From: Cedecea davisae DSM 4568
GTDB taxonomy: Bacteria; Pseudomonadota; Gammaproteobacteria; Enterobacterales; Enterobacteriaceae
Direction: 5' to 3'
DNA length: 64,000 nt
Assembly: GCF_000412335.2 (NCBI RefSeq)
Contig: NZ_KE161030.1
Location: 3,425,407-3,489,406 of the forward strand
The notes below the pieces were generated by a model that did no database searches, was not told where the DNA came from, and saw only the letters and a program-made list of their open reading frames with translations. This document shows positions 1-64,000 of the stretch, in pieces. The position numbers were made by a program, and so were the translations under genes. The stretch's first letter is position 1. The number at the start of each line of letters is the position of its first letter.

Positions 1-183
1 CGTTGAGAGCCGGGGACAAGGGAGTGGCTTTTGGATTTAAATCGACATGGAATTTTAGTGTGGCTGCATATGAAGCAAACCGGAAGTGAACGGAATCCTT
101 TCCGAACTGACATAGACGGCTGTAACCAGTAGAGATAACCTCTATAAGCTCGGCTATGTTCCCGACGATCGCCCTCTTTCATT
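1..183. other. left edge, no gene seen
   Basis: No open frame with a plausible start, ribosome site or recognisable product is visible on either strand. It is probably intergenic DNA or the control region of a gene outside the window. It ends at the palindromic repeat that follows mtnK. Confidence 0.4.
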
Positions 184-216
184 CCCTCTCCCTCCGGGAG
201 AGGGTTAGGGTGAGGG
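184..216. repeat. single REP-like palindromic unit
   Basis: A GC-rich palindrome (ccctctccc, tcc, gggagaggg) is followed by the tail ttagggtgaggg. It lies 17 bp past the mtnK stop. The same unit forms arrays at 2566-2720 and 19166-19366, so this is one copy of a dispersed family at 3' ends. It may act as a transcript-end stabiliser or terminator; that role is inferred. Confidence 0.75.
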
Positions 217-232
217 CCCGTAAGGGAAAAAC

Positions 233-1432
233 TCAACCTTTCTGACGAACCCTGGCAATAAACTCCTCCACCGAATCCACCTGCCCGGCAATCAGAATCA
301 GGAATTTACCCAGCTCTATTGCGTGGCTGATGCAGGCCAGACGGGTCGCTTCATCTTCAATGCTTTCAAGATCGCTAACGTGAGACAGGCCGACAGAGCG
401 GCGGATAAGCTCGGTGCCGCAGAAACCTACCGCATCAATCCACACTTTTTGCAGGAATTGCTCGACGTAGCCTTCGGTTGCCAGCGCGGCGTCGCGGGTT
501 TCACTGCGGGCCAGAACGGTGAAACGCTCTGTGAAGGTGAGCCACAGTTCCTGAATATCTTTCAGGCGCTGCTCGCGATGGCTTGCCGCATCGCGCGGGC
601 CATAATGCCCCGGTAGCGCGCAGTAGTTCAGTAGCAGGTTGCCAACGGCGGTGCCGATGTCGAAACCAATCGGGCCAACGTATCCGAATTCGGCATCAAT
701 CGCCTTCAGGCTGCCTTCGGCGACAAAAATCGAGCCGCTGTGAATATCGCCGTGCAGCAGTGCCTCGGCGCTGGAGAAGAATTTATGTTTCAGCTGGGCT
801 ACCGCAAGCCTGAGATCGCGGTCGTTGCGCAGGGCCGCGACCTGCGGCTCCAGATCCGCCGGATAATTATTACGCTCATGAACCTGATACGGATCGTTGA
901 AGAACAGATCCTCGGTAATCTCGCACATTTCCGGGTTAATAAAACGCCCTACCAGCGCTTTTTTCGCGTGCGGATGCAGGTAAAAGTCGGAGGTGTGGAA
1001 CAGCGTTTTTGCGAGATAGTCGCCAAGCTGGCTCGCCGCCTGGGGGTAGTAAGCGCCCTTAACCAGCTCGCCGCGCCAGATACGATGGCTGGAGAGATCT
1101 TCCATCACCATCACCGCCAGCTCCGCGTCGTAATGCACCACGTTTACCGTGTGCTCCGGGCTGTGCCGATAGTGTTCAACCAGGGTCTGCGCTTCAATAC
1201 GCGCCCGGTCGAGAGTCAGCGGCCAGGACTCGCCCACGCAGCGCACATACGGCAGCGCCTGCTTAACGATAATCCGGCTAACGCCCTGGGTATCAAAGAT
1301 TTTAAAGACCAGGTTGAGGTTGCCGTCGCCCACTTCCTGCGCGTCCACCAGTTCTGAGGGCGAAGCCAGCCCGCCAAACTGTTGAGCGTATGCCACTGCA
1401 TCTGCGGCGTTAAAAGTGCGGTATTGCGACAT
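233..1432 (-). CDS. mtnK: S-methyl-5-thioribose kinase MtnK
   Basis: Phosphorylates 5-methylthioribose to methylthioribose-1-phosphate in the cytoplasm, the entry step of bacterial methionine salvage, supplying MtnA. The 399-residue product has the family's usual length. It belongs to the aminoglycoside-phosphotransferase-like kinase fold: the catalytic stretch [12 protein letters not shown] (His-x-Asp) and the following [14 protein letters not shown] metal-binding loop are visible. The start is the ATG at 1432 (MSQYRTF), preceded by a GAGAGG ribosome site; the frame stays open further upstream but would run into the control region. It is divergent from mtnA across a MetJ box array, so methionine repression of both genes is likely. 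Confidence 0.96.
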
Positions 1433-1462
1433 GGCGAGCCTCTCAGAAAATAAAATTAAACA

Positions 1463-1486
1463 AGACGTTTGGACGTCTATACATCT
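1463..1486. promoter_or_regulatory. tandem MetJ boxes between mtnK and mtnA
   Basis: Three contiguous 8-mers, AGACGTTT, GGACGTCT and ATACATCT, match the met-box consensus AGACGTCT at 7, 7 and 6 of 8 positions. Tandem boxes are how MetJ with S-adenosylmethionine binds cooperatively. The array lies in the 107-bp divergent gap, so it can repress mtnK and mtnA together. Confidence 0.85.
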
Positions 1487-1539
1487 GGAAGCCATGTTGG
1501 CACAATATGCTGCAACAACGCAACATGGAATTAACACAC

Positions 1540-2565
1540 ATGCAGAATTTAAAAACCACCAGCCTTGAAGTGAAGGATAGCCAGCTCTGGATCCTCGACC
1601 AGCAGGCGCTGCCGCAGCAAAAAAACTGGCTGGCCGCCCACACTGTAGAGCAGCTGGTTGCCCATATTCATACCCTGAGCGTGCGCGGCGCGCCGCTTAT
1701 CGGGCTGTCTGCCAGCCTGCTGTTGGCGCTGCTGGCGGAACAAGGTTTTTCCAAGCCGCAGCTTGCTGAAGCGCTGGAAACCCTCAGAGCCTCCCGCCCG
1801 ACCGCCGTAAACCTGATGAACAACCTCGACCGCATGAAGCAGGCCCTGGCGCAGGACGACTTTGTTGCGGCGCTGGGTGAGGAAGCGCTGCGCCTGGTGG
1901 CGGAAGATAAAGTGCTGTGCGACAACATCGCTACCGCGGGCGCAACGCTTGTGAAGCCCGGCAGCCGCCTGCTGACCCACTGCAACACCGGCGGCCTGGC
2001 TACCGCAGGCGTGGGCACCGCGCTCGGCGTTATCCAGCGCGCCTTCAGCGAAGGCAATGTTGCCAATGTTTGGGTGGATGAGACTCGCCCGCTGTTACAG
2101 GGCGGCAGGCTTACTGCCTGGGAGCTTGGCGAGCTGGGTATTCCGTATCAGCTTATCTGCGACTCTATGGCTGCCAGCCTGATGGGGAAAAAACAGGTTG
2201 ATGCTATTTGGGTGGGCGCGGACCGCATCGCGGCGAATGGCGACGTGGCAAATAAAATCGGCACCTACAGTCTGGCGGTGCTGGCGCATTACCACGGCAT
2301 TCCGTTTTACGTTGCTGCCCCGCATACTACGCTGGACAGAAGCTGCCCGAACGGCGAAGCGATTCCCATCGAACAGCGTGCGGCAAGCGAAGTCACGGGC
2401 GTGACGGGAAGTTTTGGCAGCGTGCAGTGGGCGCCGGAAAATGCGACGGTTTATAACCCGGCGTTTGATGTCACTCCGGCTGAATTGATTAGCGGCTGGA
2501 TTCTGGACACCGGCGTGGTGACGCCGGAACAGGTTCGGGATGGGGTATTTTTACCGCTGAAATAA
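1540..2565 (+). CDS. mtnA: methylthioribose-1-phosphate isomerase MtnA
   Basis: Converts methylthioribose-1-phosphate (aldose) to methylthioribulose-1-phosphate (ketose), the second step of methionine salvage. The 341-residue protein belongs to the eIF2B-alpha-like isomerase family. Visible family features are [11 protein letters not shown] near residue 54, the [10 protein letters not shown] loop containing the catalytic cysteine, [16 protein letters not shown], and [19 protein letters not shown] with the catalytic aspartate. I chose the ATG at 1540 (MQNLKTTSL), which fits the Klebsiella N terminus as I recall it. An upstream in-frame ATG at 1507 would place the N terminus close to the MetJ boxes. 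A palindromic repeat array follows directly. Confidence 0.96.
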
Positions 2566-2720
2566 CCCCCCTCATCCTGACCTTCTCCCCAAAGGGGAGA
2601 AGGGATAAAAAATGCAGTAAACCTACCCTTTGCCCTCTCCCCAAAGGGGAGAAGGGATAAAAGTACGGCAGCCCCACTCTTTTCCCCCTCTCCCCTTTGG
2701 GGAGAGGGCCGGGGTGAGGG
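2566..2720. repeat. array of three REP-like palindromes
   Basis: Three palindromes of the form ttctcccc-aaa-ggggagaa or cctctcccc-ttt-ggggagagg are centred near 2593, 2645 and 2698, a period of about 52 bp. The outer ends are inverted: ccctcatcctgacc on the left and ggccggggtgaggg on the right. The array fills the gap between the convergent mtnA and mtnD. It belongs to the same family as 184-216 and 19166-19366. Confidence 0.85.
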
Positions 2721-2732
2721 TCAAATCACAAA

Positions 2733-3275
2733 CTACGGCAGGCGCGGGTAAGCATCCGCAATCGCATCACCGGTAAAGTGAGCCACCCAGCCTTCCGGGT
2801 TATCGAAAATGCGGATCGCAGTAAAGTGCGGCTCGGAACCCATATCAAACCAGTGCGGCGTACCGGCCGGAACGGAGATCAAATCGTTTTTCTCGCACAG
2901 GATCTGATAGACACGGCCATCCAGATGCAGGCAGAACAGTCCTGCGCCCTCAACAAAGAAACGTACTTCATCTTCGCCGTGGGTATGCTCGGAGAGGAAT
3001 TTGGTGCGCAGCACGTCTTTTTGCGGGTTATCGGCACGCAGGCTGATAACATCCCAACTTTGATAGCCCTTCTCTTCCACCAGCTTATCGATAGCGTGCT
3101 GATAGGCGTTGATGACCGTTTCAGGCGTAGGGTTGGCTCCTAAATCCTGGTTAGCTTCCCAGCGCTCAAAACGCACGTCTTTAGCGTTTAGCTGCTCGCG
3201 AATTTGCTCCGCATCCGTGCTGTGCCATACCGGCTCCTTTGCTTCGGTATCGGTAAAAATGGTTAATGCGCTCAT
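2733..3275 (-). CDS. mtnD: acireductone dioxygenase MtnD
   Basis: Oxidises the acireductone produced by MtnC to formate and 4-methylthio-2-oxobutanoate, the direct keto precursor of methionine; with Ni instead of Fe, family members run an off-pathway reaction. The 180-residue protein is a single cupin. The metal-binding stretch [15 protein letters not shown] near residue 95 supplies two histidines and a glutamate, and a later histidine lies in [10 protein letters not shown]. Its ATG overlaps the mtnC stop by 4 bp, so the two are translationally coupled. Confidence 0.97.
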
Positions 3276-3955
3276 GAAGAAAACGACTCCGGATTAATGT
3301 GGTCGAAACGGTTGACCTGGCGATGGCTGCTGGCTTCGTCGGCCTCGCCGCGAATCAGCTGTACGGTATTCCAGCCCGCTTCCCGTGCGGCATCCAGCTC
3401 CTGGTGAATATCAGACAAGAACAGCAGCGCTTCGGGCGCAATGCCGGTCTGCTGCGCGATGTTGCGATAGGACTGCACTTCACGCTTGGCGCCGACATGG
3501 GTATCAAAGTATCCGCTAAACAAGCCGGTGATATCGCCGGCGTCGCTGTAGCCAAATAACAGCTTCTGCGCCGCCACCGAGCCGGACGAATAAACGTACA
3601 AATCAACACCCTGCTGCTTCCAGGCCTCCAGCGCGGGCAGAACGTCATCATAGAGATGGCCGGTGAAGTCACCATTCACGTAGCCATCCCGCCAGATTAA
3701 GCCCTGCAGCGCCTTCAGTGCGGTAGATTTACGATCTACATCCATGAAACTAAATAATGTCTCAATCAGCCGGTCAATATCCGCCTGCGGTTCATTAATT
3801 TCCGTCCGCAGGTCGTTGAGGATTTCGCTAATCTCGTTGTGGTGCTCGCGCACATACCCGGCCAGCCGCTCGCGGGCGTAGGGAAAAAGGATGTTATGCA
3901 CGAAGCGGATGTCGCTGGTGGTGCCTTCAATATCGGTAACAATGGCGCGGATCAT
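3272..3955 (-). CDS. mtnC: enolase-phosphatase E1 MtnC
   Basis: Bifunctional HAD-superfamily enzyme that enolises 2,3-diketo-5-methylthiopentyl-1-phosphate and then dephosphorylates it to the acireductone used by MtnD. It has 227 residues, the usual length. HAD motif I is unmistakable at the N terminus ([12 protein letters not shown], nucleophile Asp then Glu), with motif [11 protein letters not shown] and motif [22 protein letters not shown] ribosome site precedes the ATG at 3955. It is the first gene of a two-gene unit with mtnD and is divergent from mtnE across a MetJ box. Its substrate-producing enzyme MtnB is not encoded nearby. Confidence 0.97.
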
Positions 3956-4010
3956 TCTCTCTCCAGCCGTTAGCTCGGCTTTATGTTGGCAACGAGTGTC
4001 ATTATTATTT

Positions 4011-4034
4011 AGACGTCTAAGCGTCTTGATTGCT
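4011..4034. promoter_or_regulatory. MetJ boxes between mtnC and mtnE
   Basis: A perfect met box AGACGTCT (4011-4018) is followed directly by AAGCGTCT (6 of 8). A third 8-mer, TGATTGCT, is weak. The site lies in the 150-bp divergent gap and can serve mtnCD and mtnE together, matching the arrangement between mtnK and mtnA. Confidence 0.8.
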
Positions 4035-4105
4035 AAATCTTAACATCGTGTTATAGTCCCGGCAACACAGGGAAACACACGCATCACGTTTAAGGTCGTA
4101 GAATA

Positions 4106-5266
4106 ATGAGCCACTCCCCTTTGATTCCAGAAAGCAAACTGCCGGCACTCGGCACCACTATCTTTAGTCAGATGAGCGCGCTGGCGCAGCAGCATAAGGC
4201 TATCAATCTTTCGCAGGGCTTCCCGGATTTTGACGGCCCGCGCTATTTACAGGAGCGCCTGGCGTATCACGTTAGCCAGGGCGCCAACCAGTACGCGCCG
4301 ATGACCGGCGTGCAGGCGCTGCGCGAAGCCATTGCCGATAAAACTCAAAAACTATACGGCCACAAACCTGATGCCAACAGCGACATCACCGTTACCGCTG
4401 GCGCAACCGAAGCGCTTTACGCCGCGATAACCGCTCTGGTTCGCCCTGGCGACGAAGTTATCTGTTTTGATCCGAGTTACGACAGCTACGCCCCGGCCGT
4501 GACGCTTTCCGGCGGCGTACTCAAACGTATTGCGCTCCAGCCGCCGCACTTCCGCGTTGACTGGCAGGAGTTTGCGGCGCTGCTTAGCCCGCGTACTCGC
4601 CTGGTTATTCTTAACACACCGCATAACCCGTCCGCTACCGTGTGGCATAAAAGTGATTTTGCCGCGCTGTGGCAGGCCATTGAGCAGCATGAGGTTTATG
4701 TTCTCAGCGACGAGGTTTATGAGCATATTTGCTTCGATGAAGAAGGCCACGCCAGCGTGCTTGCTCATCCGCAGCTGCGCGAGCGCGCTATCGCCGTCTC
4801 TTCGTTCGGGAAAACCTTCCATATGACCGGCTGGAAGGTGGGTTATTGCGTGGCTCCGGCGGCGCTTAGCGCCGAGCTGCGCAAAGTGCACCAGTACCTG
4901 ACGTTCGCAGTTAACACCCCGGCGCAGCTCGCCATTGCGGATATGCTGAACGCCGAGCCGGAGCACTATCAGGAATTGCCTGAGTTCTATCGCGCCCGCC
5001 GCGACCGCTTTATTGAAGCGTTAGCCGACAGCCGTTTTGAAATTCTGCCGTGCGAAGGCACCTACTTCCTGCTGGCGGACTACAGCGCAATCTCCGACCT
5101 GGATGACGTGAGTTTCTGCCAGTGGCTGACGAAGGAAGTGGGCGTGGCGGCAATCCCGCTTTCGGTATTCTGCGCGGACGCGTTCCCGCACAAGCTGATT
5201 CGCCTGTGCTTTGCCAAACAAGAAGCCACGCTTGATGCAGCGGCCGAGAGATTGTGCAGGGTTTGA
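4106..5266 (+). CDS. mtnE: methionine aminotransferase (YbdL/MtnE type)
   Basis: PLP-dependent class I/II aminotransferase expected to transaminate 4-methylthio-2-oxobutanoate to methionine, the last salvage step. Its 386 residues equal E. coli YbdL, a known methionine-preferring transaminase. Fold type I features: SQGFPDF near the start, NTPHNPSATVW, SDEVYEHICFD (PLP aspartate), the Schiff-base lysine in SFGKTFHMTGWKVGY, and the C-terminal arginine in KLIRLCFA. The clustering with mtnC and mtnD behind a shared MetJ site supports the salvage role. It ends convergently with hda at a shared hairpin. Confidence 0.93.
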   Translation: MSHSPLIPESKLPALGTTIFSQMSALAQQHKAINLSQGFPDFDGPRYLQERLAYHVSQGANQYAPMTGVQALREAIADKTQKLYGHKPDANSDITVTAGATEALYAAITALVRPGDEVICFDPSYDSYAPAVTLSGGVLKRIALQPPHFRVDWQEFAALLSPRTRLVILNTPHNPSATVWHKSDFAALWQAIEQHEVYVLSDEVYEHICFDEEGHASVLAHPQLRERAIAVSSFGKTFHMTGWKVGYCVAPAALSAELRKVHQYLTFAVNTPAQLAIADMLNAEPEHYQELPEFYRARRDRFIEALADSRFEILPCEGTYFLLADYSAISDLDDVSFCQWLTKEVGVAAIPLSVFCADAFPHKLIRLCFAKQEATLDAAAERLCRV

Positions 5267-5273
5267 GCCTGAA

Positions 5274-5295
5274 TTCCCCGTCGCAGGACGGGGAA
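5274..5295. terminator. bidirectional hairpin between mtnE and hda
   Basis: A perfect 9-bp stem (ttccccgtc and gacggggaa) with loop gcag sits in the 31-bp gap between two convergent stop codons. The U-tracts are poor on both sides, so termination strength is uncertain. Confidence 0.6.
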
Positions 5296-5297
5296 GA

Positions 5298-5999
5298 TTA
5301 AAGCCCGAGAATTTCTTTGACGAACGGAATGGTGAGCTTGCGCTGGGCGGTGATTGAAGCGCGATCGAGCTGATCGAGCGTCATAAACAGAGTGCGCATT
5401 TCGCGGTCGAGGCGTTTAAGCAGAAAACGACCCACGTCTTCCGGCAGTTCAAAACCGCGCAGGCGGGCACGCAGCTGGAGCGCCTGTAATTTGTCGTTAT
5501 CGGAAAGCGGCTGTAGCTTGTAGATTTGCCCCCAGTCGAGCCGCGAAGCCAGATCCGGTAATTGCAGATTTAACTGACGCGGAGGGCGATCGCCGGTGAT
5601 CAGCAGGCGCGTTTTGCCGGACTCGAGAATGCGGTTATAAAGATTGAAGATCGCCATTTCCCACGGTTCATCCCCCGCCACGCATTCAATGTTATCGATG
5701 CACACCAGAGAAAGCTGTTCCATGCCGTCGAGCACTTCCGGTACGAACCAGGTGCGCTTATCCAGCGGCACATAGCCCACGGCTTCACCACGCTGGGAAA
5801 GCTCCGCGCACGCGGCATGAAGCAGATGGCTTCGCCCGCCGCCTTCGCGCGACCAGAAATAGATATACCCGCTGTGATCCTGACGGAGAACCGCTTGCAG
5901 CGCGGCTAACAAAGAAGGGTTGTCGCCCGGCCAGAAACTCGCAAAGGTTTCATCGTCGGGAAGATAGAGTGGCAGTGAGAGCTGTGCCGGCGTATTCAG
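5298..5999 (-). CDS. hda: DnaA regulatory inactivator Hda (CTG start)
   Basis: AAA+ protein that, bound to the DNA-loaded beta clamp, stimulates ATP hydrolysis by DnaA after initiation and so prevents re-initiation. The N-terminal clamp-binding motif QLSLPL is present, followed by the nucleotide-binding loop [12 protein letters not shown], the Walker B-like LVCIDNIE, and the arginine-rich [11 protein letters not shown] region. E. coli Hda is reported to start at CUG (LNTPAQL); the same CTG occurs here at 5999 with GAGGT a few bases upstream, giving 233 residues as in E. coli. An in-frame ATG at 6014 would add five residues but would put the ribosome site inside the coding sequence. Confidence 0.95.
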
Positions 6000-6063
6000 A
6001 AGTACCTCAACCATAACAGGCAGAAAATCGCGATGAGTCTACCACAGTTTTGGGGGTGGATAG

Positions 6064-6087
6064 AACCGGGCGAGGATCCGCCCGGTT
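6064..6087. terminator. hairpin downstream of uraA
   Basis: The stem aaccgggcg and cgcccggtt surrounds a short loop 10 bp beyond the uraA stop. On the minus strand it is followed by TTCTATCC, a weak U-rich tail. It probably ends upp-uraA transcripts before hda. Confidence 0.6.
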
Positions 6088-6096
6088 TTAAGAGGA

Positions 6097-7383
6097 TTAC
6101 GACTGGGCGTCGTTCTCTTTGGCGTCCAGAACAACTTCTTCCGGGCGCAGGATGCTAATCAGCTTGAAGATCAGGCTCAGGCCCACGCCAACGATAGTCG
6201 CCAGCGCCATGCCCTTCAGTTCGGCCGCGCCGATGTGAACTTTCGCGCCGCTCACGCCGATAATCAGGATAACTGAAGTCAGGATCAGGTTTTGCGCTTT
6301 GCTGTAATCCACTTTGGACTCGATCAGCACACGAATACCGGACGCGCCGATCACTCCGTAAAGCAGCAGGGAAACGCCGCCCATAACCGGCACCGGGATA
6401 ATTTGGATAGCCGCCGCCAGCTTGCCCACGCAGGAAAGCAGAATCGCGATGATCGCCGCGCCGCCGATAACCCAGGTGGAGTAAACGCGGGTGATGGCCA
6501 TTACGCCGATGTTCTCGCCGTAGGTAGTGTTTGGCGTGGAGCCGAAGAAGCCGGAGAAAATGGTCGAGATGCCGTTAGCAAACATCGAGCGGTGCAGGCC
6601 CGGGTCGCGGATCAGGTCTTTTTTAACGATGTTGGCAGTCACCACCAGGTGGCCAACGTGCTCGGCAATCACCACCAGCGCGGCAGGCAGGATGGTGAAG
6701 ATAGCGAACCATTCAAAACGCGGCGTGTAGAAGGTTGGCAGCGCGAACCAGTGCGCTTCGCGAATTGGCGTAACATCAACCACGCCCATCGCGAAGGAGA
6801 GCGCGTAGCCCGCCAGTACGCCGATAAGGATCGGGATAATCGCCATAAAGCCGCGGAACAGCACCGAGCCGAATACCGTTACCGCCAGCGTCACCAGCGA
6901 AATGATAATGGTGGTGGAATCAGGCGAGCTGCCTTCGGCCGGTAACAGGCCAGCCATGTTGGCTGCTACGCCAGCCAGCTCCAGACCGATGACGGCAACA
7001 ATCGCGCCCATTGCCGCAGGCGGGAACATCACGTCCAGCCAGCCGGTGCCGGCTTTTTTCACAATCAGCGCCACGATGCAGAACAGCACGCCGCACATAA
7101 TAAAGCCGCCCAGCGCCACTTCATAACCCAGCGGCAACAGCAGCAGCACGGGAGAGATAAACGCGAAGCTTGAGCCCAGGTAAGCCGGGATTTTACCTTT
7201 ACAGATAAACAGATACAGCAGCGTGCCGAGGCCGTTAAACAGCAGCACCGTGGCCGGGTTAATGTGGAACAGAATCGGCACCAGGACCGTTGCGCCGAAC
7301 ATGGCAAACAGATGCTGAAGACTTAACGGAATCGTTTGCAATAAAGGTGGTCTTTCACTGACCCCGATAGCACGGCGTGTCAT
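6097..7383 (-). CDS. uraA: uracil permease UraA
   Basis: Inner-membrane uracil:proton symporter of the nucleobase-ascorbate transporter (NCS2) family. The 428 residues match E. coli UraA (429). The sequence is almost wholly hydrophobic, consistent with the 14-segment fold. Diagnostic stretches include FGATVLVPILF near residue 29, VIAEHVGHLVVTANIV around residue 241 with the uracil-binding glutamate, and GFFGSTPNTTYGENIGVMAITRVYS with the second binding glutamate. It follows upp on the minus strand after an 85-bp gap holding a strong hairpin, which can lower uraA expression relative to upp. Confidence 0.97.
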   Translation of the reverse strand: MTRRAIGVSERPPLLQTIPLSLQHLFAMFGATVLVPILFHINPATVLLFNGLGTLLYLFICKGKIPAYLGSSFAFISPVLLLLPLGYEVALGGFIMCGVLFCIVALIVKKAGTGWLDVMFPPAAMGAIVAVIGLELAGVAANMAGLLPAEGSSPDSTTIIISLVTLAVTVFGSVLFRGFMAIIPILIGVLAGYALSFAMGVVDVTPIREAHWFALPTFYTPRFEWFAIFTILPAALVVIAEHVGHLVVTANIVKKDLIRDPGLHRSMFANGISTIFSGFFGSTPNTTYGENIGVMAITRVYSTWVIGGAAIIAILLSCVGKLAAAIQIIPVPVMGGVSLLLYGVIGASGIRVLIESKVDYSKAQNLILTSVILIIGVSGAKVHIGAAELKGMALATIVGVGLSLIFKLISILRPEEVVLDAKENDAQS

Positions 7384-7433
7384 GTTGGTTTTCCTCTGAG
7401 TATGATTTTAGACGTACGGTGTTTGCTGAAATC

Positions 7434-7461
7434 AAAAAAAAGCCGACTTTCGAAGTCGGCT
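7434..7461 (-). terminator. attenuating terminator between upp and uraA
   Basis: A perfect 9-bp stem (agccgactt and aagtcggct, loop tcg) is followed on the minus strand by an unbroken run of T. It lies just after the upp stop and before uraA, so it is a strong intrinsic terminator that would pass only part of the transcripts to uraA. Confidence 0.85.
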
Positions 7462-7468
7462 GCTTTTA

Positions 7469-8095
7469 TTATTTAGTACCAAATATCTTGTCGCCCGCGT
7501 CGCCGAGGCCGGGAATAATGTACCCGTGCTCGTTCAGCCCCTGGTCGATAGAAGCGGTGAACAGCTCCACGTCCGGGTGGGCTTTTTCCAGCGCCGCGAT
7601 GCCTTCCGGCGCGGCAACCAGAACCAGTACTTTAATGCTGGTGCAGCCCGCTTTTTTCAGCAGGTCGATAGTGGCAATCATGGAACCGCCGGTCGCCAGC
7701 ATCGGGTCAACCACCAGCGCCATGCGCTCTTCTATATTAGAAACCAGCTTCTGGAAGTAAGGAACCGGCTGCAGGGTCTCTTCGTCACGGTAAACGCCCA
7801 CCACGCTGATACGCGCGCTTGGTACGTTTTCCAGCACCCCTTCCATCATGCCAAGACCGGCACGCAGGATTGGCACTACGGTAATTTTCTTACCTTTGAT
7901 CTGGTCGATTTCCACCGGGCCGTTCCAGCCTTCGATGGTGACCTTCTCGGTTTCCAGATCCGCAGTGGCTTCGTAAGTCAGCAGGCTGCCAACTTCTGAG
8001 GCGAGTTCACGAAAGCGCTTGGTGCTGATGTCTTGCTCACGCATCAGGCCCAGCTTGTGTTTGACGAGTGGGTGTTTCACTTCCACGATCTTCAT
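7469..8095 (-). CDS. upp: uracil phosphoribosyltransferase Upp
   Basis: Joins uracil and PRPP to form UMP, the cytoplasmic partner of the UraA permease in pyrimidine salvage. The 208 residues equal the E. coli protein. The PRPP-binding loop [19 protein letters not shown] lies around residue 131, and the uracil-binding C terminus [19 protein letters not shown] is intact. The ribosome site GGGGGAGAAAG precedes the ATG at 8095. It is divergent from purM; the 224-bp gap holds the PurR box nearer purM. Confidence 0.98.
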
Positions 8096-8244
8096 ACTCT
8101 TTCTCCCCCGAGATAGTTGGCTACCACAAAAAAAATCGCCGGATTATACCGCTTTTTTGCCGCTGCGCTACAGCTAATGGGATGATCGAGATCAACCGGA
8201 CTGGAATGAGTCTATCTCAGGAATTCTTTTCTTGCCGATGATAA

Positions 8245-9356
<1,112 letters not shown>

Positions 9357-9357
<1 letters not shown>

Positions 9358-9995
9358 TGAAACACATCGTGGTGCTGATTTCCGGCAACGGAAGTAACCT
9401 GCAGGCCATTATTGACGCCTGCAAGCAGAAGAAGATAAACGGCACCATCAGCGCGGTGTTCAGTAACAAGGCCGAAGCCTTCGGCCTTGAACGCGCCCGC
9501 GAAGCCGGCATTGCTGCCCATGCTCTGGCGGCCAGCGAGTTCGCCAGTCGCGAAGCGTTCGACCGCCAGTTGATGCAGGAAATAGACGCTTACGCACCGG
9601 ACGTTGTGGTGCTGGCGGGCTATATGCGCATTCTTAGCCCGGCTTTTGTGGCTCGCTACAGCGGCCGCCTGCTCAACATCCACCCTTCACTGCTGCCGAA
9701 ATACCCCGGCCTGCATACGCACCGCCAGGTGCTGGAAAACGGCGATGAAGAGCACGGCACGTCGGTGCACTTTGTTACCGATGAGCTGGACGGCGGGCCG
9801 GTTATTTTGCAGGCCAAGGTGCCGGTGTTTGAGGGCGATGACGAAGATGATGTTACCGCCCGCGTTCAGCACCAGGAGCACGCTATCTACCCTCTGGTCG
9901 TCAGCTGGTTCCTTGAAGACCGCCTGAAAATGCGCCACAACGCTGCCTGGCTGGACGGCGTACAGCTGCCCCCGCAGGGATACGCAGCAGAATAA
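9357..9995 (+). CDS. purN: phosphoribosylglycinamide formyltransferase PurN
   Basis: Transfers a formyl group from 10-formyl-tetrahydrofolate to GAR, the third step of purine synthesis. The 212 residues match the E. coli length. The N-terminal VVLISGNGSNLQAI binds phosphate; the catalytic Asn-His-Asp set lies in NIHPSLLPKYPGLHTH and HFVTDELDGG. It shares one base with the purM stop and is followed by an intrinsic terminator, so purMN is a closed two-gene unit. Confidence 0.98.
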
Positions 9996-10002
9996 TGACG
10001 GT

Positions 10003-10026
10003 AAAAAGGGCTTCGGCCCTTTTTTT
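10003..10026 (+). terminator. terminator of purMN
   Basis: An aaaaaggg-cttc-ggcccttttttt hairpin with A- and T-tracts starts 8 bp after the purN stop. This is a textbook intrinsic terminator with a stable loop. Confidence 0.92.
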
Positions 10027-10168
10027 GTATTTATCTCTCATAAAGTTGTCATGGTCAGATGAGAGACTTTCATCTGCATAGTTGGACATTCTCCGCTAAA
10101 GCTCGCCATAATAACTGACGTGACGGTGACGGCATTGCCACGTCCACGAAAACGGAGTGTGAGGACTA

Positions 10169-12229
10169 ATGGGTCAGGATAAGCTGTATATCGAAAAAGA
10201 ACTGAGCTGGTTGTCTTTTAACGAACGCGTTCTGCAGGAAGCGGCGGACAAGCTCAACCCGTTGATTGAAAGGATGCGTTTTCTCGGCATCTATTCCAAT
10301 AACCTCGATGAATTCTATAAAGTCCGCTTCGCTGAACTGAAACGGCGTATTTTGATCAGTGAAGAACAAGGTTCTCCCTCCAACCAGCGCCACCTGCTGA
10401 ACAAGATCCAGTCCCGGGTGCTGAAAGCCGACCAGGAGTTCGACGGCCTGTACAATGATTTGCTGCTGGAGATGGCACGCAATCAAATCTTCCTGATTAA
10501 CGAGCGCCAGCTTTCAGAAAACCAGCAAAGCTGGCTACGCAGCTACTTCAAACACCAGCTTCGCCCGCACATCACGCCGATTCTGATTAACCGCGACACC
10601 GACCTGGTGCAGTTCCTGAAGGACGATTACACCTATCTGGCGGTGGAGATTATTCGCGGCGACACCCTTCGCTATGCGCTGCTGGAAATTCCGTCGGACA
10701 AAGTCCCGCGCTTCGTGAACCTGCCGCCGGAAGCACCGCGCCGCCGCAAGCCGATGATCCTGCTGGATAACATCCTGCGCTATTGCCTCGACGATATCTT
10801 TAAAGGCTTCTTCGACTACGATGCGCTCAACGCCTACTCGATGAAGATGACGCGCGACGCCGAGTACGACCTGGTCACCGAGATGGAGTCCAGCCTGCTG
10901 GAGCTGATGTCTTCGAGCCTGAAGCAGCGCCTGACCGCCGAGCCGGTGCGTTTCGTTTACCAGCGCGACATGCCGGATGCGATGGTTGAAATGCTGCGCG
11001 ATAAGCTGACCATTTCAAACTACGACTCGATTATCCCCGGCGGCCGTTACCACAACTTTAAAGACTTTATTGGCTTCCCGAACGTCGGCAAAGCTAACCT
11101 GGTGAACAAGCCGCTGCCGCGCCTGCGCCACATCGGGTTCGATAAATTCCGCAACGGGTTCGACGCAATTCGTGAACGCGACGTGCTGCTTTATTACCCG
11201 TACCACACGTTTGAACACGTCCTCGAACTGCTGCGTCAGGCTTCGTTCGACCCAAGCGTGCTGGCGATTAAAATCAACATTTACCGCGTGGCGAAAGACT
11301 CGCGCATTATTGATTCGATGATCCACGCCGCACATAACGGCAAGAAAGTGACCGTGGTCGTTGAGCTACAGGCGCGTTTTGACGAAGAGGCCAACATCCA
11401 TTGGGCCAAGCGCCTGACTGCCGCCGGAGTACACGTTATCTTCTCCGCGCCGGGGCTGAAAATTCACGCCAAGCTGTTCCTTATCTCGCGTATGGAAGGT
11501 GAAGAGATCGTGCGTTATGCGCACATCGGCACCGGCAACTTTAACGAGAAAACCGCGCGGCTTTATACCGACTACTCGCTGTTAACCGCCGATGCGCGCA
11601 TTACCAATGAAGTGCGTCGGGTATTTAACTTTATCGAAAACCCTTATCGCCCGGTGACCTTCGATTATCTGCTGGTTTCGCCGCAAAACTCGCGTCGCCT
11701 GCTGTATGATTTGGTTGACCGTGAGATAGCTAACGCCCAGAAAGGTCAGCCGGCGGGAATAACGCTGAAGCTGAACAACCTGGTCGATAAAGGACTGGTT
11801 GACCGGCTGTATGCGGCGTCCAGTTCCGGCGTGAAGGTAAACCTGCTGGTGCGCGGCATGTGTTCTCTGATTCCAGAACTGGAAGGCATCAGCGATAATA
11901 TCCGCGTGATAAGCATCGTTGACCGTTATCTCGAGCACGACCGGGTGTATATCTTTGAAAATGGCGGCGACAAAAAAGTATTCCTGTCTTCCGCCGACTG
12001 GATGACCCGTAACATCGATTATCGTATTGAAGTAGCCGTCCCGGTCCTCGATCCGCGTCTTAAGCAGCGTATGCTTGATATCATTGATATCCAGCTAAAT
12101 GACACTGTAAAAGCGCGCATCATCGACAAAGAACTGAGTAATCGCTATGTGCCGCGCGGCAACCGCCGTAAGGTGCGTTCTCAATTAGCGATCTACGATT
12201 ATATTAAATCTCTGGAACAACCTGACTAA
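10169..12229 (+). CDS. ppk: polyphosphate kinase Ppk1
   Basis: Reversibly polymerises the gamma phosphate of ATP into inorganic polyphosphate; a membrane-associated tetramer in E. coli. The protein has 686 residues against 688 in E. coli. Family domains are in order: N-terminal helical bundle ([15 protein letters not shown]), head domain, and two phospholipase-D-like catalytic domains. The autophosphorylated histidine is His433 in [11 protein letters not shown], followed by [27 protein letters not shown] precedes the ATG. It is followed by ppx after 22 bp, the usual synthesis-degradation operon. Confidence 0.98.
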
Positions 12230-12251
12230 CGCTCTCAGGCGAAGATAAATT

Positions 12252-13793
12252 ATGCCGATATCAAACCATGCTCCACGGCCGCAGGAGTTCGCTGCGGTCG
12301 ACCTCGGCTCGAACAGTTTCCACATGGTAATAGCCCGTGTGGTGGATGGCGCCATGCAAATCATTGGCCGCCTGAAACAACGCGTGCACCTCGCGGACGG
12401 CCTCGGCCCTGATAATAAGTTAAGTGAGGAGGCCATGGAGCGTGGGCTTTCCTGTCTGGCGCTGTTTGCCGAACGTCTGCAGGGATTTGCAGCCGACAAC
12501 GTGTGCATTGTGGGCACCCACTCGCTGCGCGAGGCCACCAATGCCGCCGAGTTTCTGAAACGTGCTGAGAAAGTTATCCCCTACCCGATTGAAATCATTC
12601 CCGGGAACGAGGAAGCGCGCCTGATTTTTATGGGCGTGGAACACACTCAGCCGGAGCGCGGCCGCAAGCTGGTTATTGATATCGGCGGCGGCTCTACCGA
12701 GCTGGTTATCGGCGAAGATTTTGAGCCAATGCTGGTCGAAAGCCGCCGTATGGGCTGCGTCAGCTTTGCGCAAAACTTCTTCCCGGGCGGCGCTATCAGC
12801 CCGGAAAGCTTTAAGCGCGCGCGTCTGGCGGCCATCCAGAAGCTGGAAACCCTCTCCTGGCAGTATCGCCTGCAAGGGTGGAAAGTGGCGCTTGGCGCGT
12901 CCGGCTCGATTAAAGCCGCTCATGAAGTGCTTATCGAGATGGGTGAAAAAGACGGGATGATCACCCCGGAACGCCTGGAGATGCTGCAACAGGAAGTGCT
13001 GAAGTTTAAAACCTTCGACTCGCTAAGCCTGCCGGGACTCTCCGAAGAGCGTAAAGCGGTGTTTGTGCCGGGGCTGGCGATTTTATGCGGCGTGTTTGAC
13101 GCGCTGGCTATCCGCGAGCTGCGTCTTTCAGACGGCGCGCTGCGCGAAGGCGTGCTGTACGAAATGGAAGGCCGCTTCCGCCACCAGGATATCCGTATTC
13201 GCACCGCGCAAAGCCTGGCGGAGCAGTACCACATCGACAGCGACCAGGCCCGCCGGGTGCTTGAAACCGTCGAACTGCTTTACCAGCAGTGGGAAACGCA
13301 GAACAAGAAGCTGGCTAACCCGCAGATGACCGCCCTGCTGAAATGGGCCGCGATGCTGCACGAGGTTGGGTTGAGCATCAACCACAGCGGCATGCACCGC
13401 CACTCGGCCTATATTCTGCAAAACAGCAACCTGCCCGGCTTCAACCAGGAGCAGCAGATGCTGATGGCTTCCCTGGTTCGCTATCACCGCAAGGCGATTA
13501 AGCTTGACGATTTGCCGCGCTTTACGCTGTTTAAAAAGAAACAGTTCCTGCCGCTAATCCAGGTTATCCGTCTTGCCACGCTGCTCAATAACCAGCGCCA
13601 GGCAACGACCACGCCGCCAACGCTGGTGCTGGAAACTGACGACAACCACTGGACGCTGCGCTTCCCGCACGACTGGTTTAGCCAGAACACGCTGGTGCAG
13701 CTCGACCTGGAGCGTGAGCAGCAGTACTGGGAAAGCATGACCGGATGGAAGCTCATTATTGAAGAAGAGGCCGCTCCGGCCCTCTCCGCCTGA
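12252..13793 (+). CDS. ppx: exopolyphosphatase Ppx
   Basis: Removes terminal phosphates processively from polyphosphate. The 513 residues equal the E. coli protein. The actin-like ASKHA phosphate loops are visible: [14 protein letters not shown] at residue 16 and [14 protein letters not shown] near residue 141, with the catalytic glutamate in HSLREATNA. The C-terminal HD-like domain carries [20 protein letters not shown]. It lies 22 bp after ppk and ends 3 bp from the convergent pdeF stop, leaving no room for a separate terminator. Confidence 0.97.
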
Positions 13794-13796
13794 TAA

Positions 13797-16055
13797 TTAC
13801 TCCAGCCCCTTCGCGCCAGACGGTGCGGAGGGCGCTGCTTCTTCCACCAGGCTTTCCAGCGTCTGTGGGCGGCCAATTAAATAGCCCTGAACGTAATCAA
13901 TGCCCATCGCCCGCACCGCCTCTTTAAGCTCCTCGGTTTCGACGTACTCGGCCACCACCTGCATCTTCTTCATTCGCGCCAGCTGGCATATCGAACTGAC
14001 CACCTGATAGTCGAGGCTGCTGGTCAAAATATTGCGGATAAAGCTACCGTCAATTTTCAGGATACCGGCGCTCAGCTCCTTGAGGCGCGCATAGCTTGCG
14101 TAGCCGGTGCCGAAGTCGTCTATAGCCACCCGGCAGCCCATTCTTTGCAGCATTTTTAGCGTCAGGTTCGCCTGCTCGAGGTTGGTTAACGAGTGGCTTT
14201 CGGTTATCTCAAACACCAATTGCCACGGCTCAATTTGGTACTTCGTCAGCAGATGCTGGATTTCTGTAGGCAGTTGAGCCTGGCAAACCGAAGCCGGAGT
14301 CAAGTTAATGGCAAGCCTGCAGCCCGGCAGGCTTGACCGATGCAGGTCCATAAACTGCAATGCAGAGTTAAGCACCCACTGGTCAATGCGCGATGAAAGG
14401 CCAAATTCGTGGGCAACCGGCAGGAACAGATCCGGGGAAAGCAGCTCGCCTTTATCCCCACGCATTCTCAACAACACTTCGTGATAGACATCGCCGCGCA
14501 GCCCTTCGATGCGCTGAGCCATCAGTACAAAGAGATTGTTATCCAGCGCGCTTTGCAGCCGGTTCATCATCTCCACTTTGCGCTTCACCGCATTCTGCAC
14601 ATGGTTCGAACCTTTTTGTTGCAGGCTTTCAGGGTGCTGGGTGGAGAGCGAAAGCCCCGCCATCGTGCTGAGCTCGCCGAGCAGCAGGTAGAGATGGGAC
14701 ACCGGATGGCGCACAAAGCAATAGCTAAGGCCGACCTGTGGCTGAAGCGGCATACCATCCCAGATAAAGCGGAACCGCTTTACATGCTCATAAATGGACT
14801 CGATTTTATCCTGATGAGACTCATAGTTGAGCCGCAGGGCAAGATCGTGCCCGGAAAGGTTATAAACCTTCTCGCCCGGCGCCAGTTCGTTGCGCAGAAA
14901 CTCAGCCAACTGCTGCTTATACTGAATGCGCAGCAGCACGCCATAATTGCGCCCAAGCAGCTCCAGTTCGGGGATAGAGATAAGGCCCAGCGCCGACCAC
15001 GGGTAATTCCCAAGGTCGCGACACAGGGCGCGCAGGTTCGGCATTTGCATCATCGGGTCAATAAAGGCAACTCGCCGGGCTTTATGATGCAAAAAACGCT
15101 GGCGAGTAGTCACCGCAGCCATCAAATAAATAGTGATGGAGAAGACCGCATAGCAGGATGAGGCTATAGCCAGATGCAGCTGGAACCCCATATCTGGCGG
15201 GAGATAATTATGGAACCCGCTGCACAGAATAATCAGGACAATTGTCCAGATATTGGTAATAAACAGGAAGCCAAAGCGCATCGCACCCCACAACATAACC
15301 GGCAGGATCAGCGTCAGGGTATAGTCGGTATTAAATATCGTTTTGCTTTGGCTAATAGGGAACAGCAGCAGCCAAATAAGCAGGCTGACGGCCGCCACCC
15401 AAAGCACTGTTTCGCTCCGGGTAACGCCCTTTTGCCGCTGAGCCATCATTCGTGACCAGAAACTTTTGATAAATCGCGGGTTAACAATCATCCGCAAAAT
15501 AAAATAGAAGAACGGCAGCCCGGTTAATCCCCCGACTAATACAGCCTGAAAATTAATTAATGTTCTTGCGCTCCACGGCGTGGCTGAAAGAACGGAAAAT
15601 GCCGTGTCATACCAGCCTAAAAATAACCCAAACTCATAAAGTACGAGAAACAGAGAAGCATTAACCAGCACCAGCCAAAACATACGCTGAGCGGTAAATT
15701 GCAGCGTGCCAAAGGCTACCGAACTGCGCCGTGGCACAAAATAGAGGTAGCAGCGCCAGCTAATCACTATCGGCACCAAAAAATGTAATACCGCCAGCAG
15801 CGCTATCCAGCTTCCCTGAGAAGGGAAGTAGCGAATTATTAGCGCAAGGATAATGCCGGGAAATGCCGCACGCCCAAACAGCACGACAAATGCGGTCAGC
15901 AGCGGCAATGACATATACAGCAGGAACACCCGCGCACCGTCCATCACCGTTTGCGCGTTGAATGTTGCGGCCAGGGGCAGCAGCAGGCTCGGTAGAATTA
16001 AGGGCAACGCCCACCATTTATTTTTCGTTTTGTTATACCAGGTCGCTAATTGCAT
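13797..16055 (-). CDS. pdeF: MASE1-GGDEF-EAL cyclic-di-GMP phosphodiesterase PdeF (YfgF)
   Basis: Inner-membrane c-di-GMP phosphodiesterase, reported in E. coli as an anaerobically expressed enzyme affecting cell surface and peroxide response. The 752 residues comprise about eight N-terminal membrane segments (MASE1 type, to about residue 310), a degenerate GGDEF domain in which SGHDL replaces GGDEF, so no cyclase activity is expected, and a C-terminal EAL domain. The EAL signature itself reads EVL, but the catalytic set FEITES, DDFGTG, the lysine in LKIDGSF, VAEYVE and QGYLIGRP is intact. It occupies its E. coli position between ppx and yfgG, behind an FNR-type promoter. Confidence 0.93.
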   Translation of the reverse strand: MQLATWYNKTKNKWWALPLILPSLLLPLAATFNAQTVMDGARVFLLYMSLPLLTAFVVLFGRAAFPGIILALIIRYFPSQGSWIALLAVLHFLVPIVISWRCYLYFVPRRSSVAFGTLQFTAQRMFWLVLVNASLFLVLYEFGLFLGWYDTAFSVLSATPWSARTLINFQAVLVGGLTGLPFFYFILRMIVNPRFIKSFWSRMMAQRQKGVTRSETVLWVAAVSLLIWLLLFPISQSKTIFNTDYTLTLILPVMLWGAMRFGFLFITNIWTIVLIILCSGFHNYLPPDMGFQLHLAIASSCYAVFSITIYLMAAVTTRQRFLHHKARRVAFIDPMMQMPNLRALCRDLGNYPWSALGLISIPELELLGRNYGVLLRIQYKQQLAEFLRNELAPGEKVYNLSGHDLALRLNYESHQDKIESIYEHVKRFRFIWDGMPLQPQVGLSYCFVRHPVSHLYLLLGELSTMAGLSLSTQHPESLQQKGSNHVQNAVKRKVEMMNRLQSALDNNLFVLMAQRIEGLRGDVYHEVLLRMRGDKGELLSPDLFLPVAHEFGLSSRIDQWVLNSALQFMDLHRSSLPGCRLAINLTPASVCQAQLPTEIQHLLTKYQIEPWQLVFEITESHSLTNLEQANLTLKMLQRMGCRVAIDDFGTGYASYARLKELSAGILKIDGSFIRNILTSSLDYQVVSSICQLARMKKMQVVAEYVETEELKEAVRAMGIDYVQGYLIGRPQTLESLVEEAAPSAPSGAKGLE

Positions 16056-16148
16056 ACTTCTTCGCCAGAATTCCTGTTCCTCTTCGGGTCTCTCCCCGGA
16101 GATCCAACCCGGGATGTTATTGCCATATTGCTACGGCGCGGAGAGCAA

Positions 16149-16189
16149 ATTTTAGTTAGCTAACATCAATGATAATTGATGCATATCAG
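16149..16189 (-). promoter_or_regulatory. FNR-activated class II promoter of pdeF
   Basis: TTGATGCATATCAG (16176-16189) matches the FNR consensus TTGAT-N4-ATCAA at 9 of 10 positions. On the minus strand, TAAAAT (16154-16149) matches the -10 consensus at 5 of 6. If the site centre is at -41.5, transcription starts near 16141 and this hexamer falls at -13 to -8, exactly class II geometry. It agrees with the anaerobic expression reported for E. coli yfgF. Confidence 0.75.
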
Positions 16190-16322
16190 TATCGAACACT
16201 CGAACAACGCGTGAAGGAAAAATTTGAACTAAAGCCCCATCAGCTTAGCTTACAATAGCGCCTGCCAATGCCCATTAACTGCCCGGAATTTAGCGGTTGA
16301 CCTACTTTTACGCGCTGAAGAA

Positions 16323-16351
16323 TTGACCTCGCTTGCTCAGTGTGACTAAAT
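16323..16351 (+). promoter_or_regulatory. sigma-70 promoter candidate for yfgG
   Basis: TTGACC (5 of 6), a 17-bp spacer and CTAAAT (4 of 6) lie 46 bp before the yfgG start. The rest of the 341-bp gap between pdeF and yfgG holds the FNR promoter and no other recognisable element. Confidence 0.5.
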
Positions 16352-16396
16352 AACCGCGTCGCCCGCAGTTGCCGGGCCAATCCTAAGGACCCTTGC

Positions 16397-16588
16397 GTGA
16401 CACAGGTTACGACTATGCAAAGACGAAACCGTTTTAATAATCGCATGACCCGCATCATTCTGCTCATCAGTTTTCTGTTCTTTTTTGGTCGCTTTATTTA
16501 TTCCTCTATTGGCGCCTGGTATCACCATCAGGATAAAAAAGTAGAGGCACAGCAAAGCAGCCAGCAGGTTGATAGCGCTAACCGCTAG
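16397..16588 (+). CDS. yfgG: small membrane protein YfgG
   Basis: A 63-residue protein with a basic N terminus (MQRRNRFNNRMTR), one hydrophobic segment (IILLISFLFFFGRFIYSSIGAW, about residues 20-41) and a charged, glutamine-rich tail, so an inner-membrane protein with one span. It matches E. coli YfgG in length, sequence and position. The start is GTG at 16397 behind AAGGA with a 7-bp spacer. I do not assign a molecular function. It is the last backbone gene before the accessory block; yfgH and yfgI are absent. Confidence 0.88.
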   Translation: MTQVTTMQRRNRFNNRMTRIILLISFLFFFGRFIYSSIGAWYHHQDKKVEAQQSSQQVDSANR

Positions 16589-16748
16589 TTGTTACCCCCT
16601 CCCTTTGCGGCACATGCCCGGCAAAAGATACCCGACGCTCAGTTGTTCAAAAATGCTTATTCCGGCGACCGACGGCCCCATCGGCTTGACCTAAGGTTAA
16701 CTTGAGGTCGTAAAGTTGCGCCATTGAAAACAGCAACATGAGCGATTT

Positions 16749-17168
16749 ATGAAAAATATTGATGTCGGCTTCACCCACGTCGCCTTTATGGTGAAAGATC
16801 TTGATAAGAGCATCGATTTTTACCTCCGCTACACCGCAATGGAGGTTATCCACCAGCGCGAGCCAGACCTGCCGGACGCACGTAAAGTCGCCTGGCTGAG
16901 CGACCGTACCCGCCCCTTTGCGCTGGTACTGGTTCAGGCGGATAACCACACCGACACACCGCTCGGCGGATTTGGCCACCTGGGCGTAGCCTGCGCCACC
17001 CAACAAGAGATTGACCAGAAAACCGAAATGGCGAGAGCCGAAGGTGTCCTGCGCAGAGAGCCTGAACAGCTCGGCGACCCGGTTGGCTATTTTGTTTTCT
17101 TCGCCGACCCAGACGGCAACACGCTCGAACTCTCTTACGGCCAGCGCGTGGGCATTGAGTCTATGTAG
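16749..17168 (+). CDS. VOC (glyoxalase/bleomycin-resistance fold) protein
   Basis: A 139-residue vicinal-oxygen-chelate protein made of two beta-alpha-beta-beta-beta modules. Likely metal ligands are His10 in FTHVAF, a histidine in GFGHLGVAC and the glutamate in DPDGNTLELSYG. The length fits lactoylglutathione-lyase-like enzymes, but the family includes dioxygenases, fosfomycin-type transferases and binding proteins, so the substrate cannot be read. The ribosome site is weak. It stands alone, 160 bp after yfgG and 188 bp before the desaturase gene, at the left edge of the accessory block. Confidence 0.8.
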   Translation: MKNIDVGFTHVAFMVKDLDKSIDFYLRYTAMEVIHQREPDLPDARKVAWLSDRTRPFALVLVQADNHTDTPLGGFGHLGVACATQQEIDQKTEMARAEGVLRREPEQLGDPVGYFVFFADPDGNTLELSYGQRVGIESM

Positions 17169-17356
17169 TCTATTCAGGGCGGTAACTGTACCGCCCAAAT
17201 CCTGCTCTTTTAGCCGCCCAACTTCGGCCGCTGAACGCCCTTCTCGCTAAATCATTTTCTGTTCTAAGCATAGCAATTTATATTCCTACCAGCTTTAGCG
17301 GCGACGATTTACTCTCTGCCAAATTAATCGGCAAATTGGCATCAGTGGTTGGCTAA

Positions 17357-18358
17357 ATGAGTGGAAGATCCTCAGTTTATTTAAATGAAGAGCAGCGGGA
17401 ATTCGTGCATAAATTGCAGCGCTCCTGGCTATGGCGCACGGAGCTGCCGACCTGGCTGCTGATTATTACTATTTATGGCGGCTGGTTTGCCACGGTAGCC
17501 TGGTGGAAAACCCTCGGTTTATTCCCGGCCACGCTGCTGCTCATCTGGTTCAGCACCTGGTACATGTCATTGCAGCACGAGCTGCTGCACGGCCATCCGA
17601 CTCGTTTCAAACGGCTGAACCAGCTGTTTGGGCTGCTGCCGTTTTCTATCTGGTATCCTTACGGCACCTACCGCGACCTGCATCTCAAGCATCACCAGGA
17701 TGAGGATTTAACCGTGCCGGAAACCGACCCGGAGAGTTATTACTTTACCCGCCGCCGCTGGCAGCACTTTAGCGGCGTTCAGCGCCTGCTTGTACGCCTG
17801 CGCAACACCTTCCCCGGCCGCCTGTTATTAACGCCGATACTCACCATGCGCTGGACGGTGCTCAATATCCTGGAGTCATTTCGCAGCGGCAACCGCCCGG
17901 CCATCGCCATGTGGGTAGTACACCTGGTTCTGCTAGTTCCGGTACTCGGCTGGCTGGTACAGCACGATTTCTCGGTCATCTATTATCTGCTGGCCGTCAC
18001 CTGGCCCATGCTGGCGATGACCAAAGTTCGCTCCTTCTTCGAACACCGCGCCGCTGAAGACCCGGAAGCGCGCACCGTAATTAACGAAGCCGGGATGTTC
18101 TGGAGACTGCTGTTCCTGAATCTCAATTATCATTCGGTACACCACGACCTGCCGCGCGTGCCGTGGTACGGCCTGCCGACGGTTTACCGCGCCTATAAAG
18201 AGGAATACCTGAAACGTAACCAGGGCTTCTTTGTGAACGGCTACGGCGAACTGATGCGCGAGCACCTGATTAAACCGATCAAGGTTGAAATTAACCCGTT
18301 CTTCCCGGACGGACGCCTGGCGCAGGACACTTTGCAGCAGGATAAAGCCCATGAGTAA
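17357..18358 (+). CDS. membrane fatty-acid desaturase family protein
   Basis: A 333-residue integral membrane di-iron protein. The three histidine boxes of the desaturase/hydroxylase superfamily are present: HELLHGH (residues 74-80), HLKHH (109-113) and HSVHH (259-263), with an accessory NLNYH before the last box. Hydrophobic segments at about 33-70, 88-100 and 180-225 flank them. The family oxidises lipid acyl chains, carotenoids or alkanes using oxygen; the substrate here is unknown. Its last 8 bp overlap the next gene, so the two are made together. Enterobacteria do not need a desaturase for unsaturated fatty acids, which makes a specialised role likely. Confidence 0.88.
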   Translation: MSGRSSVYLNEEQREFVHKLQRSWLWRTELPTWLLIITIYGGWFATVAWWKTLGLFPATLLLIWFSTWYMSLQHELLHGHPTRFKRLNQLFGLLPFSIWYPYGTYRDLHLKHHQDEDLTVPETDPESYYFTRRRWQHFSGVQRLLVRLRNTFPGRLLLTPILTMRWTVLNILESFRSGNRPAIAMWVVHLVLLVPVLGWLVQHDFSVIYYLLAVTWPMLAMTKVRSFFEHRAAEDPEARTVINEAGMFWRLLFLNLNYHSVHHDLPRVPWYGLPTVYRAYKEEYLKRNQGFFVNGYGELMREHLIKPIKVEINPFFPDGRLAQDTLQQDKAHE

Positions 18359-19148
18359 GCTGATTTCCCTGCCGATGTACGATGTGCATCACCCGGATAC
18401 CGAAGCGTTGCTGGGTGCATTGCGCCAGCTACTGAACGAGGAGGGGCTGGAAGGCAGCAAGCTGCTCTATAGCGAGCCTGAAGATCGCCTTGCCCACTGG
18501 CAGAAGCCGGAGCTACTGCTAAGCCAGACCTGCGGCTACCCGCTGCGCGCTCTGCTCCCGGATGTTCAGGTCGTTGGCACGTTTCATTACCGCGCTACGG
18601 GCTGCGACGGCTTCAACTACAGCAGTCTGCTGGTCGTTCGGGAGGCTGACGTCGACAAAACGCTTCAGGACTTCCGCAACAAGCGGGTGATTTGCAACAG
18701 CGAAGACTCGCAGTCCGGCTATCACACGCTGCGTAGCCTGGTGGCTCCGCTACAAAAGGATGGGCGATTCTTCTCAGAGATTACGTTTAGCGGCAGCCAC
18801 CGGCAGTCTATGGCCGAAGTGAAAGCCGGTGCGGGGGATATCGCAGCTATTGACGCAGTAACGTGGGCGTTGGTCAGCCAGCACGAACCAGAACGAGTTC
18901 AGGGTCTTGCCGTCATCGGCACGACATCAAGGGTTCCTGGCCTGCCGATGATAACTTCGGCGCAGACTTCCGCGGAGGATTTGGCTGCGTTACGCCGGGC
19001 GCTGAAGCGGCTGGTGAGCGAGCCAGAATGGCGTGAGATCCGCGAAGCGCTGCTGATTACAGACTTTAGCGTGACCCATCGCGATGACTATCAGCCTATT
19101 AGCGATGCCGCGCAGAAGGCTGCCGCGAGTGGATTAGTGACGCTTTAG
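18351..19148 (+). CDS. PhnD-like periplasmic-binding-fold protein without signal peptide
   Basis: A 265-residue protein of the phosphonate-binding (PhnD/SsuA/THI5-like) fold: the stretches LLSQTCGYPL, KRVICNSEDSQSGYHTLR and VKAGAGDIAAIDAVTWAL resemble the ligand-binding loops and hinge of this family. The start is the ATG at 18351, inside the end of the desaturase gene (ATGAGTAA overlap); the N terminus MSKLISLPMYD has no signal peptide or lipobox. No ABC permease or ATPase adjoins it. It may be a cytoplasmic ligand sensor or enzyme accessory rather than a transporter part. The palindrome array follows. Confidence 0.75.
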   Translation: MSKLISLPMYDVHHPDTEALLGALRQLLNEEGLEGSKLLYSEPEDRLAHWQKPELLLSQTCGYPLRALLPDVQVVGTFHYRATGCDGFNYSSLLVVREADVDKTLQDFRNKRVICNSEDSQSGYHTLRSLVAPLQKDGRFFSEITFSGSHRQSMAEVKAGAGDIAAIDAVTWALVSQHEPERVQGLAVIGTTSRVPGLPMITSAQTSAEDLAALRRALKRLVSEPEWREIREALLITDFSVTHRDDYQPISDAAQKAAASGLVTL

Positions 19149-19165
19149 GTTATTTATTTTTACCC

Positions 19166-19366
19166 CGCCCTCACCCCGGCCCTCTCCCGGAGGGAGAGGG
19201 GGTATTCAAGAATCCTTCTATTCTTGTCCTCTCTCCCTCCGGGAGAGGATGTATTCGTAGAATCGCTTATTTTTGTCCCCTCTCCCCTTTGGGGAGAGGA
19301 TGTATTCGAAGTATCTCTTATTTTTGTCCCCTCTCCCCCTTGGGGAGAGGGCCAGGGTGAGGGGCA
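19166..19366. repeat. array of four REP-like palindromes
   Basis: Four palindromes (ctctccc-gggagag type) are centred near 19190, 19239, 19289 and 19340, a period of about 50 bp. The spacers share gaggatgtattcg and cttatttttgtcc, so the units are tandem copies. Outer flanks are inverted: ccctcaccccggcc on the left and ggccagggtgaggg on the right. The array sits between two convergent genes and belongs to the family at 184 and 2566. Confidence 0.88.
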
Positions 19367-19372
19367 AATCTA

Positions 19373-20704
19373 TCATCCACTTTTGAACTGATTCACCACC
19401 GGCGGCAATCCCAGCTTCTCACGCAGCGTTCCCGGGCGGTAGGCCTGCTGCATCACGCCGCTTTTCTTCAGGAGTGGTGCAACCTGGTCGATAAAGTTAT
19501 CAAAATCTACCGGCAGGAACGGGAACATCAGGTTATAGCCGTCAACCGCTCCGGCGTGGAATGCCTCGCTTAGCGTGGCGGCAACTTCTTCCGCCGTGCC
19601 GATCACCAGCCAGCTGTCCGAGCTTTGAAGCAGCAATCTTCCCAGTTCCAGCACCGTCAGCTTCGGATCGTAGCCTTTGATTATCTGCAAAGCGGTTCGC
19701 AACCCGTCGAAGCCGTTCTCTTCCGGCAGCGGCGGCAGCGGGGAATGCGGATCGTACTCGCTGAGATCCATCCTCAGGTAAGTCCCCAACAGATCCAACG
19801 CCATGCCGTCGTTCATCAGTTGCTGAATAAGCTGCTGCCGCTGTTCTTTTTCTTCCGGGCTATTCACCACCACCGGCAACACGCCGCCGAGGATCTTGAA
19901 GTGCTCCGGAGAACGCCCCAGCTCGCGCAGCCGCCTGTCCATATCCGCGCGGTACGCCAGGCCCTTCTCAATATTGCTCATAAAGACAAAGTGGATATCT
20001 GCCTGGGCGGCAGCCAGCTGCTTGCCGGACTCGGAAGACCCCGCCTGCACCACAATCGGGTGACCCTGGGGCGGGCGCGGCACGTTAAGCGGCCCGCGTA
20101 CCTTAAAGAATTTGCCTTCGTGGTTCAGGGGATGTACACGCTCGGGGTTCGCAAAATAGCCGGTCTGCTTGTCTATCAACACCGCATCATCTTCCCAGGA
20201 ATCCCACAGTTTGCGCACCACGTCGATAAACTCGGCCGCACGCTCGTAGCGCCTGCCGTGCTCCGGCAGCGTGTCCAGGCCATAGTTAGCGGCCTCTTCC
20301 GGCAGCCAGGACGTGACGACGTTCCAGCTGGCACGCCCCTCGCTCAGAAAGTCCAGCGAGGCAAAATAGCGCGCCAGGTTATACGGCTCGGTATAGGAAG
20401 TTGAGGCGGTAGCCATCAGGCCGATGTTTTCGGTCGTGGCCGCCAGCGCTGCCAGCAACGTAATCGGCTCCAGGCGCGGGTTGGCATAATGCGGGATGCC
20501 GCTCGGCACCGTATCCCAGATGGCTACGTGATCGGCAATAAAAATATTGTCGAGCGTTGCGGCCTCGGCTTTACGCGCCAGCTCGGCGTAATACTTCAGG
20601 CTGTAAATTTCTTTGCCGGGAGCCTCCGGGTGCCGCCATGAAAAGCGGTAGTCGCCCTGAGGGTTAAAGAAGAACAGGTTAAAAATGGCGGTAGCTTGTG
20701 ACAT
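19373..20704 (-). CDS. LLM-class flavin-dependent monooxygenase (NtaA/SnaA/DszA type)
   Basis: A 443-residue, two-component, reduced-flavin-dependent monooxygenase of the luciferase-like superfamily. Typical stretches are FIADHVAIWD, ATTENIGLMATASTSYTEPYNLAR, GRASWNVVTSWLPEEAANYGL, PPQGHPIVVQAGSSESGKQLAA and VIGTAEEVA. Relatives oxidise chelators, sulfur heterocycles, long-chain sulfur compounds or N-acylated amines; the substrate cannot be read. No flavin reductase gene adjoins it, so reduced flavin must come from elsewhere. It lies 45 bp after the ABC substrate-binding gene on the same strand and is probably the last gene of that operon, which points to import followed by oxygenation. Confidence 0.87.
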   Translation of the reverse strand: MSQATAIFNLFFFNPQGDYRFSWRHPEAPGKEIYSLKYYAELARKAEAATLDNIFIADHVAIWDTVPSGIPHYANPRLEPITLLAALAATTENIGLMATASTSYTEPYNLARYFASLDFLSEGRASWNVVTSWLPEEAANYGLDTLPEHGRRYERAAEFIDVVRKLWDSWEDDAVLIDKQTGYFANPERVHPLNHEGKFFKVRGPLNVPRPPQGHPIVVQAGSSESGKQLAAAQADIHFVFMSNIEKGLAYRADMDRRLRELGRSPEHFKILGGVLPVVVNSPEEKEQRQQLIQQLMNDGMALDLLGTYLRMDLSEYDPHSPLPPLPEENGFDGLRTALQIIKGYDPKLTVLELGRLLLQSSDSWLVIGTAEEVAATLSEAFHAGAVDGYNLMFPFLPVDFDNFIDQVAPLLKKSGVMQQAYRPGTLREKLGLPPVVNQFKSG

Positions 20705-20749
20705 GTCGGGATACTCGTAGTGAAATGGCCCTCCCTGGCCGGGGACTCT

Positions 20750-21649
20750 TTATTTAGCGGCCAGTTTTTCTTTTACCCACTGGTCGGCAACTTTAGCCGG
20801 ATCTTTATGATCGACATCCACCAGCTTGTTCAGCTGGATTAAATCTTTGGTGGTTAACTTAGCGGAGATGTTATTAAGAATTTCTTCGACCTTCGGCGAA
20901 ACGGAGCCTTTATGAATCAGCGGCACCAGGTTTTGAGCAGGCTGTTCGTGCTTGTCATCTTCCAGCACAACCCATTTTTCCTTCAGCAGGTCGCCCTGGG
21001 TAGAAACCAGCGTGGCGACGTCAATCTTGCCGGAATTCAGCGCCAGGCGGCTCAGCGGGCCACCGATATCCAACGACTTGAAGGATTTGAATTTAATGCC
21101 GTACACGCGCTCCAGGCCCGGCAGGCCGAGGGCGCGAGTGGCGACTTCTGGCGGGCCGCCAACCACCAGCTCAGGTGCGACTTTCGCCAGATCGGACAGC
21201 GTTTTCAGATTATATTTTTTAGCCGTTTCTTCACGCACGCCCCACGCGGTAATAGACGCGGCCGGAGAAGGATTCAGCAGCACCAGGTCAGCTGGCAGCG
21301 CCTGCTTCAGCTCGTCCGAAACTTCCTGCTCGGTGGTCGCCTTGCTGCCGCCGTGATAGTAGTTAAGCAACGCGCCAAGGTATTCCGGCACCACGTCCAG
21401 CTCGCCGGTTTTCAGTGCCGGAATAATGATTTCGCGGTTGCCGAGGTTCAGGCGGGTTTTCACATCTATGCCCTGGTGCTTCAGCGCGCTGGCGTAGATA
21501 TTGGCCAGTACCGTTTGCTCAGAGTAGTTCGCCCCGCCGATGGTGACGGTTTCCGCATGAGCGGCGAAGCCTGCGCTTGCCAGCCCCGCGGCCAGTAAAG
21601 TAACCCGGAAGCCCCTGCCTGCTGTGGATAACCAGTTTTTTATCATCAT
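20750..21649 (-). CDS. osmoprotectant-type ABC transporter substrate-binding protein
   Basis: Periplasmic solute-binding protein of the OpuAC/ProX class used by OpuC, OsmX and YehZ systems. The start MMIKNWLST is behind AGAAGGG; a signal peptide (hydrophobic VTLLAAGLASAGFAA, then AHA and cleavage before ETVTIGG) is clear. The mature protein shows the class pattern: GGANYSEQTVLANIYASAL, LKTGELDVVPEYLGALLNYY and TLVSTQGDLLKEKWVVLEDD. Known ligands of the class are glycine betaine, choline and carnitine, but the link to a flavin monooxygenase suggests another ligand here. An alternative start is the next codon. Confidence 0.85.
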   Translation of the reverse strand: MMIKNWLSTAGRGFRVTLLAAGLASAGFAAHAETVTIGGANYSEQTVLANIYASALKHQGIDVKTRLNLGNREIIIPALKTGELDVVPEYLGALLNYYHGGSKATTEQEVSDELKQALPADLVLLNPSPAASITAWGVREETAKKYNLKTLSDLAKVAPELVVGGPPEVATRALGLPGLERVYGIKFKSFKSLDIGGPLSRLALNSGKIDVATLVSTQGDLLKEKWVVLEDDKHEQPAQNLVPLIHKGSVSPKVEEILNNISAKLTTKDLIQLNKLVDVDHKDPAKVADQWVKEKLAAK

Positions 21650-21686
21650 AACCCTTCTCTCTTTTATGTTGTGTTGTGCGCAGGTC

Positions 21687-22355
21687 TTAGCCTGCCGTTG
21701 GCACTGCAAAATTGAACCAGCGCTTCGCCGCCTGCGACATCAGCAGTTCACAGCCAATCGCCAGCAGCGAGATAACAACCGAACCAGCGATAACCTGGGG
21801 ATAATCACGCTGGCCCAGGCCATCGATAAGAAAGCGCCCTAAGCCATCCAGCCCGGCATAGGCCGCCACCACCGCAGTGGCGATAAGCTGCAATAGCGAG
21901 GTACGGATCCCGGCAAAGATCAGCGGCATCGCCAGCGGAATGCGCACTTTCAGCAGGCTTTGCAGCGGCGTCATGCCCATAGCTTTGGCGGCATCGCACA
22001 GCGTTTGATCCGCATGGCTAATGCCGACGTAGGTATTGGTCAGCATCGGCGGGATAGCCAGCGCCACCAGGGCGATAAACACCGGCACATCGTTAAAACC
22101 GAGCAGCATGATGCACAGCAAAATAATCCCCAGCGAAGGGAACGCCTGGCCGATGTTAAACAGGTTGATCGCCAGGAAGCCGCCGCGCCGCCAGTAGCCG
22201 AACAGGATGCCGAGCGGCTGGGCGATGAGCGCCCCAATAACGAGGCTAATCAGCACGTAATAAAGATGCTCCGCGAAGCGATGCCAGATGCCCAGATCGC
22301 CGCTCCAGTGGTCGGCCTGCAGGAACCACAGCCAGGTCTCATGGAGAATATTCAT
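21687..22355 (-). CDS. osmoprotectant-type ABC transporter permease (second)
   Basis: Inner-membrane permease of 222 residues with about five hydrophobic segments and the BPD_transp_1 coupling loop (SHADQTLCDAAKAMGMTPLQSLLKVRIPLAMP, about residues 118-149), whose EAA-like motif contacts the ATPase. I place the start at the ATG at 22355, which overlaps the preceding permease stop (TGATG); a GTG four codons upstream is possible. Pairs of permeases with one ATPase and one binding protein are typical of OpuC/YehWXYZ systems. Confidence 0.86.
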   Translation of the reverse strand: MNILHETWLWFLQADHWSGDLGIWHRFAEHLYYVLISLVIGALIAQPLGILFGYWRRGGFLAINLFNIGQAFPSLGIILLCIMLLGFNDVPVFIALVALAIPPMLTNTYVGISHADQTLCDAAKAMGMTPLQSLLKVRIPLAMPLIFAGIRTSLLQLIATAVVAAYAGLDGLGRFLIDGLGQRDYPQVIAGSVVISLLAIGCELLMSQAAKRWFNFAVPTAG

Positions 22356-22984
22356 CAGCGCGTCCACCCGGTCAGGCTGTACCCAAGGCGGGTTATCAGC
22401 AGGTCAAGAAACAGCGACAGCACCAGGCTCAGCGCCAGGCTGACGAGGATCGGCGTCAAAAAGTTTTGGTTAAACCCGAGGATCATCAGCTGCCCCAGCC
22501 CGCCCTGGCCGATAAGCGCGGTAACGATAACCAGCCCCACCAGCGTAACCGAAGCAATACGCAGCCCGGCAAACAGCGCGGGCAGGATCAGAAACAGTTC
22601 AACTTCAATAAAGCGGCCAAAGCGCGTATAGCCGAGCGCCCTTCCGGATTCCAGCACGTCCGCAGGCAGCTTCTGCATACCCGCCAGCACGTTACGCAGC
22701 AGGATCAGCAGGGAATAGAGCGTAAGGCCAATTACCGCCGTGGTAATCGACAGCCCGGTCCACGGCAGCAGCAAAATAAAAAGCGCCAGCGAAGGGATGG
22801 TAAACAGCACGCCGCTCAGCGAGATCAGCGGTCCGGCAAGCGCGGGCCAGGCAATGGAAAGCAGCAGCATAATCGCGGTCAGCACCGTGCCCATCGCCAG
22901 CGACAGCAGCACCATCTGCAAATGTTGCAGCATCAGCTCGCCGATCATGTCCAGATTGTCGGTCACCCATTGCCAGTCAATCAT
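22355..22984 (-). CDS. osmoprotectant-type ABC transporter permease (first)
   Basis: Inner-membrane permease of 209 residues with about five hydrophobic segments. The coupling loop VLAGMQKLPADVLESGRALGYTRFGRFIEVELFLILPAL lies at about residues 98-136. Its start overlaps the ATPase gene by 8 bp and its stop overlaps the next permease by 1 bp, so ATPase, permease and permease are tightly coupled. It pairs with the following permease as a heterodimer, inferred from the family. Confidence 0.86.
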   Translation of the reverse strand: MIDWQWVTDNLDMIGELMLQHLQMVLLSLAMGTVLTAIMLLLSIAWPALAGPLISLSGVLFTIPSLALFILLLPWTGLSITTAVIGLTLYSLLILLRNVLAGMQKLPADVLESGRALGYTRFGRFIEVELFLILPALFAGLRIASVTLVGLVIVTALIGQGGLGQLMILGFNQNFLTPILVSLALSLVLSLFLDLLITRLGYSLTGWTR

Positions 22985-24056
22985 TGCGGTGCAGCTCCTG
23001 GTGGCGGTTAAGCGCGTCGCTCAGAACGCCGCTATCGATAGCGCCCGCGTAGTGGCCTTCCGCCGTCACGCGCACCAGCACGCCCTGCGGCACGTCCAGC
23101 AATGTGCTGTAAACATGGCGCAGCGACTGCCCTTCTTCGGCAATACGCACCGCCGCCTGCTGCCCGTTTTCCTGCCAGTGCAGCGGCCGTTTTTCAGCGT
23201 CCAGCACCAAAGCTCGCTGCTGGCCGAGTAGCGGATGCTCGCCGGATAGCGGCACGCCATCGTGAGTGAGAACCGGCACGTCGTGGCGCGGCAGGTCGCC
23301 GACCCTCATCATACCGAGGCGTTTGAGGTTCGGTTCCGGGCCGATGAAGTCGCGCACAAAGTCGCTGGCGGGCCAGGAGAGAATATTGTCCGGGGTATCA
23401 AACTGAGCCAGATGCCCGCCCTCGCGGAAGATAGCGATGCGGTCGCCGAGCCGAATGGCTTCGTTGATGTCGTGAGTCACCAGAATAATGGTTTTGTGCA
23501 GCCGGGCCTGAAGCTCCAGCAGGTCGCCCTGCAACTTGTCCCGCACCACCGGGTCGATGGCGGCAAAAGGCTCGTCCATCAGCAAAATTGGCGGGTCCGC
23601 CGCCAGCGCGCGGGCAATAGAGACGCGGCTTTGCTGCCCGCCGGAAAGCTGGTGCGGGTAACGCTTGAGCACTAAAGGATTGAGCGACATCAGCGCCACC
23701 AGCTCGTCAATGCGCCGGGCAATCGCACGTTTGTCCCAGCCCAGCAGGCGCGGCACGGTGGCAATGTTTTCCGCTACGGTACGATGGGGGAACAGCGCCG
23801 GGCTTTGCATCACAAAGCCAATCTTGCGGCGAATCTGAATAATGTCGGCGCTGGAGAGCGGCTGACCCTGGATATAGACCTCGCCGCTGTCCGGAATGTC
23901 CAGCCGGTTAATCATCCTCAGGGTGGTGGTTTTCCCGCAGCCGCTGGGGCCAACGAAGGTGCAAAACTCCCCTTCGTTAATCGTCATATTCAGCGAATTG
24001 ATTGCGTGCTGCACATTGCCCGGATAGATCTTATTGATGTTTTCTAGTTGAATCAT
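22977..24056 (-). CDS. osmoprotectant-type ABC transporter ATP-binding protein
   Basis: Cytoplasmic ATPase of 359 residues and the first gene of a five-gene minus-strand operon. Motifs: Walker A GPSGCGKT (36-43), signature LSGGQQ (137-142), Walker B ILLMDEP (157-163) and switch His195 in ILVTHD. The C-terminal extension of about 110 residues fits the CBS-type regulatory region of the glycine-betaine ATPase class, though it is divergent. The start is the ATG at 24056 (MIQLENINKIYPG); an in-frame ATG ten codons upstream lacks support. Ligand identity is uncertain (see the binding protein). Confidence 0.9.
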   Translation of the reverse strand: MIQLENINKIYPGNVQHAINSLNMTINEGEFCTFVGPSGCGKTTTLRMINRLDIPDSGEVYIQGQPLSSADIIQIRRKIGFVMQSPALFPHRTVAENIATVPRLLGWDKRAIARRIDELVALMSLNPLVLKRYPHQLSGGQQSRVSIARALAADPPILLMDEPFAAIDPVVRDKLQGDLLELQARLHKTIILVTHDINEAIRLGDRIAIFREGGHLAQFDTPDNILSWPASDFVRDFIGPEPNLKRLGMMRVGDLPRHDVPVLTHDGVPLSGEHPLLGQQRALVLDAEKRPLHWQENGQQAAVRIAEEGQSLRHVYSTLLDVPQGVLVRVTAEGHYAGAIDSGVLSDALNRHQELHRND

Positions 24057-24312
24057 GATGCTTCTGAACTTCCTCATACCGCGCAATCGAAGCCTGACGG
24101 GCTTATACGTTTCAGCACACTTCGGGGCAGTATTGCAGAGTCAAATGCGTTCACAAATTCAACATGATGCTAAGAATTGCCGGAAAATAACTATCAGCAA
24201 TCATCGGGTTATTTCTTATAAAAACAACAAATAAGGTAGCTATTTAAAAGCCATTTCTCCCGCTACTATCGGGAATACACGCCAAAGCGATGATCAACAG
24301 GGAGAAGCCGCT

Positions 24313-25329
24313 ATGCCACAGATTTATGCTCGCCCATTAACGGCGGGAGACACGATCGCCGTGTTTTCCCCCTCATCGGCGGCTACCGCGTTTGCCCCGC
24401 AGCGCTACCAAAGGGCAAAAGCGTTTATTGAGTCGCAAGGATTTTTTCTGCAGGAAGGCAGCCTGACGGGCAAAAAGGATTTCTGGCGTTCAGGCTCCAT
24501 TCGCGAGCGGGCGGATGAGTTTAATGCCCTTTTACACGACCCCAACGTGCGCTGCATTATCTCGGCCATCGGCGGCTTAAACAGCAACTCGCTGCTGCCT
24601 TATATCGACTACGCACAGCTGATGAAAGATCCCAAAATTATCATCGGCTATTCGGACGTGACCGCCCTGCTGGCGGGTATCTATCAGAAAATTGGGCTGA
24701 TTACCTTTTATGGCCCGGCGGTGGTGGCTTCTTTTGGCGAGTTCCCTCCGCTGGTAGAGCAAACCTTTGAGCATTTTCTCAATATCCTCAGCAAGCCGCA
24801 GGCGCTTCCGTACACGCTGAGCCAGCCCGCTGAATGGACCGAGGAGATGCTCGACTGGGAAACGCAGCCCCGGGCGAAGACCCTGCGGCCAGGCAGTTGG
24901 TGCTTCGAGGGTGAAGGCAAGGTAGAAGGCCGCGTAATTGGCGGCAACCTGAATACGCTTTACGGCATCTGGGGCAGCGAATACATGCCCGATATCAACC
25001 GGGGCGATATTCTGTTTATTGAAGACAGCCTGCTCAACACGGCGGAGCTGGAGCGGGAGTTTTCGCACCTTTTACTGTGCGGCGTGTTCGACCGGGTGGC
25101 CGCTATTATCCTCGGCAGACACGAGCTGTTTGACGACCAGGGCAGCGGAAAAACGCCGCTGCAGATCCTGAGGGAAGTGCTGAACGACCGCGAGATCCCC
25201 ATCGTCTCTGATTTTGACTGCTGCCACACGCACCCAATGCTGACGCTCCCACTCGGCGTGCGGATGCGCATCGACTTCGACAGCCGGGAGATATCGCTGA
25301 CCAGTAAGTGGCTGGAAGCCGCTCAATAA
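24313..25329 (+). CDS. S66 family LD-carboxypeptidase / MccF-like serine peptidase
   Basis: A 338-residue serine peptidase of family S66, which includes LD-carboxypeptidase LdcA (murein tetrapeptide recycling) and MccF (microcin C7 immunity). The family's Ser-Glu-His triad reads Ser114 in IIGYSDVTALL, Glu237 in FIEDSL and His305 in CCHTHPM. No signal peptide, so cytoplasmic. The insertion around residues 170-205 and the length are closer to MccF-like members than to LdcA, so immunity to peptide-nucleotide antibiotics is possible but unproven. GGGAG precedes the ATG. Its end overlaps the convergent LysR gene by 7 bp. Confidence 0.85.
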   Translation: MPQIYARPLTAGDTIAVFSPSSAATAFAPQRYQRAKAFIESQGFFLQEGSLTGKKDFWRSGSIRERADEFNALLHDPNVRCIISAIGGLNSNSLLPYIDYAQLMKDPKIIIGYSDVTALLAGIYQKIGLITFYGPAVVASFGEFPPLVEQTFEHFLNILSKPQALPYTLSQPAEWTEEMLDWETQPRAKTLRPGSWCFEGEGKVEGRVIGGNLNTLYGIWGSEYMPDINRGDILFIEDSLLNTAELEREFSHLLLCGVFDRVAAIILGRHELFDDQGSGKTPLQILREVLNDREIPIVSDFDCCHTHPMLTLPLGVRMRIDFDSREISLTSKWLEAAQ

Positions 25330-26243
25330 TCGAAAGCCAGCATGCCCGAGCGCCAGACGCTGGTAGTACGGATCAGCGCCTTATCGCGCAGGAAGTTAAT
25401 CAGCGTGGCGATCACTTTGTCATGGCGTAGCTCAGGGCGCGTAACGATGAACAGGTGGCGGCGCAGAGGCTGGGGCAAATCCAGAATGCGCATATTCTCC
25501 GGCACCGGCAGCACGGAAAGCCACGGCATAATGGAGAAGCCCAGCCCCTGGTTCACCAGCCCGACTATGCCGCTATCGCTGGCAAGTTTATGAACAACCT
25601 CGTTACGCAGCCCCATTTCGCGGCAGCGTTCAACAGCGGGATTTAACGTATTTGCGCTGGGTTGAATAAACGGCAGCTTTTCCAGCTGATGCCAGTTAAA
25701 GGGCTGTTGTAACCGAAAACTGCGCGGCAGCATAAGCACATACGGGTCGCTGATGTACGGCACGCCGTGCAGTGAGTCCGGGTAGCCCTGGATGGTAATG
25801 CCGATGTCCGCCCGCCCGGACACAACCGCGTCGTTGAGGTGATGGTATTCCGTCGCGCTGTCATCAATATCCAGATGGATATCGGGCAAGGCCGTGGCGA
25901 GCGCTTCAAAGTACGGCGGCAGCAGGTTGGCCGTCGCGCTGCGAAAACAGGCCACGCGTACACGCCCGGCGAGCTGCGGCGCTTCCGCCGCCGTCTGCTC
26001 AATGCCGTCCAGCAGCTGCATGATTTTTTTCGCATCTTTGAGGATCTGCGCGCAGGCGGCAGTTGGGGCACAGCCGCTGCGCGAGCGGTGCAACAGACGC
26101 ACGTTCAGGTGTTGTTCCAGCTCGGCAATGGCATGGCTGATGCGCGACTGAGTACAGCCCAATGCTGCGGCTGCGGCGCTAAAACCATTGTTTTCAACTA
26201 CGGCTATCAGCATTTCCAGCTGATTCAGCTTTATTCCGGCCAT
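25323..26243 (-). CDS. LysR-type transcriptional regulator
   Basis: A 306-residue LTTR. The N-terminal winged helix-turn-helix is clear (LNQLEMLIAVVENNGFSAAAAALGCTQSRISHAIAELEQHLNVRLLHR, residues 6-53), followed by an effector domain from about residue 92 (GRVRVACFRSATANLLPP). It is divergent from the LysE-family exporter 186 bp away, the usual layout when an LTTR controls an amino-acid exporter, so that gene is the likely target. It overlaps the end of the S66 gene on the opposite strand. Confidence 0.9.
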   Translation of the reverse strand: MAGIKLNQLEMLIAVVENNGFSAAAAALGCTQSRISHAIAELEQHLNVRLLHRSRSGCAPTAACAQILKDAKKIMQLLDGIEQTAAEAPQLAGRVRVACFRSATANLLPPYFEALATALPDIHLDIDDSATEYHHLNDAVVSGRADIGITIQGYPDSLHGVPYISDPYVLMLPRSFRLQQPFNWHQLEKLPFIQPSANTLNPAVERCREMGLRNEVVHKLASDSGIVGLVNQGLGFSIMPWLSVLPVPENMRILDLPQPLRRHLFIVTRPELRHDKVIATLINFLRDKALIRTTSVWRSGMLAFDY

Positions 26244-26428
26244 ATTTTCAGTCAGTTATTGGAAGAGGCATGCTTCGACAAATCGAATTTCTTCATAGAT
26301 AAGGAAAACATATCACGGTTTTCGGTTGCCGCCTATCGGCCTTCTTTCCCATCATAAAGCCAGCCAGTACGGCGCATAAAAGCAAGAACGCACCACCTGA
26401 ACCAAGCACTTTTAAGGAAAACCTGAGC

Positions 26429-27046
26429 ATGCCCGGCATCATCCATTACGGCACCTTTGTCGTCTCTTTCATCCTGCTGTTAATCATTCCCGGCCCCGGC
26501 AACCTGATCCTGATAACCAGCGCCAGCAAAGGCGGCGCGCGCAGCGGCTACCTCTGCCTGATGGGAATATTGCTGGGTGACCAGGTGCTGCTGTGGCTTG
26601 CCATTGCGGGCGTGGCAGCGCTGCTTGAGTCCTCGCCTCACGTTTTCCTGGTGATTAAATGGCTGGGTGCCGCTTACCTGCTGTGGATGGGTGCGCAACT
26701 GCTGATGAAGGCAAAAACCGGCGCTCCGCCGCCGCCGGTGACAGGCAAAAGAACGCCGTTTTTACAGGGCCTGGTCATCACCCTGATGAACCCCAAACCC
26801 ATTTTGTTTTACGTGATGTTCCTGCCGCTGTTTATCGACCCGGCAAGCTGTTTGGGGATCCCAACGTTCGCGATTCTTGCAGGTACCGCCGCCGCGCTGA
26901 CCTTTATCTATTGTTCGATAATGATTTTTCTGACCACGTCGCTTGCCGAAAAGGTCCGTACTCGCCCCGGCATGGTCTACCTGCTGGAGAAAGCCACCGG
27001 CCTGTTCCTGGCGCTGTTTGCCTTTAAGCTGGCATTTTTTAGCTGA
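26429..27046 (+). CDS. LysE/RhtB family amino-acid exporter
   Basis: A 205-residue inner-membrane exporter with about six hydrophobic segments. Family marks are the N-terminal IPGPGNLILITSASKGGARSGYLCLMGILLGD (residues 20-51), the WLGAAYLLWMGAQLL segment and LVITLMNPKPILFYVMFLPLFID. Relatives export lysine, arginine, threonine, homoserine or leucine; the substrate cannot be read. AAGGA lies 10 bp before the ATG. The divergent LysR gene is its probable regulator. Confidence 0.9.
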   Translation: MPGIIHYGTFVVSFILLLIIPGPGNLILITSASKGGARSGYLCLMGILLGDQVLLWLAIAGVAALLESSPHVFLVIKWLGAAYLLWMGAQLLMKAKTGAPPPPVTGKRTPFLQGLVITLMNPKPILFYVMFLPLFIDPASCLGIPTFAILAGTAAALTFIYCSIMIFLTTSLAEKVRTRPGMVYLLEKATGLFLALFAFKLAFFS

Positions 27047-27068
27047 TGCTCATGACTAAGCGAAAATA

Positions 27069-27090
27069 GCGGGGCTGATTAACGCCCCGC
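27069..27090. terminator. bidirectional hairpin between lysE-like gene and M24 peptidase
   Basis: A perfect 7-bp stem (gcggggc and gccccgc) lies in the 51-bp gap between convergent stops. U-tracts are short on both sides. Confidence 0.55.
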
Positions 27091-27097
27091 ATTGAGC

Positions 27098-28303
27098 TTA
27101 TTCAAAACGCCGCAACTCCCGGGGTAGCTGGCTAAATAGCTCATAACCGTCGTCGGTTATCAGCAACATATCTTCCAGCATGATAGCCCCAACCCCGATG
27201 CCGTAGTAAGGCGTTTCCACGCTAAAGACCATGCCTGGCTCAAAGGTTTCGGTGGCCGCTGCGCTAATAAAAGGTGCCTCCTCCAGGCCTAAGAACAGCC
27301 CATCGCCATGCCCTAAATGACCCCGATTATAGTGCGGTAAGCCATTAGCTTTGATTTTGCTCATCGTGTCGTTAAACACATGGCTGAGCTTCACGCCCGG
27401 GCCAATCAGGCTAAGCATGTGCTCGTGGCCCTGCAAAATCGTTTGGTAGATTCGTTCGGCCATGGCCGTTGGCTGCCCGAACACCACTGTACGCGCCAAA
27501 TCCGCGCCATAACCGGCCACATCCACGCCGCAGTCAAATTTGATTAAATCCCCCGATTTAACGGGTTCACGGCTCGGAATGAGTTTGGGCGCAAAATCAT
27601 CGCCCACCGAGATCAAATGAAAGCGCGAAAGGTTCGTCTCCGGGTGCTGCATCACGGCCGCTTTATAGGCGGCGGTGAGATCCCAAGCCGAACAACCCTC
27701 GCCAATCGCCTTAAAGGCCTCACTGATGCCATATTCGGTGATCTGCGCGCTTTTACGCAGGAAGGCTATCTCCCACGGGCTTTTGACCATCCGCAGTTCG
27801 TTGAAGATTGCCGTTGAATCCACCAGCCGTAAATTCGGGATCGTCTTATCCAGGGTCTGCTTGCCGCCGTTGCTCATCGCATTCAGCTCGATAGCGATAT
27901 TTTTATCCAGCACGCCTGCGTCCGCTAACGTGGATTTAAGGAGAGTGAAAACCGCCTCAACCGGCGGGCCAATTGGCCGTTCTTTGATCTCGCGATCGGG
28001 GTTAAAAGGCTCATCGACATCCACCCAAACCGGGAAGGTTTTCAGCTCATAGTTCGCCAGCTCAAACTGCAAGCCTGCCGCCTCGAACTCGTTCATTACG
28101 ATCAATGACGGTAGATTTTCATCCCGGAAAATGACCGCCAGCGCCGCGCCAGTGTGGCGAAAGGTGTACATAAAGAAACTGGCAAAACCGGTCACATGGC
28201 AAAAGTTGTCCGGGGTGGTCACCACCAAAGCCTCTATATTATTACGGGCCATGATTGCTCTGGCTTTGGCCGTTACCGCCTGGAGATGATCTGCTTTATT
28301 CAT
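27098..28303 (-). CDS. M24 family metallopeptidase (Xaa-Pro dipeptidase-like)
   Basis: A 401-residue cytoplasmic pita-bread metallopeptidase with an N-terminal creatinase-like domain (about 1-165) and a C-terminal catalytic domain. All five dimetal ligands are visible: two aspartates in FDCGVDVAGYGADLART, a histidine in NRGHLGHGDG, a glutamate in FSVETPYYG and a glutamate in IMLEDMLLIT. The family covers aminopeptidase P, prolidase, creatinase and ectoine hydrolases, so substrate assignment is open. The start is the ATG at 28303 with GAGGT upstream; an in-frame upstream ATG at 28354 is less likely. It is separate from the crotonase gene by 95 bp on the same strand and may be co-transcribed. 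Confidence 0.87.
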   Translation of the reverse strand: MNKADHLQAVTAKARAIMARNNIEALVVTTPDNFCHVTGFASFFMYTFRHTGAALAVIFRDENLPSLIVMNEFEAAGLQFELANYELKTFPVWVDVDEPFNPDREIKERPIGPPVEAVFTLLKSTLADAGVLDKNIAIELNAMSNGGKQTLDKTIPNLRLVDSTAIFNELRMVKSPWEIAFLRKSAQITEYGISEAFKAIGEGCSAWDLTAAYKAAVMQHPETNLSRFHLISVGDDFAPKLIPSREPVKSGDLIKFDCGVDVAGYGADLARTVVFGQPTAMAERIYQTILQGHEHMLSLIGPGVKLSHVFNDTMSKIKANGLPHYNRGHLGHGDGLFLGLEEAPFISAAATETFEPGMVFSVETPYYGIGVGAIMLEDMLLITDDGYELFSQLPRELRRFE

Positions 28304-28398
28304 GGTGCTCGTTACCTCAGTCTTGTTTAACTTTTGCCGTGCCCGGATCGCCAAATGTTTTAACAGATCAAAAGGGATTTATATAGCGGGCTTTTTAG

Positions 28399-29232
28399 TT
28401 AGATACTAAGCTCGCGCAGCAAGCTTTCGAGCCTTGTTTCTCCCTCTACGGTTTGTGCTCCGGCCTTCAGCCCGCCACGGATCAACCTCTCTGCCGCAGG
28501 CCGGGCGAAGAGCCCAGCCCAGGCATCGTGTTCGCGGTGGAACCCTTCCCGAAGATCGGAGGCCGGGATGGCTTTTTTCGCCGCCTCAATCACGCCTTCA
28601 GGCAAGCTGGCAATGTTGTTCGCCAGTTTCTCAACAAAAGAATCCAGTTCATCATCAGGTAAGGCTCGGTTGATCCAGCCATATCGCTCCGCCAGTTTGG
28701 CCTCAATAAGATCCGCGCCCAGCACCACTTCAAGTGCTCTTCCTCGCGTCATCCTGTCGAACAGATATTGCGTCGCCCCACCGCCAGGAACGATACCCAT
28801 CAATGCTTCACACTGAGCAAGTCCTGCTCGTTTTTCTGCGGCAAATGCCATATCCGCTGCAGCAACAAACTCAGCACCACCGCCCCGGGCCAGGCCTGCC
28901 AGCTTAACGATGGTAACCTGCGGCTGGCTGCGTAAGAGCTCACCAAAAGCCTGGAAAGGATTAAGCTCATCAGGAGCAGCCTTCGCCAGTTCATCGAAGG
29001 CGTGAGGCTCATCAATCAGCGTCATATCAACATGAGCAATAAAGAATTCTGGAATGGCACTCTCAAAAACTAAAACATGGACAGCCGGATCGTTCCGCAC
29101 AGAAAGCAGGACGTGAGTGAGCTCGGACATTAGCGCGACATCAAGAACATTCACCGGCGGATTATTGATCGTCACCGTCAACACGCCATTACGTTGAGAG
29201 CTCAGGATTTTGCTGTAATTTGTCTTTATCAT
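28399..29232 (-). CDS. enoyl-CoA hydratase/isomerase (crotonase) family protein
   Basis: A 277-residue crotonase-fold protein. The oxyanion-hole and catalytic regions are recognisable: LAGLARGGGAEFVAAADMAFA near residue 110 with one catalytic-position glutamate, and AQCEALMGIVPGGGATQYLFDR with the second. Both glutamates of hydratases are therefore kept, consistent with hydration or isomerisation of an acyl-CoA. No CoA ligase or thiolase gene adjoins it, so the pathway is unknown. The start is the ATG at 29232 behind AAAGGAAA. The divergent HxlR regulator 123 bp away is the likely controller. Confidence 0.85.
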   Translation of the reverse strand: MIKTNYSKILSSQRNGVLTVTINNPPVNVLDVALMSELTHVLLSVRNDPAVHVLVFESAIPEFFIAHVDMTLIDEPHAFDELAKAAPDELNPFQAFGELLRSQPQVTIVKLAGLARGGGAEFVAAADMAFAAEKRAGLAQCEALMGIVPGGGATQYLFDRMTRGRALEVVLGADLIEAKLAERYGWINRALPDDELDSFVEKLANNIASLPEGVIEAAKKAIPASDLREGFHREHDAWAGLFARPAAERLIRGGLKAGAQTVEGETRLESLLRELSI

Positions 29233-29290
29233 CGGGGTTTCCTTTATCATCTGGAAAGAGCGAGGTCGTATTTTCGCCATCCCCTGGATA

Positions 29291-29305
29291 GTATATTTTG
29301 GATAC
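29291..29305. promoter_or_regulatory. possible HxlR operator
   Basis: An imperfect palindrome, GTATATTTTGGATAC, lies midway between the crotonase gene and the divergent HxlR gene; HxlR/MarR-type dimers bind short palindromes of this kind. A second ATACC occurs beside the hxlR start. This rests on position and symmetry only. Confidence 0.35.
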
Positions 29306-29355
29306 CTGGCGTCAATTACGCACCTTAAACATCCCAGGGATGCTGGAGGATACCT

Positions 29356-29724
29356 ATGGTTAAGACTGAAACTGTTTATCGGGCAGACTGCCCAAGCCGT
29401 ATCGTGCTCGATCAGATAGCCGATAAGTGGTCAATGATGGTGCTGGAAGTGCTGCGAGAGCCGCAGCGTTTTAATGCCATTAAGCGAAGACTGGATGGCG
29501 TGACGCAGCGAGTCCTGACGCAGACGCTGCGCAAGCTGGAGCGCAACGGCATGGTCAAACGTAAAGTGCTGGATGGCCGGGTGCTCGGCGTGGAATATTC
29601 ACTGACGCCGCTAGGACAATCCTTGCAGGAGCCTTTCTCACGCCTGTTTAACTGGACGCTGGAAAATATAGAGACCATCCAGCGCAGCCAGAAGCTGTAT
29701 GACGCTGAGAGTGAGTCAGTTTAA
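29356..29724 (+). CDS. HxlR family transcriptional regulator
   Basis: A 122-residue winged-helix regulator. The family core is clear: CPSRIVLDQIADKWSMMVLEVL (with the single conserved N-terminal cysteine), RFNAIKRRLDGVTQRVLTQTLRKLERNGMVKR (recognition helix) and VEYSLTPLGQSL. HxlR proteins often sense aldehydes, quinones or electrophiles through that cysteine. It is divergent from the crotonase gene, which is probably its target. Confidence 0.9.
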   Translation: MVKTETVYRADCPSRIVLDQIADKWSMMVLEVLREPQRFNAIKRRLDGVTQRVLTQTLRKLERNGMVKRKVLDGRVLGVEYSLTPLGQSLQEPFSRLFNWTLENIETIQRSQKLYDAESESV

Positions 29725-29905
29725 AACTCGATATCTCAGCAGCGCGTAGTGATAAAACGGGTATGTCGTGCGCTATAAAGCCCGGGCATTACCTACCCAG
29801 GCCCTCCTACAAACATCCTTCGCTGAAGATTCGGCCTTTGTCGATTTCTGGTTTTTTAGTTAAAGAATTTTGGCTATATTTTCGCCAAATGATATCTGTG
29901 CTAGT

Positions 29906-29926
29906 GTATGTGTTAATTACACATAC
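29906..29926. promoter_or_regulatory. palindromic operator of ccdAB
   Basis: The 8-bp arms GTATGTGT and ACACATAC flank a 5-bp centre, 27 bp before the ccdA start. CcdA is a ribbon-helix-helix autorepressor that binds such palindromes, with CcdB as corepressor, so this is the likely autoregulatory site. Confidence 0.65.
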
Positions 29927-29952
29927 AAAAGCGCAGATCTTGAGGAGGAGAA

Positions 29953-30195
29953 ATGCCCGCATCAGCAAGTATACGAGTGAAAAAAACAGTCACTGTCACA
30001 CTAGAGCCAGAGCTGATTCAGGAAGCAAGAGCAGCTGGAATCAACTTGTCACAAACGTTGCGTAATGCTCTAAAGACCGAAATCAAGGAGATTGAAGCTG
30101 CCCGCTGGAAGAAAGAAAACGAAGCCGCAATCGACTATCTGAATCAGCTCACGGAAGAAAACGGGCTGTTATCCGACACCTACAGGACGTTCTAA
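29953..30195 (+). CDS. ccdA: type II antitoxin CcdA
   Basis: An 80-residue antitoxin. The N-terminal half is a ribbon-helix-helix DNA-binding domain (VTVTLEPELIQEARAAGINLSQTLRNAL, about residues 13-40) and the acidic C-terminal half (ARWKKENEAAIDYLNQLTEENGL...) is the toxin-binding arm, including the conserved RW pair. The ribosome site GAGGAGGAG is very strong, as expected for the partner that must be in excess. It is followed by ccdB after 2 bp. It lies in DNA with lower GC than its neighbours, suggesting acquisition. Confidence 0.92.
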   Translation: MPASASIRVKKTVTVTLEPELIQEARAAGINLSQTLRNALKTEIKEIEAARWKKENEAAIDYLNQLTEENGLLSDTYRTF

Positions 30196-30197
30196 TC

Positions 30198-30509
30198 ATG
30201 CAATTCACCGTCTATAAAAATACGGGCAAGCCCACGGCTTATCCGTATTTATTGAATGTTCAGAGCAACATCATTGGGCGCAGAAACACGCGAGTTGTCA
30301 TTCCTTTGTTTCCAGCCGAAAACTATAAAGGACCACGCACAGACAAACTCACCCCAGCCATTAATCTGGCCGGTGAAGATTTTATTGTGATGATTCATGA
30401 ACTCGCGAGTATCCCTGAACGAGTCCTGGGCGCAGAACACTGCAGTGCGGCTGAACATGAAAATACAATAAAAGCAGCGCTTAACTTCCTTTTCTATGGC
30501 ATCGAATAG
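30198..30509 (+). CDS. ccdB: type II toxin CcdB (gyrase poison)
   Basis: A 103-residue toxin of the CcdB/MazF fold; family members trap the GyrA-DNA cleavage complex. Recognisable stretches are MQFTVYKN, LNVQSNIIGRRNTRVVIPLFPAE and the C-terminal NFLFYGIE. The F-plasmid toxin ends in Trp-Gly-Ile, and these residues are required for gyrase poisoning; here Tyr replaces Trp, Gly-Ile is kept, and one Glu is added. Toxicity may thus be changed. The gene is intact and coupled to ccdA. Confidence 0.92.
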   Translation: MQFTVYKNTGKPTAYPYLLNVQSNIIGRRNTRVVIPLFPAENYKGPRTDKLTPAINLAGEDFIVMIHELASIPERVLGAEHCSAAEHENTIKAALNFLFYGIE

Positions 30510-30554
30510 CTCCCCCTTCGGAAACAGAATCCGCTTTAAAGCGAGACCAGACTG

Positions 30555-31403
30555 ATGACAACGCGCGGCAAAACGAGCAGAGACTGGGTTGATATCAACC
30601 GCGATAAAGAGAGCGGTATAGAAAGCATTAACGCCCATTTCTCCGGCCACGCTTATGACGCGCACGATCACGACGAAGTACTTGTCGGCGTGACGCAGCA
30701 AGGGCTCCAGCGCTTTAACTGCCACCGCGCCACGCACACCAGCCATCCGGGCAGAGCCATTCTGATTGAACCGGGCGCGGTACACGACGGCCACGCACCC
30801 GAAGCCGAAGGCTTTACCTACGCGATGCTCTACCTGCCCCAGGCCTGGGTGAGCGAGAACATGCAGCGCCGTGGGCTGGGTAATATCTCCACGCTGGAAG
30901 CCGCCTTCCATAACACCCTGGCGGACGACCCGCAGCTCAGCATTGCTATCCGGCAGGCGTTTTTTGCCGTCCACCATCGAGAAGGCCAACTCGCCCGCGA
31001 CCAGACGCTCGACCACCTTGTCGCCCTGCTTTCACGCCACATCAGCATCAGGCCGCCTTCGGCCTCAAACGATGCGCTCAGGCAAATGTATGAAGTCAGG
31101 GATTTTCTTCACGATCGTATGCATCTGGACATCGGCCTGGGCGAACTCGCCCTGCACTCCGGCATCGACAGGTTCCGGCTCAACCGCCAGTTTAAGCAGG
31201 CTTTTGGTCAGTCGCCTCACGCTTACCTTGTGCGGCTTCGCCTGCGCACCGCCCGGGCGCTACTGGCCCAGGGGAAAGAGCCTGCGCTGGTCGCCTCGCA
31301 AACCGGATTTGCCGACCAAAGCCACATGGGACGCTGGTTCCAGCGCGCCTATCGCCTCTCCCCCGTCGCCTACCAGCGCCGCTGCACAAACGTTCTATAC
31401 TGA
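30555..31403 (+). CDS. AraC family transcriptional regulator
   Basis: A 282-residue regulator with an N-terminal cupin-like sensor (DAHDHDEVLVGVTQQGLQRF and HPGRAILIEPGAVHDGHAP, about residues 35-80) and a C-terminal pair of helix-turn-helix motifs (about 183-280; LHSGIDRFRLNRQFKQAFGQSPHAYLVRLRLRTARALL and ASQTGFADQSHMGRWFQRAYRLSPVAYQRR). It lies 57 bp before the DUF2000 gene in the same direction; AraC plus DUF2000 pairs recur in enterobacteria, so they are probably linked in function. Confidence 0.9.
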   Translation: MTTRGKTSRDWVDINRDKESGIESINAHFSGHAYDAHDHDEVLVGVTQQGLQRFNCHRATHTSHPGRAILIEPGAVHDGHAPEAEGFTYAMLYLPQAWVSENMQRRGLGNISTLEAAFHNTLADDPQLSIAIRQAFFAVHHREGQLARDQTLDHLVALLSRHISIRPPSASNDALRQMYEVRDFLHDRMHLDIGLGELALHSGIDRFRLNRQFKQAFGQSPHAYLVRLRLRTARALLAQGKEPALVASQTGFADQSHMGRWFQRAYRLSPVAYQRRCTNVLY

Positions 31404-31460
31404 CCGCCCTGCCATCTCCGATGATGTCTTCCCCGAAAGATGAACGGAGAAGCAGGACAG

Positions 31461-31868
31461 ATGTTTGATACCAAAATTGCCTTTATCGTACGCGACGATT
31501 TACCCACCTGGCAGCGCCTGAACGTAGTGGCGTTTCTCGGCACCGGAGTGGCAGCCGCCTCCCCGGAAATCATGGGTGCGCCATACGTGGACGCAAAAGG
31601 CCGTGAATACGGCAATTTGTCCGGCCAGCCGATGCTGATTTTCGAATCCGATCTCGCCGGGCTGCAAACCGCTCACCGCAAAGGCCTGGAGCGCGAGCTC
31701 ACCCTGCTCCCTTACGTGCACGCCATGTTTTCCACCGGGCATGACGCAGCCAACCGGGAAGTCTTTAAAGCGGAAAATGCCGACAACATGAACCTGGTCG
31801 GCCTGGCGATGCGCGGCCCGAAGAAGGTGGTGGATAAGGTGATAAAGGGGTTGGCGCTGCATAAGTAG
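31461..31868 (+). CDS. DUF2000 family protein
   Basis: A 135-residue protein of the DUF2000 family, whose members have a peptidyl-tRNA-hydrolase-like alpha/beta fold without known activity. Family-like stretches are FIVRDDLPTWQRLNVVAFLGTG and NREVFKAENADNMNLVGLAMRGPKK. The start is the ATG at 31461 with AGGA upstream; an in-frame ATG seven codons earlier is possible. It follows the AraC gene closely. Function unknown. Confidence 0.82.
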   Translation: MFDTKIAFIVRDDLPTWQRLNVVAFLGTGVAAASPEIMGAPYVDAKGREYGNLSGQPMLIFESDLAGLQTAHRKGLERELTLLPYVHAMFSTGHDAANREVFKAENADNMNLVGLAMRGPKKVVDKVIKGLALHK

Positions 31869-32002
31869 AGTTAGACAATTAATAGAACATTAGGCCCACA
31901 ATTACTGAGAAATTCCATTAAGTGTGGGCTTTACATTAAAACTGAAGCTGAAAACCAACGTGCCAATTACAAAACCTTCATATCTAATTCAAATAATGAA
32001 AA

Positions 32003-32224
32003 TCATCTCTCATATTTGAATTTTACGAAGTGGTTAATGAATGCATTTAAACCATCACCACTGACAGCAAGTTTTTTCATTTTTTCTACGTTATCAGCCC
32101 CAGCACTTGCATAACTATAGGTGTAATCTCGCGCTGTACCTTCGAACCATACTTTTATAAATGTATTTCCTAATTCATAACCACGAACACCAGAGTCATT
32201 ATTTATATCTTTGTAAATTTCCAT
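32003..32224 (-). CDS. small KTSC-like protein
   Basis: A 73-residue soluble protein. The layout (DSGVRGYELGNTFIKVWFEG, then TYSYASAGADNVEKMKKLAVSGDGLNAFINHFVK) resembles the KTSC domain, a short domain found alone and with lysyl-tRNA synthetase or phage proteins. GGAGG lies just before the ATG. The gene and its flanks (31.87-32.55 kb) are markedly AT-rich compared with the rest of the window, which suggests horizontal origin. Function unknown. Confidence 0.7.
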   Translation of the reverse strand: MEIYKDINNDSGVRGYELGNTFIKVWFEGTARDYTYSYASAGADNVEKMKKLAVSGDGLNAFINHFVKFKYER

Positions 32225-32544
32225 TAGAAATCCTCCAATAGTAAAAAGATCTGATTACGATGAAAAAATAACACTACGAGCCTATTATTATCGGAGGGTT
32301 TGATAAAAGCAATGACCACTGAGCTACCATTTTTTGTCTTTAATATAAGCAAGCAAATAGTTGTCAACTAAAACAGTCCTCGTGTCAATTTAAACAACCG
32401 TTCTCACTCCCCACTCTCATATCCTACCCATACTTACCCTCGATTATATTAAATAGGTTATGAATGTAGTTACCTTAATAGAATCCATATATGGGCTAAT
32501 GCATCATATATACCTGCATTATGTAATATACAGCGGCAATGAAC
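32225..32544. other. AT-rich gene-free stretch
   Basis: About 320 bp, strongly AT-rich, between the KTSC-like and Ner-like genes. I see no convincing gene, palindrome or promoter; a short frame from 32460 to the right runs antisense into the Ner-like gene and looks fortuitous. The composition fits a remnant of acquired DNA. Confidence 0.5.
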
Positions 32545-32811
32545 TCAATCACTTCGTAGCCGAATATTTCCTGCTGCATTTTTCTCAATTTCTTCTACAT
32601 CCACGTTTTTATAGCGCGAAGGCCAAATCTCTTGAGGCTGCTTGCCCAGCGCTTCCGCAATAAGCCGCTCGCCCTTCGGCCAGCGCCTGGTTAACGCGTT
32701 TGCCAGCGTCGATGACGCGAGCCCGGAATCCCTGGATAATGCCGCCAGCGATGTGCCTTTCTTCCTGATGCCAGCGATGATATCCGCCGGATGCCAGTCC
32801 TGTGCTTTCAT
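32545..32811 (-). CDS. Ner/Nlp-like winged-helix DNA-binding protein
   Basis: An 88-residue DNA-binding protein of the Ner family (phage Mu Ner, E. coli SfsB/Nlp). The signature is DWHPADIIAGIRKKGTSLAALSRDSGLASSTLANALTRRWPKGERLIAEALGKQPQEIWPSRY. E. coli SfsB is close in the same region but lies elsewhere on the chromosome. AGAGAAAGC precedes the ATG. It stands alone beside guaA, between the AT-rich stretch and the guaBA terminator, and may be a domesticated phage regulator; its target is unknown. Confidence 0.88.
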   Translation of the reverse strand: MKAQDWHPADIIAGIRKKGTSLAALSRDSGLASSTLANALTRRWPKGERLIAEALGKQPQEIWPSRYKNVDVEEIEKNAAGNIRLRSD

Positions 32812-32960
32812 GCTTTCTCTCCCGTGTTTGATGTTTCAACATGGATAAGCATCGCCTTTGTTCGCAATGTACTCCACGGACTATGAGTCACATACGTTAG
32901 TTTTTTGCGGGACGAAGGTGATTAAGGGGAAGTGATTACGGAGGGGGATATTCGAAGGAT

Positions 32961-33004
32961 AAAAAAATCGCCAGAAAATCCTTCGATTTTACTGGCGATT
33001 TTTT
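32961..33004. terminator. terminator of guaBA
   Basis: A long hairpin, aaaatcgccag with inner stem aaaatc-cttc-gatttt and closing actggcgatttt, is flanked by A- and T-tracts on both sides. It begins 32 bp beyond the guaA stop on the minus strand and can terminate in both directions. Confidence 0.88.
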
Positions 33005-33036
33005 GAAGCTAGCGGTTTTTAGTCAGCGCTAAAAAC

Positions 33037-34614
33037 TTATTCCCACTCAATCGTAGCAGGCGGTTTACCAGAAATATCGTAAACCACGCGGGAGATGCCG
33101 TTCACTTCGTTGATGATGCGGTTGGACACGCGGCCGAGGAAGTCGTAAGGCAGGTGCGCCCAGTGCGCGGTCATAAAGTCGATGGTTTCTACCGCACGCA
33201 GGGAAACAACCCAGTCGTACTTGCGGCCATCGCCCATTACGCCCACGGAACGGACCGGCAGGAACACGGTGAACGCCTGGCTCACTTTGTTGTACAGGTC
33301 AGCTTTGTGCAGCTCTTCGATGAAGATAGCATCGGCGCGGCGCAGCAGGTCGCAGTACTCTTTCTTCACTTCACCCAGCACACGAACGCCGAGGCCTGGG
33401 CCCGGGAACGGGTGACGGTAAAGCATGTCGTACGGCAGGCCAAGCTCGAGACCGATTTTACGCACTTCGTCTTTGAACAGCTCACGCAGCGGCTCAACCA
33501 GGCCCATCTTCATCTCTTTCGGCAGGCCGCCCACGTTGTGGTGAGATTTGATGACGTGCGCTTTACCGGTCGCGGAGGCCGCAGACTCGATAACGTCAGG
33601 GTAGATGGTGCCCTGCGCCAGCCATTTAACGTCTTCCAGCTTCAGCGCTTCTTCGTCAAACACTTCAACGAACACGCGGCCGATGATTTTACGCTTGGCT
33701 TCCGGGTCGTTCTCGCCCGCCAGCGCGGTCAGGAAGCGCTCTTCGCCTTCAACATGAACGATGTTCAGGCCGAAGTGGTCGCCGAACATGTCCATTACCT
33801 GAGCGGCTTCGTTCAGGCGCAGCAGGCCGTTGTCCACGAATACGCAGGTCAGTTTTTTGCCGATGGCGCGGTGCAGCAGCATCGCCGTCACGGAGGAGTC
33901 AACGCCGCCGGACAGGCCGAGGATAACTTTGTCGTTACCGACCTGCTCACGGATGCGGACGATCGCATCTTCGATGATTTTTGCCGGGGTCCACAGCGCT
34001 TCGCAGCCGCAGATTTCCAGAACAAAACGCTCCAGCAGACGCTGGCCCTGACGGGTGTGGGTCACTTCCGGGTGGAACTGCACGCCGTAGAAGCGTTTTT
34101 CTTCGTTGGCCATAATGGCAAACGGGCAGGTCTCGGTGCTGGCAACGGTCACGAAGTCAGACGGGATGGCGGTAACTTTATCACCGTGGCTCATCCACAC
34201 GTCCAGCAGCGGCTGGCCGGCTGCGCTCAGAGAGTCTTCGATGCCGCGAACCAGGGCGCTGTCGGTTTTAACCTCAACCTGCGCATAGCCAAATTCACGC
34301 TCGGTAGAACTTTCAACGTGGCCGCCAAGCTGCATTGCCATGGTCTGCATGCCGTAGCACACGCCAAACACCGGCACGCCAGCTGTAAACACATACTCAG
34401 GCGCGCGCGGGCTGTTCTCTTCGGTGGTGCTTTCCGGGCCGCCGGAGAGAATGATGCCGCTTGGGTTGAACTCACGAATTTGAGCTTCGGTAACATCCCA
34501 TGCCCACAGTTCGCAGTAAACGCCCAGCTCACGGACGCGGCGCGCCACCAGCTGAGTGTACTGAGAACCGAAGTCGAGGATCAGGATGCGATGTTTATGA
34601 ATGTTTTCCGTCAT
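33037..34614 (-). CDS. guaA: GMP synthase (glutamine-hydrolysing) GuaA
   Basis: Amidates XMP to GMP using glutamine and ATP. The 525 residues equal the E. coli enzyme. The class I glutamine amidotransferase domain has the nucleophile in [11 protein letters not shown] and the His-Glu pair in QFHPEVTHT; the ATP pyrophosphatase domain has the P-loop [14 protein letters not shown] near residue 230; the C-terminal dimerisation domain ends in PPATIEWE. It follows guaB by 67 bp containing a stable stem-loop, and both are controlled from the guaB promoter. Confidence 0.99.
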
Positions 34615-34653
34615 TGACGTTAATTCCGAGGCAAGTGAAACGAGAATATAAAG

Positions 34654-34674
34654 AGCCCGGCGCGTGGCCGGGCT
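34654..34674 (-). promoter_or_regulatory. stem-loop in the guaB-guaA gap
   Basis: An 8-bp stem (agcccggc and gccgggct) with a 5-base loop lies directly after guaB. It has no T-tract, so it is more likely to protect the guaB message end or adjust guaA expression than to terminate. Confidence 0.5.
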
Positions 34675-34681
34675 AGTGAAA

Positions 34682-36148
34682 TCAGGAGCCCATGCGGTAG
34701 TTCGGAGACTCTTTAGTGATGGTCACGTCGTGAACGTGACTTTCCTGAATACCCGCACCGCTGATGCGTACGAATTCCGCTTTGGTACGCAGCGCGTCGA
34801 TAGTACCACAGCCGGTCAGGCCCATACAGGAACGCAGGCCGCCCATCTGCTGGTGAACGATCTCTTTCAGGCGGCCTTTATAAGCCACGCGGCCTTCGAT
34901 ACCTTCCGGTACCAGTTTGTCTGCTGCGTTGTCGGTCTGGAAGTAACGGTCGGAAGAGCCTTTGGACATCGCGCCCAGAGAACCCATGCCGCGGTAGGAT
35001 TTGAAAGCACGGCCCTGGTAGAGTTCGATTTCGCCCGGAGACTCTTCGGTACCTGCCAGCATGCCGCCAACCATTACCGCAGCTGCACCAGCGGCGATAG
35101 CTTTAGCGATGTCGCCGGAGAAGCGGATCCCGCCGTCGGCGATGACCGGAATACCGGTGCCTTCCAGCGCTTCAACCGCATCAGCCACGGCAGTAATCTG
35201 CGGAACGCCAACGCCGGTTACGATACGAGTAGTACAGATGGAGCCAGGACCGATGCCGACCTTAACAGCGCTACAGCCAGCTTCTGCCAGGGCGCGAGCA
35301 CCAGCGGCGGTTGCTACGTTACCGCCGATGATTTGCAGGTCAGGATATTTAGCACGGGTTTCACGAATACGTTGCAGAACGCCTTCGGAGTGGCCGTGAG
35401 AGGAGTCAATCAGCAGAATATCAACGCCAGCGGCGACCAGAGCGTCAACACGCTCTTCGTTGCCTGCGCCTGCGCCAACCGCAGCCCCAACACGCAGACG
35501 GCCCTGCTCGTCTTTACAGGCGTTAGGTTTACGCTCTGCTTTCTGGAAGTCTTTAACGGTGATCATGCCCAGCAGGTGGAACCCGCCGTCAACAACCAGC
35601 GCTTTCTCAACGCGTTTTTCGTGCATTTTAGACAGCACAACGTCGCGGGCTTCGCCTTCTTTAACGGTAACCAGACGCTCTTTCGGAGTCATATACACGC
35701 TAACAGGCTGGCTCAGGTCGGTTACGAAGCGCACGTCGCGGCCGGTGATGATGCCGACCAGTTCGTTTTCTTCGGTGACTACCGGGTAACCGGCAAAGCC
35801 GTTACGCTCGGTTAACTCTTTCACTTCACGCAGGGTGGTGGTTGGCAGCACGGTTTGCGGGTCGGTTACCACGCCACTTTCGTGTTTTTTAACGCGCTTT
35901 ACTTCTTCTGCCTGGCGTTCAATCGACATATTTTTGTGGATGAAACCAAGACCGCCTTCCTGCGCCAGGGCGATAGCCAGACGCGCTTCCGTCACGGTAT
36001 CCATCGCTGCGGACAGCATAGGGATATTCAGACGAATAGTTTTGGTCAGTTGGGTGCCGAGATCGGCCGTGTTCGGCAGAACAGTAGAGTGAGCTGGAAC
36101 GAGGAGAACGTCGTCAAACGTCAGTGCTTCTTTAGCGATACGTAGCAT
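34682..36148 (-). CDS. guaB: IMP dehydrogenase GuaB
   Basis: NAD-dependent oxidation of IMP to XMP, the committed step to guanine nucleotides. The 488 residues equal the E. coli enzyme. A TIM barrel is interrupted by a CBS (Bateman) pair at about residues 95-205; the catalytic cysteine is in [13 protein letters not shown] near residue 305, and the flap contains SSDRYFQ. Its start agrees with E. coli [13 protein letters not shown]. It is divergent from xseA; the 169-bp gap carries a weak PurR-like palindrome. Confidence 0.99.
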
Positions 36149-36209
36149 GGCAATATCTCAACCTGGGGTGAATGAGAACAGATAAAATATTGCCGCGGCA
36201 TTATACAGA

Positions 36210-36225
36210 GCGTAAGCGATTGCAT
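36210..36225. promoter_or_regulatory. weak PurR-like site upstream of guaB
   Basis: GCGTAAGCGATTGCAT matches the PurR consensus at 11 of 16 positions. guaBA is a known PurR target and the location suits the guaB promoter, but the match is poor. Confidence 0.4.
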
Positions 36226-36317
36226 CCACACTTTTTTCGCAAAACTCCTTGCTAATGGCGAAACGGAAGGTAGTATCGACCTATTAACCTGCTGATTTAA
36301 AATTTGATCCAGCTCAC

Positions 36318-37703
36318 ATGCCGACACAAAATTCTCCCTCAATTTATACCGTTTCACGCCTGAATCAGACGGTGCGTCTGCTGCTGGAGCAGGAGATGGG
36401 TCAGGTCTGGATCAGCGGTGAAATTTCCAACTTCAGCCAGCCTTCTTCCGGCCACTGGTACTTCACGCTGAAAGACGATACCGCCCAGGTTCGCTGCGCG
36501 ATGTTCCGCAACAGTAACCGTAGGGTAACGTTCCGCCCGCAGCACGGGCAGCAGGTTTTAGTCCGCGCCAACATCACGCTTTACGAACCGCGCGGCGATT
36601 ACCAAATCATCGTCGAAAGCATGCAGCCTGCCGGTGAAGGGCTGTTGCAGCAGCAGTATGAGCAGCTCAAGCAGAAGCTGAGCGCCGAGGGGCTGTTCGA
36701 CCAGGCACACAAGCAGCCGCTGCCCGTTCCCGCTCGTCAGGTCGGGGTTATTACCTCTAAAACCGGCGCGGCGCTGCACGACGTGCTGCACGTATTACAG
36801 CGCCGCGATCCGTCCCTGCCGGTCATTATCTATCCAACCGCCGTTCAGGGCGCAGACGCCCCGCTGCAAATCGTGCGAGCTATTGAACTTGCTAACCTGC
36901 GTAATGAATGTGATGTGCTGATTGTCGGGCGCGGCGGCGGCTCGCTGGAAGATTTGTGGAGCTTCAACGATGAGCGTGTTGCACGAGCAATTTTCGCGAG
37001 CAAGATCCCGGTCGTTAGCGCCGTAGGGCATGAAACTGACCTCACGATCGCTGATTTTGTCGCTGATTTACGTGCGCCAACACCTTCCGCCGCGGCGGAA
37101 ATCGTCAGCCGTAATCAGCTCGAACTTCTGCGCCAAATCCAGTCCCAGCAGCAGCGCATGGAAATGGCGATGGATTATTATCTGGCGCAGCGCACTCAGC
37201 GCTTTACGCGCCTGCATCACCGCCTGCAACAGCAGCATCCTCAGCTGCGTTTAGCCCGCCAGCAAACCACGCTTGAGCGCCTGCGCCAGCGGCTCAATGT
37301 GGCAATAGACGGAAAAGTTCGCCGTGCCAACCAGCAGCAGCAGCGCCTGGCTCAGCGTCTTAATCAGCAGCAACCTCAGCCGCGCATTCATCGCGCCCAG
37401 TCTCGGTTACAGCAGCTTGAATACCGCCTGTCGCAGTTAGTAAGCGCTCAGCTCAGCCAGACAAAACAACGCTTTGGCACCGCCCTGGCGCAGCTTGAGG
37501 CGGTTAGCCCGCTGGCAACCCTGGCGCGTGGCTATAGCGTCACTACGGCCGAAGACGGCAAGCTGCTGAAGAAAACCAAACAGGTGAAGTCCGGAGACAC
37601 GCTAACCACGCGCCTGGACGACGGCTGGGTCGAGAGTCAGGTTACGGGCATCAAACCGGTGAAAGCGCCGCGTAAGCGTAAGCCAGCGGCGAAAGACGAG
37701 TAA
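36318..37703 (+). CDS. xseA: exodeoxyribonuclease VII large subunit XseA
   Basis: Large subunit of the single-strand-specific exonuclease VII, which works with several XseB subunits. The protein has 461 residues against 456 in E. coli. The N-terminal OB fold ([35 protein letters not shown]) is followed by the catalytic region with [23 protein letters not shown] and [21 protein letters not shown], then a long glutamine- and arginine-rich coiled coil (about 275-400). It is divergent from guaB and ends 4 bp from the convergent yfgJ stop. Confidence 0.98.
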
Positions 37704-37707
37704 GAAA

Positions 37708-37929
37708 TCAGAGCGCGACGGGAACAAACTCCACGCGCTTTTTAGAAATCAGCCCGTGGCCGTTCTGGCAGAAATAATCCACCGCACCACACGCTTTCAG
37801 CACCTGTAAAGGTTTATGGCAGTCCGGGCAGAGCGCCTCCAGGCGGAAATCTTTGGCGCAGGTATCACAGCGAGCGCCCCCGTCCGTTTGTTTCAGTTCG
37901 TTTTTACACGCCGGGCAATTCACCATCAT
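37708..37929 (-). CDS. yfgJ: zinc-ribbon protein YfgJ
   Basis: A 73-residue protein made of zinc-ribbon knuckles: CPACKNEL, CDTCAKDF, CPDCHKPLQVL, then CGAVDYFCQNGHGLISKKRVEFV, almost identical to E. coli YfgJ. Two start codons lie in tandem at 37929 and 37926; the second has better spacing from AGGGAAG. No known function; a metal-binding structural role is inferred. Position between xseA and the der side matches E. coli. Confidence 0.92.
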   Translation of the reverse strand: MMVNCPACKNELKQTDGGARCDTCAKDFRLEALCPDCHKPLQVLKACGAVDYFCQNGHGLISKKRVEFVPVAL

Positions 37930-38033
37930 TCTTCCCTCCCGCTAAGTCATTAATGGGAACCATTATATACCCATAGCGTTAAAATGGACTCACTCCGGCA
38001 CTGTGCAAAGGACAGGCAAATTTAGCGCATTAA

Positions 38034-38050
38034 TGCACCATTTTTGCCCA
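38034..38050 (+). promoter_or_regulatory. possible NtrC binding site
   Basis: TGCACCATTTTTGCCCA agrees with the NtrC consensus TGCACCA-WNN-TGGTGCA in its full left arm but has three mismatches in the right arm. Its centre is about 120 bp before the start expected from the sigma-54-like promoter, a normal enhancer distance. Only one half is strong, so this is tentative. Confidence 0.4.
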
Positions 38051-38134
38051 ACCTCACCTTCCGTTTACGCGCGCTTGTATCCAGCCTGGTATCCCAGACG
38101 GCGCTGCGCCTTAGCCTTCAGTTTTTTGAACCCT

Positions 38135-38151
38135 TTGGCATGGTAATTGAA
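38135..38151 (+). promoter_or_regulatory. sigma-54 promoter of the biuret operon
   Basis: TTGGCATGGTAATTGAA fits the RpoN consensus YTGGCACG-N4-TTGCW with correct -24/-12 spacing and two mismatches (C to T in the -24 element, C to A in the -12 element). Transcription would start near 38162, 25 bases before the amidase ATG, which has its own GGGAG. RpoN control suits nitrogen scavenging. Confidence 0.6.
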
Positions 38152-38186
38152 TGGCTCCCTTGTGCAGCTAACCTGGGAGCCCCCCG

Positions 38187-39635
38187 ATGTTTGATGAATT
38201 GTTGGATAAAGATGCGACCACTTTGGCGGCGTTAGTTCGCTGTGGCGAGGTTTCCGCGCGGGAATTAACCCAGGCGGCAATTAACCGGCTGGAGCAGCGG
38301 GAGCCTTATATTCAGGCATTTTGCACCGCCACGCCGGAGCTCGCCCTGGCGCAGGCTGATGCCGTCGATGCTAAACGTTCTGATGGGCAAGTATTGGGCC
38401 CGCTGGCAGGTGTGCCTCTGGCGGTTAAAGACCTGATCTCTACTGCCGGGGTACGAACAACCTCGGGTTCCGCTGCCTATAAGGATTTTATCCCGGAAGA
38501 CGACGATATCTGCGTTGAACGCCTGCTTGCCGCCGATGCCATTCTGCTGGGTAAAACCACCGCCCCCGAGTTTGGCTACAGCGGCGTTGGGCACAATCCA
38601 TTATTTCCCTCGCCCCGAAATCCCTGGGATCTGAGCAAAACGCCCGGAGGCTCCAGCGCAGGTTCAGGCGCAGCGCTCGCAGCCCGGCTCTGCCCGATAG
38701 CTTTAGGCAGCGACGGCGGAGGTTCGGTTCGCATTCCTGCCGCACACTGCGGCGTATATGGCCTGAAGGCGTCTATGGGCCGGGTACCGCTGTGGCCCGG
38801 CTGCCGCGACGAGCGCTATCCGGGAGTTTCCAGCTGGGAGTCGCTCGAGCACGTGGGGCCGATGACGCGCACGGTAAGGGACGCCGCATTGATGATGTCC
38901 GTTATCGCTGGCCCGGACATGCGTGACAGGCATTCTATCCCCAGCGCGGATGTTGACTGGCTGGCGGCGTTAGAAAAACCTCTGAGCGGTCTGCGTATCG
39001 CGTTTAGCGCCGATTTCGGCTACATCGCCGTCGACCCCGAAGTACGTCAGGTTACCACCGAGGCCGCCCGCCGTTTCGCGCGGGAATCAGGGGCAGAGCT
39101 GGACGAAGTAGACCCCGGTATCACCGATGAGGTGGCCTCTTTCGCTGCGCTGGTCGCCTTTGAAAGCGACCTCTCAGGCATGCGCAAAATGCAGGCCGAA
39201 CTGGGGCCAAAAATGTCGCCGCACCTCAGCGCCATGCTGCAACACGAATGGCGTGCAGAAACTTTTACCGACGCCAACACCACACGCAAAAAAGTCTGCA
39301 ACCAGCTTTGGCGCTTTATGCAGCGCTACGACCTGCTGTTGACGCCAACGCTGGCCGTGCCGCCTTTCCCGCTGAATATGCAAGGCCCGGAAATGATCGA
39401 TGGCCGCATGGTGAGGAGCGACCACTGGCTGTCGTTCTGTTTCCCCTTCAATTTTACCGGCCAGCCCGCCGCTTCCGTTCCCGCTGGTTTCACCGCCAGC
39501 GGATTGCCGATTGGGCTGCAAATTGTGGGTCGTCACCTGGACGACGGCCTGGTGCTCGCGGCAAGCGCCGCTTTCGAGCGCATTCAACCATGGAATCATC
39601 TCTATCCCGCCTTGCCTGGAGTTGCCCATGAATAA
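38187..39635 (+). CDS. amidase-signature hydrolase, possible allophanate or ureide hydrolase
   Basis: A 482-residue cytoplasmic amidase-signature enzyme. The Ser-cisSer-Lys triad is complete: Lys81 in AVKDL, Ser156 in TPGGSSAGSG and Ser180 in SDGGGSVRIPA, the spacing seen in AtzF and malonamidase. AtzF-type allophanate hydrolases carry an extra C-terminal domain that is missing here. Given the neighbouring biuret-hydrolase-like gene, likely jobs are hydrolysis of allophanate (the biuret product) or of a related carbamoyl amide. It is the first gene of a three-gene unit in which each start overlaps the preceding stop by 8 bp (ATGAATAA here). Confidence 0.82.
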   Translation: MFDELLDKDATTLAALVRCGEVSARELTQAAINRLEQREPYIQAFCTATPELALAQADAVDAKRSDGQVLGPLAGVPLAVKDLISTAGVRTTSGSAAYKDFIPEDDDICVERLLAADAILLGKTTAPEFGYSGVGHNPLFPSPRNPWDLSKTPGGSSAGSGAALAARLCPIALGSDGGGSVRIPAAHCGVYGLKASMGRVPLWPGCRDERYPGVSSWESLEHVGPMTRTVRDAALMMSVIAGPDMRDRHSIPSADVDWLAALEKPLSGLRIAFSADFGYIAVDPEVRQVTTEAARRFARESGAELDEVDPGITDEVASFAALVAFESDLSGMRKMQAELGPKMSPHLSAMLQHEWRAETFTDANTTRKKVCNQLWRFMQRYDLLLTPTLAVPPFPLNMQGPEMIDGRMVRSDHWLSFCFPFNFTGQPAASVPAGFTASGLPIGLQIVGRHLDDGLVLAASAAFERIQPWNHLYPALPGVAHE

Positions 39636-40938
39636 CAAGTCCACCCCTGCTCTGGAGCAGGAATTTGAACACGAGCCGGTACCGCTCAGCCATCGCCACT
39701 CCACCGGCTCCGTCTCGGCGGTATGGTTTGGCTTCCCGATGATCCTCACCAACGCGCTGTTTGGCGGCATTATCAGCTGGTCCCTCGGCTTCTGGCCCGC
39801 CATCATTGCGATTCTGCTGGGCAACCTGGTGCTGTTTGCCTACGTTGGCTCGCTAAGCTGGTTTGCCGGGCATACCGGCATGAACTTCGCCTTACAGGCA
39901 AAACGAACCTTCGGCACCAAAGGCTACATTTTGGTTTCGGGATTTCTGTCCACCGTGGTGATTGGCTGGTACGCATTCCAGACCGGCCTGACCGGAACCG
40001 TGATTAACCAGACCTTCGGCTGGAACGCCATGGCGGTGACCGCATTCGCCATCGTGCTTTACACCGGCATCACCTTCCTTGGAGTACGTGCCCTGTCGGT
40101 GCTCGGCATGATTGCCGCTCCGCTGTTCGTGGTGCTTGGGCTTGTCGCCTTATGGCTGATTAGCCAGACCCACGATTTCAGCACCATGACCCAGTGGCGC
40201 GGCAGCCCTGCCGCAGTCGGCACCATGAGCATGGGCACGGCGGTAACAATGGTTATCGCCGGTTTTGCCGACTCGGGCACGATGACGGCAGACTTCACCC
40301 GCTGGTCAAAAAACGGCAAATCAGCGGTCATTGCGGCCTTCTCTGCTTTCCCCGTGGCCAATGTCATCTCTTATCTTTTCGGCGTCGCTATCGTTGCCGT
40401 GGGGGCCGCCGTTGACCCGGCAAGCAACGGCGGCAACTTCCTGCCAATGCTGATGGGCCACGGTGAAATTCTGTCGGCCATCGCCTGCCTGTTTGTCTTT
40501 ATCAACCTCGGTTCTGTCTGTACCCACTGCCTGTACAACGGCGCGGTAGGCTACAGCCATCTGTTCCACAGCAAAATGCGCCTGTGGACGTTGATTCTGG
40601 GCGCGACCGGCGGGGCGTTAGCACTTGCGGGCGTCTGGTCATATTTCCTGGAATGGCTGAGCCTGCTGGGGGTTGTAGTTCCTCCGTTTGGCGCAGTAAT
40701 GATCGTTGATTTGATCTTTATGGCCAAAATTAGCCAAAACCGTAAAACAAGCCGCATGCGCGGTGGCGCCTTTGCGGCATGGGCTATCGGTAGCCTCTGT
40801 GCCGTGGTAGCTCACCTGCTGTTCCCGCAGTTTGGCGAAGCGGTCATTGGCCTGGTCACCGCCGCCGCCAGCTACACCCTGATAATGAAGCTAAAACGCG
40901 AAACGTCGGTCACCGTGCTGGAGGAAAAAAATGCCTGA
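39628..40938 (+). CDS. NCS1 family nucleobase/ureide permease (CodB-like)
   Basis: A 436-residue inner-membrane transporter with about 12 hydrophobic segments, of the nucleobase:cation symporter-1 family (cytosine permease CodB, allantoin and purine permeases). Family stretches are [30 protein letters not shown] at the N terminus and [22 protein letters not shown] near residue 213. The start at 39628 overlaps the amidase stop by 8 bp. Its position between two amide hydrolases suggests that it imports their substrate, possibly biuret or another small ureide, instead of cytosine. Confidence 0.87.
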
Positions 40939-41641
40939 TTACGCTATTCACTCAACGCCCTACGCCTGGCCGTTTGACGGCAGCTACAGCAGTAGCAATA
41001 CCGCGCTTATGGTCATAGATATGCAAACTGATTTCTGCGGTAAAGGGGGCTACGTCGACAGCATGGGCTACGACATCGAGCTGACTCGCGCGCCGATAAA
41101 ACCCCTGCAACGTGTGCTGGCCCGCATGCGCGAGCTGGGCTTTCCGATTATTCATACCCGAGAGGGGCATCGCCCTGACTTAAGCGACCTGCCGGAAAAT
41201 AAGCGCTGGCGCTCAAAACGGATGAACGCCGAAATAGGCGCTCAGGGCCCCTGCGGCCGCATTCTGGTTCGCGGGGAGCCGGGCTGGGAAATCATTCCCG
41301 AGCTGGCGCCGCTTCCGGGAGAAGTGATTATCGACAAACCGGGAAAAGGTTCTTTTTATGCTACCGATCTGGAGCTGATTTTGCGCAGCCGGGAAATTCG
41401 GAATCTGATCCTGACCGGTATTACAACCGACGTCTGCGTGCATACCACGCTGCGCGAAGCTAATGACCGAGGGTTTGAGTGCCTGGTGCTGACCGACTGC
41501 TGTGCAGCAACGGAGCTGAAGCACCACGAGGCGGCGTTAAGCATGATTCACATGCAGGGGGGTATTTTTGGGGCTGTGGCGAGTTCAGAGACTTTACTTG
41601 AGGGGCTTGCGGGTAAAACAACAGCGGCGCTGGCCGTTTAA
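40931..41641 (+). CDS. biuH: isochorismatase-family biuret amidohydrolase (BiuH-like)
   Basis: A 236-residue cysteine hydrolase. The triad is Asp30 (MVIDMQTDF), Lys136 ([10 protein letters not shown]) and Cys169 (TDVCVHTTL). I recall the Rhizobium leguminosarum biuret hydrolase triad as Asp36, Lys142 and Cys175 with substrate-binding Gln215; every position here is shifted by exactly six, with Gln209 in HMQGGIFG. The segments [27 protein letters not shown] and [18 protein letters not shown] also follow that enzyme, not the general family. It would convert biuret to allophanate and ammonia. Its start overlaps the permease stop by 8 bp. Confidence 0.85.
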
Positions 41642-41653
41642 CGCTTAAACCAG

Positions 41654-41680
41654 TGTGCTCCCCTTCTGGCGAGGAGCACA
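41654..41680. terminator. hairpin between biuH and der
   Basis: An 8-bp stem (tgtgctcc and ggagcaca) lies in the 57-bp gap between convergent stops. U-tracts are weak, so its strength is uncertain. Confidence 0.4.
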
Positions 41681-41698
41681 TTGGCTATCAATCAGGGC

Positions 41699-43204
41699 TT
41701 ATTTACCCTTTTTGATATGCTTAATCAGACGCTTACGCTTACGCATCTGGTTTGGCGTCAGGGTGTTACGCTTACCGGCAAACGGGTTATCCCCTTCCTT
41801 GAACTGAATGCGGATAGGCGTGCCCATCACGTCCAGCGATTTACGGAAGTAGTTCATCAGATAACGCTTGTAGGAGTCCGGCAGGTCTTTCACCTGGTTG
41901 CCGTGGATAACCACGATTGGCGGGTTATAACCCCCGGCATGCGCGTATTTGAGCTTAACGCGACGGCCACGAACCAGCGGTGGCTGATGGTCTTCCGCCG
42001 CCATGTTCATGATGCGGGTCAGCAGCGCGGTGCTTACGCGACGCGTGGAGCTGTCGTAAGCTTCACGGACGGACTCAAACAGGTTGCCAACGCCGCTGCC
42101 ATGCAGGGCGGAGATGAAGTGTACGCGGGCGAAGTCGATAAAGCCCAGACGGTAGTCCAGCGTCTCTTTCACCTGCTCGCGGACTTCGTTGCTCAGGCCG
42201 TCCCACTTGTTAACCACGATAACCAGTGAGCGCCCACTATTCAGGATAAAGCCCAGCAGCGAGAGATCCTGATCGGAAATGCCTTCGCGGGCATCAATCA
42301 CCAGCAGCACAACGTTAGCGTCTTCAATCGCCTGCAGGGTTTTGATTACCGAGAATTTTTCTACCGTGTCGGTGATTTTCCCACGCTTACGAACGCCTGC
42401 GGTATCAATCAGAACGAATTCACGCTCATCGCGCTCCATCGGAATGTAGATACTGTCGCGGGTGGTGCCCGGCATGTCGTAAACCACTACGCGTTCTTCG
42501 CCGAGAATACGGTTAGTTAGCGTTGACTTACCCACGTTAGGGCGGCCAACGATAGCGAGCTTAATCGGCAGATCCTGAGGGTTGAAGGCTTCTTCTTCCT
42601 CTTCTTCCGCAAGCTCTTCGTCTTCAGAAATGATGCCATTTTTGGCATTGAACGCCGCCCAGTAGGCTTCGTCTTCGTCAATTTCTTCCGGTTTTTCACG
42701 CGGGTCGACATCGTCCATCCACGGGACCAGAACGTGTTCCAGCAGGCTGGTCACGCCGCGGCCATGGGAGGCAGCAATCGGGTGGATTTCGCCAAGGCCG
42801 AGGGAATAGAAGTCGATCACCGCCTGGTCCGGGTCAAGACCGTCGGTCTTGTTCGCCACCAGGAAAGTCGGCTTCTGACGGGAGCGCAGGTGCTGAGCAA
42901 TGGCTTCATCCGCAGGCATCAGGCCCGCTCGAGCGTCCACCATAAACAGCACGACGTCTGCTTCTTCGATTGCCAGCAGAGACTGCTCCGCCATGCGCGT
43001 TTCAACGCCGTCTTCCGTGCCGTCGATACCGCCGGTATCGATGCAGATAAATTCACGCCCTTCCACTTCCGCACGACCATATTTGCGGTCGCGTGTCAGC
43101 CCCGGGAAATCCGCAACAAGCGCATCACGGGTACGCGTTAAGCGGTTAAACAAGGTGGATTTACCGACGTTAGGGCGCCCAACCAGCGCGACCACAGGTA
43201 CCAT
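41699..43204 (-). CDS. der: ribosome biogenesis GTPase Der (EngA)
   Basis: Essential tandem GTPase needed for 50S subunit maturation. The 501 residues hold two G domains: first [14 protein letters not shown] at residue 8, with DTGGID and NKTDG; second [14 protein letters not shown] near residue 215, with DTAGVRKRG and NKWDG; then a KH-like C-terminal domain ending in [13 protein letters not shown]. The acidic linker [14 protein letters not shown] is longer than in E. coli (490 residues). The start is the ATG at 43204 (MVPVVALVG); an upstream ATG at 43225 is unlikely. Confidence 0.98.
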
Positions 43205-43263
43205 TATAAAAGCCTCACTACTCAAAATTTATTAGTAAAACAGCGGAAATTTACGCTGTTTTT

Positions 43264-43300
43264 AAAAAACCAAAACGGCTCCCGTACTTCGGGAACCGTT
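43264..43300 (-). terminator. terminator downstream of bamB
   Basis: An 11-bp stem with one G-U pair (AACGGTTCCCG and CGGGAGCCGTT on the minus strand) is followed by TTGGTTTTTT. It lies 26 bp beyond the bamB stop and before der, and should terminate or attenuate the rodZ-to-bamB transcripts. Confidence 0.75.
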
Positions 43301-43326
43301 TCAAACATTTTAGCTATCAGGCAAAT

Positions 43327-44508
43327 CTAGCGTTTGATGGCGTACAGCGTGCCGTCTTTTGCCTGGATAAGCAGTTTGTCACTGGCAACCACCGGGGTGG
43401 TCTGGAAGCCGGAGCTGTCCACTTTTTGCTGAGCGACAAAGCGCCCATCATCGGCGTTGATCCAGTGCATATAGCCTTCGCTATCACCAACCACCAGGTA
43501 GCCGTTATACAGCACCGGAGCGGTCAGGTTGCGGTGCAGCAGATCGCTCTGCGTCCACAGGGTTACGCCACCATCGGCGTTGAGGGCAACAACGCGGTCG
43601 TTCTGATCCACCAGGTAGATGCGGTTTGCATCAACGATGAAATCATTAACCGAGCCCATTTCACGTTTCCACATGATCTGACCGGAGCGCAGATCCAGCG
43701 CCGTCAGGTTGCCGTTATAAGCCAGGGCGTAAACCACGCCATTCACGATAACCGGCGTGGTGTCCACGTCGCTCAGACGGTCGATTTCAGTCGCACCGGT
43801 CGCCTGGGAGATGCGCTGCTGCCAGATAATTTGGCCCTGCTGCATCAGTACCGCGCTTACGCGGCCGTTATCGCCGCCAACAATCGCTGCGCCAAATGCG
43901 GTAGCCGGAGCAGATTCGCCGCGCAGTGACAGAGAAGGCATGTCGAGGTTAACGGTCCATTTCACCGCACCATCGGCTTCGTTCAGCGCCTGCAGCATAC
44001 CGTTGCTGGTATGAATAAGCACCAGACCGTCGCTGATGACCGGACGAGACAGCGCTTCACCGGCCACTTTTGCCTGCCAGGCAATGCTACCGTCAGAAGT
44101 ATTCAGGGCGAAGACTTTAGCCTTCTCGCTACCCACGTAGAGGTGCGCTCCGTCAACGGTCAGGCCGCCTGAGAGCAGCGCCGGAATATTGCTGGAGAAG
44201 AAGCCGGTTTTCTCAGAGAGATCGACCTTCCACACTTCTCTACCGTCGTCCGCACTCACAGCTTTAACCACGCCGTGGCGGTCAGCGGCGAAAATGGTGC
44301 TGTCCTGCCATGCCGGATGAAGGTTGGAGTAGAAATCACCGATTCCGTTACCTACGGAGGTGTTCCACGCTTTTTCCGGGGTGAACTGGTTTTCCACGGT
44401 CGGCAGCGGGGACATTTTAACGACATCTTCTTCGCCACTGAACAGGGAACAGCCGCTGAGCAGCGTCAAAGAGAGCAGCCCTGGTACAAATAGTTTACGC
44501 AATTGCAT
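43327..44508 (-). CDS. bamB: outer-membrane assembly lipoprotein BamB
   Basis: Lipoprotein of the BAM complex that helps insert beta-barrel proteins into the outer membrane. The 393 residues begin with a lipoprotein signal (LFVPGLLSLTLLSGC, lipidated Cys20, followed by Ser, so outer-membrane sorting). The rest is an eight-bladed PQQ-like propeller, seen in repeats such as ALNTSDGSIAWQAKVAG, ALNEADGAVKWTVNLD and ALDLRSGQIMWKREMGS. It lies 10 bp after yfgM in the ispG-hisS-yfgM-bamB series. Confidence 0.98.
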   Translation of the reverse strand: MQLRKLFVPGLLSLTLLSGCSLFSGEEDVVKMSPLPTVENQFTPEKAWNTSVGNGIGDFYSNLHPAWQDSTIFAADRHGVVKAVSADDGREVWKVDLSEKTGFFSSNIPALLSGGLTVDGAHLYVGSEKAKVFALNTSDGSIAWQAKVAGEALSRPVISDGLVLIHTSNGMLQALNEADGAVKWTVNLDMPSLSLRGESAPATAFGAAIVGGDNGRVSAVLMQQGQIIWQQRISQATGATEIDRLSDVDTTPVIVNGVVYALAYNGNLTALDLRSGQIMWKREMGSVNDFIVDANRIYLVDQNDRVVALNADGGVTLWTQSDLLHRNLTAPVLYNGYLVVGDSEGYMHWINADDGRFVAQQKVDSSGFQTTPVVASDKLLIQAKDGTLYAIKR

Positions 44509-44518
44509 CGGGTCCCTC

Positions 44519-45139
44519 TTAGCTGGACAAATTATTGATTTTCATCTGCATCATTTCACGCAGCGCCGGAGAAGCATTGGTCTGTGAACCTTTGCTCCAC
44601 GCATCACGGGCGCCTTGCTTATCCCCTTTACTGAGCAGCGCTTCGCCGCGCAGGTCAGCAACAATGGCCGCCCAGCCTTCGCCTTTAACGCCATCAAGCG
44701 TTTTCAGCGCCACGTCAGCCTGCTTTTGCTGGATCTGAACGCGAGCCAGGCGCAGGTTAATCAGCGCCTGCAGGTTTTCATCTTTGGTGCTGCTAAGGCC
44801 GGTTTGTAGCTGGGTAGCCGCTTTGTCTAAATCGTTTTTATCAACGAACTGCTGCGCCAGCTCCAGCGCCGCCAGTGCGCCGTAGGTGTTTTTATTGTCG
44901 GCTGCGAATTTCTCTACCGCTTCCAGAGTCTGCGGCTGGTCGGCTTTGACCGCGCTGGTGACGTTCTGATAAGCCAGAGAGGCTTCACGCATGGAGTCGT
45001 CCTGATGGCCGTTCCAGTAACGCCAGCCCACCAGAGCGCCGATACCCAGCACAACCCCGACTACCAGCGCTTTGCCGTTTTCTGCAAAGAAGCGCTTTAC
45101 CGCTTCCATCTGATCGTTTTCGTTCTCGTAAACTTCCAC
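44519..45139 (-). CDS. yfgM: periplasmic TPR chaperone-associated protein YfgM
   Basis: Inner-membrane protein with a short cytoplasmic N terminus, one membrane segment (ALVVGVVLGIGALVGWRYW, about residues 23-41) and periplasmic TPR-like repeats. In E. coli it binds PpiD and the Sec translocon and influences RcsB. The start is GTG at 45139 behind AAGGA, giving 206 residues as in E. coli; an upstream ATG at 45160 is rejected. It lies 35 bp after hisS and 10 bp before bamB. Confidence 0.94.
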   Translation of the reverse strand: MEVYENENDQMEAVKRFFAENGKALVVGVVLGIGALVGWRYWNGHQDDSMREASLAYQNVTSAVKADQPQTLEAVEKFAADNKNTYGALAALELAQQFVDKNDLDKAATQLQTGLSSTKDENLQALINLRLARVQIQQKQADVALKTLDGVKGEGWAAIVADLRGEALLSKGDKQGARDAWSKGSQTNASPALREMMQMKINNLSS

Positions 45140-45174
45140 GCAGTCCTTCTCCTTAACCAATAATCACCGGGTGA

Positions 45175-46449
45175 TTAACCCAGTAACGCCTGCAGGTGGG
45201 CGGCAGCATCGGCTTGCGCCACGTTTTGTTGCTCACCTGTGCGTAAATCCTTAACCACGACTTCGCCTTTAGCGACTTCGTCTTCACCCAGTACCAGCGC
45301 AACGCGAGCGCCCCACTTGTCGGCACGAGCGAACTGCTTCTTAAAGTTACCGCCGCCATAGTTAGTCATTAACTTCAGCGCCGGAACCTGGTCACGCAGT
45401 TTTTCTGCCAGCAGCATCGCCGCGCCCTGAGTTCCCTGACCGGAAGAGATCAGGTACATATCGACAACGGATTCTGCTTTAAATTCCGGATTAATCGCCT
45501 GAACCAGTAAAACAAGACGCTCAAGACCCATAGCAAAGCCAACGGCCGGTGCAGCGCGCCCGCCAAGTTGCTCTACCAGACCATCGTAGCGGCCGCCGGC
45601 ACAAACGGTTCCCTGCGAGCCAAGGCTGTTGGTAACCCATTCGAATACGGTGCGGTTGTAGTAGTCCAGGCCGCGCACCAGACGCTGGTTCACGGTATAG
45701 CTGATACCGGCGGCGTCCAGGTACTGGCACAGGCCAGCAAAGTGTTCGCGGGACTCTTCGTCGAGGTAATCGCCAAGCTGAGGCGCATCATTCAGCAGAG
45801 TCTGAACATCCTGATTTTTAGAGTCCAGCACGCGCAGCGGGTTGCTGTACATGCGGCGCTGGCAATCTTCGTCCAGCTTCTCTTTGTGCTGCTCAAGGAA
45901 AGCAACCAGCGCATCGCGGTAGTTTGCGCGGGCTTCAAGAGAACCGATGGAGTTCAGCTCAAGGCTGACGTGCTGGTCGATACCCAGCGCACGCCACCAG
46001 CGGGCGGTCAGCATGATTAGCTCGGCGTCGATGTCCGGGCCATTCAGGCCAAAGACTTCCACACCCAGTTGGTTAAACTGGCGATAACGCCCTTTCTGAG
46101 GACGCTCGTGGCGGAACATCGGCCCGATGTACCACAAACGTTGTTCCTGATTGTACAGAAGACCATGTTCGATACCGGCACGCACGCAGCCCGCGGTGCC
46201 TTCAGGACGCAGGGTCAGGCTGTCGCCGTTGCGGTCCTCGAAGGTATACATCTCTTTTTCAACCACGTCGGTCACTTCGCCGATAGCGCGTTTGAATAAC
46301 GGGGTCTGCTCTACAATCGGCAAACGGATTTCGCTGTAACCGTAGCTCGCGAGCACCTGCTTAAGAATGCCTTCAATACGCTGCCAGATGGCGGTTTCGC
46401 CCGGCAGGTAATCGTTCATGCCGCGAATGGCTTGAATGTTTTTTGCCAC
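45175..46449 (-). CDS. hisS: histidyl-tRNA synthetase HisS
   Basis: Class II synthetase charging tRNA-His. The 424 residues equal E. coli HisS. The catalytic core shows [18 protein letters not shown] (motif 2 region), [24 protein letters not shown], the histidine-A box [15 protein letters not shown] and motif 3 [12 protein letters not shown]; the C-terminal anticodon domain follows. The start is GTG at 46449, matching E. coli [10 protein letters not shown], so the in-frame ATG at 46473 is rejected. It follows ispG by 115 bp with a stem-loop. Confidence 0.98.
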
Positions 46450-46535
46450 GTTTTTTCTCTGCTTTATATACAAAAAATGAACCCGAAATCAGGCCATTCA
46501 CTCAGGTAAACGGCCGTGCGGGTTCAATCATACAC

Positions 46536-46554
46536 GGGAAGCCTTGTGCTTCCC
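46536..46554 (-). promoter_or_regulatory. stem-loop in the ispG-hisS gap
   Basis: A perfect 7-bp stem (gggaagc and gcttccc, loop cttgt) lies 10 bp beyond the ispG stop. It has no T-tract. It may modulate hisS or stabilise the ispG message. Confidence 0.4.
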
Positions 46555-46564
46555 ATGCTTCGCA

Positions 46565-47686
46565 TTATTTTTCCAGCTGTTGGATATCGATACGCTGCTT
46601 TTCATCCAGCATGCTGGCCTTGGCACGAATGCGCGCTTCGAGCTGCGCAATCATGTCATCGTTGTCCATACGATCTCTCTGGCGCACGCCATCTTCGTAG
46701 AAACCGCTTTTCTTATTACCGCCGGTGACCCCAAGAGTTGAGACCAGCGCTTCGCCAGGGCCGTTAACCACGCAGCCGATGATAGAAACGTCCATCGGGG
46801 TGATGATATCTTCCAGCCGCTGTTCGAGCGCGTTGACCGTCCCGATAACGTCAAACTCCTGACGCGAACAGGTTGGACAGGCGATGAAGTTGATCCCGCG
46901 GGAGCGAATACGCAGCGACTTCAGGATATCGAAGCCCACCTTGATCTCTTCTACCGGATCCGCCGCCAGAGAGATACGCAGCGTGTCGCCGATCCCTTCA
47001 GAAAGCAGCAGGCCCAGGCCGATCGCAGATTTTACCGCACCGGCACGTGCCCCACCCGCTTCGGTGATCCCGAGGTGCAGCGGCTGATCGATCTGCTTAG
47101 CTAACAGGCGATAAGACTCAACTGCCAGGAAGACATCAGAGGCTTTTACGCTGACTTTGAATTGATCAAAGTTGAGACGATCGAGATGATCTACATGGCG
47201 CATAGCGGATTCGAGCAGCGCCTGCGGCGTTGGCTCTCCGTATTTTTCCTGCAGATCTTTTTCCAGAGAACCGGCGTTAACGCCGATGCGGATAGGAATA
47301 TTTTTGTCGCGCGCGCAGTCAACAACGCTGCGAATACGCTCTTCGTTACCGATGTTGCCCGGGTTAATGCGCAGGCAGTCCACGCCGTATTCGGCAACTT
47401 TAAGGGCGATGCGGTAATCGAAGTGAATATCGGCAACCAGCGGAACGTTAACCTGCTGCTTAATCAGCTTGAACGCTTCTGCGGCGTCCATCGTCGGCAC
47501 GGATACGCGTACGATATCGGCACCAACGCGTTCTAATGCTTTGATTTGATTAACAGTCGCTTCCACATCAGTGGTGCGCGTGTTGGTCATCGACTGAACG
47601 GCGATAGGTGCACCATCGCCGATTGGCACATTACCGACGTAGATCCGTTTGGATTTGCGACGTTGGATTGGTGCGGCATTATGCAT
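46565..47686 (-). CDS. ispG: 4-hydroxy-3-methylbut-2-enyl-diphosphate synthase IspG
   Basis: Iron-sulfur enzyme of the MEP isoprenoid pathway converting MEcPP to HMBPP with electrons from flavodoxin. The protein has 373 residues (372 in E. coli). An N-terminal TIM barrel ([22 protein letters not shown]) is followed by the [4Fe-4S] domain with [10 protein letters not shown] and [13 protein letters not shown]. The start is the ATG at 47686 ([12 protein letters not shown]), with a GGAG site. It follows rodZ by 38 bp. Confidence 0.98.
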
Positions 47687-47724
47687 GGTAAATCTCCACA
47701 ATTACCCGTCCGGGTTGGCGCTGA

Positions 47725-48708
47725 TTATTCAGCACCCACGGTCAGACGCGCAACCTGGTTAGTTCTGATAAAACGACTCAGGTCCACAGGTTTACCCTGG
47801 TATTGAACCTGTACTGCGGCCGGTGCACCAATTTTTAACTTATAAGGTGCCTTGCCGGCTAAATTCAGGCTAGCGCCTTTGCGTTGGATGCCGCTAAACA
47901 GTTTTTTACCGGCGGCGTCCGTTACTTCCAGCCAGCAGTCGGCGCTAAAGTTCATCGCCAGACCTTCAGCATTCTGCGCAGGCGCGGTGGTGCTGGCCGG
48001 GTCAGTTGGCAGCTGGCCAGCGGTTGGCGCTGGAGCGGTTTGTGCGTTATCAATCGGCGCCTGGCTTGGGGAGACAACGGCAGACTGCTGGGCGTTATCA
48101 GCCGGGGCAGTTTGCTGTGCTGTCGCGGCCGGAGCCGCGCTGTCAGAAGCCAAAGGCTGAGCCGTGGAAGGCGCAGGTGATGCATCAGCAGGCGCTGTTG
48201 CATCGCTACCGGTGTTCAGCGGTACTGACTGGCCGCTGCTGGTAGAGAGATCGGTTGTGGACTGATCGGCCATGGTCGAAATTTCTTCCTGCTGCGCTTT
48301 GTGGTTTTGCCACCACCATGCGCCCGTCAGGCCAACCACAACAAACAGAACCAGCCAGGTAAAACTCATCAGCCAGCCGTCGCGCTTTTTACGGCGCTTG
48401 CCCAGGGAGAAGCTTTGCATTGGCTCAACTTTAGCGGCCTTGATAGGCGCCTGTTTGGCCATCATCGGCAACAACTCTTCTTCCGGGATATGAACCAGTC
48501 GCGCATAAGAGCGGATATAGCCACGCAGGAAGGTCGACGCCAAATCGGCTGGCGCCTTATCGTCTTCGATGTCCCTGACGGTGGAAACCTTCAGACACAG
48601 TCGTTCAGCCACGGCTTGTTGGCTGAGACCAAGTTGTTCACGCGCGTTGCGTAAACGCTCGCCCGTGGTTTGTGCTGCATTTGATTCGTTAGTGGCTTCA
48701 GTATTCAT
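47725..48708 (-). CDS. rodZ: cytoskeletal protein RodZ
   Basis: Membrane protein linking MreB filaments to the elongasome to maintain rod shape. The 327 residues contain an N-terminal helix-turn-helix of the Xre type ([32 protein letters not shown], about 18-49), a basic juxtamembrane segment (GKRRKKRDG), one membrane span ([22 protein letters not shown]), a long Ser/Thr/Pro/Ala/Gln-rich periplasmic linker (about 150-245) and a folded C-terminal domain ([19 protein letters not shown]). The linker is low complexity and the most variable part of the protein. It is the first gene of the rodZ-ispG-hisS-yfgM-bamB series. Confidence 0.97.
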
Positions 48709-49135
48709 TAGCTACAACTGCTGGTACTGTTCAAATTAAAGAATTTGGCACGAGTCCTGTACCGCAACGTCTCCGCTACGTCAGATTGACTCGCACCGCG
48801 AAACAAATCTGATACCTGAAGGAAGGCTAACCCTCAGCAAAAATACCCGGTTCTGCCGCACGCTTCACGCTCGGCGCGCATTTTTCCGGGCTACCGGACC
48901 AGCCGGTTAGTTAACCATAGACACCCTTCGGCGGGCTGTCTGTTAACTTTACGAAATTGAAACAACTAAACTGTTGTTGTGCGGCTACATACTGCCTCAA
49001 AGCCGCCGGAAACGCACCGTAATTATTGTGCAGAAGAGTGTATTAGGACACGTTATTGACTGTTCATGCACTTTTGGCCGTTTTTTATACCGTGCGGAGC
49101 AACCCTCGCCCCGCACGGTAACCGACTGTCGGCTA
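48709..49135. other. rlmN-rodZ intergenic region with stem-loops
   Basis: A 427-bp gap without a gene. A perfect 10-bp stem (taccgtgcgg at 49088-49097 and ccgcacggta at 49111-49120) lies just beyond the rlmN stop, but on the minus strand it is followed by A and not T residues, so it is not a typical terminator. A second, imperfect hairpin built on agacaccc...ggctgtct lies near 48920-48945. The rest should hold the rodZ promoter; I cannot place it with confidence. Confidence 0.5.
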
Positions 49136-50299
49136 TCAGACCGCTTTCACGGCAATAGCTTCGCCCTGCATACGCTTACGCATGGTGCGCTTGGTACGGT
49201 CGATAACTTCGCCCGCCAGCTGACCACATGCCGCGTCGATGTCATCGCCGCGAGTCTTACGCACGATGGTAGTAAAACCATAGCTCATCAGCACTTTAGA
49301 GAAACGGTCAATACGGCTGTTGGAGCTGCGGCCATACGGCGCGCCCGGGAACGGGTTCCATGGGATCAGGTTGATTTTGCACGGCGTATCTTTCAGGCAT
49401 TCTGCCAGCTGATGCGCATGCTCGGTGCCGTCGTTGACGTGATCAAGCAGGACATATTCCACCGTTACGCGGCCCTGGTTAGCGTTGGATTTCTCCAGGT
49501 AACGACGTACTGCCGCCAGGAAGGTTTCGATGTTGTACTTCTTGTTGATAGGCATGATTTCGTCGCGGATGTCGTCGGTCGGCGCGTGCAGGGAAATTGC
49601 CAGCGCAACGTCAATCATATCGCCAAGCTTATCCAACGCCGGCACGACGCCAGAGGTGGAAAGGGTTACGCGACGTTTAGACAGGCCAAAACCGAAGTCA
49701 TCCAGCATGATTTCCATCGCCGGAACCACGTTGTTCAGGTTCAGCAGAGGCTCGCCCATGCCCATCATCACCACGTTGGTGATAGGACGCACGCCGGTTT
49801 TCTTCTGAGCGCCAATAATCTTCGCGGCGCGCCAGACCTGGCCGATAATTTCCGATACGCGCAGGTTGCGGTTAAAGCCCTGCTGCGCGGTAGAACAGAA
49901 TTTACACTCCAGCGCACAGCCAACCTGAGAGGAGACGCACAGCGTGGCGCGGTCTTCTTCCGGGATGTATACGGTTTCAACCAGCTGGTCGGCAATCTTG
50001 ATGGCCCATTTAATGGTGCCGTCGGCGGAACGCTGCTCTTCTGCAACTTCCGGCGCGCGGATTTCAGCAATTTCTTTCAGCTTATTGCGCAGAACCTTGT
50101 TGATATCCGTCATCTCGTCGAAATCATCACTGCAATAGTGATACATCCACTTCATGACCTGGTCGGCGCGGAACGGCTTCTCGCCGAGTTCAGCAAAAAA
50201 CTCGCGCAGCTGCTGACGATTGAGATCCAGCAGGTTAATTTTTTCGGCTTTATTGGAAACGACAACAGGTGACGCTTCAGGCGTGTTCATATCAGACAT
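49136..50299 (-). CDS. rlmN: 23S rRNA/tRNA adenine-C2 methyltransferase RlmN
   Basis: Radical-SAM enzyme that methylates C2 of A2503 in 23S rRNA and A37 in some tRNAs. The 387 residues include the cluster motif CALECKFC near residue 125, MGMGEPLLN, and the C-terminal methyl-carrier cysteine in [16 protein letters not shown]. The N-terminal accessory domain starts [32 protein letters not shown]. It follows ndk by about 176 bp with a hairpin between. Confidence 0.98.
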
Positions 50300-50344
50300 A
50301 ATGTTTTCCGGCCTCGTTGTTACACGTTATGGCCCCTGGAGGGT

Positions 50345-50386
50345 TAGAAAGAGAAACGCCCCGGTGAGCTGGCTCGTCCGGGGCGT
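50345..50386 (-). terminator. probable terminator downstream of ndk
   Basis: A 9-bp GC stem (acgccccgg and ccggggcgt, 13-base loop) is followed on the minus strand by TTCTCTTTCT. It lies between ndk and rlmN and probably ends the ndk transcript. Confidence 0.6.
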
Positions 50387-50475
50387 GGCATTGTACAAAT
50401 TCTATGGCTCGGATGCCACGACTGAAAGCAAACTACAAAAAATTAAGTGTAAGTTTACTTACAGATTAGGAAATT

Positions 50476-50907
50476 TTAGCGCGTGCGCGGGCACACTTCG
50501 CCTTCGCCGAAGAAATAGGCGATTTCGCGAGCGGCGGATTCTACGGAGTCAGAACCGTGGGTGCCGTTCTCGGTGAAGCTGTCAGCGTAGTCTGCACGCA
50601 GAGTCCCTGCCAGTGCGTTAGCCGGGTTAGTTGCGCCCATCAGATCACGGTGACGCTGTACCGCGTTTTCGCTTTCCAGCACGGAAACAACCAGCGGGCC
50701 GGAGGTCATGAACTCAACCAGACCGTCGAAGAAAGGTTTGCCTTCGTGCTCGGCGTAGAAACCACGAGCCTGCTCAACGGTCAGGTGCAGCATTTTTGCG
50801 CCAACAATTTTAAACCCTGCAGATTCAAAACGAGCATAAATGTTACCAATAACGTTTTTTGCCACCGCGTTTGGTTTGATGATGGAAAAAGTACGTTCAA
50901 TAGCCAT
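50476..50907 (-). CDS. ndk: nucleoside diphosphate kinase Ndk
   Basis: Equilibrates nucleoside di- and triphosphates through a phosphohistidine. The 143 residues equal E. coli Ndk. [19 protein letters not shown] starts the protein and the catalytic histidine (position 117) is in [20 protein letters not shown]. The start is the ATG at 50907 (MAIERTF); the longer frame upstream is rejected because it lacks a ribosome site and extends beyond the family N terminus. Confidence 0.98.
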
Positions 50908-51073
50908 GATTACCTCTGTAAATGTTCTGTGTGTCCGGGAAGCCCGGTTATGAAATTGGCGCAGATTATAAAGAGCAAGTGTGCCCTTGCCTATGGATGG
51001 AGATAACATTTTTTTAAAATAAGATGAGTTTTAGCAACACACCGCTTTTAAGGCGCTAAATTTCACTTTCCAC

Positions 51074-53401
51074 CTACTGGAGCGTGAAGTTTGCGCTGGC
51101 TATCTGCCCGGACTCATCCATCACCAGCACCTGGTATTCACCCGGTTTATTAAGCGTTAGCGCCAGCCCCGCGCCGCCGGTATCTTCATTCTCGCCGTTA
51201 ACAAACCACCAGCGCTGCCCCTGCCCGCCCTGGCCGGTAAGCCTCAGGAGCAACTGCGTTTGCCCCGGCAGGCGTTTCAGAATCGTGCCGTTGCGTACCC
51301 CCAGCAATAATAACGGCGTTGCGCTCTCTTTTTGCAAAGGTGGGCAGGTTGCAGACGGCGGCGGGAGGCGCTCCGCCCTGCGTTCAGCCTGCGGCAGCCA
51401 GGGCTCGAGAGGGAGCGGCCATAATGCGACAACCTGCTGCCGGGCACCCGGGCAGTCGGGCGCGACTCTTTTCCCTTTATCGTCCAGCCAGATAAGCTGC
51501 CGCGTTCCCTGAACGCCTTCCTGCCCCGGCGCCTGCAAGGTTGGCGGCTGGCTGCCATCCAACAACCAGGTATTTATTCTGCGACGGCAGTTGCTATCGC
51601 CCTGCGGCAGCGCCTGCCCGCCCGGCCAGCAGATTTCGCCGGAGCTAACGGTGGCTGGCCGCGGGTCAGTCGGCAAATGAAGCTGCTGAACCCGGGAATT
51701 GGCCTGCAATAGATTGTTGACCTGGTTTAGCAGCGGCACCGCGCTGCCAAGCCCAAACTGTCCGGCCACCGGCGTACTGTCCGGCCTGCCGGTCCAGATG
51801 CCTATCAGGTAGCGGGAATTCATGCCGATGGCCCATGCATCGCGGTAGCCGTAGCTGGTTCCCGTTTTCCATGCCAGGGGGACAACGGGGGGCAATGATG
51901 AATCCGGCTGAGGCTGTGCCTCACCCGCCAGAATACGGCGAATAATCCATGCCGCTCCCGGCGACATCAGCGGCCGTTCACGTAGTTCATCCCTGCGGAG
52001 TAAACGCAGGTGTGCAGCCTTGCCGTGCCGGGCAAAAGCGCCGTAGGCGGCAACTATCTGGTCAAGCCTTGCCCCGCCGCCGCCAAGAATAATCGACAGG
52101 TTAGGCTCGCTGCCCTGTGGGAACCGAAGATTCAACCCGGCGTTTGCCAGCTGCCCGGCAAACCGTTTCGGGCCATAGGCCTCAAGCACCTGTACTGCCG
52201 GTAAATTCAAAGAACGCACCAGCGCATCGCCCATGCTCACCGGGCCATGAAAACCAGTGTCGAAGTTACCGGGGCGATAGTCGCCAAAGCGGCGCGGCAC
52301 ATCCTGCAACAACGAAGCAGGATGTATCAACCCCTCATCCAGCGCCAGACCGTAAACAAAAGGCTTTAGCACAGAGCCGGGCGAGCGAACTGCGGTAACC
52401 ATATCAACATGCCCGAACCGGGTGCCATCGTTGATATCGGCGGAGCCAACCCAGGCACGAACCTGCATCGTGGTGTGGTCAACTACCAGCATCGCAAGAG
52501 AAGAGCGGGCGGGTAACCGCGCCTTCCACCCCAGAGCCAGGTCTTCAAGCTGGCGCTGCAAAGAAGCATTCAGCGTGGTAGAGATAAGCGTATCTCTGGT
52601 ACGTGATGCCAGATAGCGAGACAGTAGCGGAGCCAGCTGCGGCATCTGCCGTGGCGCAAGCCAGATGGGTTCCTGTAAGGACTCGTTAACCTGCCGCTGC
52701 GACCAAATACCCTGCTCCGCCATACGGCGCAATACTTTATCCCGCGCTTGCTGTGTTCTCTGTGGCCAGCGGTCCGGGCGCAAACGGCTGGGAGCCTGCG
52801 GAAGCACCGCCAGCAGCGCGGCTTCTGAATAGCTTAATTGCTCCGGGGATTTACCAAGATAAGCCCAGCTTGCCGCGCCAATGCCCTGCAGCGTACCGCC
52901 GAATGGGGCACGGTTGAGGTACAGCGTCAGGATCTCAGTTTTAGAAAGGTGCCATTCAAGCTGTAAAGCCCGCCAAACCTGGCGAACCTTACCGCCGAAG
53001 GTGCGGGGATGAGGATCCAGCAAACGGGCAACCTGCATGGTCAGCGTGCTGCCACCGGAAACGATCTCCCCGCTTCGCAAATCCTGCCACGCCGCACGCA
53101 GGATCGAGAAAGGGTTAATACCAGGATGATCCCAAAACCAGCGATCTTCGTAGCCGATCAACGCTTCAAGGTAACGGGGAGAAACCTGCTCTACGGTAAC
53201 CGGGTAGCGCCAGATCCCTTCATTGTCGGCAAAGCGCCAGAGTGGCGTTCCATCCGCAGCAACCACAACGCGCGCCGGATTGACCTCATGCAGAGGCAGC
53301 GGCCAGATTCTGTCCGCAAGCCAGACTAAACAAACGGCCAACAGCGGCACCATCAACCCCAGATAGCGCCGCCGCCAGCGCGGCCTTAACCCGTTAAGCA
53401 C
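51074..53401 (-). CDS. pbpC: penicillin-binding protein 1C PbpC
   Basis: Class A penicillin-binding protein with a membrane anchor (about residues 12-30), a GT51 glycosyltransferase (EDRWFWDHPGINPFSILRA with the catalytic glutamate near 84, and GGSTLTMQVARLL), a transpeptidase domain with nucleophile Ser343 in SPGSVLKPF and KTGTS later, and the C-terminal BiPBP_C domain typical of PBP1C. It has 775 residues against 770 in E. coli. It follows yfhM by 11 bp on the same strand; pairing of PBP1C with an alpha-2-macroglobulin is a widespread arrangement thought to protect and repair the envelope. Confidence 0.96.
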   Translation of the reverse strand: MLNGLRPRWRRRYLGLMVPLLAVCLVWLADRIWPLPLHEVNPARVVVAADGTPLWRFADNEGIWRYPVTVEQVSPRYLEALIGYEDRWFWDHPGINPFSILRAAWQDLRSGEIVSGGSTLTMQVARLLDPHPRTFGGKVRQVWRALQLEWHLSKTEILTLYLNRAPFGGTLQGIGAASWAYLGKSPEQLSYSEAALLAVLPQAPSRLRPDRWPQRTQQARDKVLRRMAEQGIWSQRQVNESLQEPIWLAPRQMPQLAPLLSRYLASRTRDTLISTTLNASLQRQLEDLALGWKARLPARSSLAMLVVDHTTMQVRAWVGSADINDGTRFGHVDMVTAVRSPGSVLKPFVYGLALDEGLIHPASLLQDVPRRFGDYRPGNFDTGFHGPVSMGDALVRSLNLPAVQVLEAYGPKRFAGQLANAGLNLRFPQGSEPNLSIILGGGGARLDQIVAAYGAFARHGKAAHLRLLRRDELRERPLMSPGAAWIIRRILAGEAQPQPDSSLPPVVPLAWKTGTSYGYRDAWAIGMNSRYLIGIWTGRPDSTPVAGQFGLGSAVPLLNQVNNLLQANSRVQQLHLPTDPRPATVSSGEICWPGGQALPQGDSNCRRRINTWLLDGSQPPTLQAPGQEGVQGTRQLIWLDDKGKRVAPDCPGARQQVVALWPLPLEPWLPQAERRAERLPPPSATCPPLQKESATPLLLLGVRNGTILKRLPGQTQLLLRLTGQGGQGQRWWFVNGENEDTGGAGLALTLNKPGEYQVLVMDESGQIASANFTLQ

Positions 53402-53412
53402 CGACTTTCTGC

Positions 53413-56400
53413 TTACGGCACAACGGTCAAGGTACCGGTAGAGCTACCGGTTGCCCGCCACTGCGGTACATACATTGATTCAACCTGCGGCACCGGCACG
53501 CTGTAGCTACCCGGCGTTACCGCACGGGCCAGATAGATAAGCGTGGCATGCTGGCCTTCACTGAGCGGAAGCGCGGCAACAAAGCGATCGTCACGGAACT
53601 CAATATGCTGAATGTCCTGCTGCTGCATCTGGTTCAGCAACGTTTGCGCGCTGCTCGCGCTGTCGCCCAGGCTGGCGCTGCTGTTGGCAAGGTTCTGGTT
53701 CTCAAGCTCCAGACCCGCAGGCAGTAAATCGACCACCAGCGCATCCGGAACGTTTTTATCGGCCCAGACATCCAGCCAGACCATAACCAGTTCGCCGCTT
53801 TTCAGGGAAGAGAGCGGCCTGCTATCGCCCTTAGCGTCAAGGAAGTGACGTTCAATATGCAGCACATTGCTGTATGCGGCAGGAGCCTGCTGCGGGTAAC
53901 CCGAGCTATCGACACGCAGATAAAGGCTGGCCGTACCGGTGTTGGTAACCTGCAGGCCGGAAAGCTGCTCTGCCGTCAGGTTACGGGTCACCGCCTGGCT
54001 GGAGGCAAGGGCTTCAGCACTCAGCGACGTTTGAGCCTGCCAGTCGCCTTTCACATTTTGTAGCCCATGCCCGGCAAGGAACAGCGCATTGCTTTCCTGA
54101 GTGGAGAGCCAGCGCTGGCTCCAGGCCATGTCAGAAAGCTCAAGCAGCAGCTGGTTCTGGCTATCCGGCAGCAGCTTGTTCTCTTCCAGCAGGCTTAGCA
54201 TCATTGCTTTATCCCGCAGTTCGCTACCGTAGTCGGCCATCCAGATTTGCTTCTCGCTACGCGGGGTTTTCAGACCCAGGGCAATAGCCTGCTGCCCACG
54301 GGCTTCATCCCCCATCAACTTCAGCGCCACGCCAAGCTGAACGATCGGCAGGCCAGCACGCGCCTGTTGGTGCCGCTGCCAAAGCTCGCGTAAAGCCCCC
54401 AGCGGTGCTTTTTGCTGGCGGGCAAGAATCAGCCCGGCATAGGCCTGGACCGCAAACCGGCTTGCCGCTGCGTCATCGCTGTAGCGCAGGGCAATTAGCC
54501 CCGGGTCCTGGAGATAGCGCAGCAGGCGCTGGTTAGCGTTATTCAGCGCATCGCCGTTCACGCTGTAGCCCTGTTCGCTGGCGCGGGCCAGGAAGTCCGT
54601 GACGTAAGCCGTCAGCCAGTATTCCTCCGGCCCGGACTTATCCCACAGGCCAAAGCCGCCGTTATCGCTCTGCATTTCCAGCAGGCGAGCAATGCCGATA
54701 TCTATAGCCGAACGACGCTGCTGGTCGCTAATCCCTTTAATACCCAGCGCAGCCAGTTCGGCCTCGTTGGTATACAGCGACGGGAACAGCCCGCTGGTCG
54801 TCTGCTCCAGGCAACCATAAGGGTAGGCTTTCAGCTCACGGATATAGCGCGCAAGGTTCAGAGGCGGACGGCCGCTTAACAGCAACTGCCCTTCCAACGT
54901 TGCCGGAAGCAAGCCTGAGCGATGAGACAGCGGTATACTCCAGCTTTCGCCGGGTTTAACCACCGAGCCGCTGTTTACCGTCTGCGCAGGGAAGGCCGGG
55001 CGAACGCCAATTTTCCACTGCTTATGAGGAGCGGTAACGCTCTCTCCCGGCAGAGCCAGACCGTTGATAACCGCGTTGAGTTCTCCATCGCCAAAACCTT
55101 CAAGCGCGCGAACCGGGATAAACAACGTACCGCGAGCGCCGGGCGCCAGCTTCACGTCGATGGTTGAAGCACCGTTAAGCGCCAAAAGCCCGCCAGCGCT
55201 AAGCACAACGTTAAGCTGTTGGGGCTGGTCGGTCAGGTTGGTGAGATCAAGCGCCAGGCGGCTGGTGTCTCCCCCGGCCATAAATCTCGGCGCGGCAAGC
55301 TCGCTAACCAGTGGGGCGGCTACCGTCACCTTCTGTTCGCTGTTGCCAAAACTCTCGTCGGTCCAGGCCTGCGCCATTACTCTCAGCTCGCCGTTGAAAT
55401 CACCAATCGGTAGCGTCACCGTTCCCTCGCCTTTTTCATCCAGCTGAACCGGCTGAGCCTGCTGGGCAATAATAGTGACGTGATTGACCGGTTTTTTACC
55501 GCCGCGGCTAAGCTCATCGCCTTCATCGCCGTCCCCGCCAAAGCGCAGCGCGGCCAGCCTGCCCTCACCTTCTATTACTTGCCCATAAACATCATAGATG
55601 TCCGCCCCGTAGCGTTTACGGCCAAAGAAGGCATCCCACGGGTCCGGGGTTTTATAATCGGTAATGCTGAGTACGCCGCTGTCCACCGCCGACAGCAGAA
55701 CGTTAATCTGCTTCGGCAGTTCACCGTTTTTCACGCTGGCCTTCACTTTTACCGTCAGGTTCTGGTTCGGGCGCATTTTAGCCGGGCTTTCTAAAGCCAG
55801 GCCCAGGCGGCGGCTTTCATCCCCCAGCGGCAGGTGCAGAATGCCTACCGCGCGTTTTGGGGTGGCGGAGCGCGCTTTGTCTCCGGGGCGGATAACCACG
55901 GTGCTCAGGTACAGGTCATGGCGCTGCCAGCTCTTATCGACCGGAATAGCCAGGTCCATGCCGCCTTCGGGGACGTCAATCTCCTTCCACCACAGCGGGC
56001 CATCGCTGGACTCCACCAGGGCGTAACCCTTGCCTGCCGAAGGGGCAGCGATATGCAGGTTAATGGTGTCGCCTGCTTTATAAGACGGCTTATCAATTTT
56101 GAGTGTCACGCGGTCCGGGCGTACGGCACCGGTACCGTCGCTGTTATCCTGCCAGCTGTAGCCCGCCCAGAAGCGCACGCTGCTGACGATATTGCTTTGC
56201 GGGTCACGAACTTCCAGCCGGTAAGAGCCCCATTCCACAGGGAAAGCTACTTTTCCGGTTTCCCCGGCGGCCAGGGTTAATTTCTGCTCGGCTTCTACCA
56301 GGTCTTTCTGGTCAAACTGAGACTGCCACCCTGCGCCATCTTCCCAGCTCCAGTAGTAGTCACGGCGCTCACGTATCAGGCGCACATCCAGGCCGCTTAC

Positions 56401-58380
56401 CGCCAGTTTCTCGCCTTTTGCATCGGCATAAACAATATCGAACCCGGCGCTGCTGTCTTCGTCAACAATCGGCTGAGTACGCGTGGTATCGGTGCGGTAG
56501 TCATACACATCTTTGCTGGCAAACTGCGGGCGAATCCCCGGCAGCGCCTCCGCAGGCCAGATAGGTTGTTCAACGCGACGGGTTACCGGACGCCCGCCGG
56601 ACTCCAGCAGGCTCGCCTGCAACACCAGGCGCAGCGGGGAATGTACGTCGCCCCACTGGCTTTCGGTGCTGACCGTAGTATGCCCCTGCTCATCCAGCGT
56701 TAGCTCAATCGCATCAAGACTGCGCGAGAGGTTTTCTTCGTTGATATCACCAAACTGGAAGCCCGGAAGCCCGGAAACTGCCTCACGCAGCGGGCGCAGG
56801 AACAGCTGCCCCTGTAGGCTATTACCGGCGGCCGGTGCGCCGTAAAGATAGCGGCCTGACACGTCAAAACTGACGGTATCTTCAGGCGCTACCGGCACGC
56901 TTTGCGCCGTCAGATTCAGCGCCATGCGTTCCGGCATAAAGTCTTCAACTTTAAACGACCAGCTGCGCGGCTGGTTATCTCCGGTGTTGACCCTGACCTG
57001 CCAGTTACCGGTAGCGGCATTCTCGCTTAACGGATAAGTAAACTGGTACAGGCCGTTCTCTGATTGCCAGACTTCGGTGCGGGCGACCTGCCCGTCCGGT
57101 TTCACGACTTCCAGCTTCACCGGCTGCGGCGGCAGCGGTTTTCCATCGCTGTCTCTGAGCAGGGCGTTGACGATAACGGACTCTCCCGGGCGATAGAGAT
57201 CGCGCGGGCCGAACATAAAGAACTGCTTGCTGTAACCCTGCTCTCCGGCAATATCAAATTCGGCCAGATCCAGCGCAGGGCGGCTAAGGTCGAGCAAAGA
57301 GGTTTGCTCTCCGCTACGGGCGAGCAGCAGCGTTCCTTTATTGAGTTTCTCCAGCGTTGCGTGGCCGTCACCGTCGCTCTTACCCTGGCCAACCGCCTGC
57401 CCTTTCTCATTTAGCAGCACGATCTCTACGCCGGCCTGAGCCGCGCCGTTTTCAAGGCTCTGGGTAAAAACATCCAGCCTGTCGTGGTAGCGGTGAACGG
57501 AGAGGCCAATATCGCTAAGCGTGAATAGCGTTGCGGCATTGCTGTAGGCGTAGTGGCCCGCCTGATTCATCACGGCAAGATAAACGCCTGGCTGCTGAAG
57601 CGGCTTGATATCCCCCAGCGGCAGCAGCAGCTTTTCACGCGTGTTGCGGGCAGGATTAAGGTCGAACCGGCCGGTATACACCAGGTCCGCCAGCTTCAGC
57701 AGGTTGTCGGACTCCCAGTTAGAGACTGAATTGCGGTACTGCCACTGGCTAACAAACGAGCTTAACGAGCTTTCTTTTACGCGATAGAAGTTAACGTCCA
57801 CCTTATCGACGTTAAGCGCCATCACCGGCAGCCCGGCAATCACTTTGGTTGGCAGGAGCGAACCGCGGCTGGCAAAGCCCACGCTCGGCTGTACATCACG
57901 AGTGGTAATTTGCTTTTCAAAGTTAGCCTCAAGCGTCGCTTTGTTTAGCGCGACCAGGCCGCTGTCTACGGAGACAATCAGGCTTCGTTTCGGCTCAAGA
58001 TGGCGCAGGCGCAGCTCTTTTAACGAGCCGGAAAGCTCCCAGGCACCGTCCACTTTACCGCTGGTTTTATCCACCAGATGGGCGACTTTATTGAAGTCCT
58101 GATTGGGGTCCAGGGGAATAGAAAAGGTTAAAACCAGCGTACTGGCACCGTCCAGCTGCACTTCAGAGGCATCCAGCAGCTTAAGCGGTTTACCGGCGGA
58201 CTGCTGCGCCAGCTTCTCAAGCTGCGAGGCATCCGGCTTTGCTTCAGGTGCGCCGTTTTTTGCCACCGCAGCAGCAGAGTCTGGTGCTGCCGTCTGCTGC
58301 TTGCTTTTATCGTCACAACCCCAGAGTGCCAGCATGCCGCACACCAGCGCAGCAAGGCCAGCAAAACGTAGTGAATTCAT
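53413..58380 (-). CDS. yfhM: bacterial alpha-2-macroglobulin lipoprotein YfhM
   Basis: Very large periplasmic protease trap of 1655 residues (1653 in E. coli), expected to snare incoming proteases by a covalent thioester. It has a lipoprotein signal (LAALVCGMLALWGC) with Asp after the cysteine, which favours retention in the inner membrane near PBP1C. The thioester motif CLEQ starts at Cys1190 in YPYGCLEQTTSG. MG-type beta domains precede it and an alpha/alpha toroid follows (residues about 1190-1440). The Trp at -2 of the lipobox is unusual. The start is the ATG at 58380 (MNSLRFAG); the upstream ATG at 58401 is less likely. Confidence 0.95.
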   Translation of the reverse strand: MNSLRFAGLAALVCGMLALWGCDDKSKQQTAAPDSAAAVAKNGAPEAKPDASQLEKLAQQSAGKPLKLLDASEVQLDGASTLVLTFSIPLDPNQDFNKVAHLVDKTSGKVDGAWELSGSLKELRLRHLEPKRSLIVSVDSGLVALNKATLEANFEKQITTRDVQPSVGFASRGSLLPTKVIAGLPVMALNVDKVDVNFYRVKESSLSSFVSQWQYRNSVSNWESDNLLKLADLVYTGRFDLNPARNTREKLLLPLGDIKPLQQPGVYLAVMNQAGHYAYSNAATLFTLSDIGLSVHRYHDRLDVFTQSLENGAAQAGVEIVLLNEKGQAVGQGKSDGDGHATLEKLNKGTLLLARSGEQTSLLDLSRPALDLAEFDIAGEQGYSKQFFMFGPRDLYRPGESVIVNALLRDSDGKPLPPQPVKLEVVKPDGQVARTEVWQSENGLYQFTYPLSENAATGNWQVRVNTGDNQPRSWSFKVEDFMPERMALNLTAQSVPVAPEDTVSFDVSGRYLYGAPAAGNSLQGQLFLRPLREAVSGLPGFQFGDINEENLSRSLDAIELTLDEQGHTTVSTESQWGDVHSPLRLVLQASLLESGGRPVTRRVEQPIWPAEALPGIRPQFASKDVYDYRTDTTRTQPIVDEDSSAGFDIVYADAKGEKLAVSGLDVRLIRERRDYYWSWEDGAGWQSQFDQKDLVEAEQKLTLAAGETGKVAFPVEWGSYRLEVRDPQSNIVSSVRFWAGYSWQDNSDGTGAVRPDRVTLKIDKPSYKAGDTINLHIAAPSAGKGYALVESSDGPLWWKEIDVPEGGMDLAIPVDKSWQRHDLYLSTVVIRPGDKARSATPKRAVGILHLPLGDESRRLGLALESPAKMRPNQNLTVKVKASVKNGELPKQINVLLSAVDSGVLSITDYKTPDPWDAFFGRKRYGADIYDVYGQVIEGEGRLAALRFGGDGDEGDELSRGGKKPVNHVTIIAQQAQPVQLDEKGEGTVTLPIGDFNGELRVMAQAWTDESFGNSEQKVTVAAPLVSELAAPRFMAGGDTSRLALDLTNLTDQPQQLNVVLSAGGLLALNGASTIDVKLAPGARGTLFIPVRALEGFGDGELNAVINGLALPGESVTAPHKQWKIGVRPAFPAQTVNSGSVVKPGESWSIPLSHRSGLLPATLEGQLLLSGRPPLNLARYIRELKAYPYGCLEQTTSGLFPSLYTNEAELAALGIKGISDQQRRSAIDIGIARLLEMQSDNGGFGLWDKSGPEEYWLTAYVTDFLARASEQGYSVNGDALNNANQRLLRYLQDPGLIALRYSDDAAASRFAVQAYAGLILARQQKAPLGALRELWQRHQQARAGLPIVQLGVALKLMGDEARGQQAIALGLKTPRSEKQIWMADYGSELRDKAMMLSLLEENKLLPDSQNQLLLELSDMAWSQRWLSTQESNALFLAGHGLQNVKGDWQAQTSLSAEALASSQAVTRNLTAEQLSGLQVTNTGTASLYLRVDSSGYPQQAPAAYSNVLHIERHFLDAKGDSRPLSSLKSGELVMVWLDVWADKNVPDALVVDLLPAGLELENQNLANSSASLGDSASSAQTLLNQMQQQDIQHIEFRDDRFVAALPLSEGQHATLIYLARAVTPGSYSVPVPQVESMYVPQWRATGSSTGTLTVVP

Positions 58381-58536
58381 TGTTTCATCCCTGGCCAACA
58401 AGGCCCGCTAAACATTACGTAGAGCAAGTATTATGCGGATTAGCGAGAAAAGCGAAAGTCCAACCTCCAGTCTTGCGTGGCACCTCGAAAATTTCGCCCG
58501 GCTCCGGGGAAAAATCCGTCTTCAACACGCGCCTGA

Positions 58537-58552
58537 TTTGCCGCAGATCACA
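58537..58552 (+). promoter_or_regulatory. possible CRP site upstream of the PTS operon
   Basis: TTTGC-CGCAGA-TCACA matches the CRP consensus TGTGA-N6-TCACA at 8 of 10 positions. It lies 146 bp before the PTS gene and 7 bp before the palindrome at 58559. Catabolite control of a sugar PTS is expected, but this single site is only suggestive. Confidence 0.4.
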
Positions 58553-58558
58553 CTCTAA

Positions 58559-58576
58559 AAGGTTACATGTAACCTT
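58559..58576. promoter_or_regulatory. perfect 18-bp palindrome, likely RpiR operator
   Basis: AAGGTTACATGTAACCTT is perfectly self-complementary. A related half site, TGTTACCTT, recurs at 58631-58639. Both lie in the 317-bp gap between yfhM and the PTS gene, which otherwise shows no gene. The RpiR-type regulator encoded 4 kb downstream is the natural candidate to bind here. The E. coli sRNA gene ryfA lies in the equivalent gap, but I see no recognisable copy. Confidence 0.6.
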
Positions 58577-58697
58577 CCGGGTTATTTGTTTTTAAAACAA
58601 TCGCATAGTTAGCAAACGCCGGGGAACTGCTGTTACCTTTTAAGCCTGCCGCAGCGGTAATGCGATGTCTGTGAAATCAATAATAAGAGACAGCCAA

Positions 58698-60242
58698 ATG
58701 AAGAATGCCGTCAATGCCCTACAAAATTTCGGAAAATCACTCTACGGCCCGGTGCTCATTCTGCCCATCGTTGGGCTGTTTATTGCCTTCGGTAACGTCT
58801 TAGGCAACGGTAACCTGGCTGAATACCTGCCGTTTCTCGGCCACTCCGCCATTCAGCACTCAGGCCAGCTGATTGCTAAGTCGGCGGTTTCGGTGCTGGC
58901 TAACCTGGCGCTGATTTTTGCCGTCGGTATTCCCATCGGGCTTGCCAGCCGCGACAAGGGCTACGCCGCACTTATCGGCCTGGTGACGTTTATCGTCTTT
59001 ATCAACGCCATGAGCGTGGTGCTTCAGCTACAGGGCAAGCTGGTGCCCGTAGAGCAGATGCGTACGGCCGGTCAAAGCATGGTGCTGGGCGTTCAGGTGC
59101 TGGAGATGGGCGTGTTCGCCGGGATCCTCACGGGCGCGCTTTCCGGCTATTTATACAATCGCTATTCAGGCGTGCAATTTTCCGGGGCCATGGCTATCTA
59201 TTCCGGGCACTGTTTCGTGGCCATCATCATGCTGCCTGTATCCATGCTGCTGGGCGTAATAATGAGCGAGCTGTGGCCTTTTGCTCAGCAGGGTATCAGC
59301 GCCCTCGCGCTGGCGATAAAAGGGGCAGGAGCCTTTGGCGTGGCTATTTACGGCTTTCTTGAGCGTATTTTAGTCCCGACCGGTCTGCATCATCTTGTCT
59401 ACACCCCGTTCCTTTATACCGAGCTGGGCGGCACCGCCGACGTCTGCGGGAACGTCTACCAGGGTGCACGCAATATTTATTTCGCCGAAATGGCCTGCCC
59501 AACCGTGCGCCAGCTAAGCGACACGGTAGTCTGGGATGCGCGCGGCATCAGCAAAATGTTCGGCCTGCCCGCCGCCGCCCTCGCTATGTACATGACGGCC
59601 AAACCCGAGCGCAAGGCCGCCGCTAAAGCCATTCTGATCCCGGCAGCTCTCACCTCATTATTAGTTGGCGTGACCGAGCCGCTGGAGTTCTCTTTCCTGT
59701 TTGTCGCCCCGATGCTGTTCGGCGTTCATGCCGTGCTGACCGGTCTGGGGATGATGCTGTTTTATCTGCTGGGCGTTCACGCTATCGGCGCTAACGGCCT
59801 GATTGACTTCATTCTTTACAACCTGCCGTTGGGCACGACCAAATCCAACTGGCCGATGTACATCGTGGTCGGGCTCACGATGTCGGTCATCTACTTCCTG
59901 GTGTTCCGTTTCCTGATCCGCAAGTTCGATATGAAAACGCCGGGCCGCGAGGATGAAAGCCAGGAAACCCGCCTCTACAGCAAGCAGGAATACCAGGCGC
60001 AGGGCAATAACGACGGGCTGGGTGAGGCCATTATCAAAGGATTAGGCGGCCGCGCCAATATTGAGGTGGTCGATAACTGCTACACCCGCCTGCGCGTCAC
60101 GGTTCTCGACGTAACCACGATAGATGAGCCACGCCTGAAGGCCACTGGAGCCAAAGGGGTGATCAAGCAAGGCAATAATGTTCAGGTGGTCTACGGGCTG
60201 CATGTCAAAAAAATGCGTGAAGCCGTAGAAGCCTTTCTCTAA
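58698..60242 (+). CDS. aglA: PTS alpha-glucoside transporter subunit IICB
   Basis: A 514-residue glucose-superfamily PTS permease with about ten membrane segments (IIC, to about residue 410) joined to a C-terminal IIB domain whose phosphorylated residue is Cys461 in DNCYTRLRVTV. No IIA domain is present, so it must borrow IIA-Glc (Crr). IIC marks include GIPIGLASRDKG, GLHHLVYTPF and GVTEPLEFSFLFVAP. The ATG at 58698 has AAGAGA upstream; an in-frame ATG at 58665 has no good ribosome site. The GH4 gene follows after 11 bp. This matches Klebsiella AglA or E. coli GlvC in type; the exact sugar is inferred. Confidence 0.85.
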   Translation: MKNAVNALQNFGKSLYGPVLILPIVGLFIAFGNVLGNGNLAEYLPFLGHSAIQHSGQLIAKSAVSVLANLALIFAVGIPIGLASRDKGYAALIGLVTFIVFINAMSVVLQLQGKLVPVEQMRTAGQSMVLGVQVLEMGVFAGILTGALSGYLYNRYSGVQFSGAMAIYSGHCFVAIIMLPVSMLLGVIMSELWPFAQQGISALALAIKGAGAFGVAIYGFLERILVPTGLHHLVYTPFLYTELGGTADVCGNVYQGARNIYFAEMACPTVRQLSDTVVWDARGISKMFGLPAAALAMYMTAKPERKAAAKAILIPAALTSLLVGVTEPLEFSFLFVAPMLFGVHAVLTGLGMMLFYLLGVHAIGANGLIDFILYNLPLGTTKSNWPMYIVVGLTMSVIYFLVFRFLIRKFDMKTPGREDESQETRLYSKQEYQAQGNNDGLGEAIIKGLGGRANIEVVDNCYTRLRVTVLDVTTIDEPRLKATGAKGVIKQGNNVQVVYGLHVKKMREAVEAFL

Positions 60243-60253
60243 AGGAGCCAAAA

Positions 60254-61618
60254 ATGTTTAAACCCCCGTTTATTTTGTCCATCGCCGGTGGCGGCAGCAC
60301 CTATACCCCCGGCATCGTTAAGAGCCTGATGGTGCGCCTGGAGGATTTCCCGCTGGCCGAAATTCGTCTGTACGATATTGACGGCGAGCGCCAGGCCATC
60401 ATTGCTCCGGTGGTAGAGAAAGTCATTCGTGACCATAGCCAAAGCATCAAATTCACCGTTACCACCGACCCGGAAGTGGCCTTCAGCGGAGCGCATTTTG
60501 TCTTCGCCCAGATGCGCGTCGGCCAGTATAAAATGCGTGAGCAGGACGAAAAAATCCCCCTGCGCCACGGCGTTGTTGGCCAGGAGACCTGCGGCCCTGG
60601 CGGGCTGGCCTACGGGCTGCGTACAATTCTGCCGATGGTCGAGCTGTGCGATCTCGTTGAACGCTATGCCCACCGGAAGGCATGGATAGTGAACTACTCC
60701 AACCCGGCAGCTATCGTCGCCGAAGGCGTGCGCCGCCTGCGCCCGAATGCCAGAGTGCTGAATATCTGCGATATGCCGGTGGCGGCGATGCGTAATATGG
60801 GCGCCATTTTAGGCGTCGATCGCCATAAGCTTGAGGTTGACTACTTCGGCCTCAACCACTTCGGCTGGTTTACCCGCGTACTGGTTGACGGCGAAGATCG
60901 TCTGCCGGAGCTTCGTCGGCATATCGCGAAATTTGGCCTGCTGACCGAAGATGCCGCGCAAACCGATCCTCAGCATTCCGATCCGTCATGGGTTAAAACC
61001 TGGCGTAATATCAAACCGATAATGGATCACTTCCCGGATTACCTGCCGAACCCTTATTTGCAGTATTACCTGATGCCCAATGACATCGTCGGGCATCAGG
61101 ATCCTGACTATACCCGCGCCAACGAGGTGATGGATGGCCGGGAGAAAAAACTGTTCGCCGCAGCCGCTGAGTACCAGCGCACGGGAATATTGCCGGATGC
61201 TTTCCACGTCGGAGTACACGGCGCATTTATTGTCGATGTCGCCTGCTCGCTGGCCTTCGACCTGCGCCAGCGCCATCTGGTTATCGTGGAGAACAAAGGG
61301 GCTATCGCCAATCTGCCTTATGACGCAATGGTTGAAGTCCCCGCCTATATCACCAGCGAAGGGCCGGAGCCGGTTCGTATGGGAGCCGCACCGCTATTCC
61401 AGCAGACGCTTCTGATGCAGCAGCTCGCCAGCGAACAGCTGCTGGTGGAGGCGACAATTGAGGGGTGTTACGAAAAGGCGCTTCAGGCCTTTACCCTCAA
61501 CCGCACCGTGCCCACCATGCAGCACGCCAAAGCCATTCTCGATGAAATGATTGAGGCAAACCGGGATTACTGGCCGCAGCTCCAGCAAGCGTGGCGCAAC
61601 GGTGAGTCGGTGGATTAA
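60254..61618 (+). CDS. aglB: GH4 6-phospho-alpha-glucosidase
   Basis: NAD- and Mn-dependent family 4 glycosidase of 454 residues that splits the phosphorylated disaccharide delivered by the PTS. The N-terminal nucleotide-binding loop is ILSIAGGGSTYTPGIV. The motif NICDMP (Cys172, Asp173) is the variant associated with alpha-glucoside 6-phosphates; beta-specific members have CNVP. His202 in LNHFGW is the expected second metal ligand. AAAGGAG precedes the ATG. Likely substrates are maltose-6-phosphate or phosphorylated sucrose isomers. Confidence 0.9.
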   Translation: MFKPPFILSIAGGGSTYTPGIVKSLMVRLEDFPLAEIRLYDIDGERQAIIAPVVEKVIRDHSQSIKFTVTTDPEVAFSGAHFVFAQMRVGQYKMREQDEKIPLRHGVVGQETCGPGGLAYGLRTILPMVELCDLVERYAHRKAWIVNYSNPAAIVAEGVRRLRPNARVLNICDMPVAAMRNMGAILGVDRHKLEVDYFGLNHFGWFTRVLVDGEDRLPELRRHIAKFGLLTEDAAQTDPQHSDPSWVKTWRNIKPIMDHFPDYLPNPYLQYYLMPNDIVGHQDPDYTRANEVMDGREKKLFAAAAEYQRTGILPDAFHVGVHGAFIVDVACSLAFDLRQRHLVIVENKGAIANLPYDAMVEVPAYITSEGPEPVRMGAAPLFQQTLLMQQLASEQLLVEATIEGCYEKALQAFTLNRTVPTMQHAKAILDEMIEANRDYWPQLQQAWRNGESVD

Positions 61619-61719
61619 ATCAGTTTTAAGAAGTAACTCGCGGCGTGAAAGAAGGTTGCTTGCTGGCTGGCGGAAAAACACCGACAATCCGATTTTCCTT
61701 GATGAATCGGAGACCTAAC

Positions 61720-62565
61720 ATGTCTACCTCTTTCTTCGTCGCGGGCGACTGGCTCGCAGAACATATTAACGATGACGATATCCAGATTCTGGATGCCCGC
61801 ATGGCTCCTCCGGGGCAGGAACACCGTGACCTGCCGGGCGAGTACCGTTCAGGGCATCTGCCCGGTGCCGTTTATTTTGATATTGAGGCGCTCTCCGATC
61901 ACACCAGCCCGCTGCCCCACATGATGCCGCGCGCCGAAGCGTTCGCCGTGGCAATGCGCGAGCTGGGCGTCAGCAGCGACAAACATCTGGTAGTTTACGA
62001 CGAAGGTAACCTGTTCTCCGCCCCGCGCGCGTGGTGGATGCTGCGTACTTTTGGCGTGCAAAAAGTATCAATTCTTGCCGGAGGCCTCGCAGACTGGCAG
62101 CGCGAAGAGCTGCCGCTGGAACAGGGCGATGTTGTTTTGCCGGAAGGCGAGTTCGAGGTGAACTTCGATCCTATGGTCATCAAACGTCTGACCGACGTGC
62201 TGCTGGTCAGCCACGAAGGCACGGCGCAGATTGTGGATGCCCGCCCGGCACCACGTTTCAATGCCGAGGCCGATGAACCGCGCCCGGGTCTGAAACGCGG
62301 CCATATTCCCGGAGCGCTTAACGTCCCCTGGGTGGAGCTGGTTGAAAACGGCCAGTTGAAAACAACCGAAGAGCTGAGCGCAATTTTTGAACGCCAGGGC
62401 GTGAGCTTTGAGCAACCTATTATTGCCAGCTGCGGTTCCGGCGTAACGGCGGCGGTCGTGGTGTTGGCATTAACCACTCTCGGGGTGAACGGAGTTTCGC
62501 TTTACGACGGCTCGTGGAGTGAATGGGGCGCACGCGCCGATTTGCCGGTTGAACCCGCGCAATAA
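61720..62565 (+). CDS. sseA: 3-mercaptopyruvate sulfurtransferase SseA
   Basis: Transfers sulfur from 3-mercaptopyruvate to cyanide or thiol acceptors. The 281 residues equal E. coli SseA. Two rhodanese domains are present: an inactive N-terminal one (LDARMAPPGQEHRDLPGEYRSGHLPGA) and a catalytic one (VDARPAPRFN) with Cys238 in the loop CGSGVTA. The start is the ATG at 61720 behind GGAG. Its stop overlaps the start of the RpiR gene (TAATG), an arrangement not present in E. coli. Confidence 0.97.
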   Translation: MSTSFFVAGDWLAEHINDDDIQILDARMAPPGQEHRDLPGEYRSGHLPGAVYFDIEALSDHTSPLPHMMPRAEAFAVAMRELGVSSDKHLVVYDEGNLFSAPRAWWMLRTFGVQKVSILAGGLADWQREELPLEQGDVVLPEGEFEVNFDPMVIKRLTDVLLVSHEGTAQIVDARPAPRFNAEADEPRPGLKRGHIPGALNVPWVELVENGQLKTTEELSAIFERQGVSFEQPIIASCGSGVTAAVVVLALTTLGVNGVSLYDGSWSEWGARADLPVEPAQ

Positions 62566-63338
62566 TGGATAACCGGCTGGCCGGATTGCTGGAGCGCGGG
62601 GAAGCATTGACCCGCGCTGAATATCGGGTTCTCTCGCATCTGACTGCCCATCCGCTGCTGGTGGGCAACATTACGGTACGCGCCCTTGCGCAGGCCACCT
62701 TTGTCTCCAGCGCGACCATTATGCGGCTGTGCCATAAGCTGGGGTTTAGCGGCTATAGCGAATTTATCTGGCATTGCAAACAGCTGCTGTCCGGCACCCC
62801 ACGCATCGCCAGCCAGCCGGTAAATCCACAGGCCGCTCCGCCGCAGCTCTTCGAACGTTTTATCGCCAACTATCAGCAAACCTTTCGCTGGGTGACGCCC
62901 GAGCTAATGGCCCGTTTTACCGAGCTTCTGCGGGAAAAAGAGAGCTTTTATCTCTACGGGGCCGGTTTTTCCTATCTTTTTGCCGAGTACCTGACTAAAA
63001 AACTGCAAGTTCTGGGAAAGACGGCGTTTATCTCAGGCCCGGGAGACAGCAGAGGCATATTTCTCAGCAATGCCGCTAAATATCAGGTTTTTATCGCTAT
63101 TTCACGCAGCGGTGAGACAGAACAGGTTCTGGACAAAGCAAGAATTGCCCAAAACGTGGGGATGACAATAGTCGCCTTTACCCGCGCCTCGCCAAACCCG
63201 TTGGCGGAGATGGCCGATCTGCATTTCCCACTCTATGACGAAGCAGTGCACTACGCAGCCGAAGCGGCGGACATTACGTCATTTGAATCAAATCTGGTGA
63301 TGCTGATAGATTTGCTGTTATTGCAGGCAACAGAGTAG
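62565..63338 (+). CDS. RpiR/MurR family transcriptional regulator
   Basis: A 257-residue regulator with an N-terminal helix-turn-helix (LTAHPLLVGNITVRALAQATFVSSATIMRLCHKLGFSGYSEF, about 26-67) and a C-terminal SIS sugar-phosphate-binding domain (ESFYLYGAGFSYLFAEYLTKKLQVLGK and VFIAISRSGETEQVLDKA). Such proteins sense phosphorylated sugars. It is the likely regulator of the PTS-GH4 genes but is separated from them by sseA and is translationally coupled to sseA by TAATG, so its level probably follows sseA expression. Confidence 0.88.
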   Translation: MDNRLAGLLERGEALTRAEYRVLSHLTAHPLLVGNITVRALAQATFVSSATIMRLCHKLGFSGYSEFIWHCKQLLSGTPRIASQPVNPQAAPPQLFERFIANYQQTFRWVTPELMARFTELLREKESFYLYGAGFSYLFAEYLTKKLQVLGKTAFISGPGDSRGIFLSNAAKYQVFIAISRSGETEQVLDKARIAQNVGMTIVAFTRASPNPLAEMADLHFPLYDEAVHYAAEAADITSFESNLVMLIDLLLLQATE

Positions 63339-63363
63339 CCCCTCCAGGCAGAGGGGAAACTCA

Positions 63364-64000
63364 TCAGATAATGCGGTTTTGTTTGAAATCGCGCAGGAAA
63401 CTGCCCCAGCGGCGCTCATAAAACGGCGTGATGTGGGCAATCATAAAGTGGCTGATACCCTTCTCACCTTCCACTACCTGGCAGATATCAACCGGCTCGT
63501 CGCCCGGTAAGGTATCCGTGGCCACGCTTCCGGCCTGGCGAATAATCGCTTCAATCTCACAGCCCTCGGCCTCGATGCCGATCAGCAAGTTTGGCTCTTC
63601 ATCCGCCTGCTCTTTGATGGAGCAGATAAACGCCCGCTTCACCGTTTTCAGGTTTTTAAACAGCGTGGTCAGAGAGTCAACCATCTGCGCCGGGGGGTCG
63701 GCAACTTCGGAAAGCAGCAGCGAAGCCCCACCTTCCAGGACTTCCTGCTGGCTCAGCGGATCGCTTTCCGCGCTTACCAGATGGCTTATCTCGTTCGGGG
63801 TAAACTCTTTGCCGGTCGGCAGCTTCGCATTGAGGAACAGCGCTTCGCCCAGCGTCATTTCAAACAAGGTGCGTACGGGCATGACCACAAACGCCTGCTC
63901 GTGGCTAACGGCTTCCTGCAAAGCTTCCAGCGACGTAAAGAATGGAATAACCGAAGTGCCGTCTTCTTTTTCCCAGTGCTGTAATTCGACCGCGCTATCG
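63364..64000 (-). CDS. sseB: SseB family protein, partial
   Basis: C-terminal 212 codons of SseB; the start lies beyond the right edge. The frame reads through the window end as DSAVELQHWEKEDGTSVIPFF, then continues EQAFVVMPVRTLFEMTLGEALFLNAKLPTGKEF and ends GSFLRDFKQNRII, all close to the 258-residue E. coli protein, which enhances serine-sensitivity. SseB has an N-terminal SseB domain and a C-terminal SseB_C domain. It is convergent with the RpiR gene. No frame problem is visible. Confidence 0.95.
   Translation of the reverse strand, partial: DSAVELQHWEKEDGTSVIPFFTSLEALQEAVSHEQAFVVMPVRTLFEMTLGEALFLNAKLPTGKEFTPNEISHLVSAESDPLSQQEVLEGGASLLLSEVADPPAQMVDSLTTLFKNLKTVKRAFICSIKEQADEEPNLLIGIEAEGCEIEAIIRQAGSVATDTLPGDEPVDICQVVEGEKGISHFMIAHITPFYERRWGSFLRDFKQNRII

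Follow-up and report, generated by a model that had tools for sequence, protein, structure and literature searches.

PMC12625717 describes biuret hydrolase genes (biuH) of ammonia-oxidising archaea beside an uncharacterised amidase gene and, occasionally, a permease gene of the codB type. Biuret is an impurity of urea fertiliser that is toxic to plants, as stated in PMC7700744. Characterised bacterial carriers of the NCS1 family took nitrogen-heterocycle substrates until the metformin carrier MetT, according to PMC13390362. We analysed a locus of similar composition in Cedecea davisae DSM 4568, within a stretch of 64,000 nucleotides referred to here as the window. A recognisable description of an amidase-NCS1-biuH operon in Enterobacteriaceae was not found in the open-access literature searched; subscription papers lie mostly outside this scope, hence we do not claim that the operon is unpublished.

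The three open reading frames of the operon reported in the preliminary description are indeed packed on the plus strand: an amidase-signature enzyme of 482 aa (amd, 38187..39635), an NCS1-family permease of 436 aa (perm, 39628..40938) and an isochorismatase-fold hydrolase of 236 aa (biuH, 40931..41641). Their Pfam matches all exceed the gathering score (Amidase 381 bits, Transp_cyt_pur 86 bits, Isochorismatase 153 bits). Neighbouring genes overlap by 8 bp, with shared stretches at 39628-39635 and 40931-40938 that contain the stop codons, and each of the three ATG codons is preceded by a ribosome site of the GGAG/GGGAG type, read by eye. The frame of perm is open already from a TTG at 39511; the ATG at 39628 is taken as its start because a ribosome site lies there and relatives align from that residue. 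The operon is inserted between flanking genes that we take to be yfgJ and der; xseA is a putative name of the same kind. In a congener (G192) yfgJ is followed directly by der with no operon, and the gap between them measures 54 bp against 3,776 bp in the window (37923..41698); biuH was not found in that congener at E <= 1e-80. No near megablast match to 38000-41700 was found in E. coli among 20,395 records.

The hydrolase is, by sequence, a biuret hydrolase. It scores 414 bits against the NCBIfam BiuH equivalog NF050097 (cut-off 370), for which Rhizobium BiuH scores 429 and a TrtA-type protein 248, and its E value of 9e-125 means that the match is not due to chance. Its best PDB match is a biuret hydrolase (1e-108). 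Identity is 66.5% with Rhizobium BiuH, compared with 47% for the TrtA-type protein encoded by the same plasmid. The triad Asp30, Lys136 and Cys169 is present along with Gln209, as described earlier, aligned six positions ahead of Rhizobium Asp36, Lys142, Cys175 and Gln215, and the counterparts of Phe41 and Lys145 are kept as well (residue roles follow PMC5806882). The BiuH letter is found at 12 of 13 compared sites, the exception being Ile212 in place of Val218. Five of the six sites separating BiuH from TrtA (Y47, Y53, S147, D173, T200 and V218) are accordingly of the BiuH type, and the sixth carries the TrtA letter. The identity of a triuret hydrolase TrtA was rejected on both scores and residues, and that of RutB, the next-best model, on a score of 116 bits against a cut-off of 378. 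No TrtA-like second copy was found in the genome of the window, where other family matches are at most 35% identical. Family membership and residues thus strongly support the prediction that the hydrolase makes allophanate and ammonia from biuret.

Ile occupies the 218 site in 19 of 22 operon sequences, and Val in most other BiuH sequences; a scan for biuH relatives covered the best 80 of 585. This distribution would agree with a pathway in which the outside substrate is a larger ureide or amide, from which amd releases biuret or triuret, BiuH acting second with an Ile212 tuned to that substrate. The gene order amd-perm-biuH points the same way, as do the amd-perm pairs without an adjacent biuH in Paraburkholderia FT54 and Cupriavidus KK10, which suggest that the primary partner of the permease may be the amidase. 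Yet one P. ananatis genome that lacks amd retains the promoter-like site, perm and biuH, and to our knowledge there is no natural acyl-biuret. We consider such a pathway unlikely.

The role of allophanate hydrolase suggested for the amidase in the preliminary description is not supported. Its Lys-Ser-Ser triad (named Ser-Ser-Lys earlier) is complete and aligns in all 34 sequences compared. The C-terminal domain of AtzF is lacking, as had been noticed: the protein has 482 aa against 613 in the allophanate hydrolase of the same genome, and its match to the AtzF profile spans positions 12-414 of 563. This absence is not decisive against an AtzF role, because the AtzF amidase domain by itself kept amidase activity, as reported in PMC3944691. 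On the curated profiles, amd scores 150 bits for AtzF (cut-off 511; 820 for the enzyme of the same genome) and 250 bits for AtzE (cut-off 426). A Tyr/Arg pair, which from K. lactis enzyme work we take to be the substrate residues of AtzF, is found in 17 of 17 AtzF sequences (16 different genes) and in none of 24 amd sequences. All 24 carry Asp in place of the substrate Arg, Asp328 in the window. The pair is missing from AtzE and five other aligned amidases too, and therefore its absence indicates what amd is not, rather than what it is. The proposed phylogeny against AtzE and AtzF places amd outside both clades. An AtzG-like partner was sought in the longest short plus-strand frame before amd (38044-38235), which has no Pfam match; two known AtzG proteins match PF13318. 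AtzF and AtzE were both rejected as identities of amd on the combined profile, residue and tree evidence. The sequence gives amd little resemblance to the allophanate hydrolases, and it most likely cuts a second neutral amide or ureide.

A more suitable candidate for the allophanate step is encoded at another locus of the same genome, where a match to TIGR02713 (820 bits, cut-off 511) adjoins a match to TIGR02712 (1952 bits, cut-off 1304). By these profiles it is a true urea carboxylase/allophanate hydrolase pair; urease alpha was not found in this genome. Across 392 Enterobacteriaceae, allophanate hydrolase is present in 14 of the 15 genomes bearing biuH against 113 of the 377 without it (Fisher p 9e-7, relatedness ignored), and urea carboxylase occurs in the same 14. 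The association may partly be an effect of lineage.

These observations bear on the proposal that amd encodes another allophanate hydrolase whose pocket differs, making the operon self-contained from biuret uptake to ammonia, a role suggested in PMC12625717 for the gatA-like amidase encoded next to biuH in archaeal ammonia oxidisers. The gene adjoins biuH in the operon, and the activity of the isolated AtzF amidase domain is compatible with the proposal. Furthermore, a member of the same genus (G267), the one exception among the 15 biuH-bearing genomes, retains the full operon, yet neither the urea carboxylase/allophanate hydrolase pair nor urease was found there at the limits used, so that its allophanate has no known sink; a laxer search of that genome for a fragment of allophanate hydrolase recovered only amd and another amidase (205 bits). 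Set against this are the missing Tyr/Arg pair with its uniform Asp, the low AtzF score and separate clades, and the presence of true AtzF in nearly all biuH genomes. In Salipiger, moreover, an ortholog of amd shares its gene cluster with a separate protein that carries the pair, although this protein has no C-terminal domain and, at 408 bits, stays below the AtzF cut-off. The proposal is accordingly rather improbable.

The permease belongs to NCS1 (85.6 vs 23.5 bits for Transp_cyt_pur), as was first described, and differs from CodB at the binding site. It keeps the Trp114/Phe213 sandwich, and has Val111 for CodB Gln105, Asp215 for Ser206, Cys298 for Asn280 and Val297 for the Na2 residue Thr279. 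Eighteen site letters are identical in 40 of 41 biuH-linked sequences, many of which are repeat fetches; the remaining one, from a broken locus (L128), covers six sites, two of which differ. All 41 have Val at the Gln105 site, and Trp108, the other residue considered for cytosine transport, is kept. As its binding site does not resemble that of CodB, the protein could plausibly carry a ureide. Cytosine permease was rejected as its identity on these residues and on a score of 195 bits against 326 for the corresponding model. A pyrimidine operon, with a permease for cytosine or another nucleobase and RutB (ureidoacrylate hydrolase) as the hydrolase, could be argued from a CodB-type cytosine permease being the nearest named transporter model and RutB the next-best hydrolase model, but it is highly improbable given the low scores for both models and the Val found in all 41 biuH-linked sequences at the site of Gln105, a residue required for cytosine transport according to PMC9379551.

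The region upstream of amd contains a sigma-54-like -24/-12 element (TGGCATGGTAATTGAA, 38136..38151, plus strand) matching 10 of 12 consensus positions, with GA in place of the GC of the -12 element. The matching -12 position is GC in 15 non-Cedecea operons and GA in five from Cedecea. GG-N10-GC is thus present in 15 of 20 operons, nine of those 15 reaching 11 of 12 consensus matches; a shifted GG-N10-GC starts at 38141 in the window (8/12) and is missing from the four other Cedecea sequences. A consensus scan of 37700-41760 gave no sigma-70 promoter candidate. Further upstream lie an NtrC-like site (38034..38050, plus strand, 9/12) with an intact left half TGCACC and a weak right half, an overlapping imperfect palindrome (38015..38048) whose counterpart in other sequences was read by eye, and a conserved direct repeat of GTATCC (CTTGTATCCAG / TGGTATCCCAG, 38074..38097), likewise read by eye. 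The GTATCC repeat recurs upstream of perm in an operon without amd; a Nac site was rejected for it, as the repeat does not match the Nac consensus. We infer a sigma-54-like (Ntr-type) promoter ahead of most of these operons, a feature new here. The changed -12 element may render control weaker or different in Cedecea; it counts, together with the weak right half of the NtrC-like site, against a reading of nitrogen control in the window. An inverted repeat between the converging biuH and der (41650..41684) could fold into a hairpin of -22.7 kcal/mol (z -2.6) and has no T run.

Taken together, the evidence makes it on balance probable, by a modest degree, that the locus is a biuret-scavenging operon of nitrogen starvation. 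Linkage suggests that the NCS1 permease would take up biuret, which BiuH would cut to allophanate and ammonia. Allophanate would drain to the urea carboxylase/allophanate hydrolase pair encoded elsewhere on the chromosome, freeing the remaining ammonia, and in most relatives the conserved motif suggests transcription from a sigma-54 promoter of the Ntr type. The amidase would most likely hydrolyse a second neutral amide or ureide that shares the permease with biuret; an acylurea, for instance, would yield urea and so join the same drain. Of the preliminary description, the biuret hydrolase, the operon and its insertion are supported, as is a permease with a plausible ureide substrate, and the amidase as allophanate step is not supported.

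In a phylum-wide sample of 398 genomes, amd was found at E <= 1e-125 only in the genome of the window and one other (G240), and its contexts outside Enterobacteriaceae therefore come from plasmid records only (five examined, out of 25 listed among the 123 plasmid records that match amd). Among the matches listed, 7 of 14 Pantoea plasmid records name a plant or leaf source. A broader joint reading, which we put forward tentatively and consider doubtful as a whole, holds that a new NCS1 subfamily for linear ureides carries biuret and acylureas and is paired with a new class of amidase for neutral ureides. Asp215 of the permease and Asp328 of the amidase would each replace a polar or basic residue of the substrate site, and such acidic residues would fit NH2-rich substrates without a carboxylate. 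Ile212 would make the linked BiuH a biuret/triuret generalist in most Enterobacteriaceae sequences, and the same permease-amidase module would handle other amides in Burkholderiales.

Compared with characterised systems, the hydrolase is closest to BiuH of Rhizobium leguminosarum 3841 (PDB 6AZO series) in overall identity, triad and substrate residues, and departs from it by the Ile at Val218; for biuret, the Rhizobium enzyme has a kcat/KM of 1.7e5 per M per s (PMC7948467, table 4). The gene partners also differ, being an NCS1 permease and an amidase here and atzD with ABC transporter genes in Rhizobium. TrtA shares the family, the triad and the Ile, whereas its letters are missing from the other five discriminating sites. 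AtzF has the amidase-signature Lys-Ser-Ser triad in common with amd, which differs in its pair residues, domain content and clade. AtzE (1-carboxybiuret hydrolase), an amidase-signature enzyme as well, is approximately 37% identical to amd in its Salipiger version, but amd falls below its cut-off, belongs to another clade and has no recognised AtzG-like partner. CodB (7QOA) resembles the permease in family and Trp/Phe sandwich and differs at the four replaced positions. MetT, as described in PMC13390362, offers a precedent for transport by an NCS1 protein of a molecule that is linear and shaped like biuret, likened by description and not by sequence; a biuret carrier, if true, would show that the NCS1 family handles linear ureides too. 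The archaeal clusters of biuH, gatA-like amidase and codB, likened again by description (PMC12625717), keep similar gene company. The present comparison suggests that the uncharacterised amidase beside biuH in those clusters need not be an allophanate hydrolase, and Enterobacteriaceae provide a tractable place for finding its substrate.

The window carries amd (38187-39635, forward strand), encoding an amidase of 482 aa, perm (39628-40938, forward), encoding an NCS1 permease of 436 aa, and biuH (40931-41641, forward), encoding an isochorismatase-fold hydrolase of 236 aa. The amd/perm and perm/biuH pairs overlap by 8 bp each and all three products exceed their Pfam gathering scores, bearing out the three-gene biuret operon of the preliminary description; of the pathway proposed there, the biuret hydrolase (BiuH) step stands, and the amidase step requires correction. 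The genome comprises 4,886,981 bases in 3 contigs, with the window on a contig of 4,876,800 bases. Among named relatives, the locus is closest to that of Cedecea neteri (L008; 89, 92 and 91% for the amd, perm and biuH proteins), which is likewise flanked by xseA before and der after, flanks not found in eight other named rows examined. The insertion between yfgJ and der, as originally claimed, holds: in the alignment of the congener G192 the ends stand 54 bp apart, against 3,776 bp in the window.

The operon is patchy in distribution and occupies several sites. At E <= 1e-80, biuH occurs in 15 of 392 sampled Enterobacteriaceae genomes (8 of 154 genera), including every sampled genome of the same genus except G192 (four of five). 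Pantoea and Enterobacter ludwigii operons adjoin other genes, and that of Serratia M24T3 adjoins recA- and pncC-type genes, as named from sequence starts. The plasmid records that carry Pantoea and Duffyella copies are 0.56-0.93 Mb long. Plasmids of 31-188 kb in Klebsiella, Enterobacter and Citrobacter (records H68-H86), some of clinical origin, have a biuH with 77% identity to that of the window. In Pseudomonas silvicola p1 (L128:5915-8992), frameshifts or sequencing errors interrupt the amd-perm-biuH set, and only pieces are annotated.

On sequence grounds the window hydrolase is a BiuH. RL_RS29165 was taken as the characterised Rhizobium enzyme, because residues 36, 142, 145, 175 and 215 and the PDB constructs agree. 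The window protein is 66.5% identical to it and reaches 414 bits with the BiuH equivalog profile (cut-off 370), where Rhizobium BiuH scores 429 and the triuret hydrolase (TrtA)-type protein of the same plasmid 248. BiuH-type letters occupy 12 of 13 positions compared after passages of PMC7948467, including five of the six that distinguish BiuH from TrtA, in agreement with the preliminary identification. The sole departure is the replacement of Val218 by the TrtA letter, Ile212 in the window, and these passages suggest that in TrtA this Ile holds the key Gln away from its BiuH position. Of the 22 complete operon rows, in which some genomes are represented more than once, 19 have Ile at this site; the Serratia-type rows L073, L103 and L104 have Val and belong to the 73 rows with the full BiuH pattern. 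The specificity of the window enzyme is possibly relaxed or shifted.

The amidase, judged by its sequence, is not like the allophanate hydrolase AtzF. In the Kluyveromyces lactis allophanate hydrolase, Tyr299 and Arg307 hold the substrate. The pair is kept in 17 of 17 AtzF rows (E <= 1e-60, more than 350 aa matched; 16 different genes, with the pADP-1 gene twice and the Salipiger one included). Neither residue is present in any of 24 amd rows, all with Asp at the Arg position, and the pair is absent also from AtzE (1-carboxybiuret hydrolase) and five other amidase rows. Profile-profile alignment of the window amidase agrees, over a weakly aligned stretch with a 4-residue gap. The protein scores 150 bits for AtzF (cut-off 511), 250 for AtzE (426) and at best 438 for PRK06169 (506), reaching no NCBIfam model among the 25 of 26 matches listed. 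A maximum-likelihood tree of 34 rows, which drew a long-branch warning and includes two identical amd rows and others from the same species, groups three AtzF rows (100/100), two AtzE rows (100/99) and, just below the program's star limit, the 24 amd rows (94/94). An AtzF identity is rejected on the profile score, the missing pair and the separate clade, and the earlier assignment of allophanate hydrolysis to this enzyme is not supported.

Allophanate would be degraded by the products of another locus in the same genome, an allophanate hydrolase of 613 aa (820 bits) and, next to it, a urea carboxylase of 1,205 aa (1,952 bits), with a UrtA-type urea binding protein alongside; no urease alpha subunit was found in the genome. 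Allophanate hydrolase (E <= 1e-130) is present in 14 of 15 biuH genomes versus 113 of 377 without biuH (Fisher p 9e-7), and by genus in 8/8 versus 40/146 (p 6e-5), relatedness being ignored in both. Urea carboxylase occurs in the same 14 genomes and urease in one of the 15. The exception, the congener G267, has the full operon without any of the three enzymes at the limits used, and a laxer search found no allophanate hydrolase fragment, the sole hits being amd itself and one other amidase (205 bits). This is the strongest fact for a self-contained operon with amd as its own allophanate hydrolase, a reading that we consider unlikely given the profile, residue and tree evidence.

The amd gene is separable from the rest of the operon. 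A close amd (63% or more) occurs in 12 of 15 biuH genomes; G064 and G087 carry just a biuH at 55%, and G146, which matches P. ananatis LMG 2665 (L014) with an identical 450 bp before perm, has perm and biuH with amd missing in front. Conversely, amd and perm occur together with no adjacent biuH in Paraburkholderia FT54 (no plasmid match at E <= 1e-40) and Cupriavidus KK10 (one plasmid match ~40 kb away), the searches covering the plasmids. In P. aromaticivorans, on a plasmid with no biuH match, amd and a 45% permease accompany an aliphatic amidase, a formamidase and an alpha/beta hydrolase. On an Agrobacterium plasmid a 52% amd follows an ABC transporter and precedes further catabolic genes; the annotation of that stretch includes no biuH. 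In Salipiger, an ABC transporter, an atzG-atzE-atzH set and two BiuH-like proteins are grouped with an amd ortholog, and a third BiuH (70%) lies elsewhere on the plasmid. The contexts suggest an enzyme acting on neutral amides or ureides, often accompanied by this permease, that became joined to biuH. The Salipiger profundus BiuH-like pair (L125:3734-5109) falls below the BiuH cut-off, with Ser and Gly for Gln215 and without the Tyr47/Tyr53 pair, and perhaps represents a third ureide specificity.

In 15 of 20 operon rows a sigma-54-like GG-N10-GC element begins 49-73 bp ahead of the amd start codon, and nine of these elements match TGGCACG-N4-TTGCW at 11/12 sites. Across 331,056 background positions (window and eight loci, both strands), a score of 11 occurs at seven places; such an operon site is present in six loci of the set, so that about one remains. 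Five Cedecea rows (the window, L008, L108, L109 and L110; L008 and L108 probably belong to the same species) keep the -24 part with GA for GC and score 10/12, a score reached at 29 background places, or roughly 0.03 times in each 300-bp strand. Among these rows a GG-N10-GC string another 5 bp along occurs in the window only, and is unremarkable because it scores only 8/12. No such element was found in the three non-enterobacterial rows L123, L124 and L126, and a consensus scan found no sigma-70-like promoter. Of the 20 rows, 18 (all but L114 and L116) have an NtrC-like site (9-11 of 12) 153-219 bp upstream; only its conserved place supports it, since 0.18 sites scoring 9 are expected in every 300 bp. 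We read these elements as putative Ntr-type control in relatives that would be altered in Cedecea. A GTATCC direct repeat (window 38074-38097) is conserved between the NtrC-like site and the sigma-54-like element. It is kept where amd is gone: G146/L014 retain it with a sigma-54-like site (10/12, GC intact) starting 221 bp before perm.

According to parts of PMC9379551, CodB holds cytosine between Trp108 and Phe204, requires Gln105 and Trp108 for transport and has its sodium site at Thr278/Thr279. The window permease shares the Trp/Phe pair (Trp114, Phe213), whereas Gln105, Ser206, Thr278, Thr279 and Asn280 are replaced by Val111, Asp215, Ser296, Val297 and Cys298. Eighteen sites agree in 40 of 41 biuH-linked permease rows, many of them repeat fetches; the remaining row, the broken L128, spans six of the sites, with two differences. 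At 45% identity, three plasmid rows retain the window's letters at the positions of CodB Ser206, Thr278, Thr279, Asn280 and Asn282. Because its letters differ from CodB, are common to the biuH-linked rows and are partly kept at 45%, the permease is assigned to a predicted separate NCS1 subfamily. It is probably a biuret carrier, and portions of PMC13390362 offer MetT as a precedent for an NCS1 carrier of a linear molecule. The 45% relatives in L124, L129 and L130 adjoin an annotated alpha/beta hydrolase (PRK07581 was tested and reached for L124 only), with an aliphatic amidase in two of three and urt genes in two.

Biuret hydrolase operons are a known kind of system. In the open-access literature searched, biuH combined with an NCS1 carrier, such an amidase and a sigma-54-like promoter was not found described. 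A similar grouping is known from ammonia-oxidising archaea, where, according to sections of PMC12625717, biuH is accompanied by an uncharacterised gatA-like amidase, a candidate counterpart of amd, and in a few cases by codB.
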